Part shown: positions 1 through 64,000 of the stretch, piece by piece
Layout: each line of letters starts with the position of its first letter
Numbering within the stretch: the stretch's first letter is position 1
NCBI RefSeq assembly: GCF_014490035.1
Contig: NZ_CP061008.1
Location: 2,418,001 to 2,482,000, forward strand
Reading direction: 5' to 3'
DNA length: 64,000 bases
DNA from: Achromobacter xylosoxidans
GTDB taxonomy: Bacteria; Pseudomonadota; Gammaproteobacteria; Burkholderiales; Burkholderiaceae_B
Notes under the pieces: model-generated
Seen by the model: only the letters and a program-made list of their open reading frames with translations
What the model was told of the DNA's origin: nothing
Database searches by the model: none
Translations under genes and position numbers: made by a program

Positions 1-400
1 GGGCGCCCTTGCTCATGCTCATCAGGCGTTGCTTGAGCTGGGGGTCCTGCTGTATGGCCTGGCCTATGCCGTTGAATTCGTCGACGCTCAGACCGTCGGC
101 CTGCACCAGTTTCACCATCTTGGCGTCGGCTTCCTCGACGACCTTCTGCTTGGCGGCATCCGTCTTGGCGGCGTCGACCTTGGGGCGGTACTCGTCGACG
201 ACGCCGGAAATCTTCTGCGATGCCGAAGCGAAACGCTGCAATTGCTGGTCGGTCGGCTGGATCGCGGGCGGGGGCGCCATGCGCGGTTGAGCCTGGGCCT
301 GGCCTTGCGCCTGGCTGGCTTGCTGCGCAAGGGCGGGAGCACCGGACAGCGCCGTCGCCAGCAGGGCGGCGGACAGGAATGCATAAGTGGAACGCTGCAT
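1..400 (-). CDS. DUF4168 domain protein, secreted (C-terminus off left edge)
   Basis: The gene starts at ATG 400 (minus strand), eight bases after a clear GGAGG ribosome site, and runs off the left edge, so only about 133 residues are visible. Residues 1 to about 25 form a Sec signal peptide ending in an AxA-type site (LSGAPALAQ), followed by a Gln/Ala/Pro-rich linker. The rest matches the DUF4168 pattern: FASASQKI, a Lys/Asp/Ala-rich helix, and a QAIQQDPQLKQRL tail. Function is unknown. The family is small, periplasmic and helical. The family call is from the pattern of residues, not a search. Confidence 0.75.
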   Translation of the reverse strand, partial: MQRSTYAFLSAALLATALSGAPALAQQASQAQGQAQAQPRMAPPPAIQPTDQQLQRFASASQKISGVVDEYRPKVDAAKTDAAKQKVVEEADAKMVKLVQADGLSVDEFNGIGQAIQQDPQLKQRLMSMSKGA

Positions 401-508
401 GAAACCTCCTTGTTCCGGTTGAATGTCGGGCCATGATGACGACCCGGACGGTGCGGGGGCAAGTTTCGCGATGTGTTTTCCTGTTTCGGCAGGCCACGGG
501 ATGCGCGC

Positions 509-537
509 GCGCCCCGGGAGGGAGCCCCCCGGGGCGC
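509..537. terminator. GC-rich hairpin between DUF4168 and TauE genes
   Basis: Perfect 10-bp arms GCGCCCCGGG (509-518) and CCCGGGGCGC (528-537) surround a 9-nt loop. It lies about 75 bases past the end of the minus-strand TauE gene. There is no U-run on either strand, so intrinsic termination is only a guess; it could also be a processing or barrier hairpin. Confidence 0.35.
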
Positions 538-609
538 GGCCGAAACGTTTTGCGCGGTTTCGTAGTCGCTGCTGGCCGCGATGTTTCCTTAAATTTATGC
601 GGGACGGGT

Positions 610-1422
610 CTATACGATCAGCATGCTCAGCAGCACCAGCGCCAGCAGCAGCACGTAGACGCGGGCGTGCAGGTGGTCCGGGATGCGCGGGATCAGCGGC
701 GCGGCCAGCCGGATGCCGGCCAGCGACCCCAGCGCCAGCGCGGCGAAGGCCAGCAGGTCCACATAGCCCACGATCCAGGGCGCCAGCGGGTCGGCCAGGC
801 CGCCGGCCGCAGCCATGTAGGTCAGTGTTCCCACCACCGCCACCGGCAGCGTCAGCGGATTGGCCATGGCCGCCGCCTTGGCCATGGGCAGGCCGCGGCG
901 GCGCAGCAGCGGCACCGTCATGACGCTGCCGCCCACGCCCAGGAAGGCCGCCACCGCGCCGATGATCACGCCGCCGCCGACCAGGACGCCGCGGTCCAGA
1001 GGCCGGGGATGCGCGTCCTCCTGGGCCATGAAACCCTGGCGCAGCAGGCAATCCAGGATGGTCACGCCCAGATAGGCGATGAAGGCGTAGCGCACGAAGT
1101 CGCCGCTGGCGCGCGTGGCGGCGAGCGCGCCCAGCGCCGCGCCTGCGGCGATGAAGCCGGCCAGCGGCCAGACATAGGCCCGCAGGATGTTGCCGGCGCG
1201 CTGGTGCTTGCGCGTGGCCGCCACCGAATTCACGATCATGACGCAGGTGGACGTGGCCACCGCGATGTGCATGGCCGCCAGGCCGATGGCGTCGTGCGCG
1301 CCGTGCGCCGCCGTCAACACCGCATACAGCACGGGCACCACCACAAAGCCTCCGCCAAAGCCGAACAGCACGGTCGTCACGCCGCTCAAGCAGCCGAACA
1401 GGGCCAGAACCAGATAAAGCAT
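610..1422 (-). CDS. TauE/SafE (TSUP) family membrane permease
   Basis: A 270-residue polytopic membrane protein of the sulfite exporter TauE/SafE family, presumed to move a small organic or sulfur anion across the inner membrane. The start at 1422 gives MLYLVLALFGCLSG preceded by AGGAAGGA. An upstream in-frame extension adds a non-membrane stretch that lacks hydrophobic character and is rejected. Two family half-repeats are visible: GVTTVLFGFGGGFVVVPVL near the N-terminus, and AFLGVGGSVMTVPLL in the second half. It is divergent from the AraC regulator at 1598 (175-bp gap), so that regulator is the natural candidate controller. The substrate cannot be read from sequence. Confidence 0.85.
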   Translation of the reverse strand: MLYLVLALFGCLSGVTTVLFGFGGGFVVVPVLYAVLTAAHGAHDAIGLAAMHIAVATSTCVMIVNSVAATRKHQRAGNILRAYVWPLAGFIAAGAALGALAATRASGDFVRYAFIAYLGVTILDCLLRQGFMAQEDAHPRPLDRGVLVGGGVIIGAVAAFLGVGGSVMTVPLLRRRGLPMAKAAAMANPLTLPVAVVGTLTYMAAAGGLADPLAPWIVGYVDLLAFAALALGSLAGIRLAAPLIPRIPDHLHARVYVLLLALVLLSMLIV

Positions 1423-1597
1423 TGCTGCGTCCTTCCTGGGGGGAAAACGCCACGATACGGCGGCCGAAGGTGGCCCGCTTTCGAGGATGAGACAATAATG
1501 TTCGAGTTTCGGCCAATCGACCTGCCGCCGGGCAGGCGGCATCAACAGGCCATGAGTCCCAGGCCATGCGCCTCAGACAGGCCATGCGTCCCAGACT

Positions 1598-2365
1598 ATG
1601 CGCAATACCCACATCGACCGCTACGACCATCTGGACCGCGCCGTCGTCGCCATCGGCAACGACTATCCGCCTGGCCGGCTGCTGCCGGCCCACGCGCATC
1701 GCCGCGCGCAACTGTTGTATGGCGCAACCGGCGTCATGCACGTGGTCACGCGCGACGGCAACTGGGTGGTGCCGCCGCAGCGCGCGGTATGGATCCCGGC
1801 CGGCGTGACGCATCAGGTCCGAATGCTGGACGTCAGCACGCGCAGCGCCTACATCGAGCCGGGTTCGGCGCGCGCGGACCGCGAGGCCTGCGAAGTGATC
1901 GAGGTGTCGCCGCTGTTGAGGCAGCTATTGCTGGACGCGGTCGACATGCCTCCCGCCTACGATCTGGCGGGGCGTGACGGCGCGCTGGCGGCCCTGCTGC
2001 TGCATGAGGTCGAGCGCGCGCCGGTGCTGCCGCTGCATATCCCGCTGCCACGCGACAGGCGCCTGGCGCCCTTGTGCAAGGCCTTCATCGCGGCGCCTGA
2101 CGCGCGCGCCGCGCCGCGGGCCTGGGCCGAGCGCCTGCACATGAGCCCGCGCACCTTCAGCCGCCATTTCCGACAGCAGACGGGCATGGCGTTTTCGGAA
2201 TGGCGGCAGCGCGCCTGCGTGGTGCTGGCCTTGGCCCGGTTGGCCTCGGGCGAGTCGGTGACCGCCATTGCGCTGGATTTCGGCTACCAGAGCCCGGCGG
2301 CCTTCTCCACGATGTTCCGGCGGGTGCTGGGCCGCCCGCCCACCGAGTATCTGCGCGAGAGCTGA
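1598..2365 (+). CDS. AraC-family transcriptional regulator with cupin sensor
   Basis: A 255-residue regulator. Residues about 20-80 form a cupin-like sensor (HAHRRAQLLYG, then VVPPQRAVWIPAGVTHQV). The C-terminal about 100 residues carry two helix-turn-helix motifs: AERLHMSPRTFSRHF and AIALDFGYQSPAAFSTMFRR, ending in GRPPTEY. This architecture matches the YdiP/NimR-like group. It is divergent from the TauE-type permease gene and 63 bp upstream of a FAD monooxygenase, so either could be its target. The effector is unknown. Confidence 0.85.
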   Translation: MRNTHIDRYDHLDRAVVAIGNDYPPGRLLPAHAHRRAQLLYGATGVMHVVTRDGNWVVPPQRAVWIPAGVTHQVRMLDVSTRSAYIEPGSARADREACEVIEVSPLLRQLLLDAVDMPPAYDLAGRDGALAALLLHEVERAPVLPLHIPLPRDRRLAPLCKAFIAAPDARAAPRAWAERLHMSPRTFSRHFRQQTGMAFSEWRQRACVVLALARLASGESVTAIALDFGYQSPAAFSTMFRRVLGRPPTEYLRES

Positions 2366-2428
2366 AGGCAGTTGGTACTATGCCGGCTCCCGTGGCGGCC
2401 CCTTCGGGCCGCCGGGCCACGCCATTCC

Positions 2429-3616
2429 ATGACCACTACGCATACGCCGTTATCCATCGGCATCGCCGGCGCGGGCAGCGCCGGACTGGCCGCCGCGCTG
2501 GCGCTGGCGCAAGCCGGCCATCAGGTGCGCGTCTTTGAAAAACACCAGGGGTTCACCACGCTGGGCGCCGGGCTGCTGCTGCAGCCGCCCGGGGTGCGCG
2601 CGCTCAAATCCCTGGGCGTCGACGTCGCGGCGCTGAACGTAGGCGCGCCGATCGACCGCCTGCTGGGCCTGTCGCATCGCGGCTGGCGAGTCGTGGACAT
2701 CGATTACGTGGGTGACGGCGCGCGGGCCGTGACGCGGGCAGCCTTGGGCGGAGTGCTGTTCGAGGCCGCGCGGCGCGCGGGCGCCGAGTTCTCGTTCGGC
2801 TGTCCGGTCGAGACGCTGGCGACCCGCGAGGGCAGGGCCCACGTGACGCACGGCGCGGGGGAAGCCCGCGCCGAGTCCAGTTTCGATGTGTTCGTGGTGG
2901 CCGATGGCGCCGCGTCCGCGCTGCGCGAGCAGGTCGGCCTGGCGGCGAGTTCGCGCGCCTACGCCTGGGGCGCGTTGTGGGGCCAGTTCTGGACGCCCGG
3001 CTGGAGCGGGGCGACGCAGCTGCTGCAGCGCTTTCGCGGCACCCGCGAAATGATGGGCCTGCTGCCCACCGAGATCGGCCCCCAGGGCGTGCGGCTGTCG
3101 CTGTTCTGGAGCATCCGGCACGACGCCTTGCCGGCCTGGCGCGCCGCGCCCATCGGCGCCTGGAAGGACCGCATGCTGTCCCTGTGGCCCGAGGCCGCGC
3201 CCGTGGTGGATCAGATTTCGCGGCACGAGGACCTGGCGGTGGCCACATACCGGCATACCTGGCCGCGCGGCTTGGCTGCCGGCCCGTATTGCGCGGTGGG
3301 CGACGCGGGCCACGCGATGAGTCCTCAGCTGGGATTGGGAACGACGCTGGCGGTGCTGGATGCGATGGCGCTGGCGCGGGCCCTGGGGCAGCACGGCGCC
3401 GCAGCGGGACCGGCGCGCTACGCCCGCAGCCGGTTATTGCCTTCGCGCCTGTACCAGAGCCTCAGCCGGGCGCTGACGCCATGTTTCCAGGCTTCGGGGC
3501 CGGGGTTGTGGCGCGACCTGCTGTTCGGTGGCGGGCTGCTCGTGCCCGGGATGAAGTCGCTGATGAAGCGCGGCCTGCTCGCCATGCCGCAGCCGGGGGA
3601 GCCGGGCCGCGGCTGA
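2429..3616 (+). CDS. FAD-dependent monooxygenase (UbiH/PHBH-type)
   Basis: A 395-residue flavoprotein with the group A aromatic-hydroxylase pattern. The Rossmann FAD motif GIAGAGSAGLAAALALA is at residues about 10-26 and ends in an acidic VFEK. The second FAD-binding motif GDAGHAMSPQLGLGTTLA is near residue 290. The start at 2429 (MTTTHTPLS) directly precedes the nucleotide-binding strand; a longer frame from 2372 adds about 19 unconserved residues. No signal or membrane segment is obvious. Hydroxylation of an aromatic or similar substrate with NAD(P)H is expected from the family, but the substrate is unknown. Confidence 0.85.
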   Translation: MTTTHTPLSIGIAGAGSAGLAAALALAQAGHQVRVFEKHQGFTTLGAGLLLQPPGVRALKSLGVDVAALNVGAPIDRLLGLSHRGWRVVDIDYVGDGARAVTRAALGGVLFEAARRAGAEFSFGCPVETLATREGRAHVTHGAGEARAESSFDVFVVADGAASALREQVGLAASSRAYAWGALWGQFWTPGWSGATQLLQRFRGTREMMGLLPTEIGPQGVRLSLFWSIRHDALPAWRAAPIGAWKDRMLSLWPEAAPVVDQISRHEDLAVATYRHTWPRGLAAGPYCAVGDAGHAMSPQLGLGTTLAVLDAMALARALGQHGAAAGPARYARSRLLPSRLYQSLSRALTPCFQASGPGLWRDLLFGGGLLVPGMKSLMKRGLLAMPQPGEPGRG

Positions 3617-3634
3617 TCCGCCGCGCGGCGGCCC

Positions 3635-4279
3635 TCAGGCCGCGTACCAGAGCACGGCGAAGAAGTGGCACGCAGTGCCGGCGAGCACGAACAGATGCCA
3701 GATGAAATGGCTGTAGCGCCAGCGGTTGTCGAGCACGAAGAACACCACGCCGCCGGTATAGGCCAGCCCGCCCGCCACCAGCCACCACAGGCCGCCCGTG
3801 GGCACGCGCTCGATCAGGGGATTGACCGCGATGATCACCAGCCAGCCCATCGCCAGATACAGGCCCGTGGAGATGGCGGGGCGGTTGAGCCGCTTGCTGG
3901 CTTTCAGCCCGACGCCCAGCAGGGCCATGCCCCAGACCAGGCCGAACAGGGTCCAGCCCCAGGGGCCGCGCAGGGCGCCCAGGGCGAAAGGCGTGTAGGT
4001 GCCCGCGATCAGCAGATAGATGGCGGAATGGTCCAGCACGTTGAAGAGCTGCTTGGCGCGGCTCTTGGGCAGCGCGTGATAGATGGTGGACGCCAGGTAC
4101 AGCAGGCACATCGTCGCGGCGAAGACCGCGGCGCCCGCGATGAAGGCGGCATCGCCCTGGCGCACGGCGGCCAGGATCAGGATGGGAGCGGAGGCCACGG
4201 CGCCCGCGGCGCCGACGCCGTGGCTGATGGCATTGGCGATTTCCTCGCCCAGGGTCTGGGGTCTGTCGTTGGGAAACAT
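3635..4279 (-). CDS. trhA: TrhA/hemolysin III family membrane protein
   Basis: A 214-residue, about seven-helix membrane protein of the PAQR/hemolysin III superfamily. Family residues are visible: EEIANAISHGVGA at the N-terminus, ASTIYHALP, LDHSAIYLLIAGTYTPF in the middle, and HFIWHLFVLAGTACHFFAV at the C-terminus. These carry the conserved His/Asp/Ser set thought to bind a metal. In bacteria the family is linked to membrane homeostasis (TrhA/YqfA); the hemolysin name is historical. It converges on the monooxygenase gene, with an 18-bp gap containing a 14-nt palindrome. Confidence 0.88.
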   Translation of the reverse strand: MFPNDRPQTLGEEIANAISHGVGAAGAVASAPILILAAVRQGDAAFIAGAAVFAATMCLLYLASTIYHALPKSRAKQLFNVLDHSAIYLLIAGTYTPFALGALRGPWGWTLFGLVWGMALLGVGLKASKRLNRPAISTGLYLAMGWLVIIAVNPLIERVPTGGLWWLVAGGLAYTGGVVFFVLDNRWRYSHFIWHLFVLAGTACHFFAVLWYAA

Positions 4280-4489
4280 GAATGCGTCTAGGTTGGTTCA
4301 GGCCTACACCTTAGGCGCTTTGGGGCGGCGGCTCAAGGCGGCGAGCCAGCCGGTCGCGGCCGAGGCGGTCTCCGTTTGATCTACTGCAAATCGACCTGCG
4401 TGTCGGCGTCCCGAAAGCGCTGCCTGGAAGTTACTCTGTGATACATTCAGCGCGCAAGCAAACGCAGGTTTACTGGCCGAGGCCCAGCA

Positions 4490-5572
4490 ATGGCGCGCAG
4501 TTTCACCAACTTGTTTTTCAAGGCCGCGAAGAATATCGGCAAGCTGCAGCGCGCGGCCTTGCGCATGGCCACGCCCAAGGCTGCCAAGAAGCGCAGCGCG
4601 CCCAAGCGCCGGGCCGCCAAGCCCGCTGCGGCCTCCGCTTCCCGCAGCGCTGCCGCGCCGTCGTTGGGGACCGGCCGCTGGGAAGCCTCCCGGCAATTTT
4701 CCGATGCCCAGGGCCGCCGTCTCACTTTCGCGCGCTACACGCCCGCCGCGGCGCCGCGCGCCGGCATGCCGCTGGTAGTGATGCTGCATGGCTGCAGGCA
4801 GACGGCGCTGTCGTTCGCCCGCGGTTCGCGCATGAATCAATGGGCCGACGCGGGCGGCTTCATGGTGCTGTATCCGCAGCAATCGATGACCCGTCAGGTG
4901 CAGCGCTGCTGGCGCTGGTTCCAGCCCGACGACGCGCACGGCGGGGCGGAAGCGGACCTGATCGCCGCCCTGATCCGCGCGGAGTGTGCCCGGCATGCGC
5001 TGGACCCCGAACGCGTCTACATCGCGGGATTGTCAGCCGGGGCCGGCATGGCCGCGCTGGTGGCCTTGCGGCATCCGCGCCTGATTGCCGCCGTGGCCAT
5101 GCATTCCGGGCCGGTTGCGGGCGATGCCCACAGCGCTGCGGGCGGTATCGGCACCATGCGGCGCGGCGCGCTCAAGCCGCTGCTGCCCTTGCTGGAAAAA
5201 GTCGCGGACCCGGCGGTGTTCCGCCTGGGCATGCCCGCCATGATTCTGCAGGGGCAGCTGGATCCGACGGTGGCGCCGCGAAACGCCAGGCAATTGTTCG
5301 AACAGTTCCGCGCCGTCAACGATCTGCCGCCCGAAAGCGTGCCGGTCGAGCGCGTGCTGGGACTGGGCACGGAGAAATCCTACCGTCGCGTCGATATGCT
5401 GCGCGGCAGCCGCACGCTGCTGCGGCTATGCGAAATCACGCTGGTGGAGCACGCCTGGAGCGGCGGCGACGCCTCGGTGCGCTATCACGCGCGCAATGGA
5501 CCGGATGCCTCGGCGCTGATCTGGCGCTTCTTCCAGACGCACCGCCGCGCGGCGCGCGGACAGGCGGAATAA
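4490..5572 (+). CDS. PHB depolymerase-family esterase with basic N-terminal tail
   Basis: A 360-residue alpha/beta hydrolase of the PHB depolymerase/LpqC esterase family. The oxyanion-side motif LHGCRQ is at 99-104. The nucleophile elbow GLSAG puts Ser at about 182. The probable catalytic Asp lies in GQLDPTVAP and His in LVEHAWSGG. Residues 11-56 are Lys/Arg/Ala/Pro-rich and histone H1-like (ATPKAAKKRSAPKRRAAKPA), and there is no cleavable signal peptide, so an intracellular location is likely. The family acts on polyhydroxyalkanoate or feruloyl-type esters; the true substrate is unknown. Confidence 0.82.
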   Translation: MARSFTNLFFKAAKNIGKLQRAALRMATPKAAKKRSAPKRRAAKPAAASASRSAAAPSLGTGRWEASRQFSDAQGRRLTFARYTPAAAPRAGMPLVVMLHGCRQTALSFARGSRMNQWADAGGFMVLYPQQSMTRQVQRCWRWFQPDDAHGGAEADLIAALIRAECARHALDPERVYIAGLSAGAGMAALVALRHPRLIAAVAMHSGPVAGDAHSAAGGIGTMRRGALKPLLPLLEKVADPAVFRLGMPAMILQGQLDPTVAPRNARQLFEQFRAVNDLPPESVPVERVLGLGTEKSYRRVDMLRGSRTLLRLCEITLVEHAWSGGDASVRYHARNGPDASALIWRFFQTHRRAARGQAE

Positions 5573-5685
5573 GCCGGGGTCGGTCCGCGCAGCGAGCGGC
5601 AGTCCCGTCCCGGCCACGGCAGTAAGATCAGCGTATTCCCGGCGCGTTCCGCGCCAGCCGCCTCGTCCCTGTCCGGAGTCCAGCC

Positions 5686-6207
5686 ATGTCACTTTCCATG
5701 TATCAGGCCAGCGTGCCTGCCTTCGTCCGCGGCCTGAACGTGCTGGCCGCGCTGCTGCAAAAGGCCGCCGACCACGCGGCGGCGGCCGGCATGGACCCGG
5801 CCGAACTGGTCAATGCCCGGCTGGCGCCGGACATGTACCCGTTGAGCGGCCAGATCCAGCGCGCCAGCGACGCGTCCAAGTTCGCGGTGCAGCGCCTGTC
5901 GCGGGTGGAAGCGCCCAAGTTTCCGGATGAGGAAACCACGTTCGAGCAGTTGCAGCAGCGCATCGCCGCCACCGTCGCGTATCTGCAGGACGTGCCGGCG
6001 GACCGGCTGGATGGCGCCGAAGGCCGCAAGGTTTCGCTGGCGTTCGGCGACTTCAAGCAGGAGTTCCGCGGCGACGACTACCTGCTGACGTTCGCGCTGC
6101 CGAACTTCTACTTCCACGTCACGACGGCCTACGCCATCCTGCGCCACGCGGGCGTGAAGATCGGCAAGCTCGATTTCCTGGGGCCGTATCCGCAGCCGGC
6201 TGCCTAG
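5686..6207 (+). CDS. DUF1993 domain protein
   Basis: A 173-residue soluble protein recognised by the DUF1993 pattern: an MYQASVPAF start, a middle PLSGQIQRASDASKF, EETTFEQLQQRI, and a C-terminal LPNFYFHVTTAYAILRHAGV with GKLDFLG. The fold is a DinB-like helical bundle; the biochemical role is not known. The stop codon shares the tetranucleotide CTAG with the stop of the convergent VOC gene, so the two coding regions overlap by four bases. Confidence 0.85.
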   Translation: MSLSMYQASVPAFVRGLNVLAALLQKAADHAAAAGMDPAELVNARLAPDMYPLSGQIQRASDASKFAVQRLSRVEAPKFPDEETTFEQLQQRIAATVAYLQDVPADRLDGAEGRKVSLAFGDFKQEFRGDDYLLTFALPNFYFHVTTAYAILRHAGVKIGKLDFLGPYPQPAA

Positions 6208-6707
6208 CCTTGCTTCTTTGACGCGTCGCCGCAGCCTTCCATCGGACCCATCTTCGCCATGTTCTCCTGCACTTCCTGCGGCGTCAGGTCGAACTTGTGC
6301 GTGGCGATGGACCAGCGGTGCCCGCAAGGGTCGACCACCTGGCCGTAGCGGTCGCCCCAGAACATGTCCGCCACGGGCATGGTCACCTGGGCGCCGGCCG
6401 CCACCGCCTGCTTCATGGCGGCGTCTACGTCGTTGACGTAGAGATGCAGGGTCACGGGCGTGCCTTTGAGCGCCTTCGGGCCCAGGCTGCCCCATTCGGG
6501 GAAGTCGTCCATCAGCATCATCACGGAATCGCCGATGCGTATGGCGGCATGCATGATCTTGCCGTTGGGGCCGGGCAGCCGGGCCAGCTCCTCCGCGTTG
6601 AAGGCTTTCTTGTAGAAGTCGATGGCCTGCGCCGCGCCTTCGCACACAATGTGCGGGGTGAGCGTGTGCATGCCGTCGGGGATGGGTTTGCTTGCAGGGT
6701 TTGCCAT
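6204..6707 (-). CDS. VOC/PhnB-like glyoxalase superfamily protein
   Basis: A 167-residue protein of the vicinal oxygen chelate superfamily, closest in pattern to PhnB/YycE-type proteins: TPHIVCEGAAQAIDFYKKAFNAEE, then LHLYVNDVDAAMKQAVAAGA, then DMFWGDRYGQVVDPCGHRWSIAT cut across the C-terminal half. The start at 6707 follows GGAGATACCTC. It lies 53 bases after the DUF1428 gene on the same strand, so the two are probably cotranscribed. Substrate unknown; this group is often an uncharacterised dimeric binding or stress protein. Confidence 0.85.
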   Translation of the reverse strand: MANPASKPIPDGMHTLTPHIVCEGAAQAIDFYKKAFNAEELARLPGPNGKIMHAAIRIGDSVMMLMDDFPEWGSLGPKALKGTPVTLHLYVNDVDAAMKQAVAAGAQVTMPVADMFWGDRYGQVVDPCGHRWSIATHKFDLTPQEVQENMAKMGPMEGCGDASKKQG

Positions 6708-6759
6708 GAGGTATCTCCAGATTGTTCCGTTTGAACGGGCGGGAACGGATCCCGCCGCC

Positions 6760-7116
6760 TCAGTCGCCTACCAGAGTGGTGAAGCCGCCCCAGCACATGC
6801 GCTTGATATCGAACACGTCGTCGCAGCAGTGCTCCGCCAGGCGCGGGTCCGCCATGACCTTGGCGTTGATCCGGTCGCGATCCGCCTTGCTGGGGTAGGT
6901 GATCCAGGCGAACACCACCGTTTCCCCCTCGCGCGCGCCCGCGGCGGCGCTGAACGAGCCGGCGCCTTCCTTGTCGATTTCTTCCGCCACGCATTCGCGG
7001 TAATCCAGCGCGCCGTGTTCCAGCCAGACCGTCTGCGCTCGCTGCGCCATCTTCCGGTAGGCTTCGAGGTTGGCCTTGGGTACGGGCAGCAGGAAGCCGT
7101 CTACATACTTTTCCAT
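6760..7116 (-). CDS. DUF1428 family protein
   Basis: A 118-residue protein with the DUF1428 signature: MEKYVDGFLLPVPKANLEAY at the start, VWLEHGALDYREC, VVFAWITYPSKADRD, and a C-terminal FDIKRMCWGGFTTLV. These are small ferredoxin-fold (ABM-like) dimeric proteins without an assigned reaction. The start at 7116 has an AAGGAG site six bases upstream; a longer frame from 7167 is not supported. It is the first gene of a probable two-gene unit with the VOC protein and is divergent from the GlxA-type regulator. Confidence 0.86.
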   Translation of the reverse strand: MEKYVDGFLLPVPKANLEAYRKMAQRAQTVWLEHGALDYRECVAEEIDKEGAGSFSAAAGAREGETVVFAWITYPSKADRDRINAKVMADPRLAEHCCDDVFDIKRMCWGGFTTLVGD

Positions 7117-7298
7117 CAGTAACTCCTTGATCCACGTTGTTCTGTTCCGCGCAAGGACGCCCCGCAAGCCGCCTTGGCGCTACCCCGGATCTCATTCCGG
7201 TAAGTGTCACTGTATCGGGATCGCCGGCGATTTCAGATAGGCGATTGCGACAATCTTGAGGGTGGATTGCGACAGTTGGCAGGCGTATGCTTTGCAGG

Positions 7299-8267
7299 AT
7301 GAAAAACGTCGCCTTCCTACTGCCCCTGGGGGCGAACATCGCCTCGCTGGAAACCGCCCGGCATGGCTTCCTGGTCGCCAATGAATACCTGGCCGCGCAC
7401 GGGCGCGAACCCAGGTTCACGGTGCGCACGCTGGCCCTGACCCGCGAAGTCCGGCTGGACCAGGGCCGCATCACGGTGCAGGCCGACATGGTCCTGGCCG
7501 ATGCCCACGACATCGACATCTGCATCGCGCCGCCGCTGCTGGGTTCGGTGTCCGACGCGGTGCTGTCCAACCGCGAACTGATCGAATGGCTGTCGCGCCA
7601 TCACCGCGAGGGCGGCGAAGTCGCCAGCCTGTGCATGGGCGCCGCGCTGCTGGCGGCGGGCGGCGTCCTGGACGGCCAGCAGGCGGTGGTCCACTGGGTG
7701 GCCCAGAACCTCTACGCCAGCCTGTTTCCCAGCGTGCAATGGGTCAGCGACCGCGTCGTCATGGCGGACAACGGCATCTACACCAGCGGCGGCGCGTTCT
7801 CCGCGGCGCACCTGGTGCTGCACCTGATCGAAAAGTACACCGACCGCGACACCGCCATCTGGTGCGCCAAGTACTTCCAGCTGGACTGGAGCCGCCAGAG
7901 CCAGTTGCCGTTCTCGGTGTTCGTGGGGCAGAAGTCGCACGCCGACGAGGTCGTGCGCGCGGTGCAGGATTACATCGAAGGCCGCTACACGGAAAAGATC
8001 ACCGTCGAGGAACTGGCGGACCGTCATGCCATGGGACGCCGCACGCTGGAGCGCCGCTTTCGCCAGGCCACCGGCAACAGCATCGTCGAGTACGTGCAGC
8101 GGGTGCGGGTGGAAGCCGCCAAGAAGCGCCTGGAGACCTCGCGCAAGAGCGTGGCCGAAGTCATGTACGAAGTCGGCTACAACGACACCAAGGCCTTCCG
8201 CGACATCTTCAGCAAGTATTGCGGCATGTCGCCGGTGGGCTACCGCGAGCGCTACCACTTTCAGTAG
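7299..8267 (+). CDS. GlxA-type transcriptional regulator (DJ-1/PfpI + AraC HTH)
   Basis: A 322-residue regulator. Residues 1 to about 170 form a DJ-1/PfpI amidotransferase-like domain (VAFLLPLGANIASLE, then EVASLCMGAALLAAGG, the position of the family nucleophile elbow with Cys). Residues about 225-322 are an AraC-type DNA-binding domain (HAMGRRTLERRF, VAEVMYEVGYNDTKAFRDIF). ATG 7299 is preferred because it begins the first beta strand; ATG 7287 in the same frame is possible. It is divergent from DUF1428/VOC with a 182-bp gap, which suggests it controls them. The effector is unknown. Confidence 0.85.
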   Translation: MKNVAFLLPLGANIASLETARHGFLVANEYLAAHGREPRFTVRTLALTREVRLDQGRITVQADMVLADAHDIDICIAPPLLGSVSDAVLSNRELIEWLSRHHREGGEVASLCMGAALLAAGGVLDGQQAVVHWVAQNLYASLFPSVQWVSDRVVMADNGIYTSGGAFSAAHLVLHLIEKYTDRDTAIWCAKYFQLDWSRQSQLPFSVFVGQKSHADEVVRAVQDYIEGRYTEKITVEELADRHAMGRRTLERRFRQATGNSIVEYVQRVRVEAAKKRLETSRKSVAEVMYEVGYNDTKAFRDIFSKYCGMSPVGYRERYHFQ

Positions 8268-8272
8268 CGGCT

Positions 8273-8728
8273 TCAGCCCTGGTGCCGGTACACCCGCGTA
8301 TCGCGCATCACAAAGCCCGCGGACTCATACAGGTGGTGCGCGGACAGCCGGCTCGGGTTGGAGGTCAGGTCCAGCGTCTTGGCCCCGAGTTCGCGGCTTT
8401 TGACGATGGCGGCATGCGTCAGCGCCATGCCGACCTTCAGGCCGCGGGCCTGTTCGTCCACCACCACGTCTTCGATCCACGCCCGCACGCCGGTGGGAAT
8501 GCGGAAGTGCACCAGCGTCAGCGTGCCGACGATGCGCTTGTCGCTGCCCATGGTGGCGATGAACAGGTGGGTGCACGGGGATCGGATGATCTCGTCCAGC
8601 GCCTCGCGCGTCGGCGGCGCCGCGGTTCTGGACAGTTGCGGCAAGAGACGGGCGAATGCCGCGACCAGCGCAGCGCTGGCCTGGGTGGCGAGCACGACTT
8701 CGACTTCATTTCCTGGAGGGGGCATCAT
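8273..8728 (-). CDS. GNAT family N-acetyltransferase
   Basis: A 151-residue acyl-CoA transferase. The acetyl-CoA-binding motif A is visible as WIEDVVVDEQARGLKVGMAL (residues about 85-105), followed by motif B YESAGFVMRDTRVYRH at the C-terminus. Two adjacent Met codons (8728 and 8725) are possible starts. It converges on the GlxA-type regulator with only five bases between stops. The substrate amine is unknown. Confidence 0.83.
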   Translation of the reverse strand: MMPPPGNEVEVVLATQASAALVAAFARLLPQLSRTAAPPTREALDEIIRSPCTHLFIATMGSDKRIVGTLTLVHFRIPTGVRAWIEDVVVDEQARGLKVGMALTHAAIVKSRELGAKTLDLTSNPSRLSAHHLYESAGFVMRDTRVYRHQG

Positions 8729-8743
8729 GCTCTCCCGGGTGGG

Positions 8744-9298
8744 CTACCTGAGTGTTGTAGCCGACACTCTGTCCGGATACCAAGCGGTGAATTTCATCGC
8801 GCCGGCCAGCGCCGCCACCGTCACTGCGATGGCGACCGCCTGCGGCAACTGCGGCTTGTACAGCAGCAACGCGTCGGCCGCCACCATGCTCGCAAACGCC
8901 AGCGCCCAGGCTGTGGTCACGGCATAGTTCATGCGCGCGTAGCGACGGTTCTTCCAGACGTATTCCGGTTCCTTTTCGCGTGCGTATTCCAGTGCGAACG
9001 GCCGGCGCAGCGCCAGGGTCAGCAACACCAGGAGCAGCATGCCGGCATCGACCCGCAGGCGCGCCTGGGCGATGGTCCAGGAATCCCCGTCCGCCATCGG
9101 GGCATACAGGGTCATCCCCATGAACAGCAGCAGCGTGCCGGTTTCCAGGATCTTGATGCGCCGCTCGGGGCTGAGCCAGTCGCGCAGCACCAGCCCGGCG
9201 GATACGAAAGTGCCGGCGGCAAGCCCTTCCAGCACGCCGACGGTTCTTTCAATGATGACAAACACGATGAACGGCGCGAACGCCAGCAGGATATTCAT
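8744..9298 (-). CDS. Membrane protein, IspZ/septation-protein-like
   Basis: A 184-residue integral membrane protein with about five hydrophobic segments: residues 1-16, a second near 25-37, one at about 52-65, one at about 82-95, and a pair in the C-terminal third. The start MNILLAFAPFIVFVIIER and the placement of charged loops recall the intracellular septation protein A group, but I would not name it. It lies 15 bases upstream of the GNAT gene on the same strand and is probably cotranscribed with it. Confidence 0.7.
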   Translation of the reverse strand: MNILLAFAPFIVFVIIERTVGVLEGLAAGTFVSAGLVLRDWLSPERRIKILETGTLLLFMGMTLYAPMADGDSWTIAQARLRVDAGMLLLVLLTLALRRPFALEYAREKEPEYVWKNRRYARMNYAVTTAWALAFASMVAADALLLYKPQLPQAVAIAVTVAALAGAMKFTAWYPDRVSATTLR

Positions 9299-9659
9299 CT
9301 TGGTTCCCCGACCTCGAGCGCGCGCCCCTGCGCGTTGTCAGCGTCGCCTTGAGAATCAAGACGCGAACTTGTCCATTTACGCCTGTCCGCCAGGGTGCGG
9401 GATATGGCGCAGTTCGACCATCGGCAAGGTGGCCGTGCGCATATGGACGATTGTTCCGGCGGCGCGGCGACGCATCGGCCGTCTGGCCGGCGCCGGCTGG
9501 CGCAAAGGATGAGTTCGATGGGCGATGGCCGGCACGGCTTGCGGTCCGCAGGGCGTACCGCCTTTGGCGGACTTCCCGCCGCGTAGTCGCAGGCGTTGCT
9601 CCATCAGCGGGCGTCGGCTATGGTCAAGGGCTTCGCCCAACCCTGCCCCCGAGGAAACC
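9299..9659. other. Intergenic gap without a recognisable gene
   Basis: 361 bases between the divergent membrane-protein and thioesterase genes. Short open frames exist on both strands, but their products are Arg/Ala/Pro/Gly-rich translations of GC-rich DNA without family motifs, and none has a convincing ribosome site. No tRNA, riboswitch or strong intrinsic terminator is visible. It must hold the promoters of both flanking genes. Confidence 0.55.
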
Positions 9660-10139
9660 ATGACATCAGTCCTTCCGTCCACGACCCTGAGCGTGGATCC
9701 CGCCTGGATCGACGAGTACGGCCACATGAACGCCGCCCATTACGTGGGCATCTTCGACCGCGTCGGCTTCCAGTTGTTGCGCGAGGTGGGGGTGGGGCTG
9801 GATTACACCGAGGCCACGCGCTGCGGCATCTACACGATGAACGTGCACGTGGCCTATTTGCGTGAAGTGCTGGCGGGCGATCCGCTGGCGCTGCGCATCC
9901 GCCTGCTGGAAGCGGACGACAAGCGCCTGCTGTGCCTGATGGAGCTGATGCAGACCCGCGACGGCTACGTCGCGGCCACGATGGAGCAGCTGTCACTGCA
10001 CGTGGACCTGGAAACGCGGCGCGCCAAGTCGTTTCCGCCGGAGCTGGCGCAGCGGCTGGCGCGCACGGTCGCGGCGCACGCCGCCCAGCCGCTGCCGACC
10101 GGCTACCGGCGGCTCTTGCCGCTGAAGCCGCCGCGTTGA
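9660..10139 (+). CDS. Hot-dog acyl-CoA thioesterase
   Basis: A 159-residue thioesterase of the 4-hydroxybenzoyl-CoA thioesterase/FadM-like group. The catalytic-type motif is DEYGHMNAAHYVGIFDRVG (residues about 18-37), followed by the hot-dog core VHVAYLREVLAGDPLALRIRL and a second strand set ending in QLSLHVDLETRR. The start at 9660 follows GAGGAAACC. The same family is found fused to or beside carnitine dehydrogenases in related bacteria, but here it stands alone, facing the TauD-type gene. The acyl-CoA substrate is unknown. Confidence 0.85.
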   Translation: MTSVLPSTTLSVDPAWIDEYGHMNAAHYVGIFDRVGFQLLREVGVGLDYTEATRCGIYTMNVHVAYLREVLAGDPLALRIRLLEADDKRLLCLMELMQTRDGYVAATMEQLSLHVDLETRRAKSFPPELAQRLARTVAAHAAQPLPTGYRRLLPLKPPR

Positions 10140-10166
10140 GTCATCGCGCCTGACCGGCCCGACCGC

Positions 10167-11042
10167 TCAGCGCGCGACCGCGATCGGCCGGTCGCCCGAG
10201 ATCGTGGTGCGGTGCATCTCGCGGTCGAAGCCGTCGTAGTCGTTCATGGCCAGGTGCTGGGTGCAGCGGTTGTCCCACAGCGCCAGCGAGCCCGGCGCCC
10301 AGCGGAAGCGGCAGGTGAACTCCGGCCGCGCCGCGTGGCGGTACAGGAACTGCAGCAGGGGCTCGCTTTCTTCCTGGGTCATGCCGTCAAAGCGCAAGGT
10401 GTAGGTGCTGTTCACGTACAGCGCCTTCCTGCCCGTGGCCGGGTGTACGCGCACCACGGGGTGGATCACCTCGCTCGTGGCGCGGTCGTCGGTGCGCACG
10501 TCCATCTTGTGGGCGGGGTCGCCGTTGTTCACCACCGCGCCGCCCGCGCCATAGGAGCGCACCGCGCTGTGCACCGCGCCCAGCCCGTCCAGGATCTGCT
10601 TCAGCCGGTCCGACAGCGCGTCGTAGGCGCGGTACATGTTCGCCCACATGGTGTCGCCGCCGTAGGGCGGAATGACGCGGCCGTACAGCGCCGAGCCCAG
10701 CGGCGGTTCTTCGGCGTAGCTCATGTCCGTGTGCCACAGTCCGCCGAACAGGCGCCGGGTGGTTTCGGCGCGGCCCTTCATGACGGGCAGAATGGTGGGG
10801 TGTCCTTCCAGCGCCCGCACGAAAGGCACTTCCAGCAGCTCGCCGAAGCGCGAGCTGAAATCGATATGCTGCTGGGGCGTCAGTTGCTGGTCGCGGAAGA
10901 ACACCACCAGGTGCTCGTGCAGCGCGTTGCGCACCTCGTCGAACTGATCGTCCGACAGCGGTCGTGACAGGTCGATGCCGCGGATTTCGGCGCCCAGCGC
11001 GCCGGCTATCGGTTGGGTTTCCAGATGGCGATACGTGGTCAT
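10167..11042 (-). CDS. TauD/TfdA-family 2-oxoglutarate-dependent dioxygenase
   Basis: A 291-residue Fe(II)/2-oxoglutarate oxygenase of the TauD/TfdA family. The metal-binding facial triad is present: His104 and Asp106 in LWHTDMSY, and His263 in TQHLAMNDYDG. The 2-oxoglutarate-binding Arg is about 278 in MHRTTI. The start at 11042 has GGAG seven bases upstream. It lies 14 bases downstream of a Bug binding protein gene, and both are divergent from an IclR regulator, which suggests uptake and oxidative cleavage of one substrate. The family acts on taurine, sulfonates, phenoxyacetates and others; nothing here fixes which. Confidence 0.9.
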   Translation of the reverse strand: MTTYRHLETQPIAGALGAEIRGIDLSRPLSDDQFDEVRNALHEHLVVFFRDQQLTPQQHIDFSSRFGELLEVPFVRALEGHPTILPVMKGRAETTRRLFGGLWHTDMSYAEEPPLGSALYGRVIPPYGGDTMWANMYRAYDALSDRLKQILDGLGAVHSAVRSYGAGGAVVNNGDPAHKMDVRTDDRATSEVIHPVVRVHPATGRKALYVNSTYTLRFDGMTQEESEPLLQFLYRHAARPEFTCRFRWAPGSLALWDNRCTQHLAMNDYDGFDREMHRTTISGDRPIAVAR

Positions 11043-11056
11043 GCTTGTCTCCTTGC

Positions 11057-12025
11057 CTATTGAAGCTTGATCTGCGCCTTGCTCACCAGCGCGCCCCACT
11101 TGTCGGTTTCCGCCGCGATGTAGCGACTGAAGTCCGCTGGCCCTTCGGCCGAAATGATGCCGCCCATGGCGCCGATCTGTTCGCGCACGTCGGGCATGGC
11201 CAGCACGGCCAGCAGTTCCTTGTTCAGGCGCTCGATGATGGGCTTGGGCGTGGCCGCCGGCGCCAGCACGCCGAACCATCCGGCGATCTCGTAGCCCGGC
11301 AGGCCGGCCTCCGCCATCGTCGGCACGTCGGGCAGCTGCGGCGAGCGCGCCGTGCTGGTGATCGCCAGCGCGCGCAGCTTGCCGGCCTTCACCAGCTGCA
11401 GCGCCGACGGCATGTTGTCGAACATCATCGGCACGTGGCCCGCCACGGTGTCGTTCAAGCCCGGCGCGCTGCCGCGGTAAGGCACGTGGGTCAGGCGCAC
11501 GCCTGCGGACGAGGCGAACAGTTCGCCCGCCAGGTGCAGCGAGGTGCCGGCGCCGGGGGTGGCGTAGTCCAGCGGCGCTTTCGACTTCTTCGCGTAGGCG
11601 ATCAGTTCCTGCACCGAGCGCACCGGCAGCGCGGGATTGACCACCAGCAGGTTGGGCACGCTCATCAGCATCGTGACGGGCGCCAGGTCGCGCTGCGGCT
11701 TGTAGGGCAGGTCCGGATAGAGGGCGGGGTTGATGGAGATGGGGCCGATATTGCCCATCACGATGGTGTAGCCGTCGGCCGGCTGCTTGACCGCGAAATC
11801 GGTGCCGATGTTGCCGCCGGCCCCGGCCTTGTTCTCGACGATGACGGGCTGGCCCAACCGTTCGCCGAGCTTGTGGCTGACCAAGCGGGCCAGCATGTCG
11901 GTCGATCCGCCCGGCGGGTAGGGCACGATCCATTTGACTGGCTGCGCCGGCCAGGTTGCTTGCGCCGCGGCGGATCCCGTACAGAACACGAGACCCGCCG
12001 CCAAGGCGAGTGCGATGCGTTTCAT
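11057..12025 (-). CDS. Bug/TctC-family periplasmic binding protein
   Basis: A 322-residue tripartite-tricarboxylate-receptor (Bug) protein. A Sec signal peptide spans residues 1-22 (MKRIALALAAGLVFCTGSAAAQ). The family motifs follow: WIVPYPPGGSTDMLAR, VIVENKAGAGGNIGTD, LTHVPYRGSAPGLNDTVAG, and LPDVPTMAEAGLPGYEI. The start at 12025 has GGGAAGGAG upstream. No TctA/TctB membrane partners are adjacent, so it is an orphan Bug, as is usual in Bordetella. It is first in a two-gene unit with the dioxygenase, and the ligand is presumably that enzyme's substrate or precursor. Confidence 0.92.
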   Translation of the reverse strand: MKRIALALAAGLVFCTGSAAAQATWPAQPVKWIVPYPPGGSTDMLARLVSHKLGERLGQPVIVENKAGAGGNIGTDFAVKQPADGYTIVMGNIGPISINPALYPDLPYKPQRDLAPVTMLMSVPNLLVVNPALPVRSVQELIAYAKKSKAPLDYATPGAGTSLHLAGELFASSAGVRLTHVPYRGSAPGLNDTVAGHVPMMFDNMPSALQLVKAGKLRALAITSTARSPQLPDVPTMAEAGLPGYEIAGWFGVLAPAATPKPIIERLNKELLAVLAMPDVREQIGAMGGIISAEGPADFSRYIAAETDKWGALVSKAQIKLQ

Positions 12026-12082
12026 AGCTATGTCTCCTTCCCGGGCTCGCCGGTCTTGCCGGGAGCGTCGTTTATGTGTATT

Positions 12083-12117
12083 GTTCACCTAGTGATCAAT
12101 ACGTTTATTAGGTGAAC
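12083..12117. promoter_or_regulatory. Inverted repeat, probable IclR operator
   Basis: Nine-base perfect inverted repeat GTTCACCTA (12083-12091) and TAGGTGAAC (12109-12117), separated by 17 bases that include TGATCA. It lies in the 94-bp gap between the divergent Bug and IclR genes, with the right arm only two bases from the IclR start codon. The position suggests autoregulation plus control of Bug-TauD; this is inference. Confidence 0.6.
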
Positions 12118-12119
12118 GA

Positions 12120-12767
12120 TTGAAGAATAATAGATCGATTCAACGGTGTCTATCCATCATGCGGGCCTTCCGCGGCAACGGCCGGCCCACACTGGCCGAA
12201 CTGGCGCGCGCCGTGGACCTGCCGCACGCGACCGTGCTGCGGTTTCTGCAGACGCTGGAAGAAGAGGGCTACGCGGCGCGCGAAGACAGCCGCTGGCGCC
12301 TTACGCCGCTGGTGTTCGAACTGGGTTTTGCCGCCATGGAAAGCCTGGGCGTGACGGACGCCGTGCAGGAGATCCTGCAGAACCTGGCCGACGCCTATTC
12401 CGGCACGTCCAACCTGGGCGAGGCTAACCCCGAAGGCGTGATCATCATCGGCCGCGCCATGGCGCCGGCCGAACGCCGCCGCCTGGTGGTGATGAACCTG
12501 CGCGTGGGCAGCGTGCTGCCGCCGGCCAGCGCGCTGGCCGGCGGCTTGCGCCTGGCGCCGGGGGAGTGGACCCGGTTCGACTATCCGGACAGCAACCAGG
12601 TGTCGGTGGCCGTGCCCGTGCCGCAGGCCGGCTCGCGCCTGTTGTCGGTGGGGATTTCGGTGGCCGCCCCGGAAGTGGAAGGGAACCGGCTGGAAGCCGA
12701 CATGGTGCCCGCCTTGCAGCAGGCGGCGCAGACCATCGCCGGGGTGATCCGGGTCGGCGTGGTGTGA
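12120..12767 (+). CDS. IclR-family transcriptional regulator, short ligand domain
   Basis: A 215-residue IclR regulator starting at TTG 12120. The winged-helix domain (residues 5-65) is clear: RSIQRCLSIMRAF, LAELARAVDLPHATVLRFLQTLEEEGY. No ATG gives a complete HTH, so TTG is preferred. The effector-binding domain keeps EVNLGEAN-like and VAVPVPQAGSRLLSVGISV segments. About 40 residues usually found between the GSVLPPASA and VAVPV strands are missing, making it shorter than the usual 250. It is divergent from, and likely controls, the Bug-TauD pair. Confidence 0.82.
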   Translation: MKNNRSIQRCLSIMRAFRGNGRPTLAELARAVDLPHATVLRFLQTLEEEGYAAREDSRWRLTPLVFELGFAAMESLGVTDAVQEILQNLADAYSGTSNLGEANPEGVIIIGRAMAPAERRRLVVMNLRVGSVLPPASALAGGLRLAPGEWTRFDYPDSNQVSVAVPVPQAGSRLLSVGISVAAPEVEGNRLEADMVPALQQAAQTIAGVIRVGVV

Positions 12768-12785
12768 GCGTGGCGGGGCGGGGGT

Positions 12786-13190
12786 TCAGTTTTCGGCAGC
12801 TTGCGGCAATTTCGCGATCACCTTGATCTCGAAGTCGAAGCCGTATAGCCAGGTCACGCCCACCGCGGTCAGCGTCGGATGCGGCGCCTCGCCCCAGTAC
12901 TCCGGCACCACCTGCCAGATTTTCTCGAACTTGGCCGCCGGATCGACCATGAATACCGTCACGTCGACCACGTCGTCGAAGCTGCAGCCGGCCGCCGCCA
13001 GCACGGCCTGCAAGTTGCGGAACGCAAGCCGGACTTGCGCCTGCAGGTCCGGCTCCGGCGTGCCGTCGTCGCGGCTGCCGACCTGTCCCGAAACGAACAG
13101 AAAGCCGTTGGAGCGGATCGCGGGGGAATAGCGGTTGCGTTCATACAGGGCCTGGCGGCCGGGCGGAAAAACGACGTCGCGTTGGGTCAT
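12786..13190 (-). CDS. RidA-family protein lacking the usual catalytic Arg
   Basis: A 134-residue YjgF/YER057c/UK114 (Rid) protein: GFLFVSGQVGSRDDG, VRLAFRNLQAVLAAAGCSFDDVVD split around the core, and VFMVDPAAKFEKIWQVVPEYW. In canonical RidA the enamine/imine deaminase Arg (Arg105 in E. coli) lies before VEVARLPKD. The matching stretch here is PTLTAVGVTWLYG and has no Arg. It is therefore probably one of the Rid subfamilies without that activity. The start at 13190 has GGAG upstream. It is divergent from a LysR regulator, its probable controller. Confidence 0.85.
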   Translation of the reverse strand: MTQRDVVFPPGRQALYERNRYSPAIRSNGFLFVSGQVGSRDDGTPEPDLQAQVRLAFRNLQAVLAAAGCSFDDVVDVTVFMVDPAAKFEKIWQVVPEYWGEAPHPTLTAVGVTWLYGFDFEIKVIAKLPQAAEN

Positions 13191-13330
13191 GCTTATCTCC
13201 ATCTGTGGGCCGCTTGCGGCCCGGCGTTAACGATGCAGGGACTGTAGGCGGCCGCGCCGCCGCGATAAACGGGCAAGTCCAGCCATCACTGTTTGTAGAA
13301 TCCAAATAATCTGGAAGAGCGGGAGCAGAG

Positions 13331-14251
13331 ATGGACCGTTTCGACGCGATGCAGGCCTTTGCCCGGGTGGTGGAAACCGGCAGCTTCACCAAGGCCGCCG
13401 AGACCCTGCACATGAGCAAGACCAGCGTGACGCAACTGGTGCAGCAGTTGGAGGCGCGCTTGCGCGTCAAGCTGTTGAACCGCACCACCCGCAAGGTCAA
13501 CGTGACCGCCGACGGCGCTGCCTACTATGAGCGCGTGCTGCGGCTGCTGGCCGACATGGACGATGCCGAGACCAGCCTGTCCGGCGCCTCGGCCGTGCCG
13601 CGGGGGCGTTTGCGCGTGGACGTGCCCAGCCCGCTGGCGCGCATGATCCTGGTGCCGGCCTTGCCGGCGTTCCATGCACAGTACCCGGACATCCAGCTGG
13701 ATATGGGCGTGAGCGACCGGATCGTCGATCTGATCGGCGAGAACGTCGACTGCGTGGTGCGCGGCGGGGAACTCACCGACCAGTCGCTGATGGCGCGGCG
13801 CGTGGGCGATCTGCGGCTGGGCGTGTACGCGGCGCCGGAGTACCTGGAGCGCGCCGGCACGCCCGCGCATCCGCGCGAGCTGGAGGACACGCACCACCGC
13901 ATCGTGGGCTTTCTATGGGCGCGCAACGGCAAGGCGCTGCCCTACGCCATGCGCCGCGACGGCGAGAGCATCAAGGTGCATGGCCGCCATGTGCTGGCGG
14001 TCGACGACGGCAACGCCTATCTGGCGGCCGGTCTGGCCGGGCTGGGAGTGCTCTGGCTGCCCGACTATATGTCACGCGCTCACGTCGACAGCGGCGAGCT
14101 GGTGCCGCTGTTCCAAGACTGGCGCCTGGATTCCATGCCGATGTACGTGGCGTTTCCGCCCAACCGGCACGTGAGCGCCAAGCTGCGCGTGTTCATCGAT
14201 TGGGTCGCCGGGCTGTTGGGGCAGTACACGCCCGAGCCGCCGCGCGGCTGA
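13331..14251 (+). CDS. LysR-family transcriptional regulator
   Basis: A 306-residue LysR regulator. The N-terminal winged helix is at residues 1-60 (MDRFDAMQAFARVVETGSF, AAETLHMSKTSVTQLVQQLE, NRTTRKVNVT). The substrate-binding domain begins at about residue 90 (GRLRVDVPSPLARMILVPAL, DCVVRGGELTDQSLMARRVG, AGLGVLWLPDYM). It belongs to the large DsdC/CrgA-like group of proteobacterial LysR proteins. It is divergent from the RidA-like gene with a 140-bp gap. The inducer is unknown. Confidence 0.9.
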   Translation: MDRFDAMQAFARVVETGSFTKAAETLHMSKTSVTQLVQQLEARLRVKLLNRTTRKVNVTADGAAYYERVLRLLADMDDAETSLSGASAVPRGRLRVDVPSPLARMILVPALPAFHAQYPDIQLDMGVSDRIVDLIGENVDCVVRGGELTDQSLMARRVGDLRLGVYAAPEYLERAGTPAHPRELEDTHHRIVGFLWARNGKALPYAMRRDGESIKVHGRHVLAVDDGNAYLAAGLAGLGVLWLPDYMSRAHVDSGELVPLFQDWRLDSMPMYVAFPPNRHVSAKLRVFIDWVAGLLGQYTPEPPRG

Positions 14252-14285
14252 GCCTCGCGCGCGACACGGACCGGCCTCGCCTTGT

Positions 14286-16001
14286 TCAAACCTGCTGGCT
14301 GCGTGCGCCGCGCAGCAGCTTGCCCGGCAATGCGCCGGTGGCCGCGCCGCCTTCGAAGATCGGCAGGCCGTTGACCAGCGTGGCCACGTAGCCGTCGGCG
14401 CGCTGGATCAGGCGGCGGCCCCCGCCGGGCAGGTCGAACACCATCTCCGGGCAATGCACGCGTACCGCATCGGGATCGATGATGTTGACGTCGGCCTTGT
14501 AGCCAGGCTGCAGCAGGCCCCGGTCCAGCAGCCCGTACACGCTGGCGGTGTCGCGCGTCTGGCGCTTGACCACGTGCTCCAGGTCCAGCAGCGGGCCGCG
14601 GCGGCGGTCGCGGGCCCAGTGGCTGAGCATGAAGGTGGGCATGCTCACGTCGCAGATGTAGCCGCAATGCGCGCCGCCGTCGGACAGGCTGTTGACCGTG
14701 TAGGGCTGCTGCATCAGCTGGTGCAGATGGTCCAGGTTCTCGTACGAATAGTTGAACGACGGGTAGTACAGGATGGCCTGGCCTTCGTTCTCCAGCATCA
14801 GGTCGTAGACGATCTCCAACGGCGCGCGGCCGCTGCGCTGCGCCATGGCGGCCACGCTTTCCTCGGGTACCGGCTCGTAGTCGGGATCGCTGCCCAGCCG
14901 GTAGATCTTGTGGAAGCTGCTGAACAGCGTTTCGGCGCGTCGGTCCAGCAGGCCGCGCTGTTCGTTCATGATGCGGCTGCGCGTCGCGGGGTCGCGCAGG
15001 CGGGCCAGCTGTTCCGCCAGCGGCAGGGCATGCAGCGCCTGGTAGCTGGGATGCGCGATGAACGGATGCAGCGTGCTTTGCCACGAAAACAGGATGCCCA
15101 GCGGACGTCCGCTGATGCCTGCCAGCAGCGGCACGCCTTCGCGGTGCGCCCGGTCCAGGCTGCTGGCGATCTGCTTCCACACATCGGGCGCGGCGTCGGT
15201 CTGCTGCAGGTTGAACAGCACGGGCAGGCGGTTGTGGCGCGCCAGCTGCTCCAGCCAGGGCATTTCGCCTTCCATGGCGGGATGGTTGGCGGTCATCTGG
15301 AACACGCCATGTCCGACCTCGCCCATGACCGAGCCCAGGGCGGTGATCTCCTCGCCGGTGGCGAAGGTGCCGGGCGGATACTTGCGCTCGTCGTACTTGT
15401 GCAGGAAGGTGCGCGAGGTGGAAAAGCCCACCGCGCCGGCCTCCAGCGCTGCGCGCACCACTTCGCGCATGGCGATCAGGTCGGCGGGCGAGGCCTCGTC
15501 GTGGTGGATGGCGCGTTCGCCCATCACATAGGCGCGCACCGCGCTGTGCGGGATCTGCGCGCCCACGTCCAGGGCCTTGGGGCGGCGGTCCAGCGCGTCC
15601 AGGTATTCGGGAAAGGTCTCCCAGTCCCACTGGATGCCTTCGGACAGCACCGAGCCGGGGATGTCCTCGACGCCCTCCATGACCTTGATCAGCCATTCGC
15701 GCCGCTCGGGCTTGACGGGAGCGAAGCCCACGCCGCAGTTGCCCATGATGGCCGTGGTGACACCGTGCCAGGTGGAAGGGCTGAGGTACGGGTCCCAGGT
15801 GGCCTGGCCGTCGTAGTGGGTGTGGATGTCCACCCAGCCCGGGGCGACCAGGCAGCCGTCTGCGCGGATCTCGCGGCGGGCGGCGCCGGCCCGGCCTTCG
15901 GCCTGGACCACGCGTCCATCTTCGATCGCCAGGTCCGCCTGGTAGCGGGGCCGGCCCGACCCATCGACGATCGTGCCGCCGCGGATGACCAGATCATGCA
16001 T
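14286..16001 (-). CDS. N-acyl-D-amino-acid deacylase family amidohydrolase
   Basis: A 571-residue metal-dependent amidohydrolase of the D-aminoacylase/N-acyl-D-glutamate deacylase group. Metal-site motif [14 protein letters not shown] is at residues about 58-71, then [30 protein letters not shown], the [12 protein letters not shown] segment with the C-terminal His/Asp, and the closing [13 protein letters not shown] typical of composite-domain amidohydrolases. No signal peptide, so cytoplasmic. It lies 28 bases after a Bug binding protein gene on the same strand, suggesting uptake then hydrolysis of an N-acylated D-amino acid or a similar amide. Confidence 0.9.
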
Positions 16002-16029
16002 TGCGCTCTCCTTTCGATACGCGCCGGGT

Positions 16030-17040
16030 TTATTGGAGGACCAGGCCGATGCGCTTGATCACCGCGCCCCAGCGTTCGCTGTCCCGCTGGACGATCTGCG
16101 AGAATTCCTTCGGTCCCGCGCCGCTGACCTCATTGCCCTGCGACACGATGCTCTGCGTCACTTCGGGTGTTTCCAGCGCCTCGCGGAACACCTGGGCCAC
16201 GCGCTCCGCCAGCGCCGGCGGCATGTCGCCGGGGCCGAAAATGCCCTGCCAGCCGACGATGTCCAGCCCGGGTATGCCTTGCTCCTTCAGGGTAGGCAGG
16301 TCCGGCAGCACGCTCAGGCGGCGGTCGGTGGCCGGGCCCAGCAGCTTGACCTTGCCGGCGCGCGCGTTCTCCACGGCGGTGGCCGTGCCGTCGAAATAGA
16401 CCTGGACGTCGCCCGCCAACAGCGCGCGGCTGGCGTCGGCGGTGCCCTTGTAGGGCACGTGCACGATGTCGATGCCGGTCTGTTGCTTGAGTATCTCGCC
16501 GTTCAGATGCGAGGTGGACCCGGGGCTGTAGGAAGCGAAGTTCAGCTTGCCAGGATTGGCCCGGGCGTAGTCGATCATCTGCGCCGTGGTCGAAAAGGGC
16601 GCGTCCTTGTTGGCGACCAGCACGGTGGCCGAGCGCACCACCTGGATGACCGGGGTGAAATCCTTCACCGGGTCGTAGGGCAGCTTTTTGTACAGATGCG
16701 GATTCTGCGTGTGCGTGACGACGATGGTGTAGAGCAGGGTGTAGCCATCGGGGCTGGCGCGGGCCACTTCCTGCGCGCCTATCATGGTGCCGGCGCCGGG
16801 CTTGTTGTCGACGATGACTGGCGCCCCGGTGCGTTGCGTGACCTTCATCGCCAGCATGCGCGCCAGCGCGTCCGACCCGGACCCGGCCGGAAACGGCACC
16901 ACCAGGCGGATGGGCTTGCCGCCGCCCGGCCAGGGTGGGGCCTGCGTCACCGGCGCGGCCGTCGCCGAAAGACAGGCCAGGGCGCCCAGCATGGCAGCCC
17001 CGCCGCTACCCAACAGCTTCAAGAACGACTTGCGGTTCAT
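16030..17040 (-). CDS. Bug/TctC-family periplasmic binding protein
   Basis: A 336-residue Bug protein with an N-terminal export signal (residues 1-28, basic NRKSFLKLLG then a hydrophobic stretch to ATAAP). Family motifs: IRLVVPFPAGSGSDALAR, VIVDNKPGAGTMIGAQ, VHVPYKGTADASRALLAGD, and LPDLPTLKEQGIPGLDI. It is upstream of, and probably cotranscribed with, the N-acyl-D-amino-acid deacylase and is divergent from a LysR regulator. No permease partner is nearby. The ligand is presumably the deacylase substrate (inference from operon). Confidence 0.92.
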   Translation of the reverse strand: MNRKSFLKLLGSGGAAMLGALACLSATAAPVTQAPPWPGGGKPIRLVVPFPAGSGSDALARMLAMKVTQRTGAPVIVDNKPGAGTMIGAQEVARASPDGYTLLYTIVVTHTQNPHLYKKLPYDPVKDFTPVIQVVRSATVLVANKDAPFSTTAQMIDYARANPGKLNFASYSPGSTSHLNGEILKQQTGIDIVHVPYKGTADASRALLAGDVQVYFDGTATAVENARAGKVKLLGPATDRRLSVLPDLPTLKEQGIPGLDIVGWQGIFGPGDMPPALAERVAQVFREALETPEVTQSIVSQGNEVSGAGPKEFSQIVQRDSERWGAVIKRIGLVLQ

Positions 17041-17169
17041 ATTGTCTCCTCCTGGGGGTAGGCAATGTCAGGCATTGCTCTGGAATGAGGTTCACCACAG
17101 GGCGCCGGCGCTGCAATTTTCCGTCGCGGCAAGTCTTTTGTAGTCTTGCCTTTGCGCTCAATCAAATGC

Positions 17170-17185
17170 ATATTTGGCGCAATAT
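17170..17185. promoter_or_regulatory. Palindrome, candidate LysR binding site
   Basis: ATATT-TGGCGC-AATAT lies in an AT-richer island within the 160-bp gap between the divergent Bug (start 17040) and LysR (start 17201) genes, 16 bases before the LysR start. It contains the T-N11-A spacing typical of LysR operators. The role is inferred from position. Confidence 0.5.
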
Positions 17186-17200
17186 TGATGAGAAAAATAC

Positions 17201-18157
17201 ATGAGCCTCACAATACGGTCGCTCCAGCACTACGCCGTGCTGGTCGAGGAAAAGCACTACTCCCGCGCGGCGCAGCGGCTGCATCTGACGCAGTCCGCGT
17301 TGACCCGCAGCATTCAGTCGCTGGAGGACTCGCTGGGCCTGGTGCTGGTGGACCGGGCGTCCACGGGCGTCACGCCCACGCAGGCCGGGCGCATGGTGCT
17401 GGAGCGCGCGCAGCGCATCCTGGCAGAAACCCGCGACCTGCGGCGCGAAGCCGAATTGATCCGCGGCCACGACACTGGCCGCGTGAATCTGGGCGTGGGG
17501 GCGTTTCCGGCGGCCGGCTTCCTGTCGCCGCTGCTGGTGCGCATCGCGCGCGAACATCCGGGCTTGAGCGTGCACGTCGAGATCGAAAGCTGGCAGCGCC
17601 TGCTGGACAAGCTGCAGCAGGACAAGCTGGATTTCGCGGTGGCCGTGACGCACAGCCTGCCGCCGCCCGATGACTTTTCGGTGCGGCCCTTGCCGCCGCA
17701 GCATGGCGGCCTGTTCACGCGCGCCGGCCATCCGCTGCAGGGCCTGGGCAAGCCGCGGCTGCGCGCCGCGCTGGCGCAGTACCGGCTGGCCGCCACCGAC
17801 CTGCCGCTGCGGGCGCGCGAGTACCTGGCCCGGCTGTACCAGGTGGCGCGCCCGGAAGACCTGCCCATCGCCTTCGAATGCGACAGCGTCGCCACGCTGC
17901 GCGAGGTGGCGCTGGGTAGCGACGTGGTGCTGTTCTGCACGCGCGAGGCCATCGCGGCCGAGCTGGCGCAGGGCGTGCTGGAGCCCTTGCCGCTTTCCTA
18001 TCCCGCCGCCGGCCCGCTGACCTACAGCGTCATCCACCGCGCGCGCCGCACGCTGTCCCCGACCGCCGAGCGGGTCATCGAGCTGGTGCAGGACCTGCTG
18101 TCCGGCGCTGCCGGGCCGCAGGCCGCCGCCGGGAAGAAGCGCCGGGCACGGCGCTAG
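17201..18157 (+). CDS. LysR-family transcriptional regulator
   Basis: A 318-residue LysR protein. HTH at residues 1-62: RSLQHYAVLVEEKHYSRAA, LHLTQSALTRSIQSLE, VDRASTGVTPTQAG. The ligand domain begins near residue 95 (GRVNLGVGAFPAAGFLSPLL, LDFAVAVTHSLPPPDDF) and ends in a basic tail (GKKRRARR). It is divergent from the Bug-deacylase operon, which it very likely controls, and 40 bases from the end of the convergent DUF1801 gene. Confidence 0.9.
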   Translation: MSLTIRSLQHYAVLVEEKHYSRAAQRLHLTQSALTRSIQSLEDSLGLVLVDRASTGVTPTQAGRMVLERAQRILAETRDLRREAELIRGHDTGRVNLGVGAFPAAGFLSPLLVRIAREHPGLSVHVEIESWQRLLDKLQQDKLDFAVAVTHSLPPPDDFSVRPLPPQHGGLFTRAGHPLQGLGKPRLRAALAQYRLAATDLPLRAREYLARLYQVARPEDLPIAFECDSVATLREVALGSDVVLFCTREAIAAELAQGVLEPLPLSYPAAGPLTYSVIHRARRTLSPTAERVIELVQDLLSGAAGPQAAAGKKRRARR

Positions 18158-18196
18158 CATCCCGGCCCGAGGGCGGCTGAATGCCTGGATCCGCGC

Positions 18197-18658
18197 CTAC
18201 ATCCGTTCGCCGGGCAGCGCGCTGGCCTGCTGCACCCAGTCCATGAACTGCGCTTCGTCCAGCTCGTCGTCCTCGCGGATGTCGAGATAACGCGTGTCCT
18301 GGCTCTTGGATGGCCCCGGCGGCACGGGCCGCAGCTGCGCGCCGCGAAAGAACGCTACCTTCACGTACTTGGTAAAGCAATGGATGCTCAGGAACCAGGC
18401 CTGGCCGTCCAGGCCATACAGCGGCGAGTTCCACTTGACCGCCTTCTGCACGCCGGGCGCGGCGCGCTCGATCAACGCGTCCAGGCGGCGTCCGAGATCG
18501 CTTTTCCAGCCCGGCATGGCCGCGATGTAGGCCTGCACCGGCGCGTCGCCCGCGCCTTTGGCGATCTGGGGATTGCCGCCGGACAGCAGGACGGGTTGCG
18601 AATCTGAATCTGCCTGCCTGCTGGTTTTCACCGATTTTGCGGGGGACTTTTCTGCCAT
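18197..18658 (-). CDS. DUF1801/YdhG-like protein
   Basis: A 153-residue protein of the DUF1801 (YdhG, iron-chaperone-like fold) family: VQAYIAAMPGWKSDLGRRLD, AVKWNSPLYGLDGQAWFLSI cut here, FTKYVKVAFFRGAQLRPVPPG, and an acidic DIREDDELDE. The start at 18658 (MAEKSPAKS) has AAAGGAG upstream. The N-terminal about 40 residues are basic and low-complexity. Function is unestablished; frataxin-like folds in this family are sometimes tied to iron handling. Confidence 0.82.
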   Translation of the reverse strand: MAEKSPAKSVKTSRQADSDSQPVLLSGGNPQIAKGAGDAPVQAYIAAMPGWKSDLGRRLDALIERAAPGVQKAVKWNSPLYGLDGQAWFLSIHCFTKYVKVAFFRGAQLRPVPPGPSKSQDTRYLDIREDDELDEAQFMDWVQQASALPGERM

Positions 18659-18784
18659 GCACGGGCTCCTTTTGCTTGACCTCAAGTCGACTTGAAGTGA
18701 AAGACTATCTGCGTTCCGGCACGCGGCGGACTGGAAGTGTTTTCTTGCCGCGGCCACTGACCAGCAACCTGGGAGTTCAAGCAG

Positions 18785-19369
18785 ATGTGGGATGAACGCT
18801 ACGCCGTTGAAGAATACGTGTATGGAACCGAGCCGAACGCCTTCCTGGCGGAAAACGCCGGCCTGCTCTGCGGGCCGGTGCTAAGCCTGGCCGAAGGAGA
18901 GGGACGCAATGCCGTCTTCTTGGCCTCGTTGGGTCTGGACGTGCTTGGCGTGGACGGCTCCGCGGTCGGACTGGCCAAGGCGCGCAGGCTGGCGGGGGCG
19001 CAGGGCGTATCGATCCGCACCGAAAAGGCGGACTTGGCCGAGTACGAGCCGCCGCCGGACTCCTTTGGCGCCGTCGTGTCGATCTTCGCCCACACGCCCA
19101 GCCATGTGCGCAAGAGACTGCACCGCCTGGCAGAACGGTCCTTGCGGCCAGGCGGCATCATCTTGCTGGAGGCATACCGGAAGGCGCAGTTCGGCCGTGG
19201 CACTGGCGGCCCCCCGGATGCGGACATGCTGATGGCGCGCGCGGACCTGGAGCAGGAGTTTCCGGATTGCCAGGTGCTGCTTGCGCGGGAAATCGAACGC
19301 GACGTCATCGAGGGCATATTCCACACGGGACCGGCATGCGTGGTGCAGTTCATCGCCAGAAAGAAGTGA
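18785..19369 (+). CDS. Class I SAM-dependent methyltransferase (TehB-like)
   Basis: A 194-residue methyltransferase starting MWDERYAVEEYVYGTEPN, the typical opening of the TehB/thiopurine-like group. The SAM-binding motif I region is VLSLAEGEGRNAVFLASLG (residues about 32-51), then DVLGVDGSAVGLAKAR. SIFAHTPSHVRKRLH and LRPGGIILLEAY give motifs post-I and III. It is monocistronic, divergent from DUF1801 and convergent with the SRPBCC gene. Substrate unknown. Confidence 0.87.
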   Translation: MWDERYAVEEYVYGTEPNAFLAENAGLLCGPVLSLAEGEGRNAVFLASLGLDVLGVDGSAVGLAKARRLAGAQGVSIRTEKADLAEYEPPPDSFGAVVSIFAHTPSHVRKRLHRLAERSLRPGGIILLEAYRKAQFGRGTGGPPDADMLMARADLEQEFPDCQVLLAREIERDVIEGIFHTGPACVVQFIARKK

Positions 19370-19370
19370 A

Positions 19371-19389
19371 GGCGGGCGGCAGGCCCGCC
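19371..19389. terminator. Hairpin between convergent methyltransferase and SRPBCC genes
   Basis: GGCGGGC (19371-19377), loop GGCAG, GCCCGCC (19383-19389), starting one base after the methyltransferase stop and ending two bases before the SRPBCC stop. There is no U-tract on either side, so a bidirectional terminator is plausible but unproven. Confidence 0.45.
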
Positions 19390-19391
19390 CC

Positions 19392-19838
19392 TCACTCGGG
19401 AATCTCCGGTTCCACCAGCCGCATCAGTTGGGCCAGCGACTCCTGCCAGCCCAGATAGCACATCTCCGGCGGTATCGCCGCCGGTATGCCTTCCTGCACG
19501 ATGCTCACCTCCGTGCCGCAGGCGACCTGCCGCAGCGTAACGGTGGTCTGCATGCGGCCGGGCAGGTTCGGATCGTCGAACTGGTCTGAATAACGGATCT
19601 TCTGGCCCGGCGCCAGTTCCAGGTATTCGCCGCCGAAGTCGTGGCTATGGCCCGTGCCGAAATTGCGGAACGACATCTTGTGCATGCCGCCGACCCTGGC
19701 GTCCAGTTGATGGACCTGGCAGGTGTAGCCGTAAGGGGGAAGCCAGCGCGCGATCGCGTCGGGCTCCAGGAAGGCCCGATAGATGCGTTCGGCCGGCGCG
19801 CGCATCACGCGGTGGAGGGTTACGGTTCCGGTAGTCAT
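19392..19838 (-). CDS. SRPBCC (AHSA1/START-like) domain protein
   Basis: A 148-residue protein of the AHSA1/polyketide-cyclase-like SRPBCC superfamily: TLHRVMRAPAERIYRAFLEPDAIARWLPP, FGGEYLELAPGQKIRYSDQF and GWQESLAQLMRLVEPEIP identify it (each quoted in part). The fold makes a hydrophobic ligand cavity; no reaction is assigned. The start at 19838 (MTTGTVTL) follows AAAGGCGGAC; a longer frame to 19937 is unlikely. It lies 135 bases after the RRM-like gene on the same strand. Confidence 0.82.
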   Translation of the reverse strand: MTTGTVTLHRVMRAPAERIYRAFLEPDAIARWLPPYGYTCQVHQLDARVGGMHKMSFRNFGTGHSHDFGGEYLELAPGQKIRYSDQFDDPNLPGRMQTTVTLRQVACGTEVSIVQEGIPAAIPPEMCYLGWQESLAQLMRLVEPEIPE

Positions 19839-19973
19839 GGTGAGTCCGCCTTTCAGGAAAGTTGTGCGTACTGACACGACGTACGAGTTGACCGGAAATC
19901 GACAGCCGGAATCCTGGGACAAACCCTTAAAAAGCACATCTGGTCACGATTTGGACGGGTGCAATGCGGCCCC

Positions 19974-20228
19974 TTATTCGATGGGCTCGCGCATCACCAG
20001 CACCGCGATGGTGTGGTTTTTCCAGAACACCTGATGGATGCGGGGCGCGAGCGCACGCAGCTCCTCGGGACCCGTGCCGTCAAACGTCACCAGGACGGCT
20101 GGGCGCTCCCCCTCGCTCGGCACGCGCTGGATGCGGTCGAAGGACGGAAAGCCGTACTTCATGAGAAAACTCCGGATGTCCTCGTCCGAGGTGCTTTCTT
20201 CCACGTGGTTGATCAGCAGGGCAGCCAT
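19974..20228 (-). CDS. Small RRM-like RNA-binding protein
   Basis: An 84-residue protein with a beta-alpha-beta-beta-alpha-beta pattern: strand AALLINHV (RNP2 position), helix SDEDIRSFLMKYG, strands SFDRIQRVP and RPAVLVTFDG (RNP1 position), helix GPEELRALAPRIHQVFW, and final strand TIAVLVMRE. The aromatic RNP residues of classical RRMs are not obvious, so RNA binding is a hypothesis. It starts 46 bases after the PPK2 gene on the same strand with AAGGAG upstream, so it is probably cotranscribed with ppk2. Confidence 0.65.
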   Translation of the reverse strand: MAALLINHVEESTSDEDIRSFLMKYGFPSFDRIQRVPSEGERPAVLVTFDGTGPEELRALAPRIHQVFWKNHTIAVLVMREPIE

Positions 20229-20274
20229 GATCGTTCTCCTTGGGGACTCCGCGGGCGTCGGAGGCGCGCGCCGC

Positions 20275-21096
20275 TCAGAATTTGGCGGGGACCATGCGCA
20301 ACGGATGCCCCGGATCGCGGTAGCCGCCCGCCTTCTGCCGCTTGGGCAGCTTGACCTTGGCCCGCGGCATGCGCTTGTACGGAATCTGGGAAAGCAGGTG
20401 GCTGATGATGTTCAGCCGCGCCTTTTTCTTGTCGTCCGACTGCGCCACGAACCAGGGCGATACGCTGGTGTCCGTGGCCGCGAACATGTCGTCGCGGGCG
20501 CGCGAGTAGTCGTACCAGCGGCTGTAGGAATCCAGGTCCATCTTGGTCAGCTTCCAGACCTTGCGCTCGTCCGTGATGCGGGCTTGCAGCCTGCGGGTCT
20601 GTTCTTCCTCGCTGACTTCCAGCCAGTACTTCAGCAGGATGATGCCCGAGCCGATGATGGCCCGTTCAACCAGCGGCACGCCTTTCAGGAAGATCTTGAC
20701 GTCGTCCTTGGAGCAGAACCCCATCACCCGCTCGACGCCGGCCCGGTTGTACCAGCTGCGGTCGAAGATCACGATCTCGCCCGCCGCCGGCAGGTGGGGC
20801 AGGTAGCGCTGCACGTACATCTGGGTTTTCTCGCGGTCCGAGGGGGCGGGCAGGGCGATCACCCGGAACACGCGCGGGCTGACGCGCTCGGTGATTGCCT
20901 TGATCGTCCCGCCCTTGCCGGCGCCGTCGCGTCCTTCGAAAAGGATGCAGACCTTGGCGCCCGTCTGGCTGACCCATTCCTGGAGCCTGACCAGTTCCAC
21001 GTGCAGCCGGGCCAGTTCCTCGGCGTATTTCTTGCCCGAGAGCTTGGCTTGCGCCAGCGGTTTGTCCTCTGTTGCTGCTTTCTTCTGAGCGTTCAT
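20275..21096 (-). CDS. ppk2: Polyphosphate kinase 2 (PPK2)
   Basis: A 273-residue PPK2-family enzyme, which transfers phosphate between polyphosphate and nucleotides in the cytoplasm. The Walker A motif GRDGAGKGG is at residues 55-63. The Walker B/lid region EIVIFDRSWYNRAGVERVMG and the following WLEVSEEEQTRRLQAR are as in the family. ATG 21096 with GGAGTCC upstream is preferred to a GTG at 21150. The length fits a single-domain PPK2. A second PPK2 lies at 46721. It is followed by the RRM-like gene and is divergent from the efflux operon. Confidence 0.92.
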   Translation of the reverse strand: MNAQKKAATEDKPLAQAKLSGKKYAEELARLHVELVRLQEWVSQTGAKVCILFEGRDGAGKGGTIKAITERVSPRVFRVIALPAPSDREKTQMYVQRYLPHLPAAGEIVIFDRSWYNRAGVERVMGFCSKDDVKIFLKGVPLVERAIIGSGIILLKYWLEVSEEEQTRRLQARITDERKVWKLTKMDLDSYSRWYDYSRARDDMFAATDTSVSPWFVAQSDDKKKARLNIISHLLSQIPYKRMPRAKVKLPKRQKAGGYRDPGHPLRMVPAKF

Positions 21097-21169
21097 GACG
21101 GACTCCAGAATATGCTGCGCGGTAAGGGTGGGAGGGTTCGAATTTTTCACTGTAGCGCCGACCGTTGGC

Positions 21170-21183
21170 GCTTGTACACAAGC
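21170..21183. promoter_or_regulatory. Palindrome between ppk2 and efflux operon
   Basis: GCTTGT-AC-ACAAGC sits in the 245-bp divergent gap between ppk2 (start 21096) and the efflux operon (start 21342). The position allows it to be an operator for either side; no regulator gene is adjacent. It may be chance, though 6-bp perfect arms in an AT-richer patch are suggestive. Confidence 0.35.
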
Positions 21184-21341
21184 TCGCCGCAGCAGTACTT
21201 TTTATCTAGTGCCTGCGTCAAAACGATCCGCTGGCGGTAAGCGGAAAAGGTCAATAGAATCAATTCGCACGCCGCGCTTCGGCAAGGCTGGAGCTGCGTC
21301 GTGGACCTTGGCGGTTAGGCTCTACACGGACCCGATACCCG

Positions 21342-22889
21342 ATGTCGCCGCTGACCTGTTCGAATCGGCTGTTGCTGATCGGCATGCTCTGCCTGGGCGG
21401 CTGCATGCGTGTGGGGCCGGACTTCGAGCCCCAGCGCACCAGCTGGGCCGCGGACTGGAGCACACCCGCGCTGCAGCAGGCCAGCCGCCAGCAATTGCAG
21501 CCGGACGCCCGGCAGTGGTGGCAGATCTTCGGCGATCCCATCCTGGAGGCCCTGATCGCCCAGGCCGACGCCAATAACGCGGGCCTGCGCATCGCCGGCC
21601 TGCGCATCATGGAAGCGCGCGCGCAGCTGGGCATCGCCCAGAGCGGGCGCTACCCGCAATCCCAGGTGGTCGGGGCCAACGCCCTTTACCAGCACCGGTC
21701 CTCGCGTTCGGCCGAAGGCAACCCGCGCCCCAGCAGCTTCTGGCAATACAGCGCCGGCTTCGACATAGGCTGGGAGCTGGACTTCTGGGGCCGGTTCAGC
21801 CGCGCCATCGAGTCGGCCGACGCCCTGTACTTCGAGGCCCAGGCCAATCGCGACGACGTGCTGGTGCTGCTGCACGCGCAGGTGGCCGAGAGCTACTACG
21901 CGCTGCGCACCGCCGAGGCGCGGCTGCGGATCGCCCGCGACAATGCCGCCATCCAGAAGCGCAGCTACGAAATCACGCAAAAGCTGTTCCGCAGCGGCGA
22001 AACCGACGAACTGGACCTGCAGCAGGCCCGCACGCAGTACCTGAGCACGCTCGGCACCATTCCCGAATTCGAAAGCCAGATCATGCGGACCCGCAACGCC
22101 CTGGCGGTCCTGGCGGGCCGGCCGCCCGGTCCCATGCCGGAACTGGACGACAAGACGGCGGAGGTGCCGCTGGTCGACCGCGCCGTGCTGCAGGACGTGC
22201 CCGCCAATCTGCTGCTGCGCCGTCCCGACGTCCGCGCAGCCGAACTGCGCATCGCCGCGCAGTCGGCGCAGGTGGGCGTGGCTGCGGCGGACCTCTATCC
22301 CTCGTTGACCTTGCTGGGCAGCATCGCCTGGTCCGCCACCTCGTTGGCGGGCACGGCGGGCGGCGCCGCGCTGCTGGCCGGCCCCGTCCTCAGCTGGAAC
22401 GTGTTCGACCACGGCCGCCTGCAAAACAATGTGCGGGTGCAGGACGCCCGGCTGCAGCAGCTGATCGTGGCCTACCAGGACGACGTCCGGCAGGCGGCGC
22501 GCGAAGCCGACGACGCGGCCAGCGGCCTGATCAAGGCGCTGGAACGCGACGGCATCCTGCAGCAGTCGGCGCAGGCCGCGGGGCGTTCGCTCACGCTGGC
22601 CAACGCGCTCTACCGCGAAGGCTATACCGATTTCCAGCGGGTACTGGACGCGCAGCAGGCGCTGGCCGTCCAGCAGGATGCGTACGTCGTGAACCGGGGC
22701 GGCGCCGTGAGCGACCTCATCGCCCTCTACAAGGCCCTGGGCGGCGGCTGGTATAGCGCGGAGCCGGTGCTCGACCCGGCGACCCGCGAACAGATGCGGC
22801 AGCGCACCGATTGGGGCGATCTGCTATCCGAACCGGCGCCTGCCTCCGCCGCCGCCGTGTCCGCTCAAAAGGTGCGATCCGATGAGTGA
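21342..22889 (+). CDS. NodT-family outer-membrane efflux lipoprotein
   Basis: A 515-residue RND/EmrAB-type outer-membrane factor. The N-terminus is a lipoprotein signal with lipobox LGGC (Cys at about 21), then the family opening MRVGPDFEPQ. It has two OEP repeats: residues about 60-250 (WWQIFGDPILEALIAQA, WELDFWGRFSRAIESA) and about 290-470 (LLLRRPDVRAAELRIAAQSAQVG cut across, VLSWNVFDHGRLQNNVR). The last about 25 residues are Ala/Ser-rich. It overlaps the next gene by eight bases (22882-22889), so the operon is tightly coupled. Confidence 0.93.
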   Translation: MSPLTCSNRLLLIGMLCLGGCMRVGPDFEPQRTSWAADWSTPALQQASRQQLQPDARQWWQIFGDPILEALIAQADANNAGLRIAGLRIMEARAQLGIAQSGRYPQSQVVGANALYQHRSSRSAEGNPRPSSFWQYSAGFDIGWELDFWGRFSRAIESADALYFEAQANRDDVLVLLHAQVAESYYALRTAEARLRIARDNAAIQKRSYEITQKLFRSGETDELDLQQARTQYLSTLGTIPEFESQIMRTRNALAVLAGRPPGPMPELDDKTAEVPLVDRAVLQDVPANLLLRRPDVRAAELRIAAQSAQVGVAAADLYPSLTLLGSIAWSATSLAGTAGGAALLAGPVLSWNVFDHGRLQNNVRVQDARLQQLIVAYQDDVRQAAREADDAASGLIKALERDGILQQSAQAAGRSLTLANALYREGYTDFQRVLDAQQALAVQQDAYVVNRGGAVSDLIALYKALGGGWYSAEPVLDPATREQMRQRTDWGDLLSEPAPASAAAVSAQKVRSDE

Positions 22890-23991
22890 CTCGCCGTCCC
22901 CGCCCGCCGCGGCCCCCGCGCCGGATCCCGCAAAAAAGGGCGTCCTTTGGACGGTCCTGTTCATCGTGCTGAGCCTGGCCTGGTATCTGCTGGCCGACCG
23001 CTATACGCCGTACACGCAGCAGGCGCGGGTGCAGGCCTTTGTCGTGCCGGTGGCCTCCGAGGTTTCGGGGCGCGTGACCCGGGTGTATGTGCGCAACAAC
23101 CAGGACGTCGAAGCTGGCGCGGCGCTGTTCGACGTCGACCCGGAGCATTACCGCATTGCCGTCGACCGCGCCCGCGCGGACCTGGAGTCCACGCGCAGGC
23201 AGATCGGCGCCGGCACCGCGGGCATCGATTCGGCGCAGGCCTCTTTGCGCGCGGCCCAGGCCAACGAGCTGAAAGCCCGCCAGGACAGCACCCGGCTCGA
23301 AGGGTTGTACCGCCAGGACCAGGGCACCGTCTCGCTGCGGCGGCTGGAAATCGCGCGGGCGAATCTGACCCAGGCCATCAGCCAGGTCGCGGCCGCGCGC
23401 GCCGAGGTGCAGCGCGCGCGCGAACAGGAAGGTGGCAGCGAGGAAGACAACGCCAAGCTGCGCAGCGCCGCCGCCGCCCTGGAGAAAGCCGAGCTGGACC
23501 TGGCCAATACGCAGGTGCGGGCGCGTTCCGCAGGCTTGATCACCGACCTGCGCACCGACGCCGGGCAATTCGCCGCCGCCGGCAATCCCGTCATGACGCT
23601 GATCGCGATCCACGACGTCTGGATCAGCGCTGAAATGACCGAGAACAACCTGGGCCACATGGAGCCCGGCACGCCGGTGGCCATCATCCTGGACGCGCTG
23701 CCCGGGCAGATCTTCAAGGGCCGCGTGCGCAGCGTCGGGTATGGCGTCAACGTGGGGCCCGGCTCACCGCCCGGCAGCCTGCCCACGGTGCAGAACAGCC
23801 GCGACTGGCTGCGGCCCGCGCAGCGCTTTCCAGTCATTGTGGAATTCGATCCCGGCGACTTGCCGGCGTTGAGCGGCGTGCGCGTGGGCGGCCAGGCCGA
23901 GGTCATGGCGTTTCCCAGTTCCGGCAATCCGCTCAACCTGCTGGGCCGCGCATACATGCGGCTGATGAGCTGGCTTTCCTATGCATACTGA
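22882..23991 (+). CDS. HlyD/EmrA-family membrane fusion protein
   Basis: A 369-residue periplasmic adaptor. One N-terminal transmembrane helix (residues about 22-38, VLWTVLFIVLSLAWYLLA), then the biotinyl-lipoyl half-motif VVPVASEVSGRVTRVYVRNN, a long Ala/Arg/Gln-rich coiled coil (residues about 100-200), the second lipoyl half ANTQVRARSAGLITDLRTDAG, and beta-barrel HDVWISAEMTENNLGHMEPG. It links the NodT protein to the DUF2955 membrane protein, whose start overlaps its end by 11 bases (23981-23991). Confidence 0.92.
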   Translation: MSDSPSPPAAAPAPDPAKKGVLWTVLFIVLSLAWYLLADRYTPYTQQARVQAFVVPVASEVSGRVTRVYVRNNQDVEAGAALFDVDPEHYRIAVDRARADLESTRRQIGAGTAGIDSAQASLRAAQANELKARQDSTRLEGLYRQDQGTVSLRRLEIARANLTQAISQVAAARAEVQRAREQEGGSEEDNAKLRSAAAALEKAELDLANTQVRARSAGLITDLRTDAGQFAAAGNPVMTLIAIHDVWISAEMTENNLGHMEPGTPVAIILDALPGQIFKGRVRSVGYGVNVGPGSPPGSLPTVQNSRDWLRPAQRFPVIVEFDPGDLPALSGVRVGGQAEVMAFPSSGNPLNLLGRAYMRLMSWLSYAY

Positions 23992-25039
23992 TCCCGATCC
24001 CCGCGGGCGACGCGCCCTGCGCGTGGGCGCGGGCACCGCCTTCTGCACGGCCATCAGCTACGGCCTGGCCCTGCCCATCCCCATGGTCGCGCCGGTGCTG
24101 GGCGTCATGCTGTTGGCATCGATGAACCGGCCCCTGTCGTTCAAGAGCGGGCTGGGCCTGCTGCTGATGGCGCTGCTTGCCACCGCGATCGGCCTGCTGC
24201 TGAGTCCCTTGCTGCGCTACTACCCTCTGAGCGGGGTGCTGCTCATCGCACTGTGCCTTTACTTCGCCTTCCGTCACGGCCTGCGCGGCGGCAATGGCCT
24301 GCTGTCGACCTTTCTCATCATCGGGTTGACCATGATTTCCGCCGCCGGCACCGTCGACTTCGCGCTGGCCGCCCTGGTGATCGAAGCGCTGGGCAAAGGG
24401 CTGCTGGTCGCGGTCCTGGCGCTGGGCGGCTGCCATCTGCTGTTCCCGGAGCCAGCGGCCGCGCCCGCGCCGCCCGCGGCGCCGGTCCTGCCGCCGGACG
24501 CGGCCAGCCGGCTGGCCCTGCGGGCCGCGCTCGTGGTGATGCCGGCGTTCCTGCTGGCGCTGACCGACCCGCTGGGCTACATGCCCATCATCCTGAAATC
24601 GGTCAGCCTGGGGCGCCAGAGCTGCGTCACCGCCGCGCAGGGCGCGGCCCGCGAACTGCTGGGCTCGACCCTGCTGGGCGGCGCGCTGGCGGTCGCCTTC
24701 TGGTGCGCTTTGAGCCTGTTCGTGAACCTGTGGATGTTCTTTCTCTGGATGCTGCTGTTCGGCCTCATGGCCGCGCGCAAGCTCTACCGGCTGGTTCCGA
24801 CCCGCCATCCGCCCAGCTTCTGGCTGAACACGCTGGTGACGCTCGTCATCCTGCTGGGCCAGTCAGTGCAGGACAGCGCCGCCGGCAAGGACGTCTACAC
24901 CGCGTTCGCGGTGCGCATGGGCTTGTTCATCGGCGTCACGCTCTATGCCTGCCTGATGCTGCGCCTGCTCGAACCCCGGGCGCCGGACAGCCGGGAACCC
25001 CGTCGGAATCCTTCAACCGCAGTCCCCTCAGACGCTTGA
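23981..25039 (+). CDS. DUF2955/FUSC-like inner-membrane transporter
   Basis: A 352-residue membrane protein of the DUF2955 group, related to aromatic acid exporter/FUSC proteins. About ten hydrophobic segments form two similar halves: VGAGTAFCTAISYGLALPIP with PVLGVMLLASMNRPLSFKSG in the first, and MPAFLLALTDPLGYMPIILK plus LFVNLWMFFLWMLLFGLMAA (shortened) in the second. In this operon it takes the place of EmrB as the energy-coupled component of a tripartite exporter. Substrate unknown; aromatic carboxylates are a family-based guess. Confidence 0.85.
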   Translation: MHTDPDPRGRRALRVGAGTAFCTAISYGLALPIPMVAPVLGVMLLASMNRPLSFKSGLGLLLMALLATAIGLLLSPLLRYYPLSGVLLIALCLYFAFRHGLRGGNGLLSTFLIIGLTMISAAGTVDFALAALVIEALGKGLLVAVLALGGCHLLFPEPAAAPAPPAAPVLPPDAASRLALRAALVVMPAFLLALTDPLGYMPIILKSVSLGRQSCVTAAQGAARELLGSTLLGGALAVAFWCALSLFVNLWMFFLWMLLFGLMAARKLYRLVPTRHPPSFWLNTLVTLVILLGQSVQDSAAGKDVYTAFAVRMGLFIGVTLYACLMLRLLEPRAPDSREPRRNPSTAVPSDA

Positions 25040-25053
25040 ATCAGGAGGCAGCC

Positions 25054-25551
25054 ATGTCATTGCCAGACGAACCGGCCCCACCCTCGCACTCGGCGGGGTG
25101 GCGCTTCAAATGCGGGATCGGATTGTTCATCATCGCCTTCGCCCTGTGGTTCCTCCTTCCGGTGGCGGGCTATATGGACGTGCCGGGTCCGCGCATCGCC
25201 GCGTTGACCGGCACCATCTTCATCGCCAACAAGGTCTTGCTGCTGAGCTGCATCGCAGTCATGGGCAAGGAGGGCTTCCAGCGGCTGAAGTCCATCGTGT
25301 TCGGCCAGGCCAAGAAACTCGCTCCCGTGCAGAAGGTTGGCCCCGTGCGCCATGCCATCGGCCTGGTCATGTTCCTGCTGCCCATCCTGACCTCGGCGCT
25401 GGAACCCTACATAGACGAAATGTGGCCGGGCCTGCGGCCCAATCTGTGGCAGGCCCAGCTGGCCGGAGACCTCATGCTGATTGCCAGCTTCTTCGTGCTG
25501 GGCGGGGATTTCTGGAACAAGCTGAGGGCGCTGTTCGTGCGCACGGTGTAG
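25054..25551 (+). CDS. Small membrane protein following the exporter
   Basis: A 165-residue protein with four predicted membrane segments at residues about 20-42 (IGLFIIAFALWFLLPVAG), 50-75, 100-120 and 135-152. The start at 25054 follows CAGGAGGCAGCC, 14 bases after the DUF2955 stop, so it is the fourth gene of the efflux operon. The pattern resembles what databases call transporter suffix domain proteins; I am not sure of the match. A role as accessory subunit is inferred from position only. Confidence 0.7.
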   Translation: MSLPDEPAPPSHSAGWRFKCGIGLFIIAFALWFLLPVAGYMDVPGPRIAALTGTIFIANKVLLLSCIAVMGKEGFQRLKSIVFGQAKKLAPVQKVGPVRHAIGLVMFLLPILTSALEPYIDEMWPGLRPNLWQAQLAGDLMLIASFFVLGGDFWNKLRALFVRTV

Positions 25552-25644
25552 CGGGCAGGGCGCCACGATCGAAGCCGGCGTTTTCGTAGGAAAATGCCGG
25601 CTCGCGTTCCGACGCGCAACCTCAGCCATCAACCAGGACCCGCC

Positions 25645-26433
25645 ATGCCGCAACTCGACATCTATCAGGTAGACGCCTTCACTGCCGCGCCTTTCGGCGG
25701 CAACCCCGCAGCGGTCGTGCCGCTGCAGGCCTGGCTGCCGGACGAAACGCTGCAACGCATCGCAGAAGAAAACAACCTGTCCGAAACCGCCTACTTCGTG
25801 CGCAAGGGCGATGTCCACGAGCTGCGCTGGTTCACGCCCGCGGTGGAGGTGGACCTGTGCGGCCATGCCACGCTGGCGTCGGCCTGGGTGCTGTTCGAAC
25901 AGCTGGGCGCAACGGAAGACGTGCTGCGCTTTGCCACGCGCAGCGGCGAACTGCAGGTGCGTCGCGCGGGCGACAGGCTGGCGATGGATTTTCCGGCCAA
26001 GCGGCCCGAAGCGCAGCCGATCCCGCCGGGCCTGCTGCAGGCGCTGGGCCTGCCGGGCGCGCAGGCGTTCTACAAGACGGACGACTATCTGGTGGTGATC
26101 GACGATGAATCGCGCATCGATGCCCTGAAGCCGGACTTCGCCGCGCTCGCGGGCTTCGACACGCGCGGGGTGGCGGTGACGGCGCCGTCGGCGCAATTCG
26201 ATTTCGTGACACGCTGGTTCGGGCCGCGGGTGGGCGTGAACGAGGATCCGGTGACCGGCTCGGCGCACACCTCGTTGGCGCCGTACTGGGCCCAACGCCT
26301 GGGCAAGCGCAGCCTGAGCGCGCAGCAGGGCGGGGCGCGCAAGGGGCAGTTGCAATGCGAGGTGCTGGATAACGGCCGGGTGATCATCAGCGGCCAGGCG
26401 GCGTTGTACCTGCGCGGCACGATCTTCATCTGA
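25645..26433 (+). CDS. PhzF-family isomerase
   Basis: A 262-residue PhzF/YddE-like protein. It opens MPQLDIYQVDAFTAAPFGGNPAAVV, with the family GGNPAAVV, then the catalytic-region ENNLSETAYFV containing the conserved Glu, VDLCGHATLASAW, and near the C-terminus EDPVTGSAHTSLAPYW (each shown in part). Members use general acid/base isomerisation; most bacterial copies have no known substrate. The start at 25645 is chosen because it begins the first strand; an upstream ATG at 25594 adds 17 unconserved residues. Monocistronic. Confidence 0.9.
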   Translation: MPQLDIYQVDAFTAAPFGGNPAAVVPLQAWLPDETLQRIAEENNLSETAYFVRKGDVHELRWFTPAVEVDLCGHATLASAWVLFEQLGATEDVLRFATRSGELQVRRAGDRLAMDFPAKRPEAQPIPPGLLQALGLPGAQAFYKTDDYLVVIDDESRIDALKPDFAALAGFDTRGVAVTAPSAQFDFVTRWFGPRVGVNEDPVTGSAHTSLAPYWAQRLGKRSLSAQQGGARKGQLQCEVLDNGRVIISGQAALYLRGTIFI

Positions 26434-26482
26434 GGCCGGGCGGGGCGCAGCCCCGGCTCGCGGCGGCGTAACAAAAGAGACG

Positions 26483-26511
26483 TTGACACGGTTTATGCTC
26501 AACACTAGCAT
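26483..26511 (+). promoter_or_regulatory. Sigma70-like promoter of nadAB
   Basis: TTGACA (26483-26488) and TAGCAT (26506-26511) are separated by 17 bases, matching a sigma70 -35/-10 pair (6/6 and 4/6). Transcription would begin near 26518, about 60 bases before nadA. The first palindrome overlaps the -35 end and the whole -10. Confidence 0.7.
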
Positions 26512-26519
26512 AAACCGTG
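26487..26519. promoter_or_regulatory. Long perfect palindrome, nadA operator 1
   Basis: 13-bp perfect arms CACGGTTTATGCT (26487-26499) and AGCATAAACCGTG (26507-26519) around CAACACT. It overlaps the nadA promoter, so a bound repressor would block RNA polymerase. A run of seven T follows (26524-26530), so it could also act as the terminator of phzF; the match of its core to a second site argues for an operator. Confidence 0.65.
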
Positions 26520-26538
26520 CTCTTTTTTTGCCCAATAA

Positions 26539-26555
26539 ATGCTCAATATGAGCAT
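26539..26555. promoter_or_regulatory. Second palindrome, nadA operator 2
   Basis: ATGCTCA-ATA-TGAGCAT, with the same ATGCT-N7-AGCAT core as the site at 26495-26511 and an identical centre spacing of 44 bp (about four helical turns). It lies between the inferred transcription start and nadA. Two equal sites on one face of the helix suggest cooperative or looped repression. The regulator is not in this window. Confidence 0.65.
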
Positions 26556-26579
26556 AAAATCTCGCGAGGAGACGCCTCC

Positions 26580-27719
26580 ATGGACACCCCCAATCGCCGG
26601 TACGTCGAATTCGATCTGCCTGCCACACCGAGCTGCCCCAGCGCCGTCGGCCAGGCCTGGGCCCGCGTGCCCGAACCCTTGCCAGCCAGCGAACGCGCCG
26701 CCTGCGTGGCGCGCATACGCGAACTGCTGGCGCGGGAGCGCGCCGTGCTGGTCGCGCACTATTACGTCGATGCGGAGTTGCAGGAACTGGCCGAACAGAC
26801 CGGCGGCTGCGTCGGCGACTCGCTGGAGATGGCGCGCTTCGGCCGCGACCATGAGGCCCGCACGCTGGTGGTGGCCGGCGTGCGCTTCATGGGCGAGACC
26901 GCCAAGATCCTGAGCCCGGACAAGCGCATCCTGATGCCGGACCTCGACGCCACCTGCTCGCTGGACCTGGGCTGTCCGGCCGCCGATTTCGCCGCCTGGT
27001 GCGATGCCCATCCGGACCGGACGGTGGTGGTCTACGCCAATACCAGCGCTGAAGTGAAGGCGCGCGCGGACTGGGTCGTGACCTCGTCGATCGCGCTGGA
27101 CGTAATCGCCGACCTGCATGCGCGCGGCGAGAAAATCCTGTGGGCGCCGGACCGCCATCTGGGCGACTACGTGCAACGCCAGACCGGCGCCGACATGCTG
27201 CTGTGGCAGGGGTCCTGCCTGGTACATGACGAGTTCAAGGGCACCGAACTGGAACTGCTTCGCGCCGAGCACCCGCAAGCCAAGGTGCTGGCGCATCCGG
27301 AATCGCCCGCCGCCGTGCTGGCGCAGGCCGACGTGGTGGGCTCGACCACGCAGCTGATCGATGCCGCGCGCAAGTTCGACGCGGAGCTGCTGATCGTCGC
27401 GACCGACCAGGGCATCCTGCACAAGATGCGCGCCGCAGCGCCCGGCAAGACCTTCCTGGCCGCGCCCACCGCGGGCAACAGCGCCAGTTGCAAGAGCTGC
27501 GCGCATTGCCCCTGGATGGCCATGAATGCCCTGGGCAACCTGGCCGGGACGCTGGAGCATGGTCGCAACGAAATCACACTGGACCCCGCGCTGGGCCTGC
27601 GTGCCAAGGCGCCGATCGACCGCATGCTGGACTTCGCGGAACGGCGCAAGCGCCGCGTGCAGGCCAGCGGCGACTTCGCGCGCGACACGGCGCTGTATGC
27701 CAGCGTCGGGCCGGCCTAG
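26580..27719 (+). CDS. nadA: Quinolinate synthase NadA
   Basis: A 379-residue NadA, which condenses iminoaspartate with dihydroxyacetone phosphate to quinolinate in de novo NAD synthesis. The [4Fe-4S] ligands are visible as Cys126 (DLDATCSL), Cys213 ([10 protein letters not shown]) and Cys310 in [10 protein letters not shown]. Cys304 and Cys307 form the extra CxxCxxC motif. [13 protein letters not shown] and [12 protein letters not shown] are the substrate-side motifs. The start at 26580 follows CGAGGAGACGCCTCC. It is first in an operon with nadB, 20 bases downstream, and lies behind two palindromic operators. Confidence 0.97.
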
Positions 27720-27724
27720 GGACT

Positions 27725-27738
27725 AGCGGAGGTCCGCT
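27725..27738 (+). promoter_or_regulatory. Small hairpin masking the nadB ribosome site
   Basis: AGCGG (27725-27729) can pair with CCGCT (27734-27738) around loop AGGT, placing the GGAGG Shine-Dalgarno of nadB inside the structure. The nadA stop is at 27717-27719, so a ribosome terminating there would cover and open it. That would couple nadB translation to nadA. Inference from sequence only. Confidence 0.45.
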
Positions 27739-27739
27739 C

Positions 27740-29302
27740 ATGGAATTCGACGTCATCATCATCGGCAGCGGCCTGGCCGGCATGGCCGCGGCGCTGGAAC
27801 TGGCCCCGCGCAAACGGGTCGCCCTCGTGTCCAAGGGCGAACTGCGCGACAGCGCCAGCAACCGCGCCCAGGGGGGCATTGCCGCGCCGCTGGGCGCCGA
27901 CGACAGCATCGAGGCGCACGTCAACGATACCCTGGTCGCGGGCGCCGGCCTGTGCGATCTGCCGGCCACGCGGAACATCATTTCCCGGGCCTGCGGCGCG
28001 ATAGCCTGGCTGCAGGAGCAGGGCGTCGCGTTCACGCCGGAGCTCGGCGGATTGCATCTGACGCGTGAAGGCGGGCACGGCCTGCGCCGTATCGCGCACG
28101 CGGCGGACGCGACCGGCAGCGCCATCGTCGCGGCCCTGGAGGACCGCGTGCGGCGGCAAGCCGGCATCACGTTGCTGCAGGCGCATTGCGCCGTGGACCT
28201 GATCCTGGACGGCGCCGCAGGTACGGCTGCGGCGCGTTGCCGCGGCGTGCGCCTGCTGGACCTGCGCAGCGGACGGATTTTCGATGCGTCCGCCAGCCAT
28301 GTCGTGCTGGCCACGGGCGGCGCGGGGCAGGCATACCAGACGACTACCGCGCCGCCGGCCGCGACCGGCGACGGCATCGCCATGGCCTGGCGCGCGGGCT
28401 GCCGGATCGCCAACATGGAGTTCACGCAATTCCATCCTACCGGCCTGCACCATGCGCAAGCGGGAGGATTCCTCATTTCCGAGGCGGTGCGCGGCGAGGG
28501 CGGCATACTGCGCCTGCCCGATGGCGCGCGCTTCATGCCGGCCTACGATGCCCGCGCCGAGTTGGCGCCGCGCGATATCGTCGCCCGCGCGATCCAGGGC
28601 GAAATGGAACGCCATGGACTGGAGTGCGTGTACCTGGATATCAGTCACCAATCGCCGGGATTCCTGCAGGAACATTTTCCTACCATCCAGGCGCGCTGCC
28701 TGGCGCTGGGCATCGACATCACGACGACTCCCATCCCGGTTGCGCCCTCCGCGCATTACACCTGCGGCGGCATCGTTGCCGACCAGGCCGGACGCAGCAA
28801 TCTGTCCGGTTTGTACGCGGTGGGCGAAGCCGCCTGCACCGGACTGCACGGCGCCAACCGCCTGGCCAGCAATTCGCTGCTGGAGTGCGTGGTGACGGGA
28901 CGGGCTGCCGCGCAAGACATCTTGGGCCAGGTGCCGGCCGATGTTCCCCATCGAACTCCGGCTGCCGACGCAACCGCCGTGCCGGCGTCGCCCGATCTGG
29001 CGCGGCTGCGGCGCGACCTGCGCCAGTTGATGAGCCGGGACGTGGGCGTGCTGCGCAGCGATGCCTCGCTGGCGCGCGCGGCCGCATTCATCGGTCCGTT
29101 GCGAGCAGAGACGGACGCGCGGTTGCTGCGCGAGGGCTTGAGCCTGGAATTGCTGGAGCTGCGCAACCTCGCCCTGGCGGCTGATCTCATCGTGCGGGCG
29201 GCGAGTGCGCGCGGTGAGAGCAGGGGGGCGCATTTCAACCGGGACCGGCCTGGCTCGGACGCCGTGGATTTGCGGCCGCGCGCGCCTGCCGCAACCGCGT
29301 AG
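27740..29302 (+). CDS. nadB: L-aspartate oxidase NadB
   Basis: A 520-residue flavoprotein oxidising L-aspartate to iminoaspartate for NadA. The FAD motif GSGLAG is at residues 9-14, then NRAQGGIAAPLGADDS, EGGHGLRRIAHAADATG, the active-site EFTQFHPTGLH, RPRDI-type LAPRDIVARAIQGE, SAHYTCGGI, and GEAACTGLHGANRLASNS. The C-terminal helical domain LRQLMSRDVGVLR closes it. The start at 27740 is fixed by GGAGG. No nadC follows; the next gene is on the other strand. A separate aspartate dehydrogenase gene is at 57908. Confidence 0.96.
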   Translation: MEFDVIIIGSGLAGMAAALELAPRKRVALVSKGELRDSASNRAQGGIAAPLGADDSIEAHVNDTLVAGAGLCDLPATRNIISRACGAIAWLQEQGVAFTPELGGLHLTREGGHGLRRIAHAADATGSAIVAALEDRVRRQAGITLLQAHCAVDLILDGAAGTAAARCRGVRLLDLRSGRIFDASASHVVLATGGAGQAYQTTTAPPAATGDGIAMAWRAGCRIANMEFTQFHPTGLHHAQAGGFLISEAVRGEGGILRLPDGARFMPAYDARAELAPRDIVARAIQGEMERHGLECVYLDISHQSPGFLQEHFPTIQARCLALGIDITTTPIPVAPSAHYTCGGIVADQAGRSNLSGLYAVGEAACTGLHGANRLASNSLLECVVTGRAAAQDILGQVPADVPHRTPAADATAVPASPDLARLRRDLRQLMSRDVGVLRSDASLARAAAFIGPLRAETDARLLREGLSLELLELRNLALAADLIVRAASARGESRGAHFNRDRPGSDAVDLRPRAPAATA

Positions 29303-29336
29303 GCGCGGGCAGGGCAGTTTCCGGCCGGCCGGCGGC

Positions 29337-30191
29337 TCAGGAAACCCCGGTCAGCAGATGCTGCGCGGCGCCCGTCGCCGCGCGCCTGAAACGCGACGGC
29401 GACACGCCCATGTGCTCGCGGAAGAAGCGGGAGAAATTGCCGGGCGTGGAGAAGCCCAGGTCCAGCGCCACGGAGGTCAGGGGCTGCTCCTGGTGCACCA
29501 GCAGGCGCACGGCTTCTTCGACGCGCACGGCGCTCCAGAAGACTTGCGGCGTGGTATTGAGCTGATCGCGGAACAGCGCGAAGAAATGGCCGCGCGACAG
29601 TCCCACGCGGCTGGCGACCTCTTCCGCCGTGATCGGTTCATGGGCGTGCTCGCGCATGTAGGCGATCGCCGCGCGCAGCCGGCGGTCCAGCGCCGGCGCC
29701 GCGGGCATCTGGTTGCGCGGGCGATCCGGCTCGATGGACGATTCGATCGCCGCTTGCAGCAGGGCCTCGACCTCGGCATCCAGGTCCGCGCCGGGGTGGT
29801 CCTGCGGCGCCACGATCTTGTGCAGCAAGCGCCAACAGCCCTGGCGCACCGCCGCGTCGATGGGCACGCCCGGCGCCGCGAAGTGGAAGGGGCGGCCCGT
29901 GGCGGCGCGCCGTTCGTCCAGCCAGGGCTTGGCGATGTAGAGCACCAGGAAAATGGCCGGGCCCGACCGTTCAAGCAGCCTGGCGTCGTGCGATTCGTAC
30001 GTATTGGTGCCTAGCGCCAGATGTTCGCTGTAGGGGACCGGAGTCTGGCCGACATGGCCCTGCACGCGCGCGCCGCCCAGCCACAGGGCCAGCTGCACTT
30101 CCGCATGCGCGTGCGCGATCAGGTCGTCGCGCAGTTCCAGCACGACGGCGCGGCCGAACGCGCCTTCGTGCAAGGCGTAGGTCTCCTGCAT
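29337..30191 (-). CDS. AraC-family transcriptional regulator
   Basis: A 284-residue regulator with an N-terminal cupin (residues about 10-110: HAHAEVQLALWLGG, YSEHLALGTNTYESHD) and a C-terminal AraC domain (residues about 175-270: VASRVGLSRGHFFALFRDQL, VALDLGFSTPGNFSRFFREHMGVSPSRFR). It is divergent from an alpha/beta hydrolase-amidohydrolase pair with a 258-bp gap carrying two direct repeats, so these genes are its likely targets. The inducer is unknown. Confidence 0.88.
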   Translation of the reverse strand: MQETYALHEGAFGRAVVLELRDDLIAHAHAEVQLALWLGGARVQGHVGQTPVPYSEHLALGTNTYESHDARLLERSGPAIFLVLYIAKPWLDERRAATGRPFHFAAPGVPIDAAVRQGCWRLLHKIVAPQDHPGADLDAEVEALLQAAIESSIEPDRPRNQMPAAPALDRRLRAAIAYMREHAHEPITAEEVASRVGLSRGHFFALFRDQLNTTPQVFWSAVRVEEAVRLLVHQEQPLTSVALDLGFSTPGNFSRFFREHMGVSPSRFRRAATGAAQHLLTGVS

Positions 30192-30330
30192 CTCTGTCTC
30201 CCGTTTTTCTTATCGCCTCGCCGCGCAAGCCTGGGCTTGCGTGCGGGCGGGTGCGGCGCTCCGGGAATTTTATGGGCGTTTGCGCGCTTCTCCACGCTAG
30301 GTGTATTCACTAGGCACAAAATCTGACTCT

Positions 30331-30358
30331 GCGATAAGTCCGCGCACCCGGCGATAAG
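30331..30358. promoter_or_regulatory. Two direct repeats, candidate AraC binding sites
   Basis: GCGATAAG occurs at 30331-30338 and again at 30351-30358, exactly 20 bp apart. That is close to the two-turn spacing at which AraC-type proteins usually bind direct half-sites. They lie between the divergent AraC and hydrolase genes. A further hairpin (CGCAAGC-CTGG-GCTTGCG, 30224-30241) lies in the AraC leader. Confidence 0.45.
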
Positions 30359-30449
30359 CGCGCCGCCGCCTGCGCCGATACAGTCCTGAAAAATCGTCGG
30401 CGCAATGCCGATGCAGACAGCGACTGTTCAGATAAAGGGAGACGGCGGC

Positions 30450-31232
30450 ATGAGCACGCAACACGTCAACGGCATGGCCGTGGAGATCGACGGCGAGGGG
30501 CCGGCACTGTTGTGCATACACGGCCTGGGCGGTTCCTCGAATACCTGGACGCCCGTCATGGGCGCCTTCGACGGCTTTCGCGTGATCCGTCCCGACCTGC
30601 CGGGCAGCGCGCGCTCGGCGTTGGGCGAAAAGCGCCTGTCCATCGCCGCCTATGTGGACGCATTGGCCGGACTGCTGGACGTACTGGACGTAGATGCGGC
30701 GCACATCGCCGCGCATTCGCTGGGTACCGTGGTCGCCCAGCATCTTGCCGTGACGCATCCGGGCAGGGTCAAGTCGCTGGCCTTGTTCGGCCCGCTGGCC
30801 GCGCCGCCGGACGCGGGGCGGCCCGGCATCCGTGCGCGGGCGCAGCTTGCCCGCGGTGGCGACGCGGCCATGCAGGAGATCGCTGACGCCATCGTCAAGG
30901 CCGCGACCAGCGCCCAGACCAGGCAGGATCAGCCCGCCGTGCTGGCGCTGGTGCGCGAGAGCGTGATGCGCCAGCCGCCGGAAGGCTATGCGCAGAGCTG
31001 CGAGGCGCTGGCGGATGCGCAGCCGGCCGCCGCGGAAGCGATAGGCGTACCGACTGTCCTGATTACCGGCGACCAGGACGGCGTGGCGCCGCCCGCCAAC
31101 GTTGACGCCCTGGCCGCGCGCATCGCTGGCAGCCGCCGCATCGTGCTGGACGGATGCGGCCACTGGACCACCTACGAAAAGCCCCAAGCCTGCATGCAGG
31201 CCCTGCGGGAGTTCCACGCGGCGCTGCGCTAG
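30450..31232 (+). CDS. Alpha/beta-fold hydrolase
   Basis: A 260-residue hydrolase. Oxyanion motif LLCIHGLGGSSNTW is at residues about 20-33. The nucleophile elbow AHSLGT puts Ser near residue 91. The acid is probably in VLITGDQDGVAPP (Asp about 211), and the base His in LDGCGHWTTYEKP (about 240). The start at 30450 has GGGAGACGGCGGC upstream; the in-frame ATG at 30405 lacks a site. It is followed 66 bases later by an amidohydrolase, so the two may act in sequence on an ester/amide substrate. The product is unknown. Confidence 0.87.
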   Translation: MSTQHVNGMAVEIDGEGPALLCIHGLGGSSNTWTPVMGAFDGFRVIRPDLPGSARSALGEKRLSIAAYVDALAGLLDVLDVDAAHIAAHSLGTVVAQHLAVTHPGRVKSLALFGPLAAPPDAGRPGIRARAQLARGGDAAMQEIADAIVKAATSAQTRQDQPAVLALVRESVMRQPPEGYAQSCEALADAQPAAAEAIGVPTVLITGDQDGVAPPANVDALAARIAGSRRIVLDGCGHWTTYEKPQACMQALREFHAALR

Positions 31233-31298
31233 GCCACGTTTTCCTGGCGTTTCAACATAAGAAATCGGCCCCTCGACGCGGGCCGGAGGAGACCTGTC

Positions 31299-32606
31299 AT
31301 GTCCAGAATTGCCATTACCAATGTCGCCATCTTCGATGGCAGCGGCATGGAACCCTTTCAAGGCGAAGTGTTGATCGATGGCGCGCGCATCGCGCAGGTC
31401 GCGCGCGCGCCTGAGCAGGTGAGCCGGGAGGGCGCGCGCCTCATCGACGGGCGCGGCCGCTTCCTGATGCCCGGCATGACGGAAGCGCACACGCATTTCT
31501 CCTGGAACGACCAGCCCACGCTGGCGGCGATCCAGTTCATGCCGCCGGAGGAGCACATTCTCTGGTGCGTGCGCGTGGCCAAACGCTATCTGGAAATGGG
31601 CTGGACCTCGGCCATCGGCGCGGCCGCGGCCAAGCCGCGCCTGGACGTGGTGCTGCGTAACGCCATCAACGCCGGCGAATGCCCGGGGCCGCGTTACCTG
31701 GCGGGCAGCCAGGAGATCACCACCATAGGCGCGCTGGGCGACAACTCGCTGCCGCACATGCCGTTCGACGAGCTTAGCTTCGGCAGCGTGTGCTGTGGCC
31801 CTGAAGAGATCCGGCGCTCGGCGCGCACCTTCATCAAATACGGTGTCGATCACCTGAAGATAAATCTGTCCGGCGAGTACATCGCCGGGCTGCCGGCCGA
31901 GATGTCGCCGTTCGCAGAAGACGAGATCGCCATGCTGGCGAACGAGGCCAAGCGCTATGGCAAGCGCGTCGCGGCGCACGCGCGCTCCAGCGAGTCGGTC
32001 AAGCAATGCGTGCGCCACGGCATCGAGATGATCTACCACGCCAGCTTTGCCGATGAAGAGGCGCTCGACATGCTGGAAGCCAGGAAAGACAGCCACTTCG
32101 TCGCGCCGGGCATAGGCTGGCTGATCAGGACGGCCTTCAACGCGTCCGAGTACGGCATCACGCCCGCCATCGCCGAGCAGATGGGCTACAAGCGCGAACT
32201 GGAAATCGCCTCGGAGTCGCTGCGCAAGATGCACAAGCGGGGCATCCGCATCCTGCCCGGCGGCGACTACGGCTTTGCCTGGATGCCGCACGGCACCAAC
32301 GCCCGCGACCTGCAATACTTCGTGGACTACATCGGCATGACCCCGACCGAAGCGCTGGTGTCCGCCACTCGGCTGGGCGGCGAGATCATGCAACGACCGC
32401 AGGAATTGGGCATGCTGCGTCCCGGCTATCTGGCGGACGTGGTCATGGTCGACGGGGATCCGCTGAAGGATCTGTCGCTGCTGGTGGATCCGGAGAGGAT
32501 CTTGCTGGTTGTGAAGGATGGGGAGGTGTGCAAGGACAGTCTCCGGCACGATGCGGACGCGGAACTGCTGACTGCCGAAGACAGGGATGCGGCCTTAGTA
32601 CATTGA
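31299..32606 (+). CDS. Amidohydrolase superfamily protein (imidazolonepropionase-like)
   Basis: A 435-residue metal-dependent amidohydrolase. The HxH metal site is His64-Thr-His66 in MTEAHTHFSW. A bridging Lys is likely in VDHLKINLSG, further His in VAAHARSSE and IYHASFADE, and the Asp ligand in LPGGDYGF. The end LRPGYLADVVMVDGDPLKD is typical of imidazolonepropionase-like and prolidase-like composite-domain enzymes. The start at 31299 follows GGAGGAGACCTGTC. It is second in a unit with the alpha/beta hydrolase. Substrate not deducible. Confidence 0.9.
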   Translation: MSRIAITNVAIFDGSGMEPFQGEVLIDGARIAQVARAPEQVSREGARLIDGRGRFLMPGMTEAHTHFSWNDQPTLAAIQFMPPEEHILWCVRVAKRYLEMGWTSAIGAAAAKPRLDVVLRNAINAGECPGPRYLAGSQEITTIGALGDNSLPHMPFDELSFGSVCCGPEEIRRSARTFIKYGVDHLKINLSGEYIAGLPAEMSPFAEDEIAMLANEAKRYGKRVAAHARSSESVKQCVRHGIEMIYHASFADEEALDMLEARKDSHFVAPGIGWLIRTAFNASEYGITPAIAEQMGYKRELEIASESLRKMHKRGIRILPGGDYGFAWMPHGTNARDLQYFVDYIGMTPTEALVSATRLGGEIMQRPQELGMLRPGYLADVVMVDGDPLKDLSLLVDPERILLVVKDGEVCKDSLRHDADAELLTAEDRDAALVH

Positions 32607-32747
32607 CCGACGCGGCGTTACACACACAAGGAGTTGGAGCGCGCAGCGTCGGGACCTGAGCATTCGTAGCGAGCTTGCATTATTGAGCTTGCAGATCAAT
32701 TTCCGCGAACAGATTCACCACGGGCGGAAGAAATGCAATCGGGAGTG

Positions 32748-32984
32748 TCATTCCTCGGCATCTTTGTCCATTGCTTCAAATTGGGCAAAGACGTGGCCCG
32801 CAGGAATGACGTTTCCCTGCGATATTTCGCGCCGGCCTCGATCGATTAGCTTGAGCAGGGCATAGGCTTCCGCCTTATCCCCGCTGCGATTGCAGTATGG
32901 AATCGCCTGGTCTTGATGCGAGCGTTTCACGGCATGGGCCTCCAGTGCAAGTACCGACAGGTGCAACTGTAGACTGGAGTTCAC
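32748..32984 (-). CDS. Small protein with antitoxin-like C-terminus, possibly decayed
   Basis: A 78-codon frame starting at GTG 32984 with only a weak GGCGG upstream. The last about 45 residues (GDKAEAYALLKLIDRGRREI, then QGNVIPAGHVFAQFEAM) resemble the dimer/toxin-wrapping tail of small plasmid-type antitoxins (RelB/ParD/stability-determinant style). The first about 30 residues do not form a convincing DNA-binding motif. No toxin gene adjoins. It may be a relic in a lower-GC patch. Family assignment is tentative. Confidence 0.35.
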   Translation of the reverse strand: MNSSLQLHLSVLALEAHAVKRSHQDQAIPYCNRSGDKAEAYALLKLIDRGRREISQGNVIPAGHVFAQFEAMDKDAEE

Positions 32985-33036
32985 TTATCCGCCGGCTTTT
33001 CTCCCATTATTCGGACAGAAAGTAGGCGAAGCGGTA

Positions 33037-33073
33037 CGAGCAAACCTGGTTGCATCAATGCTGGGTTTGCTCG
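33037..33073. repeat. Inverted repeat at edge of low-GC gap
   Basis: Ten-base perfect arms CGAGCAAACC (33037-33046) and GGTTTGCTCG (33064-33073) with a 17-base loop, eight bases beyond the end of the DadA-like gene. Without a T-run it is an uncertain terminator; it could be the terminal remnant of a small mobile element. Confidence 0.45.
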
Positions 33074-33080
33074 CCTCAAC

Positions 33081-34310
33081 TCAAGCCTCTCCCACCCCCT
33101 CCCTCACGCTAGCCGCCAGCATCTGCGCCGTCGCCGCCGACAAGGTCCAGCCCAGATGCCCATGCCCCGTGTTGTAGAACACGCCGGGCCGCCTGCCCGG
33201 ACCCACGCGGGGCATCATGCTCGGGGTCATGGGGCGCAGCCCGCACCACGGCACCACGCGCGAAGTTCGGATGCCGGGGAAGTGCTTGCGGGTCCAGTCC
33301 ACCAGCGGCTGCACGCGTTCGGCGCGGATGTCCATGTTGAAGCCGTTGAACTCGGCCGTGCCGGCCACGCGGAAGCGGTCGCCGAGGCGGCTGGTGACGA
33401 TCTTGGCGGCTTCGTCCAGCAGGCTGACGTGCGGTGCGGCCGCCTGGCTGGCGGCGTCGTCCAGGTGCACGCTGATGGAATAGCCCTTGACCGGGTAGAT
33501 GTTGAGCGTGTCGCCCAGCTGCCTGGCGAACTGCCGGCTGACGGCGCCGGCGCAGACGACGATGGCGTCGGCCTCGTGCTGCTCGCGGCGCGCGCCGCCC
33601 TCGCGCGCGACGTCGAGCACGTAGGGCGCGCCGTCCACGCTGATGTTGCGGATGTCGGCGTCCTGCGCGAAGCGCACGCCGCGGCGCTCGCAGGCGCGGG
33701 CCAGGCCGCTGGTGAACTTGTGGATGTCGCCGGTGGCGTCCGAGGGCGTGTAGAAGCCGCCATGGCAAGGGGTTTGCAGCGTGGGTTCGATGCTGCGCGC
33801 TTCCTCGGGCGACACCGCGTAGCGCTCCAGCCCGCCTTCCTGCAGCAGCGCATTGGCGCGGCGCGCGGTCTCGAAGCTGGTGGCGTCGTGGTAGATATGC
33901 AGGATGCCGCGGCGCTCCAGGTCGAAATCTATGCCTTCTTCTTCCGCCATGGCGTACAGGTGCTGGCGCGCGGCAATGGCAAGCCGCGTGGTCTCGATGG
34001 TGTTGCGGCGGTAGTTGCGGATCTGTCCGATGAACTGCGCCAGCCAGGAGTACTTGTGCCAGCTGAAGCGGGGATTGAGCAGCAGCGGCGCGTTGTGGCG
34101 GCCGAGCCAGCGCAGGCCTTTCATGATGGTGGCGGTGCTGTTCCAGACCTCGGCGTTGCTGGCCGACAACTGGCCGCCGTTGGCGTAGGAAGTCTCCATG
34201 GCCGGATAGCGCTGGCGGTCGTAGACGGTGACGTGGTATCCCAGTTTGCTCAGGGCATAGGCGGACGTGACGCCGGTGATACCGGCGCCAATGATGGCGA
34301 TGCGGGGCAT
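33081..34310 (-). CDS. DadA-like FAD-dependent amino-acid dehydrogenase
   Basis: A 409-residue FAD oxidoreductase of the D-amino-acid dehydrogenase small-subunit (DadA) family. FAD motif IIGAGITGVTSAYALSKLGY is at residues 4-23, then TSYANGGQLSASNAEVWN, GIDFDLERRGILHIYHD, PVKGYSISV, and the C-terminal GHGHLGWTLSAATAQML. The start at 34310 follows TCTGGAGCC. Its leader contains a tandem glycine riboswitch, so the enzyme probably responds to glycine. It may be oxidising glycine or a D-amino acid to feed the respiratory chain; the glycine link is inference from the riboswitch. Confidence 0.9.
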   Translation of the reverse strand: MPRIAIIGAGITGVTSAYALSKLGYHVTVYDRQRYPAMETSYANGGQLSASNAEVWNSTATIMKGLRWLGRHNAPLLLNPRFSWHKYSWLAQFIGQIRNYRRNTIETTRLAIAARQHLYAMAEEEGIDFDLERRGILHIYHDATSFETARRANALLQEGGLERYAVSPEEARSIEPTLQTPCHGGFYTPSDATGDIHKFTSGLARACERRGVRFAQDADIRNISVDGAPYVLDVAREGGARREQHEADAIVVCAGAVSRQFARQLGDTLNIYPVKGYSISVHLDDAASQAAAPHVSLLDEAAKIVTSRLGDRFRVAGTAEFNGFNMDIRAERVQPLVDWTRKHFPGIRTSRVVPWCGLRPMTPSMMPRVGPGRRPGVFYNTGHGHLGWTLSAATAQMLAASVREGVGEA

Positions 34311-34326
34311 GATGGCTCCAGATTGA

Positions 34327-34340
34327 GTGGCCGCGGCCAC
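34327..34340 (-). promoter_or_regulatory. Palindrome between riboswitch and start codon
   Basis: GTGGCCGCGGCCAC, a perfect 14-nt palindrome, lies 12 bases downstream of the glycine aptamers and about 10 bases before the Shine-Dalgarno of the DadA-like gene. It is a good candidate for part of the expression platform (an alternative helix with the GGCCGGGTGG segment). Confidence 0.4.
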
Positions 34341-34352
34341 CCGGCCGCAGCA

Positions 34353-34530
34353 CCCCATCTGTCTCTGTACCTGAGAGCTTCACCCGCGGCGCAGGCGGCG
34401 GCGGGTTCCCCTTCGGTGGGCGCAATCCGCGCCTCTCTCCAGATTGTCTAGACCGCGCAGTCCTGTTTGCCTGAGAGTTTCCGGGGCGGTTGCTCCGTCG
34501 GCGCCTGCCGCGGGGGCAGGTCTCTTCTGC
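34353..34530 (-). ncRNA. Tandem glycine riboswitch (gcvT type)
   Basis: Two glycine aptamers read on the minus strand. The first has GCAGAAGAGACC, then GCCGACGGAGCAACC and GAAACTCTCAGGCAAACAGG with GACTGCG. After a short linker the second has GGAGAGAGGCGC, CACCGAAGGGGAACC and GAAGCTCTCAGGTACAGAG with ACAGATGGGG. These are the hallmark conserved segments of cooperative tandem glycine riboswitches. It ends 42 bases before the DadA-like start codon. Usual targets are the gcv genes; here it controls an amino-acid dehydrogenase. Confidence 0.93.
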
Positions 34531-34676
34531 GGGGTTTTGGATCGACGAGGCGAGGATAGCCAAAATCCCCCAAAATGAGACCAAGGGTTAGTACCAATAA
34601 GGCGCCGCGCCGCGTTACGATGCTTGCGCGCCGCCGTCGCGGCGCCACCGATCCGACACGACAGGGAATGACGAGA

Positions 34677-35828
34677 ATGCGCTTGAACAGCATGCTGCGC
34701 ACGGGATTGTTTACGCTGATGGCCGCAGGCTGCGGGCTGGCGCAGGCCGGACAGGCGGAGACCGACAGCAAGGTCGACGAGGCGGTCCAGGCCGTCATGC
34801 GCGAACATGGCATTGCGGGAATGTCGATCGCCGTGACCCGCAACGGGACGCAACATTTCTACAACTATGGCGTGGCATCCAGGCAAACCGGCAGGCGGGC
34901 CGACAGCGACACGCTGTACGAGATCGGCTCCATCAGCAAGACCTACACGGCAACCCTGGCAACCTACGCACAGGCGCGCGGCCGCCTGGCGCTGAGCGAC
35001 AGCCCGGCCAAGTATCTGCCCGAGCTCGCCGGCAGCGACTTCGCCAAACTGAGCCTGATCAACCTGGGGACGCACACGACCGGCGGCTTTCCCTTGCAGG
35101 TGCCCGACGCGGTCACGAACCAGGCGCAGATGATGGCTTACCTCAAGGCCTGGAAGCCCGAGCATGCCGCTGGCACGTATCGCACCTACGCCAACCCCAG
35201 CATCGGCATGCTGGGCGTGGTTGCGGCCAAGAGCCTGAACCGGCCGTTCAAGGCGGCCATGGAGCGGGACCTGTTTCCCAAGCTGGGCCTGACCAGCACC
35301 TACATCGACGTGCCGGCCGCCAGGATGGCGGACTACGCGCAGGGCTACAACAAGCAGGATGCGCCCGTGCGCGTGAATCCGGGCGTGCTGGCCGACGAAG
35401 CCTATGGCGTGAAGACCAGCGCGCGCGACCTGATCCGCTTCGTCGACGCGAACATGGGCTTGAACCTCGCGGATGCCGAACTGCGCGGCGCGATTGCGCA
35501 GACGCACGTCGGCTATTACCAGCTGGGCGACATGACCCAGGACCTGGCCTGGGAGCAATTGCGCTATCCGGCGACGCTGGACGCGTTGCTGACGGCCAAT
35601 GCCGGCAACTACAACAGCCAGAGCCAGCCCGTGACCGCATTGAACCCGCCGCTGCCGCCGCAGGAGGCCGTGTGGATCAACAAGACGGGTTCGACCAACG
35701 GCTTCGGCGGCTATGTGGCATTCGTGCCGTCGAAGAAGCTGGGCATCGTGATACTGGCCAACCGCAACTATCCGAACGAGGCCAGGGTCCGGCTGGCGTA
35801 CCGGATCCTGGGCGAATTGGAAAAGTAG
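34677..35828 (+). CDS. Class C (AmpC-type) beta-lactamase
   Basis: A 383-residue serine beta-lactamase of class C, matching the usual 380-390 length. Signal peptide at residues 1 to about 25 (ending LAQAGQA). Active-site motif Ser85-Ile-Ser-Lys88 is in GSISKTY, Tyr171-Ala-Asn173 in RTYANPS, and Lys336-Thr-Gly338 in WINKTGST. All three are intact, so it should be active in the periplasm against cephalosporins; spectrum is not predictable here. ATG 34677 has GGGA nine bases upstream; ATG 34668 is an alternative. No ampR regulator adjoins. Confidence 0.92.
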   Translation: MRLNSMLRTGLFTLMAAGCGLAQAGQAETDSKVDEAVQAVMREHGIAGMSIAVTRNGTQHFYNYGVASRQTGRRADSDTLYEIGSISKTYTATLATYAQARGRLALSDSPAKYLPELAGSDFAKLSLINLGTHTTGGFPLQVPDAVTNQAQMMAYLKAWKPEHAAGTYRTYANPSIGMLGVVAAKSLNRPFKAAMERDLFPKLGLTSTYIDVPAARMADYAQGYNKQDAPVRVNPGVLADEAYGVKTSARDLIRFVDANMGLNLADAELRGAIAQTHVGYYQLGDMTQDLAWEQLRYPATLDALLTANAGNYNSQSQPVTALNPPLPPQEAVWINKTGSTNGFGGYVAFVPSKKLGIVILANRNYPNEARVRLAYRILGELEK

Positions 35829-35845
35829 GCGCGCAGGCCGGCGCG

Positions 35846-36841
35846 CTATCGCGCGGGCGGCTGCCTTGCCGCGTTGTGGCGGGGCAACAGGTCCATCACT
35901 TCCAGACGCTTGCACAATTGCGCCAGCCGCTCCATCTTGTAGGCATTTACGTCCATGCCGGCGTAGTCATAGAAGCCCTGGCCGTCGCGCAGCCCGTTGC
36001 GCCCTTGTTCCATGTTGCTGGCGATGACGGCAGGCGAGGCGAAGCGCGGATCGATGGCATCGGCGAGGTAGCGCGAGGCGTAGTAGAGGATGTCGCCGCC
36101 GCCCCAGTCGATGAACTCCAGCAGCCCCAGAACCGAAAACCGCAGGCCGAAGCCCAGGCGCACGGCCGTGTCGATGTCTTCGGCGCTGGCCACGCCTTCC
36201 TCCACCATGCGGGCCGCTTCGTTCATGGCCAGGGCCTGGATGCGGGGCACGATGTAGCCGGCAGCGGGGGCGCACTGCACGGGCTTCTTGCCCGCCAGGC
36301 GCAGCGCTGCCAGCAGCCCTTGCGTCGCGGCCTCGCTGGTCTGGGGGCCGCGGCTCACTTCCACCAGCGGTATCAGGTAGGCGGGGTTGAGCCAGTGCGC
36401 GTTCAGGAAGCGCTGCGGACCTTGCACCAGCTCCGCCAGTTCGGTGACCAGAAAGGTGGACGTGGTGGACGCGATGATGCTGTCCGGCGCGCAGGCCGCT
36501 CCCAACCACAGAAAGGCATCGCGCTTGGCGTCCAGGCGTTCAGGCACGGCTTCGAACACCACGCGCGCCTGCCGCAGATCTGCTTCGGCATCCTCGCGCG
36601 TGCATAGGCGGATGCGCGCCAGCGCCACCTCTGCCTGCGCGGCATCGAGCAAGCCCAGCCTGCACAGGATGCCGAGTTCGCGGCGCAGATCGTCCCGCAC
36701 GCGTGCGAAGTAATCGGCCTGCTCGGCGGGCGGGCGCGGCTTGATGTCTATCAGCGTGACGTCCAGTCCGGCATGGATGTATGACAGCGTGATGCCCACG
36801 CCCATGCGGCCGGCGCCGATTACGCAGAGTCTTTCGTTCAT
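35846..36841 (-). CDS. 3-hydroxyacyl-CoA dehydrogenase-family NAD-binding protein
   Basis: A 331-residue NAD-dependent dehydrogenase of the 3HCDH family in its short form, as in carnitine 3-dehydrogenase and L-gulonate dehydrogenase. NAD motif VIGAGRMGVGITLSY is at residues 6-20 with acidic LIDIKP at about 31, ASTTSTFLVTELAEL, the catalytic-region HWLNPAYLIPLVEV, and C-terminal 3HCDH helix MNEAARMVEEGVASAEDIDT (shortened). The start at 36841 has GGAG nine bases upstream. It is separated by 16 bases from the opine-dehydrogenase-like gene upstream and is probably cotranscribed. Substrate unknown. Confidence 0.87.
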   Translation of the reverse strand: MNERLCVIGAGRMGVGITLSYIHAGLDVTLIDIKPRPPAEQADYFARVRDDLRRELGILCRLGLLDAAQAEVALARIRLCTREDAEADLRQARVVFEAVPERLDAKRDAFLWLGAACAPDSIIASTTSTFLVTELAELVQGPQRFLNAHWLNPAYLIPLVEVSRGPQTSEAATQGLLAALRLAGKKPVQCAPAAGYIVPRIQALAMNEAARMVEEGVASAEDIDTAVRLGFGLRFSVLGLLEFIDWGGGDILYYASRYLADAIDPRFASPAVIASNMEQGRNGLRDGQGFYDYAGMDVNAYKMERLAQLCKRLEVMDLLPRHNAARQPPAR

Positions 36842-36857
36842 GGCTTGCATCTCCGTG

Positions 36858-37955
36858 TCAGCAGCCTTTGGCCAGAAGCTGGCGCATGTCCGCGCGCGAC
36901 AGGCGGTCCAGGCCCAGGCGTTCGAACGTGCGTCCTTCGGCGTAAAGGTCGCGTCCCGTGACCGCGCTGGCCAGGCTCAGCAGGCCTTGTGCGACAGGCG
37001 TCGGCACGCCCGCCCAGCGGCCGGCGGACACCAGGAATGACAGGCCAAGCCGCGTGTCCTCCAGCATGTAGCGGTGCGTGTGCAGGTCTATGTCCTCGCG
37101 CCAGTCGCCGCTGTCGGTGAGCCTGCCATGGGCGCCGCGGCCGTACATCCATTCATCGCCTTCGGCGGCATAGTGGTCGGCCAACGGGAAGTGCGGCGCG
37201 GCATAGCCCAGGGCCACGCGGATGGCGATGCGCTCCGCGTCCAGCGCGTCGGTCACGCGCCGTATGGAGGCCTGGGTGCCTTCGTTGTGGATGTCCCATT
37301 TGTCGAAGTGTTCCAGCGGCCCTGCATTCATCATGATGAGCGGCGGATGGATGATGGGGCCGGCGTTCATCAGCGCGCCCGAAAGCCCGTCCTCTATCGG
37401 TTCGATGCTGGGGTAGGCGCGATGGATCACGGCCAGCGCCTGCTCCGACAGCCGTCGCGGAAAGACGCCGGTGGGCAGGCGGGTGGCGTAGCCGCTGATC
37501 ACGACTTTTTCGCCATGTTTGCGGGCCAGGTAGGGCAGGGTGCCGGTCTCGGCGAAGGCCGTGTTCGCGGCATTTCCTGCTTCTTTCATGGCGCGGGCGA
37601 AGACGTAGCAGCCGAAGGTGCCCGGCGGCAGGAACACAACCTGGCCGTCGCGCAGCAGCGGCGCCAATTCCCGGGCCAGCGCTTCGTGGGTGGTGGAAGG
37701 CAGGGGAATGACCAGCAGCTCCGCATTCTCCACGGCAGTGGCCAGGTCGCGCACCAGCTGCAACTGGCGGGGGCCGTCGCCCAGCGGAATCTGGCGGCTG
37801 CCGCGATAGTCGGTGACCGTCAGCGCGGCCGCATCCCGCAAGTCCTGGAAGGCCGTCCAGTCCCGGCGCCACCAGCGCACGTGATGGCCTTTCTCGAACA
37901 GCTCGGCCGCTGCCGCGTAGCAGCCGTGGCCGCCGCCTATGACGCTGATTCTCAT
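36858..37955 (-). CDS. NAD/NADP octopine/nopaline dehydrogenase-family protein
   Basis: A 365-residue protein. The N-terminal Rossmann fold (RISVIGGGHGCYAAAAEL, residues 2-19) is followed by the opine-dehydrogenase C-terminal domain: MNAGPIIHPPLIMMNAG with His, then FDKWDIHNEGTQASIRRV. ATG 37955 has GGAG seven bases upstream. The family reductively joins or oxidatively splits an amino acid and a 2-oxo acid; in bacteria several members act catabolically. It is first in a pair with the 3HCDH-type enzyme, near an AraC regulator and an MFS transporter. Confidence 0.87.
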   Translation of the reverse strand: MRISVIGGGHGCYAAAAELFEKGHHVRWWRRDWTAFQDLRDAAALTVTDYRGSRQIPLGDGPRQLQLVRDLATAVENAELLVIPLPSTTHEALARELAPLLRDGQVVFLPPGTFGCYVFARAMKEAGNAANTAFAETGTLPYLARKHGEKVVISGYATRLPTGVFPRRLSEQALAVIHRAYPSIEPIEDGLSGALMNAGPIIHPPLIMMNAGPLEHFDKWDIHNEGTQASIRRVTDALDAERIAIRVALGYAAPHFPLADHYAAEGDEWMYGRGAHGRLTDSGDWREDIDLHTHRYMLEDTRLGLSFLVSAGRWAGVPTPVAQGLLSLASAVTGRDLYAEGRTFERLGLDRLSRADMRQLLAKGC

Positions 37956-38070
37956 GGTCAAGCTCCGTCTGATGGAGCCTTGATCCTAGCGGCGGCGCGC
38001 TGGCGGGGCTGCGCCGAACGCGCAAGCGGCGTTCCGATCCGGCAAGCGAATCCTGGCGCTGCCGTGCAAC

Positions 38071-38095
38071 GCCTAATGCCTAATGCCTAATGCCT
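38071..38095. repeat. 7-bp tandem repeat GCCTAAT x3.6
   Basis: GCCTAAT is repeated three times in tandem with a fourth partial copy. On the minus strand it contains the TAG stop codon of the AraC gene (38087-38089) and extends just past it. Slippage would change the 3' untranslated region but not the protein, because each unit supplies another stop in the same or another frame. Confidence 0.75.
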
Positions 38096-39070
38096 GCTTT
38101 GGCGCAGGGTGTCCGACGGCAGGCAGCCGTAGCGCTTGCGATAGTGGGTGGCGAAATGCCCGAAGCTGGAAATGCCGTGCCGCAGCAGGATGTCGGTGAC
38201 GCTGTCGCCTTCGCCGGCTTGCGCAAGCGCCGCGTGCACCTGGGCCAGCCGCTGGTTGCGCACGTAGTCGCTGGGACTCTGCTTCAGGAACTGCGAGAAG
38301 CCGTTTTGCAGCGTGCGCACGGAGACGCCGCAGTGGGCCGCCAGGTCCGTCAGCGATAGCGGCTGGTCCAGATGGCTTTCTATGTAATCGCGCGCGCGCC
38401 GCACATGCAGGGGCAGCGGTTGGCGGCGGTCTGCCTGCAAGGCCTCGGAGTAGTTGTGCGGCAGCTGGGTCAGCAGCAGCGTCAGCAGGTAGTCTGAAAA
38501 GCCGGCGGCCAGCGTTTGCGTGACGCCTTCGATGGCGGGATGGCGGTACAGCCGGCACAGATAGTCCAGCGTTTCGCGCACTGCCACCGGTCCGGGCGCG
38601 TCGGCATCCATTTGCAGGTCGAACACCAGCGCCTGTTTGGCGGGGCGCTCGAGCAGCCGCTGCAGCTGGCGTTCCAGCGCCTCGCGCTCGATGCGCAGGA
38701 TCAGGTTGCGGCAGTCGCGGCCGATGCGGATCACGCTGCGCTCGGACGGCGAGGAAATGGTCAGGCTGCCCGCGTTCATCGACGCGCTGCGCTTGCCCAG
38801 CGTGATCAGCCCGGAGCCTTGCAGCGTGATGCGGATCAGGTAGTAGCTGGCGATGTCGCCGGCGTCGATCTCGACTTCCGCGCCATAGTGCAGGTCGAAC
38901 AAGGCTGCGTTGCCGAAGAAGACGCCGTACAGGCGCGATTGCAGGGGTTTTCCCGGGGGAACGCACATGCGGTGCGACCATAGGTGCTGGCTGACCTGGT
39001 CCTTGATCTCGGCGATGTTGCCCGAGTCCAGCAAGCAATGGCGGTCCAGCGGATTGGTGTCGTTGAACAT
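38087..39070 (-). CDS. AraC-family regulator (AraC-binding-like N-terminus)
   Basis: A 327-residue AraC regulator. The N-terminal AraC_binding_2-like domain is at residues 15-190 (HRMCVPPGKPLQSRLYGVFF in part, YYLIRITLQGSG, GSLTISSPSERSVIRIG). The C-terminal HTH domain is at about 225-325 (LAAHCGVSVRTLQNGFSQFL, ILLRHGISSFGHFATHYRKRYG). The start at 39070 (MFNDTNPLDRH) has AGGA upstream. It is divergent from the MFS transporter at 39220 and follows the dehydrogenase pair's promoter side, so it could control both. Its stop lies inside a 7-bp tandem repeat. Confidence 0.87.
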   Translation of the reverse strand: MFNDTNPLDRHCLLDSGNIAEIKDQVSQHLWSHRMCVPPGKPLQSRLYGVFFGNAALFDLHYGAEVEIDAGDIASYYLIRITLQGSGLITLGKRSASMNAGSLTISSPSERSVIRIGRDCRNLILRIEREALERQLQRLLERPAKQALVFDLQMDADAPGPVAVRETLDYLCRLYRHPAIEGVTQTLAAGFSDYLLTLLLTQLPHNYSEALQADRRQPLPLHVRRARDYIESHLDQPLSLTDLAAHCGVSVRTLQNGFSQFLKQSPSDYVRNQRLAQVHAALAQAGEGDSVTDILLRHGISSFGHFATHYRKRYGCLPSDTLRQSRH

Positions 39071-39219
39071 GCTTTCCTGCGCAGCGGGAACAGTCCTTGC
39101 GTCAGGCGTATAGAGGCTGGCTGCGCAAAGACCTACAAAAGATGGGCCTGCAAGCAAGTGAGACACAACCCGGCCCTTGGGCATGGGCAGATCTCACCAC
39201 CATACAAGGGAAACAAACC

Positions 39220-40596
39220 ATGACTGACGGCAGCCCGCGGCACGGATCAAAACCTAGCTACGCCTACGAGTGGTACGTCGTGGTGATATGCATGCTAGCG
39301 TACATATTTTCCTTCGTCGACAGGCAGATCCTGGCGCTGATGATCGAACCCATCAAGCACGACCTGCAGCTGTCCGACACGCAATTCAGCTTGCTGCACG
39401 GGCTGGCGTTTTCCTTGTTCTACGCCTTCATGGGCATACCGATAGCCTTGCTGGCGGATCGCTATTCGCGGCCCCGGATCATCGCGATCGGCGTGGCGTT
39501 CTGGAGCCTGGCCACGGCGGCCTGTGGCCTTTCGCGCAATTTCGCGCAGATGTTTCTCGCGCGGATCGGCGTGGGCGTGGGCGAGGCGGCGCTCTCGCCT
39601 GCCACGTACTCCATGCTCAGCGACATGTTCCCGCGCGAGAAGCTGGGGCGCGCCGTCGGCATCTATTCGATCGGCTCGTTCATCGGCGGCGGCATGGCGT
39701 TCCTGATCGGCGGCTACGTCATCAACCTGCTCAAGAGCGTGGATACGGTTGCCTTGCCGTGGATAGGCGCAATGCGGCCCTGGCAGGTGACCTTCTTCAT
39801 TGTGGGATTGCCTGGCCTGCTGATTGCGCTGCTGATCCTGCTGACGGTGCGCGATCCGCAGCGGCTGGGCTTGCGGCGCAATGCCTCGGGGCAGGTGCAG
39901 AAGCCCGCCATGGAAGATACCTTCCGCTTCCTGGGGCGCCATCGCAGCACCTTCTTCTGCCACTACCTGGGCTTCTCGTTCTATGCGATGGTGCTGTTCG
40001 CACTGCTGGGCTGGACGCCGGCGTTCTACATGCGCAAGTTCGGCATGTCGCCCTCGGAAGCCGGCTACATGCTGGGCGTGGTGGTGCTGGTCGCCAATAC
40101 CGCCGGGGTGTTCTGCGGCGGCTGGCTGATGGATTGGCTGGCCAAGCGGGGCTACAGCGATGCGCCGTTGCGCGCTGGCGTGATTGGCGCGGCCGGCATG
40201 GCCCTGCCTGCGGTGGTCTTCACCCAGGTCGATTCGCTGTGGTGGTCGGTGGGCTTGCTGCTGCCGGCCATGTTCTTCGCCTCGTTTCCGATGCCGACCT
40301 CGACCGCCGCGATGCAGATACTGCCGCCCAATCAGCTGCGCGCCCAGGTATCGGCGCTGTTCCTGCTGATCTCGAACCTGATCGGATTGGGCCTGGGCAC
40401 CACCGCCGTGGCCATGCTGACGGACCGGCTGTTCAAGAACCCGGCAGCGGTAGGGCAGTCCATGTCGGTCCTGGTTGGCGTGGCCACGGTGTTGTGCATC
40501 GGCCTGCTGGCCGCGGGCTGCAAGCATTACCGGCGCAGCCTGAACCTGGAGGCGCAGGAGGCGCCGCCGCTCGCGCCTGCGCGCGTGTCGCCCTGA
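39220..40596 (+). CDS. MFS transporter (spinster/aromatic-acid-like)
   Basis: A 458-residue, 12-helix major facilitator protein. The MFS signature between helices 2 and 3 is GIPIALLADRYSRPR. The first helix contains FSFVDRQILALM, typical of the spinster-like group of proteobacterial MFS proteins, with acidic Asp in helix 1. Helix 4 contains ARIGVGVGEAALSPATYSML. The start at 39220 follows AGGGAAACAAACC. It is divergent from the AraC regulator and ends at a strong intrinsic terminator. It probably imports the substrate of the neighbouring dehydrogenases (inference). Confidence 0.9.
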   Translation: MTDGSPRHGSKPSYAYEWYVVVICMLAYIFSFVDRQILALMIEPIKHDLQLSDTQFSLLHGLAFSLFYAFMGIPIALLADRYSRPRIIAIGVAFWSLATAACGLSRNFAQMFLARIGVGVGEAALSPATYSMLSDMFPREKLGRAVGIYSIGSFIGGGMAFLIGGYVINLLKSVDTVALPWIGAMRPWQVTFFIVGLPGLLIALLILLTVRDPQRLGLRRNASGQVQKPAMEDTFRFLGRHRSTFFCHYLGFSFYAMVLFALLGWTPAFYMRKFGMSPSEAGYMLGVVVLVANTAGVFCGGWLMDWLAKRGYSDAPLRAGVIGAAGMALPAVVFTQVDSLWWSVGLLLPAMFFASFPMPTSTAAMQILPPNQLRAQVSALFLLISNLIGLGLGTTAVAMLTDRLFKNPAAVGQSMSVLVGVATVLCIGLLAAGCKHYRRSLNLEAQEAPPLAPARVSP

Positions 40597-40617
40597 ACGC
40601 GGCAGCCAGGGCTGCCC

Positions 40618-40641
40618 GGGCCGCGATGCGGCCCTTTTTTT
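40618..40641 (+). terminator. Intrinsic terminator of the MFS gene
   Basis: GGGCCGC (40618-40624), loop GAT, GCGGCCC (40628-40634), followed by seven T (40635-40641): a textbook rho-independent terminator 22 bases after the MFS stop. Confidence 0.9.
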
Positions 40642-40742
40642 AACTCTGTTACCTCTCCGTTGAACTGCACATTCCTCGTAAAAGAAATGGTGCCGGGGAT
40701 GCGCTATAACGGACGCTTGACGCATTACTGTTCCCCCAATTC

Positions 40743-41603
40743 ATGCCCCGTTTTTCCCGCAGTCCGTCGCTGGCCCTGTCCGTTGCCCTGGTGGGCGTCC
40801 TGGCGGGATGCTCATCCCCCAAGCCAGAGTTCGAAAAAGAAGACTTCACCCAGAACAACACTTACTCGCGCACCGTCGATGCGAGTAACGTCGCCGCCTG
40901 CGACGCGGGCCGCCGCGCCTTGCTGAGCCAGGGCTACAACATCGACAAGTTCGAGGGTTCGCGGGTCACGGGGCACAAGAATTTCCAGGACGAAAACGGC
41001 CAGCATACGCAGATTGCCTTCAACATCGAATGCGCCTCCGATGGCAGCGCGAATGAGCGCGCCACGGTGTTTGCCAACGCCGTGCAGGACCGCTATTCGA
41101 TCAAGCGCACCAATAGCTCGGCCAGCGTGGGCGTGAGCGTGCTGGGCCAGGTGTCCATGCCGTTCGGGTCCAGCGACGATTCGCTGGTGAAGACGGGCAG
41201 CCAGACGGTTGCGCGGCCCAAGTTCTATGAAGGCTTCTTCCAGCTGCTACAGCGTTTCCTGCCGGACGCGCAGGCCGCCGCCGCGCCGCATGCGCCCGCA
41301 GGCGGCCGGGCCAAGGCGCAACCCAAGGCCGCGCCGGCCGAGCCGGCGGAATCTCCCGACAAGCCCGCCGATACCTTGAATCCGGCCGCGGCCAACGGCG
41401 GCAGCGAAACGCCGAAAACACCTGCCGCGGGAGGCTCCAGTTCGCCGGCCGCGCCCGCCGCTGCGGCTCCCGCGCCGACGGTGCCTGCACCCGCAGTTCC
41501 CGCGCCCGCATCTGCTGCCCCTGCATCTGCTGCCCCCGCATCCAGCGCGCCCGCATCGACTCCCGCGCCCGCCGCCCCGGCCAGCCCCGAGGCGGCCAAG
41601 TAA
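40743..41603 (+). CDS. DUF2242 lipoprotein with Ala/Pro-rich tail
   Basis: A 286-residue lipoprotein. The signal peptide has lipobox VLAGC (Cys at about 23). The DUF2242 domain spans residues 30-165 (FEKEDFTQNNTYSRTV, ALLSQGYNIDKFEGSRVTGHK in part, NAVQDRYSIKRTNSSASVGVS in part, RPKFYEGFFQLLQRFLP). From about 170 to the end it is Ala/Pro/Ser low-complexity with PAPA and SAAPA repeats, probably a disordered periplasmic spacer. Function unknown; the domain is common in Betaproteobacteria. Confidence 0.87.
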   Translation: MPRFSRSPSLALSVALVGVLAGCSSPKPEFEKEDFTQNNTYSRTVDASNVAACDAGRRALLSQGYNIDKFEGSRVTGHKNFQDENGQHTQIAFNIECASDGSANERATVFANAVQDRYSIKRTNSSASVGVSVLGQVSMPFGSSDDSLVKTGSQTVARPKFYEGFFQLLQRFLPDAQAAAAPHAPAGGRAKAQPKAAPAEPAESPDKPADTLNPAAANGGSETPKTPAAGGSSSPAAPAAAAPAPTVPAPAVPAPASAAPASAAPASSAPASTPAPAAPASPEAAK

Positions 41604-41696
41604 GGCTGCGTTGCCGGGCGCCGCTTGCCGTAGCGCAAACGGATACGCCGTGCCGATACACGGCGCGGTCCGCATCCGGCGATAATCGCGGTCATC

Positions 41697-42122
41697 ATGA
41701 CCTATCAACTCCTGAAAATGCTACACGTGGCGGCCGTGGTCGCCTGGCTGGGCGGATCGCTGTTCGTGTCCCTGTTCCTGCTGTCCTCGCAGCCGCAGGA
41801 CAGTGAAGAAGCGCCCAAGGAACGCAAGATGCTGGGCGCCTTGCGCCGCTGGACGCTCTACGTGACCACGCCGGCCATGGTGCTCACGTGGCTGGTCGGC
41901 CTGCACCTGGCCATGACCTTCGGCTGGTTCGCCATGACCTGGATCTGGGTCAAGGTGGGCTTCGCGCTGGCGCTGTCGGCGCTGCTCGGCATCCAGAGCG
42001 CGGCATTGCGGCGCATGGCCAATGGCAGCGCCCAGCGTCCGCCGCTGGTGGATCTGTACGCGCCCTTCACCGTCATCGCGTCCGCGGCCATCGTGACGCT
42101 GGTGGTCGTCAAGCCCTTCTGA
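41697..42122 (+). CDS. CopD/HemJ-like membrane protein
   Basis: A 141-residue protein with four membrane helices. The first carries LKMLHVAAVVAWLGGSLFVS, whose His at about 10 and Trp-x-Gly pattern match the CopD/HemJ (UPF0093) group. RRWTLYVTTPAMVLTW and WVKVGFALALSALLG follow. The family includes copper-related and protoporphyrinogen-oxidase-like proteins; which one this is cannot be decided. Monocistronic by position, 155 bases upstream of metQ. Confidence 0.72.
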   Translation: MTYQLLKMLHVAAVVAWLGGSLFVSLFLLSSQPQDSEEAPKERKMLGALRRWTLYVTTPAMVLTWLVGLHLAMTFGWFAMTWIWVKVGFALALSALLGIQSAALRRMANGSAQRPPLVDLYAPFTVIASAAIVTLVVVKPF

Positions 42123-42277
42123 TCCGCGCGGCGGGGCATGTGCCGGGACCATATGCCCAGCCGCCATAACCAAACGCCCCTGTAATAAGGACTCAACGAA
42201 CTATTCGTTCGCCGGGTCCGTCCCCCTCCCTAGAATCGTTTCTCTCATAACCGCATAGCCTGAGAGGCGATTCCAAC

Positions 42278-43093
42278 ATGACTTCCCGTTTCTTCAAGCG
42301 CCTGCTGGGCGCGGTGCTGGCTTCGGCGGCAATGTTCCATGGCCCGGCTTTTTCGGCCGATCCCAAGCCGCTGAAGGTGGGCGTGCGCGGCGGCGTCGAC
42401 GAGCAGATCTGGGAAGTGGTGGCCCAGGTCGCCAAGAAGAACGGCCTGGCGGTCGAGCCCGTGGTGATCACCGGCACCGCCAGCCCGAACGAGGCGCTCA
42501 ACAACGGCGACCTGAACGCCAATGCCTTCCAGCACATTCCCTTCCTGAACGACCAGATCAAGCAGCGCGGCTACAAGCTCGTGTCCGTGGCCAACACGCT
42601 GATCTCGCCCATCGCGTTCTACTCCAGGAAGTACAAGTCGCTCAATGAGCTGCCCGAAGGCGCCCGCGTCGGCATTCCCAACGACCCCAGCAACCAGACG
42701 CGCGCGCTGGTCATCCTGCGCGACCAGGGCCTGATCACGCTGAAGGACGGGTTCGATCCGGCCACCGGCACGGCGACCTTGGCGGACGTGACCTCCAACC
42801 CCAAGAAGCTCAACTTCGTGGAAAGCGCATCCGTGGTGCTGGCGCGTTCGCTGCCGGACGTGGACACCGCGGCCATCGTCAACAGCTTCGCCTATCAGGC
42901 CGGGCTGATCGCCACGCGCGACGGCATCGCGGTGGAGAAGAAGGAAAACAATCCTTACGTCAACATCATCGCGGTGCGCGAACAGGACAAGAACGCGCCC
43001 TGGGTGCCTGAACTGGTCAAGGCCTATCACTCCGAGGAAGTGCGCCAGTTCATCCTGAGCAAGTACGAAGGCTCGGTGATTCCGGTTTTCTGA
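42278..43093 (+). CDS. metQ: MetQ/NlpA methionine-binding protein
   Basis: A 271-residue NlpA/MetQ-family binding protein: signal peptide residues 1-27 (ending PAFSAD, without a lipobox Cys, so a soluble form), then LKVGVRGGVDEQIWEVV, the ligand-binding ALNNGDLNANAFQHIPFL, YSRKYKSLNELPEGARVGIPNDPSNQTRAL in pieces, and NPYVNIIAVREQD. It is followed by metN and metI, forming a complete D/L-methionine-type importer. No SAM riboswitch was recognised upstream. Confidence 0.9.
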   Translation: MTSRFFKRLLGAVLASAAMFHGPAFSADPKPLKVGVRGGVDEQIWEVVAQVAKKNGLAVEPVVITGTASPNEALNNGDLNANAFQHIPFLNDQIKQRGYKLVSVANTLISPIAFYSRKYKSLNELPEGARVGIPNDPSNQTRALVILRDQGLITLKDGFDPATGTATLADVTSNPKKLNFVESASVVLARSLPDVDTAAIVNSFAYQAGLIATRDGIAVEKKENNPYVNIIAVREQDKNAPWVPELVKAYHSEEVRQFILSKYEGSVIPVF

Positions 43094-43108
43094 GATCGGA
43101 GCCGGGCA

Positions 43109-44215
43109 ATGATGCAACACGAATTCTCCATGGCCACGCTGACCGATGCCGCGCCGCGAACCCAGGCCGCAGATGCGCACATCGTGTTCGAAGGGCTGCA
43201 GAAGCGCTACGAGGGGGCGCAGGGGCCGGTGGCCGCGCTGTCCGACGTGTCGTTCGCCATCGCCCGCGGCGAGGTCTACGGCATCATCGGCCGCAGCGGC
43301 GCGGGCAAGTCCACGCTGCTGCGTTCCATCAACATGCTGGAGCGGCCCAGCGCCGGCCGCGTGCTGGTGGACGGCGTGGACGCGGGCGGCCTGGACGAAA
43401 ACGCGCTGGTGGGCCTGCGCCGCCGCATCGGCATGATCTTCCAGCACTTCAATCTGCTGTCGGCCAAGACGGTGGCCGAGAACGTGGCCTTGCCCTTGCG
43501 CGTGGCGGGCGTCAAGCCCGCCGCGGCGCGGGCGCGGGTAGAGGAACTGCTGGAGCTGGTGGGGCTGCGCGACAAGGCCGACGTTTATCCGGCAAAACTG
43601 TCCGGCGGCCAAAAGCAGCGGGTGGGGATCGCCCGCGCGCTGGTGCATGAACCGGAGATCCTGCTGTGCGACGAAGCCACGTCGGCGCTGGACCCGGAAA
43701 CCACGCAGTCGATCCTGGCCTTGTTGCTGGACATCAACCGCAAGCTGGGCCTGACGGTGGTGTTGATCACGCACGACATGGCGGTGATCCGCGAGGTCTG
43801 CCACAGGGTGCTGGTGCTGGACGGCGGCCGCAAGGTCGAGGAAGGCGAGGTCTGGCGCGTGTTCGGCAATCCCCAGGCCGACGCCACGCGCGCCTTGCTG
43901 CGGCCCTTGCAGCACGACTTGCCGCCCGATCTCGCCAGCAGGCTGGTGCCCGACCTGCAGGGCCGCGCGGGCGTAGCCGTGCTGCGGCTGCGCTTTACGG
44001 GGCAGGGGCGTCCGGACGGCGTGTCCTTGCAGGCGCTGGCCGCGCTCGGCCCCGGCGCGACGCTGCTGCACGGCGGACTGGATCGCCTGCGCGGCCATGC
44101 GCAGGGCAGCCTGCTGGTGTCCGTGCCCGCGGGCGCATTACAGGAAGAGGCCGCGCGCGCCGCGCTGGTGGCCGATCAAATCAAGGTGCTGGGTTATGTC
44201 GCTGCCAATGCTTGA
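43109..44215 (+). CDS. metN: MetN methionine ABC transporter ATPase
   Basis: A 368-residue ATPase. Walker [10 protein letters not shown] at about residues 70-78, Q-loop [13 protein letters not shown], signature [15 protein letters not shown], Walker [17 protein letters not shown]-loop LITHDMAVI. The C-terminal about 100 residues form the NIL regulatory domain, which gives methionine feedback in this family ([20 protein letters not shown] is part of it). GGAG precedes ATG 43109 by seven bases. It overlaps metI by 20 bases. Confidence 0.95.
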
Positions 44216-44852
44216 TAAATACCTGCAGGCTTTCCTGCAGACCCTGGCGATGGTGAGCGTGTCCGCCGTCATCGCCATCGTTCTCGGCCTGGCGCTGGCC
44301 GTGGTGCTGACCGTCACCGCGCCGGGCAATCTGTATCCCCGGCCGCGCTTCAACAAGGTCCTGTCGGTGACGGTCAATACCTTCCGCGCCATCCCCTTCA
44401 TCATCCTGCTGGTGGCGATGCTGCCGTTCACGCGCTTTCTGGTGGGCACCACACTGGGCACCTGGGCCGCCATCGTGCCGCTATCGGCCAATCTGGTGCC
44501 GTTCTTCGCGCGCATCGCCCAGGTCAGCCTGAACGACGTGGATCACGGGCTGGTGGAGGCGGCCAGGGCCATGGGTTGCCGCCGTTGGCACATCGTGCGC
44601 CACGTGCTGTTGCCGGAAGCCTTGCCGGGCATCATCGGCGGCATGACCGTCAGCGTCATCGCGATGATCAACGCTTCGGCCATGGCGGGCGCCGTAGGCG
44701 CGGGCGGCCTGGGCGATCTGGCCATCCGCTACGGCTACGAACGCTACGAGACCCGCGTGATGTTCGAGGTGATCGTGATCCTGATCGCGCTGGTCTCCAT
44801 TGTGCAATTCACCGGCGAATGGCTGTCGCGCCGCGCCGACCACAAACGCTGA
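44196..44852 (+). CDS. metI: MetI methionine ABC transporter permease
   Basis: A 218-residue permease with five membrane helices. The cytoplasmic coupling motif [25 protein letters not shown] is visible in part at about residues 112-136 ([11 protein letters not shown]), followed by [25 protein letters not shown] in the family position. ATG 44196 overlaps the end of metN; ATG 44208 is the alternative, and would begin MLDKYLQ. It ends before a GC-rich hairpin that separates it from the Cys/Met-metabolism gene. Confidence 0.93.
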
Positions 44853-44868
44853 CTCCACGCCGGGGCTG

Positions 44869-44889
44869 CGCGCCCCGGCCTTACCCGAA
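44869..44889 (+). terminator. Hairpin between metI and the Cys/Met lyase gene
   Basis: GCCGGGG (44869-44875), loop CTGCGCG, CCCCGGC (44883-44889), followed by CTTACCC. It lacks a good U-tract, so it may be a weak terminator or an RNA-stabilising stem that sets expression of the downstream gene below that of metQNI. Confidence 0.4.
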
Positions 44890-44906
44890 AACACAGGAAC
44901 GCTGAA

Positions 44907-46097
44907 ATGTCCGACTCCTCGCAACACGGTTTTGCCACGCGCGCCATCCACCTGGGCTATGACCCGCTGGACGAGCAGGGCGCCCTGGCTCCGCCGCTCT
45001 ATCTGACCTCCACCTACACCCAGGACAGCATCGAATCCTTCGACCAGATCCGCCTGGGCGAAAAGCAGGGTTACGTCTACGGCCGCACGCGCAATCCGAC
45101 GCAGGCGCTGCTGGAAGAGCGCCTGGCCTCGCTGGAAGGCGCCGAGGCCGGCGTGGTGACCGCCTCCGGCATGGCGGCGATTTCGGCGACCCTGTTCTCG
45201 CTGCTGCAGAGCGGCGATGAAATCGTCGTGGACCAGATCGTGTATGGCACCGCCTTCACCCTGTTCACGCAAGGCCTGGCGCGCTTTGGCGTGCGCGCGG
45301 TGTTTGCCGATTTCACCCGCCCCGAGACCGTGGCGGCGGCCATCGGCCCCAAGACGCGCGCGGTCTACTTCGAGACGCCGGCCAATCCCAACCTGCGCCT
45401 GGTGGATATCGCGGCGGTGTCCGCCATTGCCCGCGGCAAGGGTCTGCTGACCATCGTCGACAACACTTTCGCAACGCCGGTGCTGCAGCGTCCGCTGGAG
45501 CATGGCGCCGACGTCGTGCTGCATTCGGCCACCAAGTACCTGGGCGGCCACGGCGACCTGCTGGCGGGGGCGGTGCTGGGGCGCAAGGAACACATCGATG
45601 CGATCCGGCTGCAAGGGCTGCGCTACTTCACCGGCGCGACCTTGTCGCCCTTCACCGCCTTCCTGGTGCTGCGCGGCATCAAGACGCTGGAGCTGCGCGT
45701 GGCGCGCCACAGTGAATCCGCGCTGAAGGTGGCCAAGCTGCTGCGCGAGCATCCCGCGGTGGCAGACGTGTTCTATCCGGGCCTGGCGGATACGGCGGGC
45801 GCGGAGATCGCGCGCCGCCAGCAATCGGCCGGCGGCGGCCTGGTCGCGTTCGAACTCAAGGGTGGACTGGCGGCGGGGCGCCGCCTGCTCAACAGCCTGA
45901 AGCTGGCGCGCATCGCGGTCAGCCTGGGCGATCCGGAAACCCTGATCCAGCATCCCGCGTCCATGACGCATGCCAGCTACTCTGCCGAGGACCGCGAGCG
46001 CTATGGACTGTCCGAGGGCTTGCTGCGGCTGTCGGTGGGCCTGGAGACGCCCGAGGACATCCTGGCCGACCTCAAGCAGGGCCTGGATCGGGCGTAG
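44907..46097 (+). CDS. PLP-dependent Cys/Met metabolism enzyme (gamma-lyase type)
   Basis: A 396-residue PLP enzyme of the cystathionine/methionine gamma-lyase family. PLP-Lys210 is in [12 protein letters not shown], Asp185 in VDNTFATP, and phosphate-binding Tyr57/Arg59-60 in [10 protein letters not shown]. The position of methionine gamma-lyase Cys116 (YGCT in Pseudomonas) reads YGTA here, so strict MGL activity is uncertain; cystathionine or homocysteine lyase are alternatives. Its location 54 bases after metI suggests it degrades imported methionine or a related thio-amino acid. The 3' end overlaps the convergent gene by 26 bases. Confidence 0.9.
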
Positions 46098-46533
46098 TGG
46101 CCACGCGCCGCCACGCCACCCATTCCCCATGGTCCTCGAAGTTGCGCGGCCCGCGCGCGGCCGCGGCCAGCCCCGCGCGCAGCGCGCCCATGTCCAGGCC
46201 CGGCATGTTCCGCAGCAGGGCGGCAGGCAGTCGTTCGGCGTCGAGCGTGGCCTCGTCGAATTCCATGGCCATCAGCCCGCCGCCGTCGCTGGGTACGCGC
46301 AGGAACCACAGGCCTTCCATGTAGTCGCCCGACCAGGGATCGGGAAAGACGGCCTGCGTGTAGCGGAAGCCGAATTCATGGATGTCGCTCCAGGGCCAGA
46401 ATTCCTGCTGGCCCAGGGCGCGCGCCAGTTCGCTGCTGCGCGTGAAACCGGCTTCATCGAAGCTCACGGTTTCGCGCAGGGGATCTTCGGGCGGCGTCGG
46501 GCCGGCTAGCAGCCGTTTGATGAATGACCACAT
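46072..46533 (-). CDS. Conserved hypothetical protein
   Basis: A 153-residue soluble protein that I do not recognise. It starts MWSFIKRLLAGPTPPEDPLRETVSFDEAGF (quoted to show position only in part): an amphipathic start, then a Trp/Phe-rich core FWPWSDIHEFGFRYTQAVFPDP, LWFLRVPSDGGGLMAMEFDE, and a C-terminal NFEDHGEWVAWRRV. This looks like a small beta-sheet protein. Its 3' end overlaps the end of the lyase gene. The start at 46533 is preferred to an upstream frame; no signal peptide. Confidence 0.65.
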   Translation of the reverse strand: MWSFIKRLLAGPTPPEDPLRETVSFDEAGFTRSSELARALGQQEFWPWSDIHEFGFRYTQAVFPDPWSGDYMEGLWFLRVPSDGGGLMAMEFDEATLDAERLPAALLRNMPGLDMGALRAGLAAAARGPRNFEDHGEWVAWRRVATTPDPGPA

Positions 46534-46720
46534 GGCGCAGGGGCGGGTGTAGGGAGGCCAGTGTAGCGGCCTTCGTTGCTGCAAAAATGTTACAACGTTT
46601 GATCAAAGTCAAATCCGCGGGGCAGGGCTCGGAGTAGCGTTTGCGCTTTTCCCGACTGAGGCCGCAGGCGCAAGCCTGGCCGGCGCGGACAGGACGATCA
46701 GCGCAGCGAGGACAGGATCG

Positions 46721-47989
46721 ATGACAGACAAGACCCCCCCAGCCACCGAACAAGCCGTAGCCGACACGCCGCGCAAGCGCGCGGCCAAGCGGACCGCCAG
46801 CGCCTCCAAGAGGCCGGCGGTCAAGACGGTCGTCACGCCGGTAACCACCAGCCGCAGGCCGCGCGCGGCCAAGGCGCCTGCCGCGGTGGATCCCGCGGCG
46901 GGCGCTCCCGCGGCGGGCGATCTCGCGGCGGGAGCGCCCGCGCCGGTTGACCCCGTATCGGCCGCCGCCGCTGCCGAGCCGGCCCTCGATGTGCGCAAGC
47001 GAGTCGTCGCCCGCCAGGACGCCGCGCGTCAGGAAACCGTCGCCGTGCTGGCCGACATCGCGCGCCGCTACAACGTCAGCGCGCCGGCCCAGGCGCGCGA
47101 GGCGCTGCGCTCGGTCATCGAGGAACTGTCGCCGGACGATGCGCAGGCCGTGCACCGCGCGTTGCTGGAAGCCAATTCGGCGGCGCCGCGCACGCGCCGC
47201 AATCCCGACGATGAGCTGGCCGCGGACTGGCGCGAAGGCATCTATCCCTATCGCCACCGCATGCTGCGCCGTAACTACGAAAAGCAGAAGTACAGCCTGC
47301 AGGTCGAACTGCTGAAGCTGCAGGCCTGGGTCAAGGCCACCGGCCAGCGCGTCGTGATCCTGTTCGAAGGCCGCGACGCCGCCGGCAAGGGCGGCACCAT
47401 CAAGCGCATGATGGAACACCTGAACCCGCGCGGCGCGCGCGTGGTCGCGCTGGAAAAGCCTTCCGACACGGAAAAGGGCCAGTGGTACTTCCAGCGCTAC
47501 GTGCAGCATTTGCCGACCGCGGGCGAGATCGTCATGTTCGACCGCTCCTGGTATAACCGCGCCGGCGTCGAGCGCGTGATGGGCTTTTGCACCCAGAACG
47601 AATACCTGGACTTCCTGCGCCAGGTGCCGGATTTCGAGCGCCACCTGGTCAGCAGCGGCATCCACCTGATCAAGTTCTGGTTCTCGGTCAGCCAGGAAGA
47701 ACAGCGCCGCCGCTTCCTGCAGCGCAAGGTGCATCCGCTCAAGCAGTGGAAGCTCAGCCCGGTGGACCTGGCCTCGCTGGACAAGTGGGACGACTACACC
47801 CGCGCCAAGGAAGCCATGTTCGCGCATACCGACACGGCCGACGCGCCCTGGGTGGTGGTCAAGTCCGACTGCAAGAAGCGCGCGCGGATCAATGCGATGC
47901 GCTACGTGCTCAGCCGCCTGCCATACGAAGGCAAGAGCAGCGATCCCATGATGGCGCTGGATTCGCTGATCGTGGGCCGCGCGCTGTAG
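46721..47989 (+). CDS. ppk2: Polyphosphate kinase 2 with long basic/Ala-Pro N-terminal tail
   Basis: A 422-residue PPK2. The kinase core begins near residue 165; Walker A GRDAAGKGG is at 217-225, and EIVMFDRSWYNRAGVERVMG and FSVSQEEQRRRFLQRK follow. Residues 15-50 are Lys/Arg/Ala/Ser-rich (KRAAKRTASASKRPAVKT), and 50-86 contain near-repeats of AAGAPA and VDP. So about 90 disordered residues, then a helical segment (90-155), precede the kinase. The tail is histone H1-like and could bind DNA or polyphosphate. It is a paralogue of the gene at 20275. Confidence 0.93.
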   Translation: MTDKTPPATEQAVADTPRKRAAKRTASASKRPAVKTVVTPVTTSRRPRAAKAPAAVDPAAGAPAAGDLAAGAPAPVDPVSAAAAAEPALDVRKRVVARQDAARQETVAVLADIARRYNVSAPAQAREALRSVIEELSPDDAQAVHRALLEANSAAPRTRRNPDDELAADWREGIYPYRHRMLRRNYEKQKYSLQVELLKLQAWVKATGQRVVILFEGRDAAGKGGTIKRMMEHLNPRGARVVALEKPSDTEKGQWYFQRYVQHLPTAGEIVMFDRSWYNRAGVERVMGFCTQNEYLDFLRQVPDFERHLVSSGIHLIKFWFSVSQEEQRRRFLQRKVHPLKQWKLSPVDLASLDKWDDYTRAKEAMFAHTDTADAPWVVVKSDCKKRARINAMRYVLSRLPYEGKSSDPMMALDSLIVGRAL

Positions 47990-47993
47990 CGGT

Positions 47994-48347
47994 TCAGGCG
48001 CCCAGCGCCTGCAGGTTCAGGGTGTGGCTGCGGCCGATCCACACGGCGCAGTCGCGGTGGTCGCGCAGGGAGTCGCCGGTGTTGGGATGCATGAAGACAT
48101 CCAGCGCTCCGTGGTGCAGCGTCAGCCAGGTGGCGATCTCCGCGAAGCGCTCGGGCGTGAAGGCAATCTGGTAGCTCCACTGGGGATGCGGGCCGACGGG
48201 GCGCTCATGGAAGCGCCCCAGCTCCATCTGGCCGGCAAAGCGCGCGGCGATCCGTTCGCGCAGGGCGTGCGCGGCGTCGCGGCTGGCGGCGTCGAAATAC
48301 ACATGGGCGTGCCAACTGGCGACGGCGCTGGTTTGGGATTCGGTCAT
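47994..48347 (-). CDS. DOPA 4,5-dioxygenase-family protein
   Basis: A 117-residue protein of the DOPA/extradiol 4,5-dioxygenase family: WHAHVYFDAASRDAA at the start, FHERPVGPHPQWSYQIAF in the middle, LHHGALDVFMHPNTGDSLRDH and WIGRSHTLN at the end. The His pairs are the presumed metal ligands. Bacterial members are mostly uncharacterised. It lies 19 bases after the YciH gene, so a shared transcript is likely. It converges on ppk2 with a four-base gap. Confidence 0.87.
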   Translation of the reverse strand: MTESQTSAVASWHAHVYFDAASRDAAHALRERIAARFAGQMELGRFHERPVGPHPQWSYQIAFTPERFAEIATWLTLHHGALDVFMHPNTGDSLRDHRDCAVWIGRSHTLNLQALGA

Positions 48348-48366
48348 TGCTGTTGCTCCGTCGGTG

Positions 48367-48729
48367 TCAGCCGCCCGCGCGCTTGGCGCGGATGCCTTGT
48401 TTTTGCAGGGTTTCCATGACGCGTTCGCAGTGGTCGCCCTGGATCTCGATCACGCCGTCCTTTACCGTTCCGCCGGAGCCGCAGGCGTTGCGCAGCTGCT
48501 TGCCCAGCGCGTTCAGCGCCGCGCCGTCCAGCGCCACGCCCTTGACCACGGTGACGCTCTTGCCGCCACGGCCCTTGGTTTCGCGCGACACGCGGGCCAC
48601 GCCGTCGCCGGCGGGGGCCGCACGGGCGGTCTGCTTGCACAGGCACTGCGCCAGCGGCTTGCGGCATTCGGGGCACATGCGGCCGCCGTCGGTGGAGTAG
48701 ACCAGGCCGCCTGTAGAACTGCTTTTCAT
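48367..48729 (-). CDS. yciH: SUI1/eIF1-like translation factor YciH
   Basis: A 120-residue homologue of eIF1. The N-terminal segment has a possible zinc-ribbon CPECRKPLAQCLC (residues 19-31). The SUI1 domain spans about 45-118 (VSRETKGRGGKSVTVVKGV, LRNACGSGGTVKDGVIEIQGDH in pieces, VMETLQKQGIRAKRAG). The start at 48729 (MKSSSTGG) is preferred to 48744. In E. coli YciH influences start-site fidelity; the exact role is unsettled. Confidence 0.92.
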   Translation of the reverse strand: MKSSSTGGLVYSTDGGRMCPECRKPLAQCLCKQTARAAPAGDGVARVSRETKGRGGKSVTVVKGVALDGAALNALGKQLRNACGSGGTVKDGVIEIQGDHCERVMETLQKQGIRAKRAGG

Positions 48730-48786
48730 GATGGACACGCGCAAAAGTCCCTATCTTAATCGCCGGCAGGCCAGCCAGTCCCGGCC

Positions 48787-51483
48787 CTACAGCAGACCGG
48801 CTTCGCGCGCCAGGGCCACGGCGCGGGTGCGGCTGTCGGCGCACAGTTTTACGTTCAGGTTGCGCAGATGGGTGCGCACGGTGCTTTCGGACACGAACAG
48901 GCGCTGGGCGATGGCGTTGTTGGAATGGCCGTCCGCAACCAGGCGCAGCACGTTCAGTTCCTTGGCTGTCAAAGCCTCGGCCGGCGCGCGCTCGGCGGCT
49001 GGCGTGGCCGGGCTGGAGTCCGCGGGCATCCCGGCATGGCGTTGGAAGCGGTTGAGCCAGGCTTGGGCCGACGCGCAGCCATTCAACCATGCGCAGCCGT
49101 CTGTCGACGAAAAGAAGCGCGGCAGCAGCGAGAGAAAGGCGCCGCCTTCGTCAGCCAGTACGCGGCATAGCCCCTCGGCCTGCGCGGTGTCCAGCAAGGT
49201 TGCCAACTGCTGGTGGGCCTGCGCCTCTTCGCCTGCGCGCGCCAGGGCGACGGCGCGGAACATTTGCAATTTGTAGGCGCGCCGGATGCGGCGGGACGAT
49301 ACGGCGCACGCAATGTCGGCATCCAGCTGGCGCAACGCATCCTCGGGCTTGCCCGTGTAGGACTGCACGCGCAGCATCCCCAGCCGCGGGTACAGCAAGT
49401 CGTTGGAGGGCAGGCGCAGTGTTTCGATGCGAGCCCACAGATCGTTGTCTTCCGCGCGTTTGAGCTCGTCCTGCGCGGCCTGCGGATGTCCTTGCAGCAG
49501 CAGCACGCGCGCGCGCTCCACGCGCGCGCTGCCGGCGATCCGGGGCAGGCGGCGCTGATGGCCGAGGTATTCCAGTTCGCCCAGCAGATAGAAGGTCTGC
49601 ACGATGTCGCCCGACAGAAATGCGATGCGCGCCAGCATCACATAGCCGAGTATCAAGTGGTCCGGGTGTCCCGTGTCCCGCCCAAGAGGCACGTAGACGC
49701 GCAACAGCCGGGCGGCCTGCTCCAGATCGCCGGCTTCGTAAACCCCGGCCGCGTACAGCACGCCGGCCCAGGCGTTGCCGTTGGCCTGGCCGTACGCGCC
49801 CTTGCGGGTGGCGTGGACGGCCATGCGGAAATGCGCGCCAGCCTGGCGCATGCGCCCCTCCTGCAGATCGATGATGCCTTCCACCGCTTCGGAGTACATC
49901 TGATTGAAAGCGCTGGCGGCCAGGCTCTGCGCGCGGCGGGCGGCGTCCAGCAGCCGTTGCGCTTCCTGGTAGCGGCCAAGCACGGCGGCGACGTTGGCCA
50001 TGGCGTTGGCCAGGGCGGTTGCCGCGAAGGTGGACGCGTTCGCCGCCGCGGCGATGCCAGGCATGCCTAGCGCGTAGGCCTCTTCGTGGCGGTCGGTCAT
50101 GGAGAGCAGCAAGGGCCGCAGCGCCTGCACGTGCGCGCGGACGTCGGGATCGGGGCTGCGGGCCAGTCTCAACTCGTCCAGCTGCAACGATGCCTCGCTG
50201 GCGCCCCGGGTAAAACAGGTTGCCCATACCTGCACCGCCTGCAGGGCCGGGCGGCGGGCCAGGACGGCCGCAGGCAACTGCGCGAACCAGCGGGAGAGCA
50301 GCCGCATGCGCCCCTCGGCCAGCAACGCTTCCGCGTTTGTACCCAGCAAAGCGAGGGCGTGCTCGAAGTCGCCGCCTTCGATGGCGTGATCGATGGCAGG
50401 AACGGGACGGCCTTGCTCGGCGTACCAGCGGGACGCCGCCAGATGCAGCGCGGGGATGTCCGCTGGATCCTGCTGCCGCAGTGTGGATTGCAGATGGCTC
50501 GCGAACAGGCCGTGGTAGCGGTATTGAGCCGCGTCCGCGGAGGAGCGCGACAGCAGGACCTGCCCGTCCTCGAGTTCGCGCAGGATGCGACCGCAGTCCA
50601 GGTCCGGCAGCAACGCTTGGCATAGCGCCGCGTTCAGTTGCTTCAGGATGCTGGTACGCAGCAGAAAGCGCCGCAACTCGGGCGTCTGTCCGGCAAGAAC
50701 ATCCTGGGCCAGATAGTCGGAGACGGACTGGTCGCTGCCCGAAAAGCGTTCGATGAACGCCGCGGCGGAGTCCTGCCGCGCCAGCGAGGCGCAGGCCAGC
50801 CAGAGCGCGGCGATCCAGCCTTCGGTCTTGTGGTGAAGCTGGCCGATTTCGGCGCGTGTGACCACAGGGTTGCGCCGGGCAAAGAACAGGGTGGTCTCCT
50901 CCAGCGAAAAGCAGAGCTGGGCAGCGTCGATTTCGAGCAGCCGGCCGTCGGCCCGCAAGCGTCCCAGTTCCAGGCCGGTGGCATGGCGCGAGCCGATCAG
51001 CAGCCGGCCCTGCGGCGGCAGGCGGTTGATCAGGTTCTGCACGAAGTCCAGCACGCCTGGCGCGACGATGGCCTCGAACTCGTCCAGCACCAGCGCAAAG
51101 GGAGCGGTCTGTGTGGCGATGGCTTCGATGAGGGCGAGCGCCAGCGCGTCGTCGGCCTCCAGGTCGGCCAGCGCCCCGGGCGGCGCGGCCAGGGGCTCCA
51201 GCGCGGCGGTCAGGCATCGCAGAAAGCGCGGCAGATCGTTATCGCCGCGGTCCAGCGTCAGCCAGGCGCCGTGCACGGATTGCGCGCTCAACCGGGTCTG
51301 GCACTGAGCCAGCAGCGTGGTCTTGCCGTAGCCGGCGGGGCCGCGCGCGAGGACGACCCTGGGGCTGCCGGGCGCGCAGATTTGCGCGCACAGCGATACA
51401 CGCGGGATATGGTCGGGGTGGGCAGCGGGGACGCCGAGCTTGCCGCTGGCCAGCGCATGTCCGGGCGAAAACATAGGGCGCAT
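48787..51483 (-). CDS. LAL/MalT-family LuxR-type ATP-dependent regulator
   Basis: An 898-residue large ATP-binding LuxR regulator. The Walker A motif GPAGYGKTTLLAQ is at residues 48-60, with a LTLDRGDNDLPRFLR segment characteristic of MalT. A long TPR-like helical region fills the middle (about 300-800). The C-terminal LuxR HTH is LTAKELNVLRLVADGHSNNAIAQRLFVSESTVRTHLRNL, given here in outline (residues about 830-870). The length matches MalT, AcoK and AlkS (about 880-900). It is divergent from the SBP-ADH-ALDH operon, whose activator it probably is. Start uncertain (51483 or 51474). Confidence 0.9.
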   Translation of the reverse strand: MRPMFSPGHALASGKLGVPAAHPDHIPRVSLCAQICAPGSPRVVLARGPAGYGKTTLLAQCQTRLSAQSVHGAWLTLDRGDNDLPRFLRCLTAALEPLAAPPGALADLEADDALALALIEAIATQTAPFALVLDEFEAIVAPGVLDFVQNLINRLPPQGRLLIGSRHATGLELGRLRADGRLLEIDAAQLCFSLEETTLFFARRNPVVTRAEIGQLHHKTEGWIAALWLACASLARQDSAAAFIERFSGSDQSVSDYLAQDVLAGQTPELRRFLLRTSILKQLNAALCQALLPDLDCGRILRELEDGQVLLSRSSADAAQYRYHGLFASHLQSTLRQQDPADIPALHLAASRWYAEQGRPVPAIDHAIEGGDFEHALALLGTNAEALLAEGRMRLLSRWFAQLPAAVLARRPALQAVQVWATCFTRGASEASLQLDELRLARSPDPDVRAHVQALRPLLLSMTDRHEEAYALGMPGIAAAANASTFAATALANAMANVAAVLGRYQEAQRLLDAARRAQSLAASAFNQMYSEAVEGIIDLQEGRMRQAGAHFRMAVHATRKGAYGQANGNAWAGVLYAAGVYEAGDLEQAARLLRVYVPLGRDTGHPDHLILGYVMLARIAFLSGDIVQTFYLLGELEYLGHQRRLPRIAGSARVERARVLLLQGHPQAAQDELKRAEDNDLWARIETLRLPSNDLLYPRLGMLRVQSYTGKPEDALRQLDADIACAVSSRRIRRAYKLQMFRAVALARAGEEAQAHQQLATLLDTAQAEGLCRVLADEGGAFLSLLPRFFSSTDGCAWLNGCASAQAWLNRFQRHAGMPADSSPATPAAERAPAEALTAKELNVLRLVADGHSNNAIAQRLFVSESTVRTHLRNLNVKLCADSRTRAVALAREAGLL

Positions 51484-51664
51484 GATCTGCCTGTTGGGTG
51501 AGGAACGATTGCGCGCCGCCGGCTCGGGGAAACCCGCAAGCAACACGAAAATCGTCGCTTTGGACGAAGCTGAAAAATGCGTGCCTACGATACAAAAGGA
51601 CTCGTGCCGGGGCAATAGGCCAGTTGCTGCGCAAATGGCGTTTACTCATAACGGAGACATATCG

Positions 51665-52888
51665 ATGGCAATCGTGAAAACGGTGTACGCGTTGGCGGGC
51701 GCCGCACTCGTTGCAGCAGGCGTGCAAGCGCAGCCTGCCGGCGGCCCAGTGAAGATCGGCGTCATGGCGGACATGAGCTCGGCGTACTCCGACATCGGCG
51801 GCAAGGGGCTGGTGGAGGCCGCGCGCATGGCCGTGCAGGATTTCGGCGGCAGCGTGTTGGGCCAGCCGGTCGAACTGGTGTACACCGATGGCCAGAACAA
51901 GGTCGACGTCGCCAGCGCGGCGGCGCGGCGCTGGTTCGACCAGGATGGCGTGGACATGGTCACCGATCTGCCCACGTCGGCGCTGGCGCTGGCCATCAGC
52001 GAACTCGGCCGCGAGAAGAAAAGGATCGTCATGGTGACGAGCGCGTCGACGTCGGAGCTGACCGCCAAGGCGTGCTCGCCCTATACCGTCCACTGGACCT
52101 ACGATACCTACGCGCTGGCCAACGGTACGGGCGCGGCGGTGTCCGCGCAGGGCGGCAAGAAATGGTATTTCATGACCGCGGATTACTCGTTCGGCTACGC
52201 GCTGCAGGCCGATGCCTCCGCGGTCATCGAGAAGAACGGCGGCAAGGTGCTGGGGGCGGTGCGGTCGCCCCTGAATACGCCGGACTTCAGTTCCTATCTG
52301 TTGCAGGCGCAGGCTTCCAAAGCGGGCATCATCGGCCTGGCGCTGGGCGGCAACGACGTCATCAGCGCGATCAAGCAGGCGGCGGACTTCGGCATTGGCC
52401 GGCCGGGCGGCCAGCAGAAGCTGGTGGCGCTGCTGGCGTTCCTGTCGGACGTGAAGTCCATCGGGCTGCCCTTGGGCCAGGGGCTGCTGTTGACCGAGGC
52501 GTTCTACTGGGACCAGAACGACGCCACGCGGGCCTGGTCGCAACGCTTCCAGGACAAGGTCGGACGCAAGCCGACCATGACCCAGGCCGGCACCTACGGC
52601 GCGGTGCTGCATTACTTGAACGCGGTCAAGGCGGCCGGCACCAAGGACGCCGACGCCGTCATGGCCAAGATGCGGGAGACGCCCATCAACGACTTCATGA
52701 CGCGCAACGGACGGTTGCGCGCGGACGGGCGGGTGGTGCGCGACATGTACCTATTCGAAGTGAAGAAGCCGGAGGAATCCCGCAGCGAGTGGGATCTGTA
52801 TAAGCAGGTTGCGGTCATCCCGGGCGACGTCGCATTCCGGCCAGAGGACCGCGGCGGCTGCCCCTTGATCAAGCAGGTGATGCGATGA
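51665..52888 (+). CDS. Leu/Ile/Val-type ABC substrate-binding protein (orphan)
   Basis: A 407-residue periplasmic binding protein of the type I LivJ/AmiC-like family. Signal peptide residues 1-22 (ending GVQAQP), then VKIGVMADMSSAYSDIGGKG, VDMVTDLPTSALALAISEL, KKWYFMTADYSFGYALQAD, and AGTYGAVLHYLNAVKAAGT. GGAG precedes ATG 51665. No permease or ATPase gene is present in the window, so it either borrows a distant transporter or acts as a sensor. Its stop overlaps the ADH start (ATGA), a strong sign of one operon. Confidence 0.9.
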   Translation: MAIVKTVYALAGAALVAAGVQAQPAGGPVKIGVMADMSSAYSDIGGKGLVEAARMAVQDFGGSVLGQPVELVYTDGQNKVDVASAAARRWFDQDGVDMVTDLPTSALALAISELGREKKRIVMVTSASTSELTAKACSPYTVHWTYDTYALANGTGAAVSAQGGKKWYFMTADYSFGYALQADASAVIEKNGGKVLGAVRSPLNTPDFSSYLLQAQASKAGIIGLALGGNDVISAIKQAADFGIGRPGGQQKLVALLAFLSDVKSIGLPLGQGLLLTEAFYWDQNDATRAWSQRFQDKVGRKPTMTQAGTYGAVLHYLNAVKAAGTKDADAVMAKMRETPINDFMTRNGRLRADGRVVRDMYLFEVKKPEESRSEWDLYKQVAVIPGDVAFRPEDRGGCPLIKQVMR

Positions 52889-53961
52889 TCAGCTACGACG
52901 TAACCGCCTTTGGCCAGCCGCTGGTCCCGATCGAGCGCCCGGCGCCCGAACCGCGGGGAGCGCAGGTATTGCTGAGGGTGCTTGCCGCGGGCGTGTGCCA
53001 CACCGACGTGCATACGTGGGAGGGCTACTACGACCTGGGCGGCGACAAGCGCCTGCGCGTGGAGCAGCGCGGCGTCACGCTGCCGTTGACCCTGGGCCAT
53101 GAGACGGCAGGCGTGGTGGTCGCCGCCGGGCCAGACGCGAATGGGGTGACCACGGGACAGCGCTATCTGGTGTATCCGTGGATCGGTTGCGGCGACTGCA
53201 AGGTCTGCCGGCGCGGGCGCGAAAACCTGTGCGCCGCGCCGCGCTTCCTGGGGATCTTCCGGCCGGGCGGCTATAGCGACCACATCCTGGTGCCGGACGC
53301 CCGCTACCTGATCGAAATCGGCGACCTGCGGCCCGAGCAGGCCGCGCCTTACGCATGTTCGGGCCTGACGTCCTATAGCGCCATCCGCAAGATTGCGCCG
53401 GAGGTGCTGCAGGCGGAGGCGGTCGTGGTGGTCGGCGCAGGCGGCCTGGGCCTCATGTGCGTGAGCTTGCTGCGCGCCTTGGGATGCCCGCGGGTGATCG
53501 TGCTGGAACCCGATGGCGCGCGCCGGGGCGCCGCGCTGGCCGCTGGCGCCAGCCTGGCCGTGGACGCGCACGCCGCCAGCGCGCTGGACGAGGTTCGGCG
53601 CGCCGCGGGCGAGGTCTGGGCGGTGATCGATTGCGTGGGCGCGGCAAGCACGGTGAAGCAGGGCATGGATCTGCTGGCCAAGGGCGGGCAATTGATCCTG
53701 ATCGGGCTGTTCGGCGGAGAGTTGCCGCTGTCGACGGCCTTGGTGCCCATGCGCGCCATCAGCATCGAAGGATCCTACATCGGCACGCTGGCCGAACTGC
53801 AGCAACTCATGGCCTTGGTGCGGGAGCGTGGGCCGCGCGCCATTCCGATTTCCTGCCGCTGCCTGCAGGAGGCTCAGGCAGCGCTTCTCGATCTGGCGGC
53901 CGGCCGCGTGGTGGGGCGCCAGGTCCTCTGTCCCGATCAACCCAACGCGAAACAGGCATAG
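52885..53961 (+). CDS. Zinc-dependent alcohol dehydrogenase
   Basis: A 358-residue medium-chain dehydrogenase. Catalytic zinc ligands Cys38 (GVCHTD) and His72-Glu73 (GHETAG). The structural zinc lobe has Cys102, Cys105, Cys108 and Cys116 in the segment starting GCGDCKVC. The NAD motif VVVGAGGLGLMCV lies at about 175-187. Start codon ATG 52885 overlaps the previous stop by four bases, and an ALDH follows after four bases. An alcohol is therefore probably oxidised to an aldehyde and then an acid; substrate unknown. Confidence 0.93.
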   Translation: MISYDVTAFGQPLVPIERPAPEPRGAQVLLRVLAAGVCHTDVHTWEGYYDLGGDKRLRVEQRGVTLPLTLGHETAGVVVAAGPDANGVTTGQRYLVYPWIGCGDCKVCRRGRENLCAAPRFLGIFRPGGYSDHILVPDARYLIEIGDLRPEQAAPYACSGLTSYSAIRKIAPEVLQAEAVVVVGAGGLGLMCVSLLRALGCPRVIVLEPDGARRGAALAAGASLAVDAHAASALDEVRRAAGEVWAVIDCVGAASTVKQGMDLLAKGGQLILIGLFGGELPLSTALVPMRAISIEGSYIGTLAELQQLMALVRERGPRAIPISCRCLQEAQAALLDLAAGRVVGRQVLCPDQPNAKQA

Positions 53962-53965
53962 AACC

Positions 53966-55399
53966 ATGCAGCTGAATCTGGATTCCGGCTATTCCATGAC
54001 GGTGGATGGCCGCGCGGAAACGTCGGTGCAAACCTTCGATGTGCTCAACCCCGCCACGGAGGAACGCATCGCCACCGTGCCGGACGCGTCGCTGGCGCAG
54101 TTGAACGAAGCAGTCGCGGCCGCGAGGCGCGCCTTTGCGCCATGGAGCGAGACGTCCCTGGCACGGCGCCAGGCCGCGCTTCTTGCCATGGCAGACAGGC
54201 TGGAGGAGTACACCGAAGGCTTCATGCGCCTGCTGACGCGCGAGCAGGGCAAGCCCCACGCCGACGCGCGCGCCGAGGTCGGCCGTTGCGTCGCCTGGCT
54301 GCGCGCGACCGCGGCGCGCGATCTGCCTGCGGCGCGGCTGGACGACGGCGCGGGCCGCGTGTTCGAGACGCGCCATGTGCCTATCGGCGTGGTGGCGGCG
54401 ATCGCACCTTGGAATTTTCCGATGACGCTGGCCATCTGGAAGATCGCCCCGGCCTTGCTGGCGGGCAACACCGTCGTGTTGAAGCCGTCGCCGTTCACGC
54501 CGCTGACTTCATTGAAGATGGGCGAGCTGTTTCGCGACCTGCTGCCGCCAGGCGCGCTGAACGTGGTGTGCGGCGGGGACCGGCTGGGACCTTGGCTGAC
54601 CGAGCATCCGGGCATCGACAAGATCGCCTTTACCGGCTCGACCGCGACGGGCAGGCGCGTCATGCAGAGCGCATCCGGCAGGCTCAAACGCATCACGCTG
54701 GAGCTGGGCGGCAACGATGCGGCCATCGTGCTGCCGGATGTGGACGTGCGCGACACGGCCGCCAAGCTGTTCTGGGGAGCATTCCGCAATTCCTCGCAGT
54801 TCTGCCTGGCCACCAAGCGGCTGTATGTGCACGAATCCATCTATGACGAGTTCGCCGCGGCGTTGGTGGAACACGCCAGGGGCGTCGTCATGGGCGATGG
54901 CGCGCAGCCGGGGACCGGTCTGGGGCCGATCCAGAACCGTCCGCAGTACGAGCGGGTCAAGGATCTCATCGCCGACGCGCATCGCAACGGCGTGCGCTTT
55001 CTGGCGGGCGGCGATGTGCCCCAGGGCAAGGGCTATTTCGTGCCGGTCGCCATCCTGGACAATCCGCCGGACGACGCGCGCAGCGTGGTGGAAGAGGCGT
55101 TCGGACCGGTGCTGCCCTTGCTGAAATACCGGGACATCGACGACGTTGTCCAACGCGCCAATGACTCCGACTACGGGCTGGGCGGGTCGGTATGGTCCAA
55201 GGACCTGGCGCTGGCGCGGTCCATCGCGCGGCGCCTGGAAACCGGCACGGTATGGATCAACCATATCCACGCCATGTCGCCGGACGTGCCGTTCGGCGGC
55301 CGCAAGCAGTCGGGCCTGGGCGTGGAGAACGGGTTGGAAGGGCTGCTGGAATACACCAGCGTGCAGACGGTGGCGGTGTTGGCGGACGATGGCGCTTGA
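53966..55399 (+). CDS. Aldehyde dehydrogenase
   Basis: A 477-residue NAD(P)-dependent aldehyde dehydrogenase. The active site is complete: Asn150 (APWNFP), Glu246 (LELGGND) and nucleophile Cys280 (NSSQFCLA, where many members have GQ-C). NAD-binding motif FTGSTATG is at 222-229. The start at 53966 lies four bases after the ADH stop. It completes a two-step alcohol-to-acid oxidation. It converges on the Hsp15-like gene with a 54-bp gap. Confidence 0.93.
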   Translation: MQLNLDSGYSMTVDGRAETSVQTFDVLNPATEERIATVPDASLAQLNEAVAAARRAFAPWSETSLARRQAALLAMADRLEEYTEGFMRLLTREQGKPHADARAEVGRCVAWLRATAARDLPAARLDDGAGRVFETRHVPIGVVAAIAPWNFPMTLAIWKIAPALLAGNTVVLKPSPFTPLTSLKMGELFRDLLPPGALNVVCGGDRLGPWLTEHPGIDKIAFTGSTATGRRVMQSASGRLKRITLELGGNDAAIVLPDVDVRDTAAKLFWGAFRNSSQFCLATKRLYVHESIYDEFAAALVEHARGVVMGDGAQPGTGLGPIQNRPQYERVKDLIADAHRNGVRFLAGGDVPQGKGYFVPVAILDNPPDDARSVVEEAFGPVLPLLKYRDIDDVVQRANDSDYGLGGSVWSKDLALARSIARRLETGTVWINHIHAMSPDVPFGGRKQSGLGVENGLEGLLEYTSVQTVAVLADDGA

Positions 55400-55453
55400 G
55401 CGTTATGGAATGCGGCCGGGACATGCGTAAGCGCCCCGGCGGCCCCGGAGGCT

Positions 55454-55834
55454 CTACTTGCCCCGCATCTGGTCTATCAACCGCCGGTCGCGCTTGGTCG
55501 GGCGTCCGGCTTCTATGCCCAGCGTGGGCTCGGGCGCCAGGCGGCGCATTTCCGCTGCGCGCTCGCGCGCTGCCGCGCTCTCGGGCGTTTCCTCGTATAG
55601 CTGGCGCGCGACGGGGGCGGGGCCGCGCACGCCGCTGATCGCCATCACCCGCACATGCAGCGCCGGGTCTTCCTTGCGCACCGTGACCAGATCGCCTGGC
55701 GCGACTTCGCGCGCGGGCTTGGCGGGCTGGTCGTTCACCAATACCCGGCCCTTGCCGATTTCCTGCACGGCCAGGCTGCGCGTCTTGTAGAAGCGCGCGG
55801 CCCATAGCCACTTGTCTAGCCGGATCTTGTCCAT
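55454..55834 (-). CDS. hslR: S4-domain RNA-binding heat-shock protein Hsp15
   Basis: A 126-residue protein beginning MDKIRLDKWLWAARFYKTRS, the S4 alpha-L RNA-binding motif of Hsp15/HslR, followed by VLVNDQPAKPAREVAPGDLV and a basic C-terminal tail (GRPTKRDRRLIDQ). Hsp15 binds 50S subunits carrying stalled nascent chains. Normal length (about 130). A lone gene between ALDH and the ABC exporter. Confidence 0.93.
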   Translation of the reverse strand: MDKIRLDKWLWAARFYKTRSLAVQEIGKGRVLVNDQPAKPAREVAPGDLVTVRKEDPALHVRVMAISGVRGPAPVARQLYEETPESAAARERAAEMRRLAPEPTLGIEAGRPTKRDRRLIDQMRGK

Positions 55835-55944
55835 GGTTCCTTACCTGCCGGTATTGCTGCTCAGGCGTCCATGATAGCCGCCGTACGCCGCCTTGCCGCG
55901 GCGCGCTGGCTGTCAGATGGCTTTCGATCACCCAGCTGCAACGC

Positions 55945-55959
55945 TTAAGCCTGGCTTAA
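55945..55959. promoter_or_regulatory. 15-nt palindrome upstream of ABC exporter
   Basis: TTAAGCC-T-GGCTTAA, perfect 7-bp arms, about 74 bases before the start codon of the SbmA-like exporter. It is AT-richer than its surroundings. A candidate operator for that gene; the regulator is unknown and not adjacent. Confidence 0.5.
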
Positions 55960-56032
55960 AACGGTCCCCGCGCCGGAACTCGATGCGCGCGTCCCGTCTA
56001 ACCAGAAGCGCGTATCGGAGGGCAATCGACTC

Positions 56033-57889
56033 ATGGACCTGAACTGGCAGCAGCAACTAGCGGAAAGCGGGCTCTGGCTGGCGCGTGCGTTCGGCATTTC
56101 GGCCATCGCGCTGATGCTGGTCGGGGGCCTGCTTGCGCGTTACACGGATTGGGGACGCAAGTTCTGGCGGCTGGCGCGGCCGTATCTCGATCCCAGGCGC
56201 AGCTGGCAGCCCCTGTTGACGCTGGCGCTGCTGTTGTTCCTGGCGATGTTCGCCGTGCGCATGACGGTGCTGTTTTCGTTCTGGTACAACGGCTTCTACA
56301 GCGCGTTGCAGGCGCTGGACCAGAGCGCGTTCTGGCGCTTTTTGGGCATCTTTTCGGTGCTGGCCTGTGTGCACGTGGTGCGTACCCTGGCCGACAGTTA
56401 TGCCGGGCAGGCCTTCGACATCCGCTGGCGCGTGTGGCTCAACGACAGGCTGACCCGCGACTGGCTGGGCGCGGGCGCCTACTACCGCGGCCATTTCGTC
56501 GATGCCCCGGTCGACAACCCCGACCAGCGCATCGAACAGGACATCGCCATGTTCGTGACGGGTTCGCGCACGCTGGCGATCGGCGCGCTGAGCGCGGTCG
56601 TCTCGCTGGTGGCGTTCACGTCCATCCTCTGGGGACTGTCCGGCGCCTTGACGGTGGCGGGGGTGGAGATTCCGCGCGCCATGGTGTTCATGGTGTACCT
56701 GTACGTCATCGTGGCAACGCTGTTCGCGTTCAAGATCGGGCGCCCGCTGATCAAGCTGAATTTCCTGTCCGAGCGCCTGACGGCGAACTTCCGTTACGCG
56801 CTGGTCCGCCTGCGCGAGAACGCCGAGAACGTGGCGTTCTATCAGGGCGAGAACGTCGAGCGCGCCACCTTGTGGACGCGTTTCTCGGCCTACATCGCCA
56901 ACCTGTGGGCGCGCGTGTACCGGGGGCTGAAATTCGACGGCTTCAACCTGTCGGTGAGCCAGGTGGCCGTGGTGTTCCCGTTCATCCTGCAGGCGCCGCG
57001 TTTTTTTAGCGGTGCGATCAAGCTGGGCGACGTGATCCAGACGTCGCAGGCCTTCGGGCAGGTGCAGGATTCCTTGTCGTTCTTCCGCACCTCCTACGAC
57101 ACCTTCGCGCAGTACCGCGCCACGCTGGACCGGCTGAATGGCTTTCTGGACGCCAACGAGGCCGCGCGCGCGCTGCCTGCGGTGCAGACGGAGAGCCTGC
57201 CGGACGGCCTGGATATCGAATCGGTGCAGGTGGCGCGCCCGGACGGCACGGTGCTGCTGCGCGACCTGAACCTGAGCTTGCGGCCGGGCCAGGCGCTACT
57301 GATCAAAGGGCCTTCGGGCAGCGGCAAGACCACCTTGCTGCGCGCGCTGGCGGGCTTGTGGCCCTATGCGCAGGGCTCGGTGCGCCGGCCGCAGGGCGCC
57401 TCCGCCCTGTTCCTGTCGCAGCGGCCCTATCTGCCCCTGGGTGATTTGCGCGGCGCGGTCGCGTATCCGGGGCTGGCACAGCCCGAGGACGATGCGCGCC
57501 TGGCCGACGCCTTGCGGCGGGTCAATCTGGGGCATCTGACCGGGCGCCTGGATGAAGTCGCGGATTGGTCGCGCATGCTTTCCATCGGCGAACAGCAGCG
57601 CGTGGCGTTCGCGCGCGTGCTTTACAACCGGCCCGCCATCGTGTTCCTGGACGAGGCCACGTCCGCTACCGACGAAGGGCTGGAGCATGCGCTGTACAGC
57701 CTGCTGCGCGAGGCGCTGCCGTCATGCATGCTGGTCAGCGTGGGGCATCGCAGCACGCTGGACGTGTTCCATACGCACAGGCTGGACCTGGATGGCGCGG
57801 GGAACTGGCGGGTGGGACCGATGGCGCGGGCGGGCGCTGCAGGTGAGCGCCTGCGCCCGGCGGACGGGCCGCAGCGGGCGGCGGCCTAG
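56033..57889 (+). CDS. SbmA/YddA-like ABC transporter (fused membrane + ATPase)
   Basis: A 618-residue half-transporter of the ABCD/YddA/SbmA-BacA type. Membrane domain residues about 10-330 has the family WYNGFYSALQALDQSAFWRF, DIRWRVWLNDRLTRDWL and DNPDQRIEQDIAMF. ATPase domain residues about 395-590 has Walker A KGPSGSGKTTLLRAL, signature LSIGEQQRVAFARVL (LSIGE instead of LSGGQ, usual in this subfamily), Walker B AIVFLDEATSATDEG and H-loop SVGHRSTLD. The SD is GGAGG. Substrate unknown; relatives move peptides, vitamin B12 or fatty acyl-CoA. Confidence 0.92.
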   Translation: MDLNWQQQLAESGLWLARAFGISAIALMLVGGLLARYTDWGRKFWRLARPYLDPRRSWQPLLTLALLLFLAMFAVRMTVLFSFWYNGFYSALQALDQSAFWRFLGIFSVLACVHVVRTLADSYAGQAFDIRWRVWLNDRLTRDWLGAGAYYRGHFVDAPVDNPDQRIEQDIAMFVTGSRTLAIGALSAVVSLVAFTSILWGLSGALTVAGVEIPRAMVFMVYLYVIVATLFAFKIGRPLIKLNFLSERLTANFRYALVRLRENAENVAFYQGENVERATLWTRFSAYIANLWARVYRGLKFDGFNLSVSQVAVVFPFILQAPRFFSGAIKLGDVIQTSQAFGQVQDSLSFFRTSYDTFAQYRATLDRLNGFLDANEAARALPAVQTESLPDGLDIESVQVARPDGTVLLRDLNLSLRPGQALLIKGPSGSGKTTLLRALAGLWPYAQGSVRRPQGASALFLSQRPYLPLGDLRGAVAYPGLAQPEDDARLADALRRVNLGHLTGRLDEVADWSRMLSIGEQQRVAFARVLYNRPAIVFLDEATSATDEGLEHALYSLLREALPSCMLVSVGHRSTLDVFHTHRLDLDGAGNWRVGPMARAGAAGERLRPADGPQRAAA

Positions 57890-57907
57890 CGCCGTGCCCG
57901 CCGCGAT

Positions 57908-58711
57908 TCAGGTACCCACGCGCAGCGGACCGGTCAGCTTGCGCAGCGCGGCGACCACGCTTTGCGCGGTGATGCGGCCGGTCTTGGGATTGGCCGAGGG
58001 GATGTTCTGGATTTCCATCGAGAACGAGGCCGAGTCGGACACGACCTCGACGCGGTGCAGATTGCGCTCGAGCGAGGGATCGGCCCAGATTTCCAGCGTG
58101 GTCTTGTCCGGGCCGATGCCGGCCAGCGACACGCTGACCGCCACGTTCAGATTGGCCGGAAAGCCCACCGCCGCTTCCCGCGGCGAGCCGCGGAAGATCA
58201 GGCGCGGTTCGGTGATGTCCGCGATATCGATGTTGTTGTCGGTCAGGTAGGGCGCGCCCAGCAGGCCGCGCACCGGCTTGCGGGTGATCATGGTGACGGA
58301 ATGGATGACGCCCTCGGCAGCCGCCGTGATGGCATCCAGGCCCAGGATGGCGCCCGAAGGCACCAGGATCTGGCCATGGTGTTGGCGGGCGAGTTCGATC
58401 AGGTCGTCATGGCGCAGCAGCGCGCCCGAGCTCAGCACCACCATCTTCTTGCCGGCGCGCAGCACGGGCTCGGCGATGTCGCGGAACACTGCGGCGGGGG
58501 CGCATTCCACGACCACGTCGCAGTGTTCGTGCAGCGCATCGATGGTGGTGTAGGCGGGCGTGGCCTGGGTCCAGGCGAAGGCCGGCGGGGCCTTGGGATC
58601 GCGCACCGCGATGGCCGCGAGCGTCAGGCCGGGCAGGCCGGCGTCCAGGGATTGCGCCACGGCCTGGCCGATGGCGCCGAAGCCGGCGATGCCGACACGG
58701 TAGCTGTTCAT
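57908..58711 (-). CDS. nadX: L-aspartate dehydrogenase NadX
   Basis: A 267-residue NAD(P)-dependent aspartate dehydrogenase. Rossmann motif VGIAGFGAIGQAVAQSL is at residues 6-22; then VVVECAPAAVFRDIAEPVL, LSSGALLRHDDL, and VPSGAILGLDAI with the catalytic-region Ser/Gly, and NLNVAVSVSLAGIGPDKT. It makes iminoaspartate for NadA (or polyhydroxyalkanoate-linked redox balancing in some Betaproteobacteria). It is a second potential iminoaspartate source beside nadB at 27740. It stands alone, 18 bases from the exporter's stop. Confidence 0.92.
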   Translation of the reverse strand: MNSYRVGIAGFGAIGQAVAQSLDAGLPGLTLAAIAVRDPKAPPAFAWTQATPAYTTIDALHEHCDVVVECAPAAVFRDIAEPVLRAGKKMVVLSSGALLRHDDLIELARQHHGQILVPSGAILGLDAITAAAEGVIHSVTMITRKPVRGLLGAPYLTDNNIDIADITEPRLIFRGSPREAAVGFPANLNVAVSVSLAGIGPDKTTLEIWADPSLERNLHRVEVVSDSASFSMEIQNIPSANPKTGRITAQSVVAALRKLTGPLRVGT

Positions 58712-58887
58712 AAGGGTCCAGAGTAGGGCCGCGGCGCGCCGCGGGCGGTTCGGAAAGGGGCTGCACGCCGCCGCGATGACGCGGCGCCGGACTGCCGGCC
58801 ACTGTAGCCACCGTGCCGGCAGGCGTCAATGCGGAATGGCGACCATGCCCGGCTACACTTTGCGCCTGAGCCTACAGGAGTCGAGGC

Positions 58888-59385
58888 ATGCATATCCTTC
58901 CCGAAACACCAAACGACCGCGAGGCGATCTTCGCGCTGACGCAGGCTGCGTTCAAGGACAATCCCCACAGCCAGCAGACCGAAGGCTACATCACGAACGC
59001 GCTGCGCGAGGCCGGCGCGCTGACGCTGTCGCTGGTGGCGCGGGTGGACGGGCGCGTCGCGGGCCACATCGCGTTTTCTCCGGTGGTGATCAGCGACGGC
59101 TCGGCGGACTGGTACGGTCTGGGGCCGGTCGCGGTGCTGCCGGAACTGCAAGGCCGGGGCATAGGCGCGGCCTTGATCCAGGACGGCCTGGCGCGCCTTG
59201 AGGCGCTGGGCGCGGCGGGCTGCGTGGTGATGGGCGATCCGGCGTACTACACGCGATTCGGTTTTGCGCAGACGCCCGCGCTGACCTATCCCGGGGTGCC
59301 GCCCGAGTACTTCATGGCGCAGGCCTACACGCGCCCGGCGCAAGGAGACGTGGCCTATCACAAGGCGTTCGAAGCGACCGCGTAG
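58888..59385 (+). CDS. GNAT family N-acetyltransferase (YhbS-like)
   Basis: A 165-residue acyltransferase: LPETPNDREAIFALTQAAF start, GHIAFSPVVISDGSADWYGLGPVAVLPELQGRGIG in pieces (acetyl-CoA motif A = VLPELQGRGIGAAL), ARLEALGAAGCVVMGDPAYYTRFGF (motif B), the YhbS-like pattern. Start ATG 58888 with CAGGAG upstream. Its last 28 bases overlap the end of the convergent BMP-family gene. Confidence 0.9.
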   Translation: MHILPETPNDREAIFALTQAAFKDNPHSQQTEGYITNALREAGALTLSLVARVDGRVAGHIAFSPVVISDGSADWYGLGPVAVLPELQGRGIGAALIQDGLARLEALGAAGCVVMGDPAYYTRFGFAQTPALTYPGVPPEYFMAQAYTRPAQGDVAYHKAFEATA

Positions 59386-60314
59386 CGGGCAGGGGGCGGC
59401 GCGGGCAGCGTGAATTCCGGCCCGCTGTAGTCAGAGGCGATGTCCAGCGCTCCCGCTGCGAGCCGCCCCGCCCATTCATCCAGGACGCGGCGTTCTTCCG
59501 CGCCGACCTTCGCGCCCAGCACCAGCCGCAGCGACGCGGCTTCCTCCAGGCCGTAACGGGTCACGCGACCCACCGCCAGCGCGCCCGCGGCATGGTCCGC
59601 GGCGGCGCGCTGCACGCACAGTCCCGAATCGGCCAGCGCCGATGCCAGATAGACCTGCGGGTCGCGCGCCACCCAGTCCAGCACATTGCCGATCTGCCAG
59701 ACGCCCGTTTCGCGGCACACGCGCGTCACGCCGTCGCGGCCGCCGTCCATCATGGCGAACAGCACGCGCGCGTCGCGGGCGGACAGCGCGCGGGCCCAGG
59801 CCGCGCCCAGCGCCGGATCGTGCTGGTTGCCGCAGAAGGCGGTCAGCGGATCCCGGCCCGTGACGCGCCGCACGCCATCGGCATAGGCGGCGCGGCCTTT
59901 CAGGCCGGGCCGCACTTTTTCGCCGGACAGATGGGCGGCCCGCCCGTTGGCCGCGCGCAGGCCCGCCAACACGCCGGCCAGAAAGGCCGAGTGCTCCTGC
60001 TGGATCTCGTATGACGCGACGTTGGCCGCGGTGTGGTGCCCCTGGGTGATGGCGAATTGCGTGCGCGGGTAGCGCGGCGCCACCTCGGCCACGGGGGCAT
60101 CGCCCTGGCCGCCATGCACGATGACCAGCTCCGGGCCGGCGTCGCACAGTTGCGCGATGCGCCCGGCGCGCGCGGCGGAGTCGTGGTCGGAGATCCATTC
60201 CAGCTGCAAGGGCTGGCCCGCTTGCGCGGCGCGCTCCGCGCCACGGAGGGCCGCTTCGTTGAAGCCGCCGCGGCCCGGATGGCCGAACAGCACAAGCATG
60301 CGGCGGGCGCTCAT
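59358..60314 (-). CDS. BMP-family (PnrA-like) binding protein without signal peptide
   Basis: A 318-residue protein of the BMP/PnrA/Med family of purine-nucleoside-type binding proteins: LFGHPGRGGFNEAALRGAERA, VIVHGGQGDAPVAEVA, RTQFAITQGHHTAANVASYE, and QQEHSAFLAGVLAGLR are all in family order (shortened). It opens MSARRMLVLFGHP with the first beta strand at residue 6 and no signal or lipobox, unlike exported members. Its start overlaps the stop of the upstream Bug gene in an ATGA. It may be an intracellular ligand sensor or mis-targeted; unusual. Confidence 0.85.
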   Translation of the reverse strand: MSARRMLVLFGHPGRGGFNEAALRGAERAAQAGQPLQLEWISDHDSAARAGRIAQLCDAGPELVIVHGGQGDAPVAEVAPRYPRTQFAITQGHHTAANVASYEIQQEHSAFLAGVLAGLRAANGRAAHLSGEKVRPGLKGRAAYADGVRRVTGRDPLTAFCGNQHDPALGAAWARALSARDARVLFAMMDGGRDGVTRVCRETGVWQIGNVLDWVARDPQVYLASALADSGLCVQRAAADHAAGALAVGRVTRYGLEEAASLRLVLGAKVGAEERRVLDEWAGRLAAGALDIASDYSGPEFTLPAPPPARYAVASNAL

Positions 60315-61288
60315 AGGCTGGCTCCCGTGGAACGCACCACCGGTCCCCAGGCTTCGGCCTGGCGACGGACGAAATCGGTGAACTCGGCGGGGGATTTTTG
60401 CGACAGGACGAAGCCCTGTCCTTCCAGCCTGGCGCGGATGTCGGCGCTGGCCAGCGTCTGCGCGATGGCGTCGTTCAAGCGCTGCGAGACCGCCGTGGGC
60501 AGGCCGGCGGGTCCGGACAGTCCGACGAAGTTCTCGGCGATCAGGCCCGGATAGCCCAGCTCGCCCACAGCGGGGATGTCGGGCGCCTGCGGCACCGGCT
60601 TGCCGGTGGTGACCGCCAGCAGGCGTAGTTGGCCGGACCGCAGGAACGGCAGGTTCTGCGGCAGCGCATCCACCGCGAAGCGGATCTGACCGCCCAGCAG
60701 ATCGTTGCGCATCGCGCCCGAACCCTTGTACGGAATGTGCTGCAGGCGCGCGCCGGTTTGCCGCGAATACAGCTCACCCACGATCTGGCCCACCGATGCC
60801 AGTCCGCCACTGCCGTACTGCACCGGCTGGTCCTGCGCGCGGATCCAGGCGGTCAGCTCCGCGAAGCTGGACACAGGCACGGAAGGGTGGACCACGAACA
60901 CGGCGGGCACCGCGCCCAGGTAGGCGATGTGGTCGAAGCTGGCGAGCGCGTCGTATCCGCCTTGCGGCATCAGGGCAGGCGAAATGGACAGCGGCGCCGA
61001 GTTCGACATCAGCAGCGTGTAGCCGTCGTTGGGCGCTTGCGCGACCAGGCTCGCGCCTATGGTCGAGCCCGCGCCGGGCCTGTTTTCGATGACGATGGGC
61101 TGGCCCAGCCGTTCGGCCAGCGCGGGCGCGATGAGGCGCGCGGCGATGTCGCTGGCGCCGCCGGGCGGGAAGGTGACGACGAGCCGGATCGGACGCTCGG
61201 GCCAGGCGGCTGCGCGCGCGATGCGCGGCCGCGCCAATGGCAGCGCCAGTGCGCCGGCAAGCATGAAGGTTCGACGGGAGATCGGCAT
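60311..61288 (-). CDS. Bug/TctC-family periplasmic binding protein, Tat-type signal
   Basis: A 325-residue Bug protein. The N-terminus PISRRTFMLAGALALPLA carries a twin-arginine SRRTFM motif and hydrophobic core, so it may be exported by Tat. Family motifs: IRLVVTFPPGGASDIAARL, VIENRPGAGSTIGASL, IPYKGSGAMRNDLLGGQI, APDIPAVGELGYPGLI. The start at 61288 is taken because it begins the signal; upstream codons to 61408 are not supported. It overlaps the BMP gene by four bases and follows an M20 hydrolase 147 bases away. Confidence 0.9.
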   Translation of the reverse strand: MPISRRTFMLAGALALPLARPRIARAAAWPERPIRLVVTFPPGGASDIAARLIAPALAERLGQPIVIENRPGAGSTIGASLVAQAPNDGYTLLMSNSAPLSISPALMPQGGYDALASFDHIAYLGAVPAVFVVHPSVPVSSFAELTAWIRAQDQPVQYGSGGLASVGQIVGELYSRQTGARLQHIPYKGSGAMRNDLLGGQIRFAVDALPQNLPFLRSGQLRLLAVTTGKPVPQAPDIPAVGELGYPGLIAENFVGLSGPAGLPTAVSQRLNDAIAQTLASADIRARLEGQGFVLSQKSPAEFTDFVRRQAEAWGPVVRSTGASL

Positions 61289-61381
61289 GGCGTGGCTTCT
61301 ACATGGCTGCCGCGGGGCGGCAAAGGGGCGTACTGTAGAAAGCCAGGCCGGGCCTGACAAAGAATTTGTAGCCGTTTGCTT

Positions 61382-61412
61382 ATGCCCGCCGCATCGCGCG
61401 GCGGGCATTTTT
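61382..61412 (+). terminator. Strong hairpin with T-tract on plus strand
   Basis: 11-bp perfect arms ATGCCCGCCGC (61382-61392) and GCGGCGGGCAT (61398-61408), loop ATCGC, then TTTT to 61412. Outer GTTTG and CAAAC can extend it. The U-tract faces the plus strand although both flanking genes (Bug, M20) are on the minus strand. It may still act in both directions at the end of the M20 gene. Confidence 0.6.
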
Positions 61413-61435
61413 CAAACGCGCGCGCGGCGCGCGGA

Positions 61436-62824
61436 TCAGCTGCCTTTCTGCGCCTGCGCCATGTAGTCCACGGTCAGGTTCGACAACGCACGCACGCCGT
61501 TGATGAGGCCGGACTCATCGACGTAGAAGCGCGGCGAATGGTTCGGCGCAGCCTTCTCGACGTCGGTACCCTTGGGCGTCACGCCCAAATAGAAGAACAT
61601 GCCCGGCACCTTCTCCTGATAGAACGAGAAGTCCTCCGACGCGGTCGACTTGGGCTGCAGCCCGTAGTTGCCTTCGCCCGCCACGCGCCGCAGCGTCGGG
61701 CCCATCTGCTCGGTCAGCGCGGGATTGTTGACGGTGGCGTTGTACAGCTCCACCACGCGCACGTCCGCCTTGGCGCCCGCGCTCTGCGCGATCATGTCGG
61801 CGGTACGCGCGATGCGTTGATGTATGTCCTTCTTCATGCCTTCGTCATAGGTGCGGATGGTGCCGGTCATGGCCACGTTGTCCGGCACGATGTTCATGCG
61901 GTTGCCGCCGTGGATGGCGCCCACGGTGATGACGGCCGGCTCCAGCATGCTGTTGATCTGGCGGCTGGGGATGGTCTGCAGGCCCAGGATGATCTGCGAA
62001 CTGACCACGATGGGATCGATGCCGGACCAGGGCCGCGCGCCGTGCGTCTGCTTGCCGGTGACGTCGATCCAGAACTGGTCGGCGGCGGCCATGGCGGGGC
62101 CGCTGCGCCAGCTGAGCTTGCCGGCGGGATAGGCGCTGGACACGTGCAGGCCGAAGATGGCGTCCACCTTGGGATTTTCCAGCACGCCTTCCTGCACCAT
62201 CATCTTGGCGCCCCAGATCTTCTTGCCGTCGGGCTCGAAGTCGGCGGGGCTTTCCTCCGCGGGCTGGAAGATGAATTTCACGCTGCCGGGAAGCTCGTCT
62301 TTCATGCCGGCCAGCACTTCGGCCGTGGCCATCAGGATGGCGGTGTGGGTGTCGTGGCCGCAGGCATGCATCACGTCCACTTCCTTGCCCAGGTAGGTGC
62401 CCTTTGCCTTGGACGCAAAGGGCAGGTCTACCTGTTCCTTGACGGGCAGCGCGTCCATGTCGGCGCGCAGCGCCACCACCGGACCGGGCTTGCCGCCCTT
62501 GAGCACGGCGACCACGCCGGTGCCGGCGACGCCGGTTTTCACTTCCATGCCCAGCGCGCGCAGATGGTCGGCGACCAGCTTGGCGGTGCGGTTTTCCTGG
62601 TTGCCCAGTTCGGGGTGTTCGTGGATATCGCGGCGCCAGGCGATGAGCTTGTCTTCGATGGCCTTGGCGCGTTGATCGATCTGCGCGGCCAATGCCGGAT
62701 TGGGCGCGGGGACCAGCGGGCCTTGCGTGCCGGGCGCGCTTTGCGCGGCGGCCGGACCCGCCATCAGCAGGTGGGCGGCGAGCGCCAGCGGGGCCAGGCG
62801 GAACAGGGGTTTGCGGTAAGGCAT
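61436..62824 (-). CDS. M20-family amidohydrolase, periplasmic
   Basis: A 462-residue M20/IAL-type hydrolase (hippurate hydrolase/carboxypeptidase Ss1-like). Signal peptide residues 1-27 (ending GPAAAQ), then RRDIHEHPELGNQE, VALRADMDALPVKEQ, metal site VMHACGHDTHTAILM, FIFQPAEESP, GLHVSSAYPAG, THGARPWSGIDPI, and C-terminal ASEDFSFYQEKVPG. The metal ligands Cys-Gly-His-Asp-x-His and the Glu of PAEES are intact. A periplasmic location plus a downstream Bug protein suggest that an N-acyl or amide substrate is cut outside and the product captured. Confidence 0.92.
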   Translation of the reverse strand: MPYRKPLFRLAPLALAAHLLMAGPAAAQSAPGTQGPLVPAPNPALAAQIDQRAKAIEDKLIAWRRDIHEHPELGNQENRTAKLVADHLRALGMEVKTGVAGTGVVAVLKGGKPGPVVALRADMDALPVKEQVDLPFASKAKGTYLGKEVDVMHACGHDTHTAILMATAEVLAGMKDELPGSVKFIFQPAEESPADFEPDGKKIWGAKMMVQEGVLENPKVDAIFGLHVSSAYPAGKLSWRSGPAMAAADQFWIDVTGKQTHGARPWSGIDPIVVSSQIILGLQTIPSRQINSMLEPAVITVGAIHGGNRMNIVPDNVAMTGTIRTYDEGMKKDIHQRIARTADMIAQSAGAKADVRVVELYNATVNNPALTEQMGPTLRRVAGEGNYGLQPKSTASEDFSFYQEKVPGMFFYLGVTPKGTDVEKAAPNHSPRFYVDESGLINGVRALSNLTVDYMAQAQKGS

Positions 62825-62968
62825 GCTTTGCTCTCCTCGTGGTTGTTAACCTGTTATTGGACGAGGATCTTACCGAAGCGCAAGACGGCGCGAGCGTTTG
62901 TTACCAACGCTTAAAAACAGGCTGTTTTGATTCCGGCCGATGGAATTCCGCGCGCCGGAATCCGGAGG

Positions 62969-64000
62969 TCATGCGGCGTGCAGGACGTTCTTTGCGCCGC
63001 GTGCCAGGAACAGCAGCAACAGTGCCGCCAGCAGCGATGCGACGCCTGCGAAAAGCATGGCGGCATGGAAGCCGCCGGCCAGCGCCGCGGCGGCCAGCTC
63101 GGCCGCATTGGCGGGCTGCGCGGGCAGTTCATGCAGGGTGATGGCGGCGCGCGCCAGGGCTTGCGCATCGGGCGCGCCCAGCCGCGACAGCGAGCCCGTC
63201 AGCGCCTCGATGGCGCGTCCGCTCATCAGCGCGCCCAAGAGCGCGATGCCTATCGTCATGCCGGTCTGGCGCAGCGCGTTCATGGTGGCCGAGGCCATGC
63301 CGGAACGCTCGCGCGGCACCGTGGCCATCACGGCCATGCTGGTCGAAGGCACGGCCAGGCCGGTGCCCAGGCCCAGCAGCACCAGCAGCGAACCTGACAC
63401 GAGATAAGGCGTGTGCGCTTCGAAGCGCGTCATGCCCAGCATGGCCAGGCCGATGAAGGCGAAGCCCGCGATCATCAGGCGCGGCAGGCCGAAGCGCAGG
63501 TTGAGCCGGCCGAAGACCAGCGACACCAGCCCGGCCGCCGCGAACTGCGGCGCCAGTTGCCAGCCGGTGGCCAGCGGCGACAGTCCCTGCACGTGTTGCA
63601 GGTAGAGCGAAAAGAAGAACAGGCTGCTGTAGGCGGAAAAGCCCAGCACGAAGGACGCGAAGTTGGTGATGGCGAAGCCCGCGTCGCGGAACAGCCCCAG
63701 CGGCAGGATGGGCCGCGCGGCGCGGTGCTCGACCCACAGAAAGGCGAGCAGCCCGGCGGCGGCGATGGCGAGCGCGACCGTGGCTTCTGGCGCAGCCCAG
63801 CCATGTTCGCCGGCGGCGATCAGACCATAGGTCAGCGCGCCCAGCCACAGCACGCTGAGCGCCTGGCCGGCGGGGTCGAAGGCCGCGTGTTCGGGATGGG
63901 CGCTTTCCGTGATGCTCCAGGCGCCCAGCGCGATGGCCAGCGCGCCCACCGGCAGGTTGATGAGGAAGATGCTCTGCCAGTTGAAGTGAGCGACCAGCAC
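62969..64000 (-). CDS. MFS drug-resistance transporter, DHA2/EmrB type (partial)
   Basis: The C-terminal 343 residues of a DHA2 (14-helix) MFS transporter; the N-terminus lies beyond the right edge. The first visible residues (LVAHFNWQSIFLINLPVGALA) are the conserved motif around helix 6 of the family (WRWIFLINVPVG type). Later segments include GFSAYSSLFFFSLYLQHVQG, GWQLAPQFAAAGL, and VPRERSGMASATMNALRQTG. GTG at the extreme edge is not a real start. Proton-driven export of a drug or metabolite is expected; substrate unknown. Confidence 0.9.
   Translation of the reverse strand: MLVAHFNWQSIFLINLPVGALAIALGAWSITESAHPEHAAFDPAGQALSVLWLGALTYGLIAAGEHGWAAPEATVALAIAAAGLLAFLWVEHRAARPILPLGLFRDAGFAITNFASFVLGFSAYSSLFFFSLYLQHVQGLSPLATGWQLAPQFAAAGLVSLVFGRLNLRFGLPRLMIAGFAFIGLAMLGMTRFEAHTPYLVSGSLLVLLGLGTGLAVPSTSMAVMATVPRERSGMASATMNALRQTGMTIGIALLGALMSGRAIEALTGSLSRLGAPDAQALARAAITLHELPAQPANAAELAAAALAGGFHAAMLFAGVASLLAALLLLFLARGAKNVLHAA

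Follow-up and report, generated by a model that had tools for sequence, protein, structure and literature searches.

A predicted NadQ-repressed nadA promoter in Achromobacter xylosoxidans and a T-tract at a fixed distance from its downstream operator

The described system closest to the locus presented here is the regulon of NadQ (COG4111) in alpha- and betaproteobacteria, for which the available parts of the published account give the consensus ttATRCTCannntGAGYATaa, name nadABC as predicted core targets and state that the N-terminal domains of NadQ and NrtR differ (PMC5343134). Other systems are related through the way in which a bound protein stops an elongating polymerase. RNA polymerase I comes to a stop on T-rich DNA, 15 bp short of Reb1, and is then freed by a hairpin; in the sections available of the same source, a roadblock combined with T-rich sequence but lacking a hairpin gave no release, and Lac repressor and LexA were slow or poor roadblocks (PMC12366685). 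In bacteria, C.Kpn2I, PurR and LacI are described, in the accessible text, as proteins that stall the elongating polymerase from downstream of the start (PMC6237814, PMC10310618), and E. coli polymerase has been reported to halt 14 nt upstream of an EcoRI site, against Gln111 (PMC5499547).

The features of the locus are listed in Table 1, with positions in the window, that is, the whole stretch of 64,000 nucleotides of A. xylosoxidans DNA that was analyzed (contig NZ_CP061008.1, positions 2,418,001 to 2,482,000, forward strand). Several elements proposed in the initial annotation were found as described: a near-consensus promoter, TTGACA-17-TAGCAT, a palindrome with perfect arms overlapping it, and a second palindrome with the same ATGCT-N7-AGCAT core exactly 44 bp downstream. 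The loop of the first palindrome measures 7 nt. The promoter at site 1 is the single promoter-like match within 26300-26700, and nadB is probably in one operon with nadA, as judged by its position. The remark that no regulator gene lies nearby is uncontradicted by the reading frames listed for 20000-34000 of the window, the gene for the predicted regulator being located elsewhere in the genome. A leader RNA was considered and dropped, since the sole Rfam match (E 0.69) was far under its gathering score.

Table 1. Predicted features of the nadA region (positions in the window)
Feature	Position	Strand	Observation
phzF-family isomerase gene, upstream, same strand as nadA	25645..26433	+	TIGR00654 136.6 bits, cut-off 76.2
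-35 box TTGACA, nadA promoter	26483..26488	+	exact in 16/21 two-site nadA promoters, one mismatch in 3/21
Palindrome with 13-bp arms around site 1; together with the T-tract it resembles an intrinsic terminator for transcripts entering from upstream	26487..26519	+	
Predicted NadQ operator site 1, core ATGCTCAACACTAGCAT	26495..26511	+	2 mismatches against ATRCTCANNNTGAGYAT
-10 box TAGCAT, right half of NadQ site 1	26506..26511	+	TAGCAT in 19/21 two-site nadA promoters
T7 tract, 3' end 9 nt before site 2	26523..26529	+	
Predicted NadQ operator site 2, core ATGCTCAATATGAGCAT	26539..26555	+	0 mismatches to published NadQ core
nadA, quinolinate synthase, predicted regulated gene	26580..27719	+	TIGR00550 344.2 bits, cut-off 262.9
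nadB, L-aspartate oxidase, downstream of nadA	27740..29302	+	NF006567 661.5 bits, cut-off 629

The initial annotation had ascribed the two palindromes to a dedicated NAD-pathway repressor whose core matched no regulator known to it. The first part of that proposal stands, with two predicted operators of one NAD repressor, one of them overlapping the promoter; the regulator is not a novel one, because the core is that of the published NadQ consensus (PMC5343134, in the parts available) and nadQ is present in the genome, so that the idea of an uncharacterized NAD repressor was dropped. Site 2 fits the core of the consensus without mismatch and site 1 with two. The nadQ gene was located at 5984196-5985164 of contig C1 of the same genome (G000), around 3.5 Mb from nadA and beside nadC, with a gene for a TctC-type binding protein also near it, a neighbourhood also reported in Bordetella and Achromobacter (PMC11452294, as far as the accessible text goes). 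Its product, of 323 amino acids, matches entry 7q91 ("NADQ transcription factor") and three more entries (E 1.8e-118) and carries an NrtR-type winged helix (PF21906). Predicted NadQ sites precede the de novo NAD genes nadA and nadC in this genome, and nadC shares the two-site layout of nadA. The likeness to the described regulon therefore extends to the motif, the nadA, nadB and nadC targets, the clustering of nadQ with nadC and the sequence of the regulator. The region is very probably a NadQ-repressed nadA(B) promoter, with repression through both predicted operators; such a promoter, as predicted here, is of a known kind, and the identity of the binding protein is answered by known biology. 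Binding of the sites by another regulator, be it NrtR, NiaR, NadR or an unlisted protein, is highly improbable: NrtR repressors do share the homologous winged-helix domain, but the motif and the co-occurrence of nadQ favour NadQ, whose product gave no Nudix domain match and reached 52.7 bits, far under the NrtR equivalog cut-off of 400.

Two genomes of the same genus (G013:C44:425697-426584 and G040:C1:6361273-6362103) also code for another NadQ-like protein, with 38-39% identity along most of its length, and on the opposite strand between nadQ and nadC a small gene, perhaps of the ribbon-helix-helix (ParD-like) type as judged by reading, starts at about position 5608 (plus) of the nadC locus, L010.

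The specificity of the motif depended on the form in which it was searched. In the window, ATGCT-N7-AGCAT was found twice against 0.10 expected, and two cores were present in none of 100 shuffles, so that their occurrence by chance is unlikely. Over the whole genome, a check proposed in the initial annotation, the bare core is not specific: it was found at 11 places in 6.76 Mb (reversed control, 1), nine of them other than the nadA sites, of which one viewed in its surroundings corresponded to nadC. The form flanked by A/T, WWATRCTN7AGYATWW at no more than one mismatch, occurred at four places, a pair upstream of nadA and a pair upstream of nadC, all free of mismatches, with the reversed control also giving 4. 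The relaxed ATRCTC-N5-GAGYAT was perfect at two places, the second sites of nadA and nadC, and at no more than one mismatch matched 16 places against 8 in the control.

Comparisons across genomes were made with 45 nadA loci, 30 from a family search and 17 from a genus search, two being shared; in the family search nadA was found in 38 of 121 genomes, of which 30 yielded loci. Labels for the presence of nadQ came from separate nadQ searches for same-genus loci and for other genera, and a genome was counted as lacking nadQ when it was absent from the match list for other genera. An upstream site (up to 2 mismatches; background, 2 matches in 116,061 bases) was present in 30 of the 32 loci from genomes with nadQ and in none of the 13 from genomes without it, so that, where the status of nadQ is known, absence of the site follows that of the regulator. 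The two exceptions among loci with nadQ were L050, whose locus includes only 108 bp upstream of nadA, and L062 (genome G154), where 400 bp were searched. In named genomes the site was found in 2 of the 80 best nadA loci of 594 candidates with a relative (L126, Pigmentiphaga; L165, a Comamonas MAG), a count taken regardless of nadQ, the other 78 including many Burkholderia and relatives. Absence of the core from orthologous nadA genes, which the initial annotation had held would speak against it, is thus a fact for those 78 loci and for the 13 without nadQ, while the loci with nadQ go the other way. As a separate observation, nadA was found in 17 of the 43 genomes of the same genus (G000-G042) and nadQ in all 43; the genomes lacking nadA would seem to need an outside source of pyridine or quinolinate salvage through nadC.

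For analysis of promoter architecture, two-site promoters were compared. The 21 nadA rows comprised 20 that qualified at up to 2 mismatches and, added by hand, L031, in which site 1 carries 3; 52 nadC-type rows came from 58 nadQ loci, six being left out as having no usable second site, and 50 of these 52 had nadC verified as the gene downstream, with no match in L080 and L081. Site 2 was picked in these rows at no more than one mismatch and as not being TAGCAT. Of the two mismatches that site 1 has to the NadQ core, one turns its right half into the -10 box TAGCAT and is what that box needs, so that operator and promoter are fused. In the two-site nadA promoters the gap between TTGACA and TAGCAT was 17 or 18 bp, and the same TTGACA-17/18-TAGCAT fused to site 1 could be observed in both operons: among 51 nadC-type promoters with site 1, TTGACA was intact in 46 and had a single mismatch in 4, and TAGCAT was found in 48 and TAGTAT in 2, although site 1 was picked there by ATRCT-N7-AGYAT, so that only the first letter of TAGCAT is independent evidence. 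The left flank of site 1 was nearly always TT in many loci, and that of site 2 nearly always ended in A; the latter departs from the published NadQ consensus, which has tt on the left. The two sites lay 42-57 bp apart at nadA and 45-103 bp apart in promoters of the nadC type. This variation leaves the same helix face, claimed in the initial annotation, unsupported, and looping on one helix face was dropped for the same reason. In the nadC locus the second site (L010, 5353-5369, minus) contains the predicted nadC start codon (ATACTCAAAATGAGCAT), so that NadQ bound there would occupy the start of the gene.

Between the two sites lies a run of 5-8 T in the coding strand, which keeps its place with respect to site 2. 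In all 21 two-site nadA promoters its 3' end was exactly 9 nt before the core of site 2, and in nadC-type promoters at 9 nt (37), 10 (6), 11 (2) or 13 (2), which makes 47 of 52, the remaining five having no T5 run. Its distance from the -10 box varied from 16 to 31 at nadA and from 26 to 73 in nadC-type promoters, and start-site slippage was dropped as its function on account of this variation over both operons. In the 30 bp before site 2 of the 73 rows there were 68 T5 and 2 A5 runs, and in the 30 bp after it 1 T5 and 4 A5. A genus-weighted profile, built on 14 gene-by-genus groups since rows within one genus are not independent, gave a T fraction of 0.80-1.00 at -15 to -11 of site 2. The pattern T5-N8..11-site was present in 93 of 268 genomes of the family, covering 15 of 43 genera, and its A5 version in 1 of 268; in an order-wide sample the T5 pattern was found in 5 of 300 genomes, two of them in another family. 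There was no T5 run before the site in any of the 9 single-site nadA promoters, and no T peak like that of site 2 before site 1. The fixed distance, the strand bias and the absence at single sites indicate that the tract is tied to the downstream operator and is strand-specific. No mention of paired operators with a first site fused to the -10 box, or of a T-tract, was found in the available parts of the NadQ regulon account (PMC5343134), nor was any description of a T-tract linked to a second operator found in the literature searched, that on roadblocks and operator attenuation included. The operator-linked T-tract is the part that looks new.

Both operons also present a GC-containing hairpin followed by a U run, the form of an intrinsic terminator (26487-26529 at nadA; L010 5406-5386, minus, at nadC). 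As RNA, the palindrome around site 1 has a stability of -18.0 kcal/mol, which was equaled in none of 200 shuffles. Pairs 1-8 of its outer arm were standard in 12-14 of 14 same-genus nadA loci, with changes on both sides at pair 4 (GC in 4, AT in 8) and pair 5 (GC in 13, TA in 1); pairing kept through such changes suggests an RNA role. With transcription assumed to begin five bases downstream of the -10 box, the predicted nadA start is inside the right arm, so that only RNA reading in from upstream could form this hairpin, and most nadA transcripts from the site-1 promoter are too short for a hairpin. The initial annotation had allowed that it might be only a phzF terminator. This did not hold, the hairpin being a predicted operator too: a phzF match was found in the available upstream DNA of just 7 of the 45 nadA loci, which separates the terminator from phzF, and loci with no such match upstream retain the T-tract, on which ground the phzF-only reading was dropped. 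The palindrome would serve at once as operator, as part of the promoter and probably also to end transcription of the upstream gene. At nadC, a hairpin directly before the T-tract has a stem of at least 5 pairs in 34 of 34 same-genus leaders and -11.9 kcal/mol in the genome studied here. Among its pairs 1-7, five are standard throughout the 23 distinct sequences and the other two in 17 and 15 of them; since four of the five never vary, support from covariation is slight. In several promoters of other genera, the hairpin ahead of the T-tract is short or weak, and in L205, from another family, an unrelated 8-bp hairpin was read by eye before a T6 at the same place.

From these data we propose that NadQ would bind both sites and repress twice. 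At site 1 it would block access of the polymerase, while NadQ on site 2 would add a further lock, a roadblock to elongation that leaves polymerase halted on the T-tract, so that the pair would combine a block of initiation with a repressor-gated, two-part terminator. NadQ would release according to the nucleotide state of the cell; the title of a 2022 paper on its biochemistry reportedly calls it ATP-responsive. The T7 covers positions -16 to -10 of site 2, and given where E. coli polymerase halts before EcoRI, a polymerase held up by NadQ would be expected over the tract. It would hold a weak rU:dA hybrid 10-16 nt upstream of site 2 and be released, with the leader hairpin helping at nadC. 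We hold roadblock-assisted release at site 2 only as a tentative reading, less likely than not, and consider plain terminators or attenuators slightly less likely still and a bend distinctly unlikely, because the hairpin is short or weak in several other genera and has no room in most nadA transcripts, RNA polymerase I was not released without one, and LacI and LexA performed slowly or poorly there as roadblocks.

If the T-tracts and hairpins were plain intrinsic terminators, stopping read-through from upstream at nadA and acting as a short leader attenuator at nadC, the distance to site 2 would be without function. The terminator-like score at both operons, the stability of the two hairpins, the both-sided changes at pair 4 of the nadA arms and the unrelated hairpin of L205 agree with this. 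It sits badly, however, with the persistence of the T-tract where the arms are not extended or no phzF match lies upstream, and with a 3' end fixed at -9 of site 2 in all two-site nadA loci while the distance from the -10 box is not; a strong unconditional terminator at nadC would, moreover, be expected to silence its own gene. The fixed distance would agree with an A-tract bend or a minor-groove contact that aids the binding of NadQ to site 2 or, through a loop, its pairing with site 1, but the bias of T5 over A5 among the 268 genomes, the lack of a peak before site 1 and of T5 in the 9 single-site promoters, and a site-to-site spacing that is not phased go against such a role. A second promoter, taking its -35 from the T-tract and its surroundings and having a -10 that site 2 overlaps, is very unlikely. 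TTTGACC is found at the T-tract region in some nadA loci, but the would-be -10, mostly GAGCAT, misses the first T, at nadC the -35-like letters give way to TTTAAC, TTTACT and others, and 26300-26700 gave no promoter-like match beyond that of site 1.

The proposed release by a NadQ roadblock resembles the Reb1/Nsi1 terminators in that T-rich sequence lies about 15 bp ahead of the site for a DNA-binding protein, with a hairpin before it at nadC (PMC12366685, in the sections available). It differs from them in the bacterial polymerase, in a metabolic repressor as the putative roadblock, in being promoter-proximal and in a hairpin that is not universal; the hairpin abuts the T-tract at nadC in this genus, whereas in yeast it is about 20 nt from the RNA end, according to the same text. 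With C.Kpn2I, PurR and LacI it would share the stalling of an elongating polymerase by a protein downstream of the start, but no T-tract element was found in the accessible text of those reports, where "T-rich" occurs 0 times (PMC6237814) and once, for the Cas12a PAM (PMC10310618).

The geometry of T-tract and operator, found in two operons and 15 of 43 genera of the family, points to downstream operators that may bring their own polymerase-release element. If true, this would explain the role of some second operators inside leaders, and it would tie bacterial repression to the termination logic of RNA polymerase I, through a repressor-gated terminator built like those of Reb1 and T-rich sequence.
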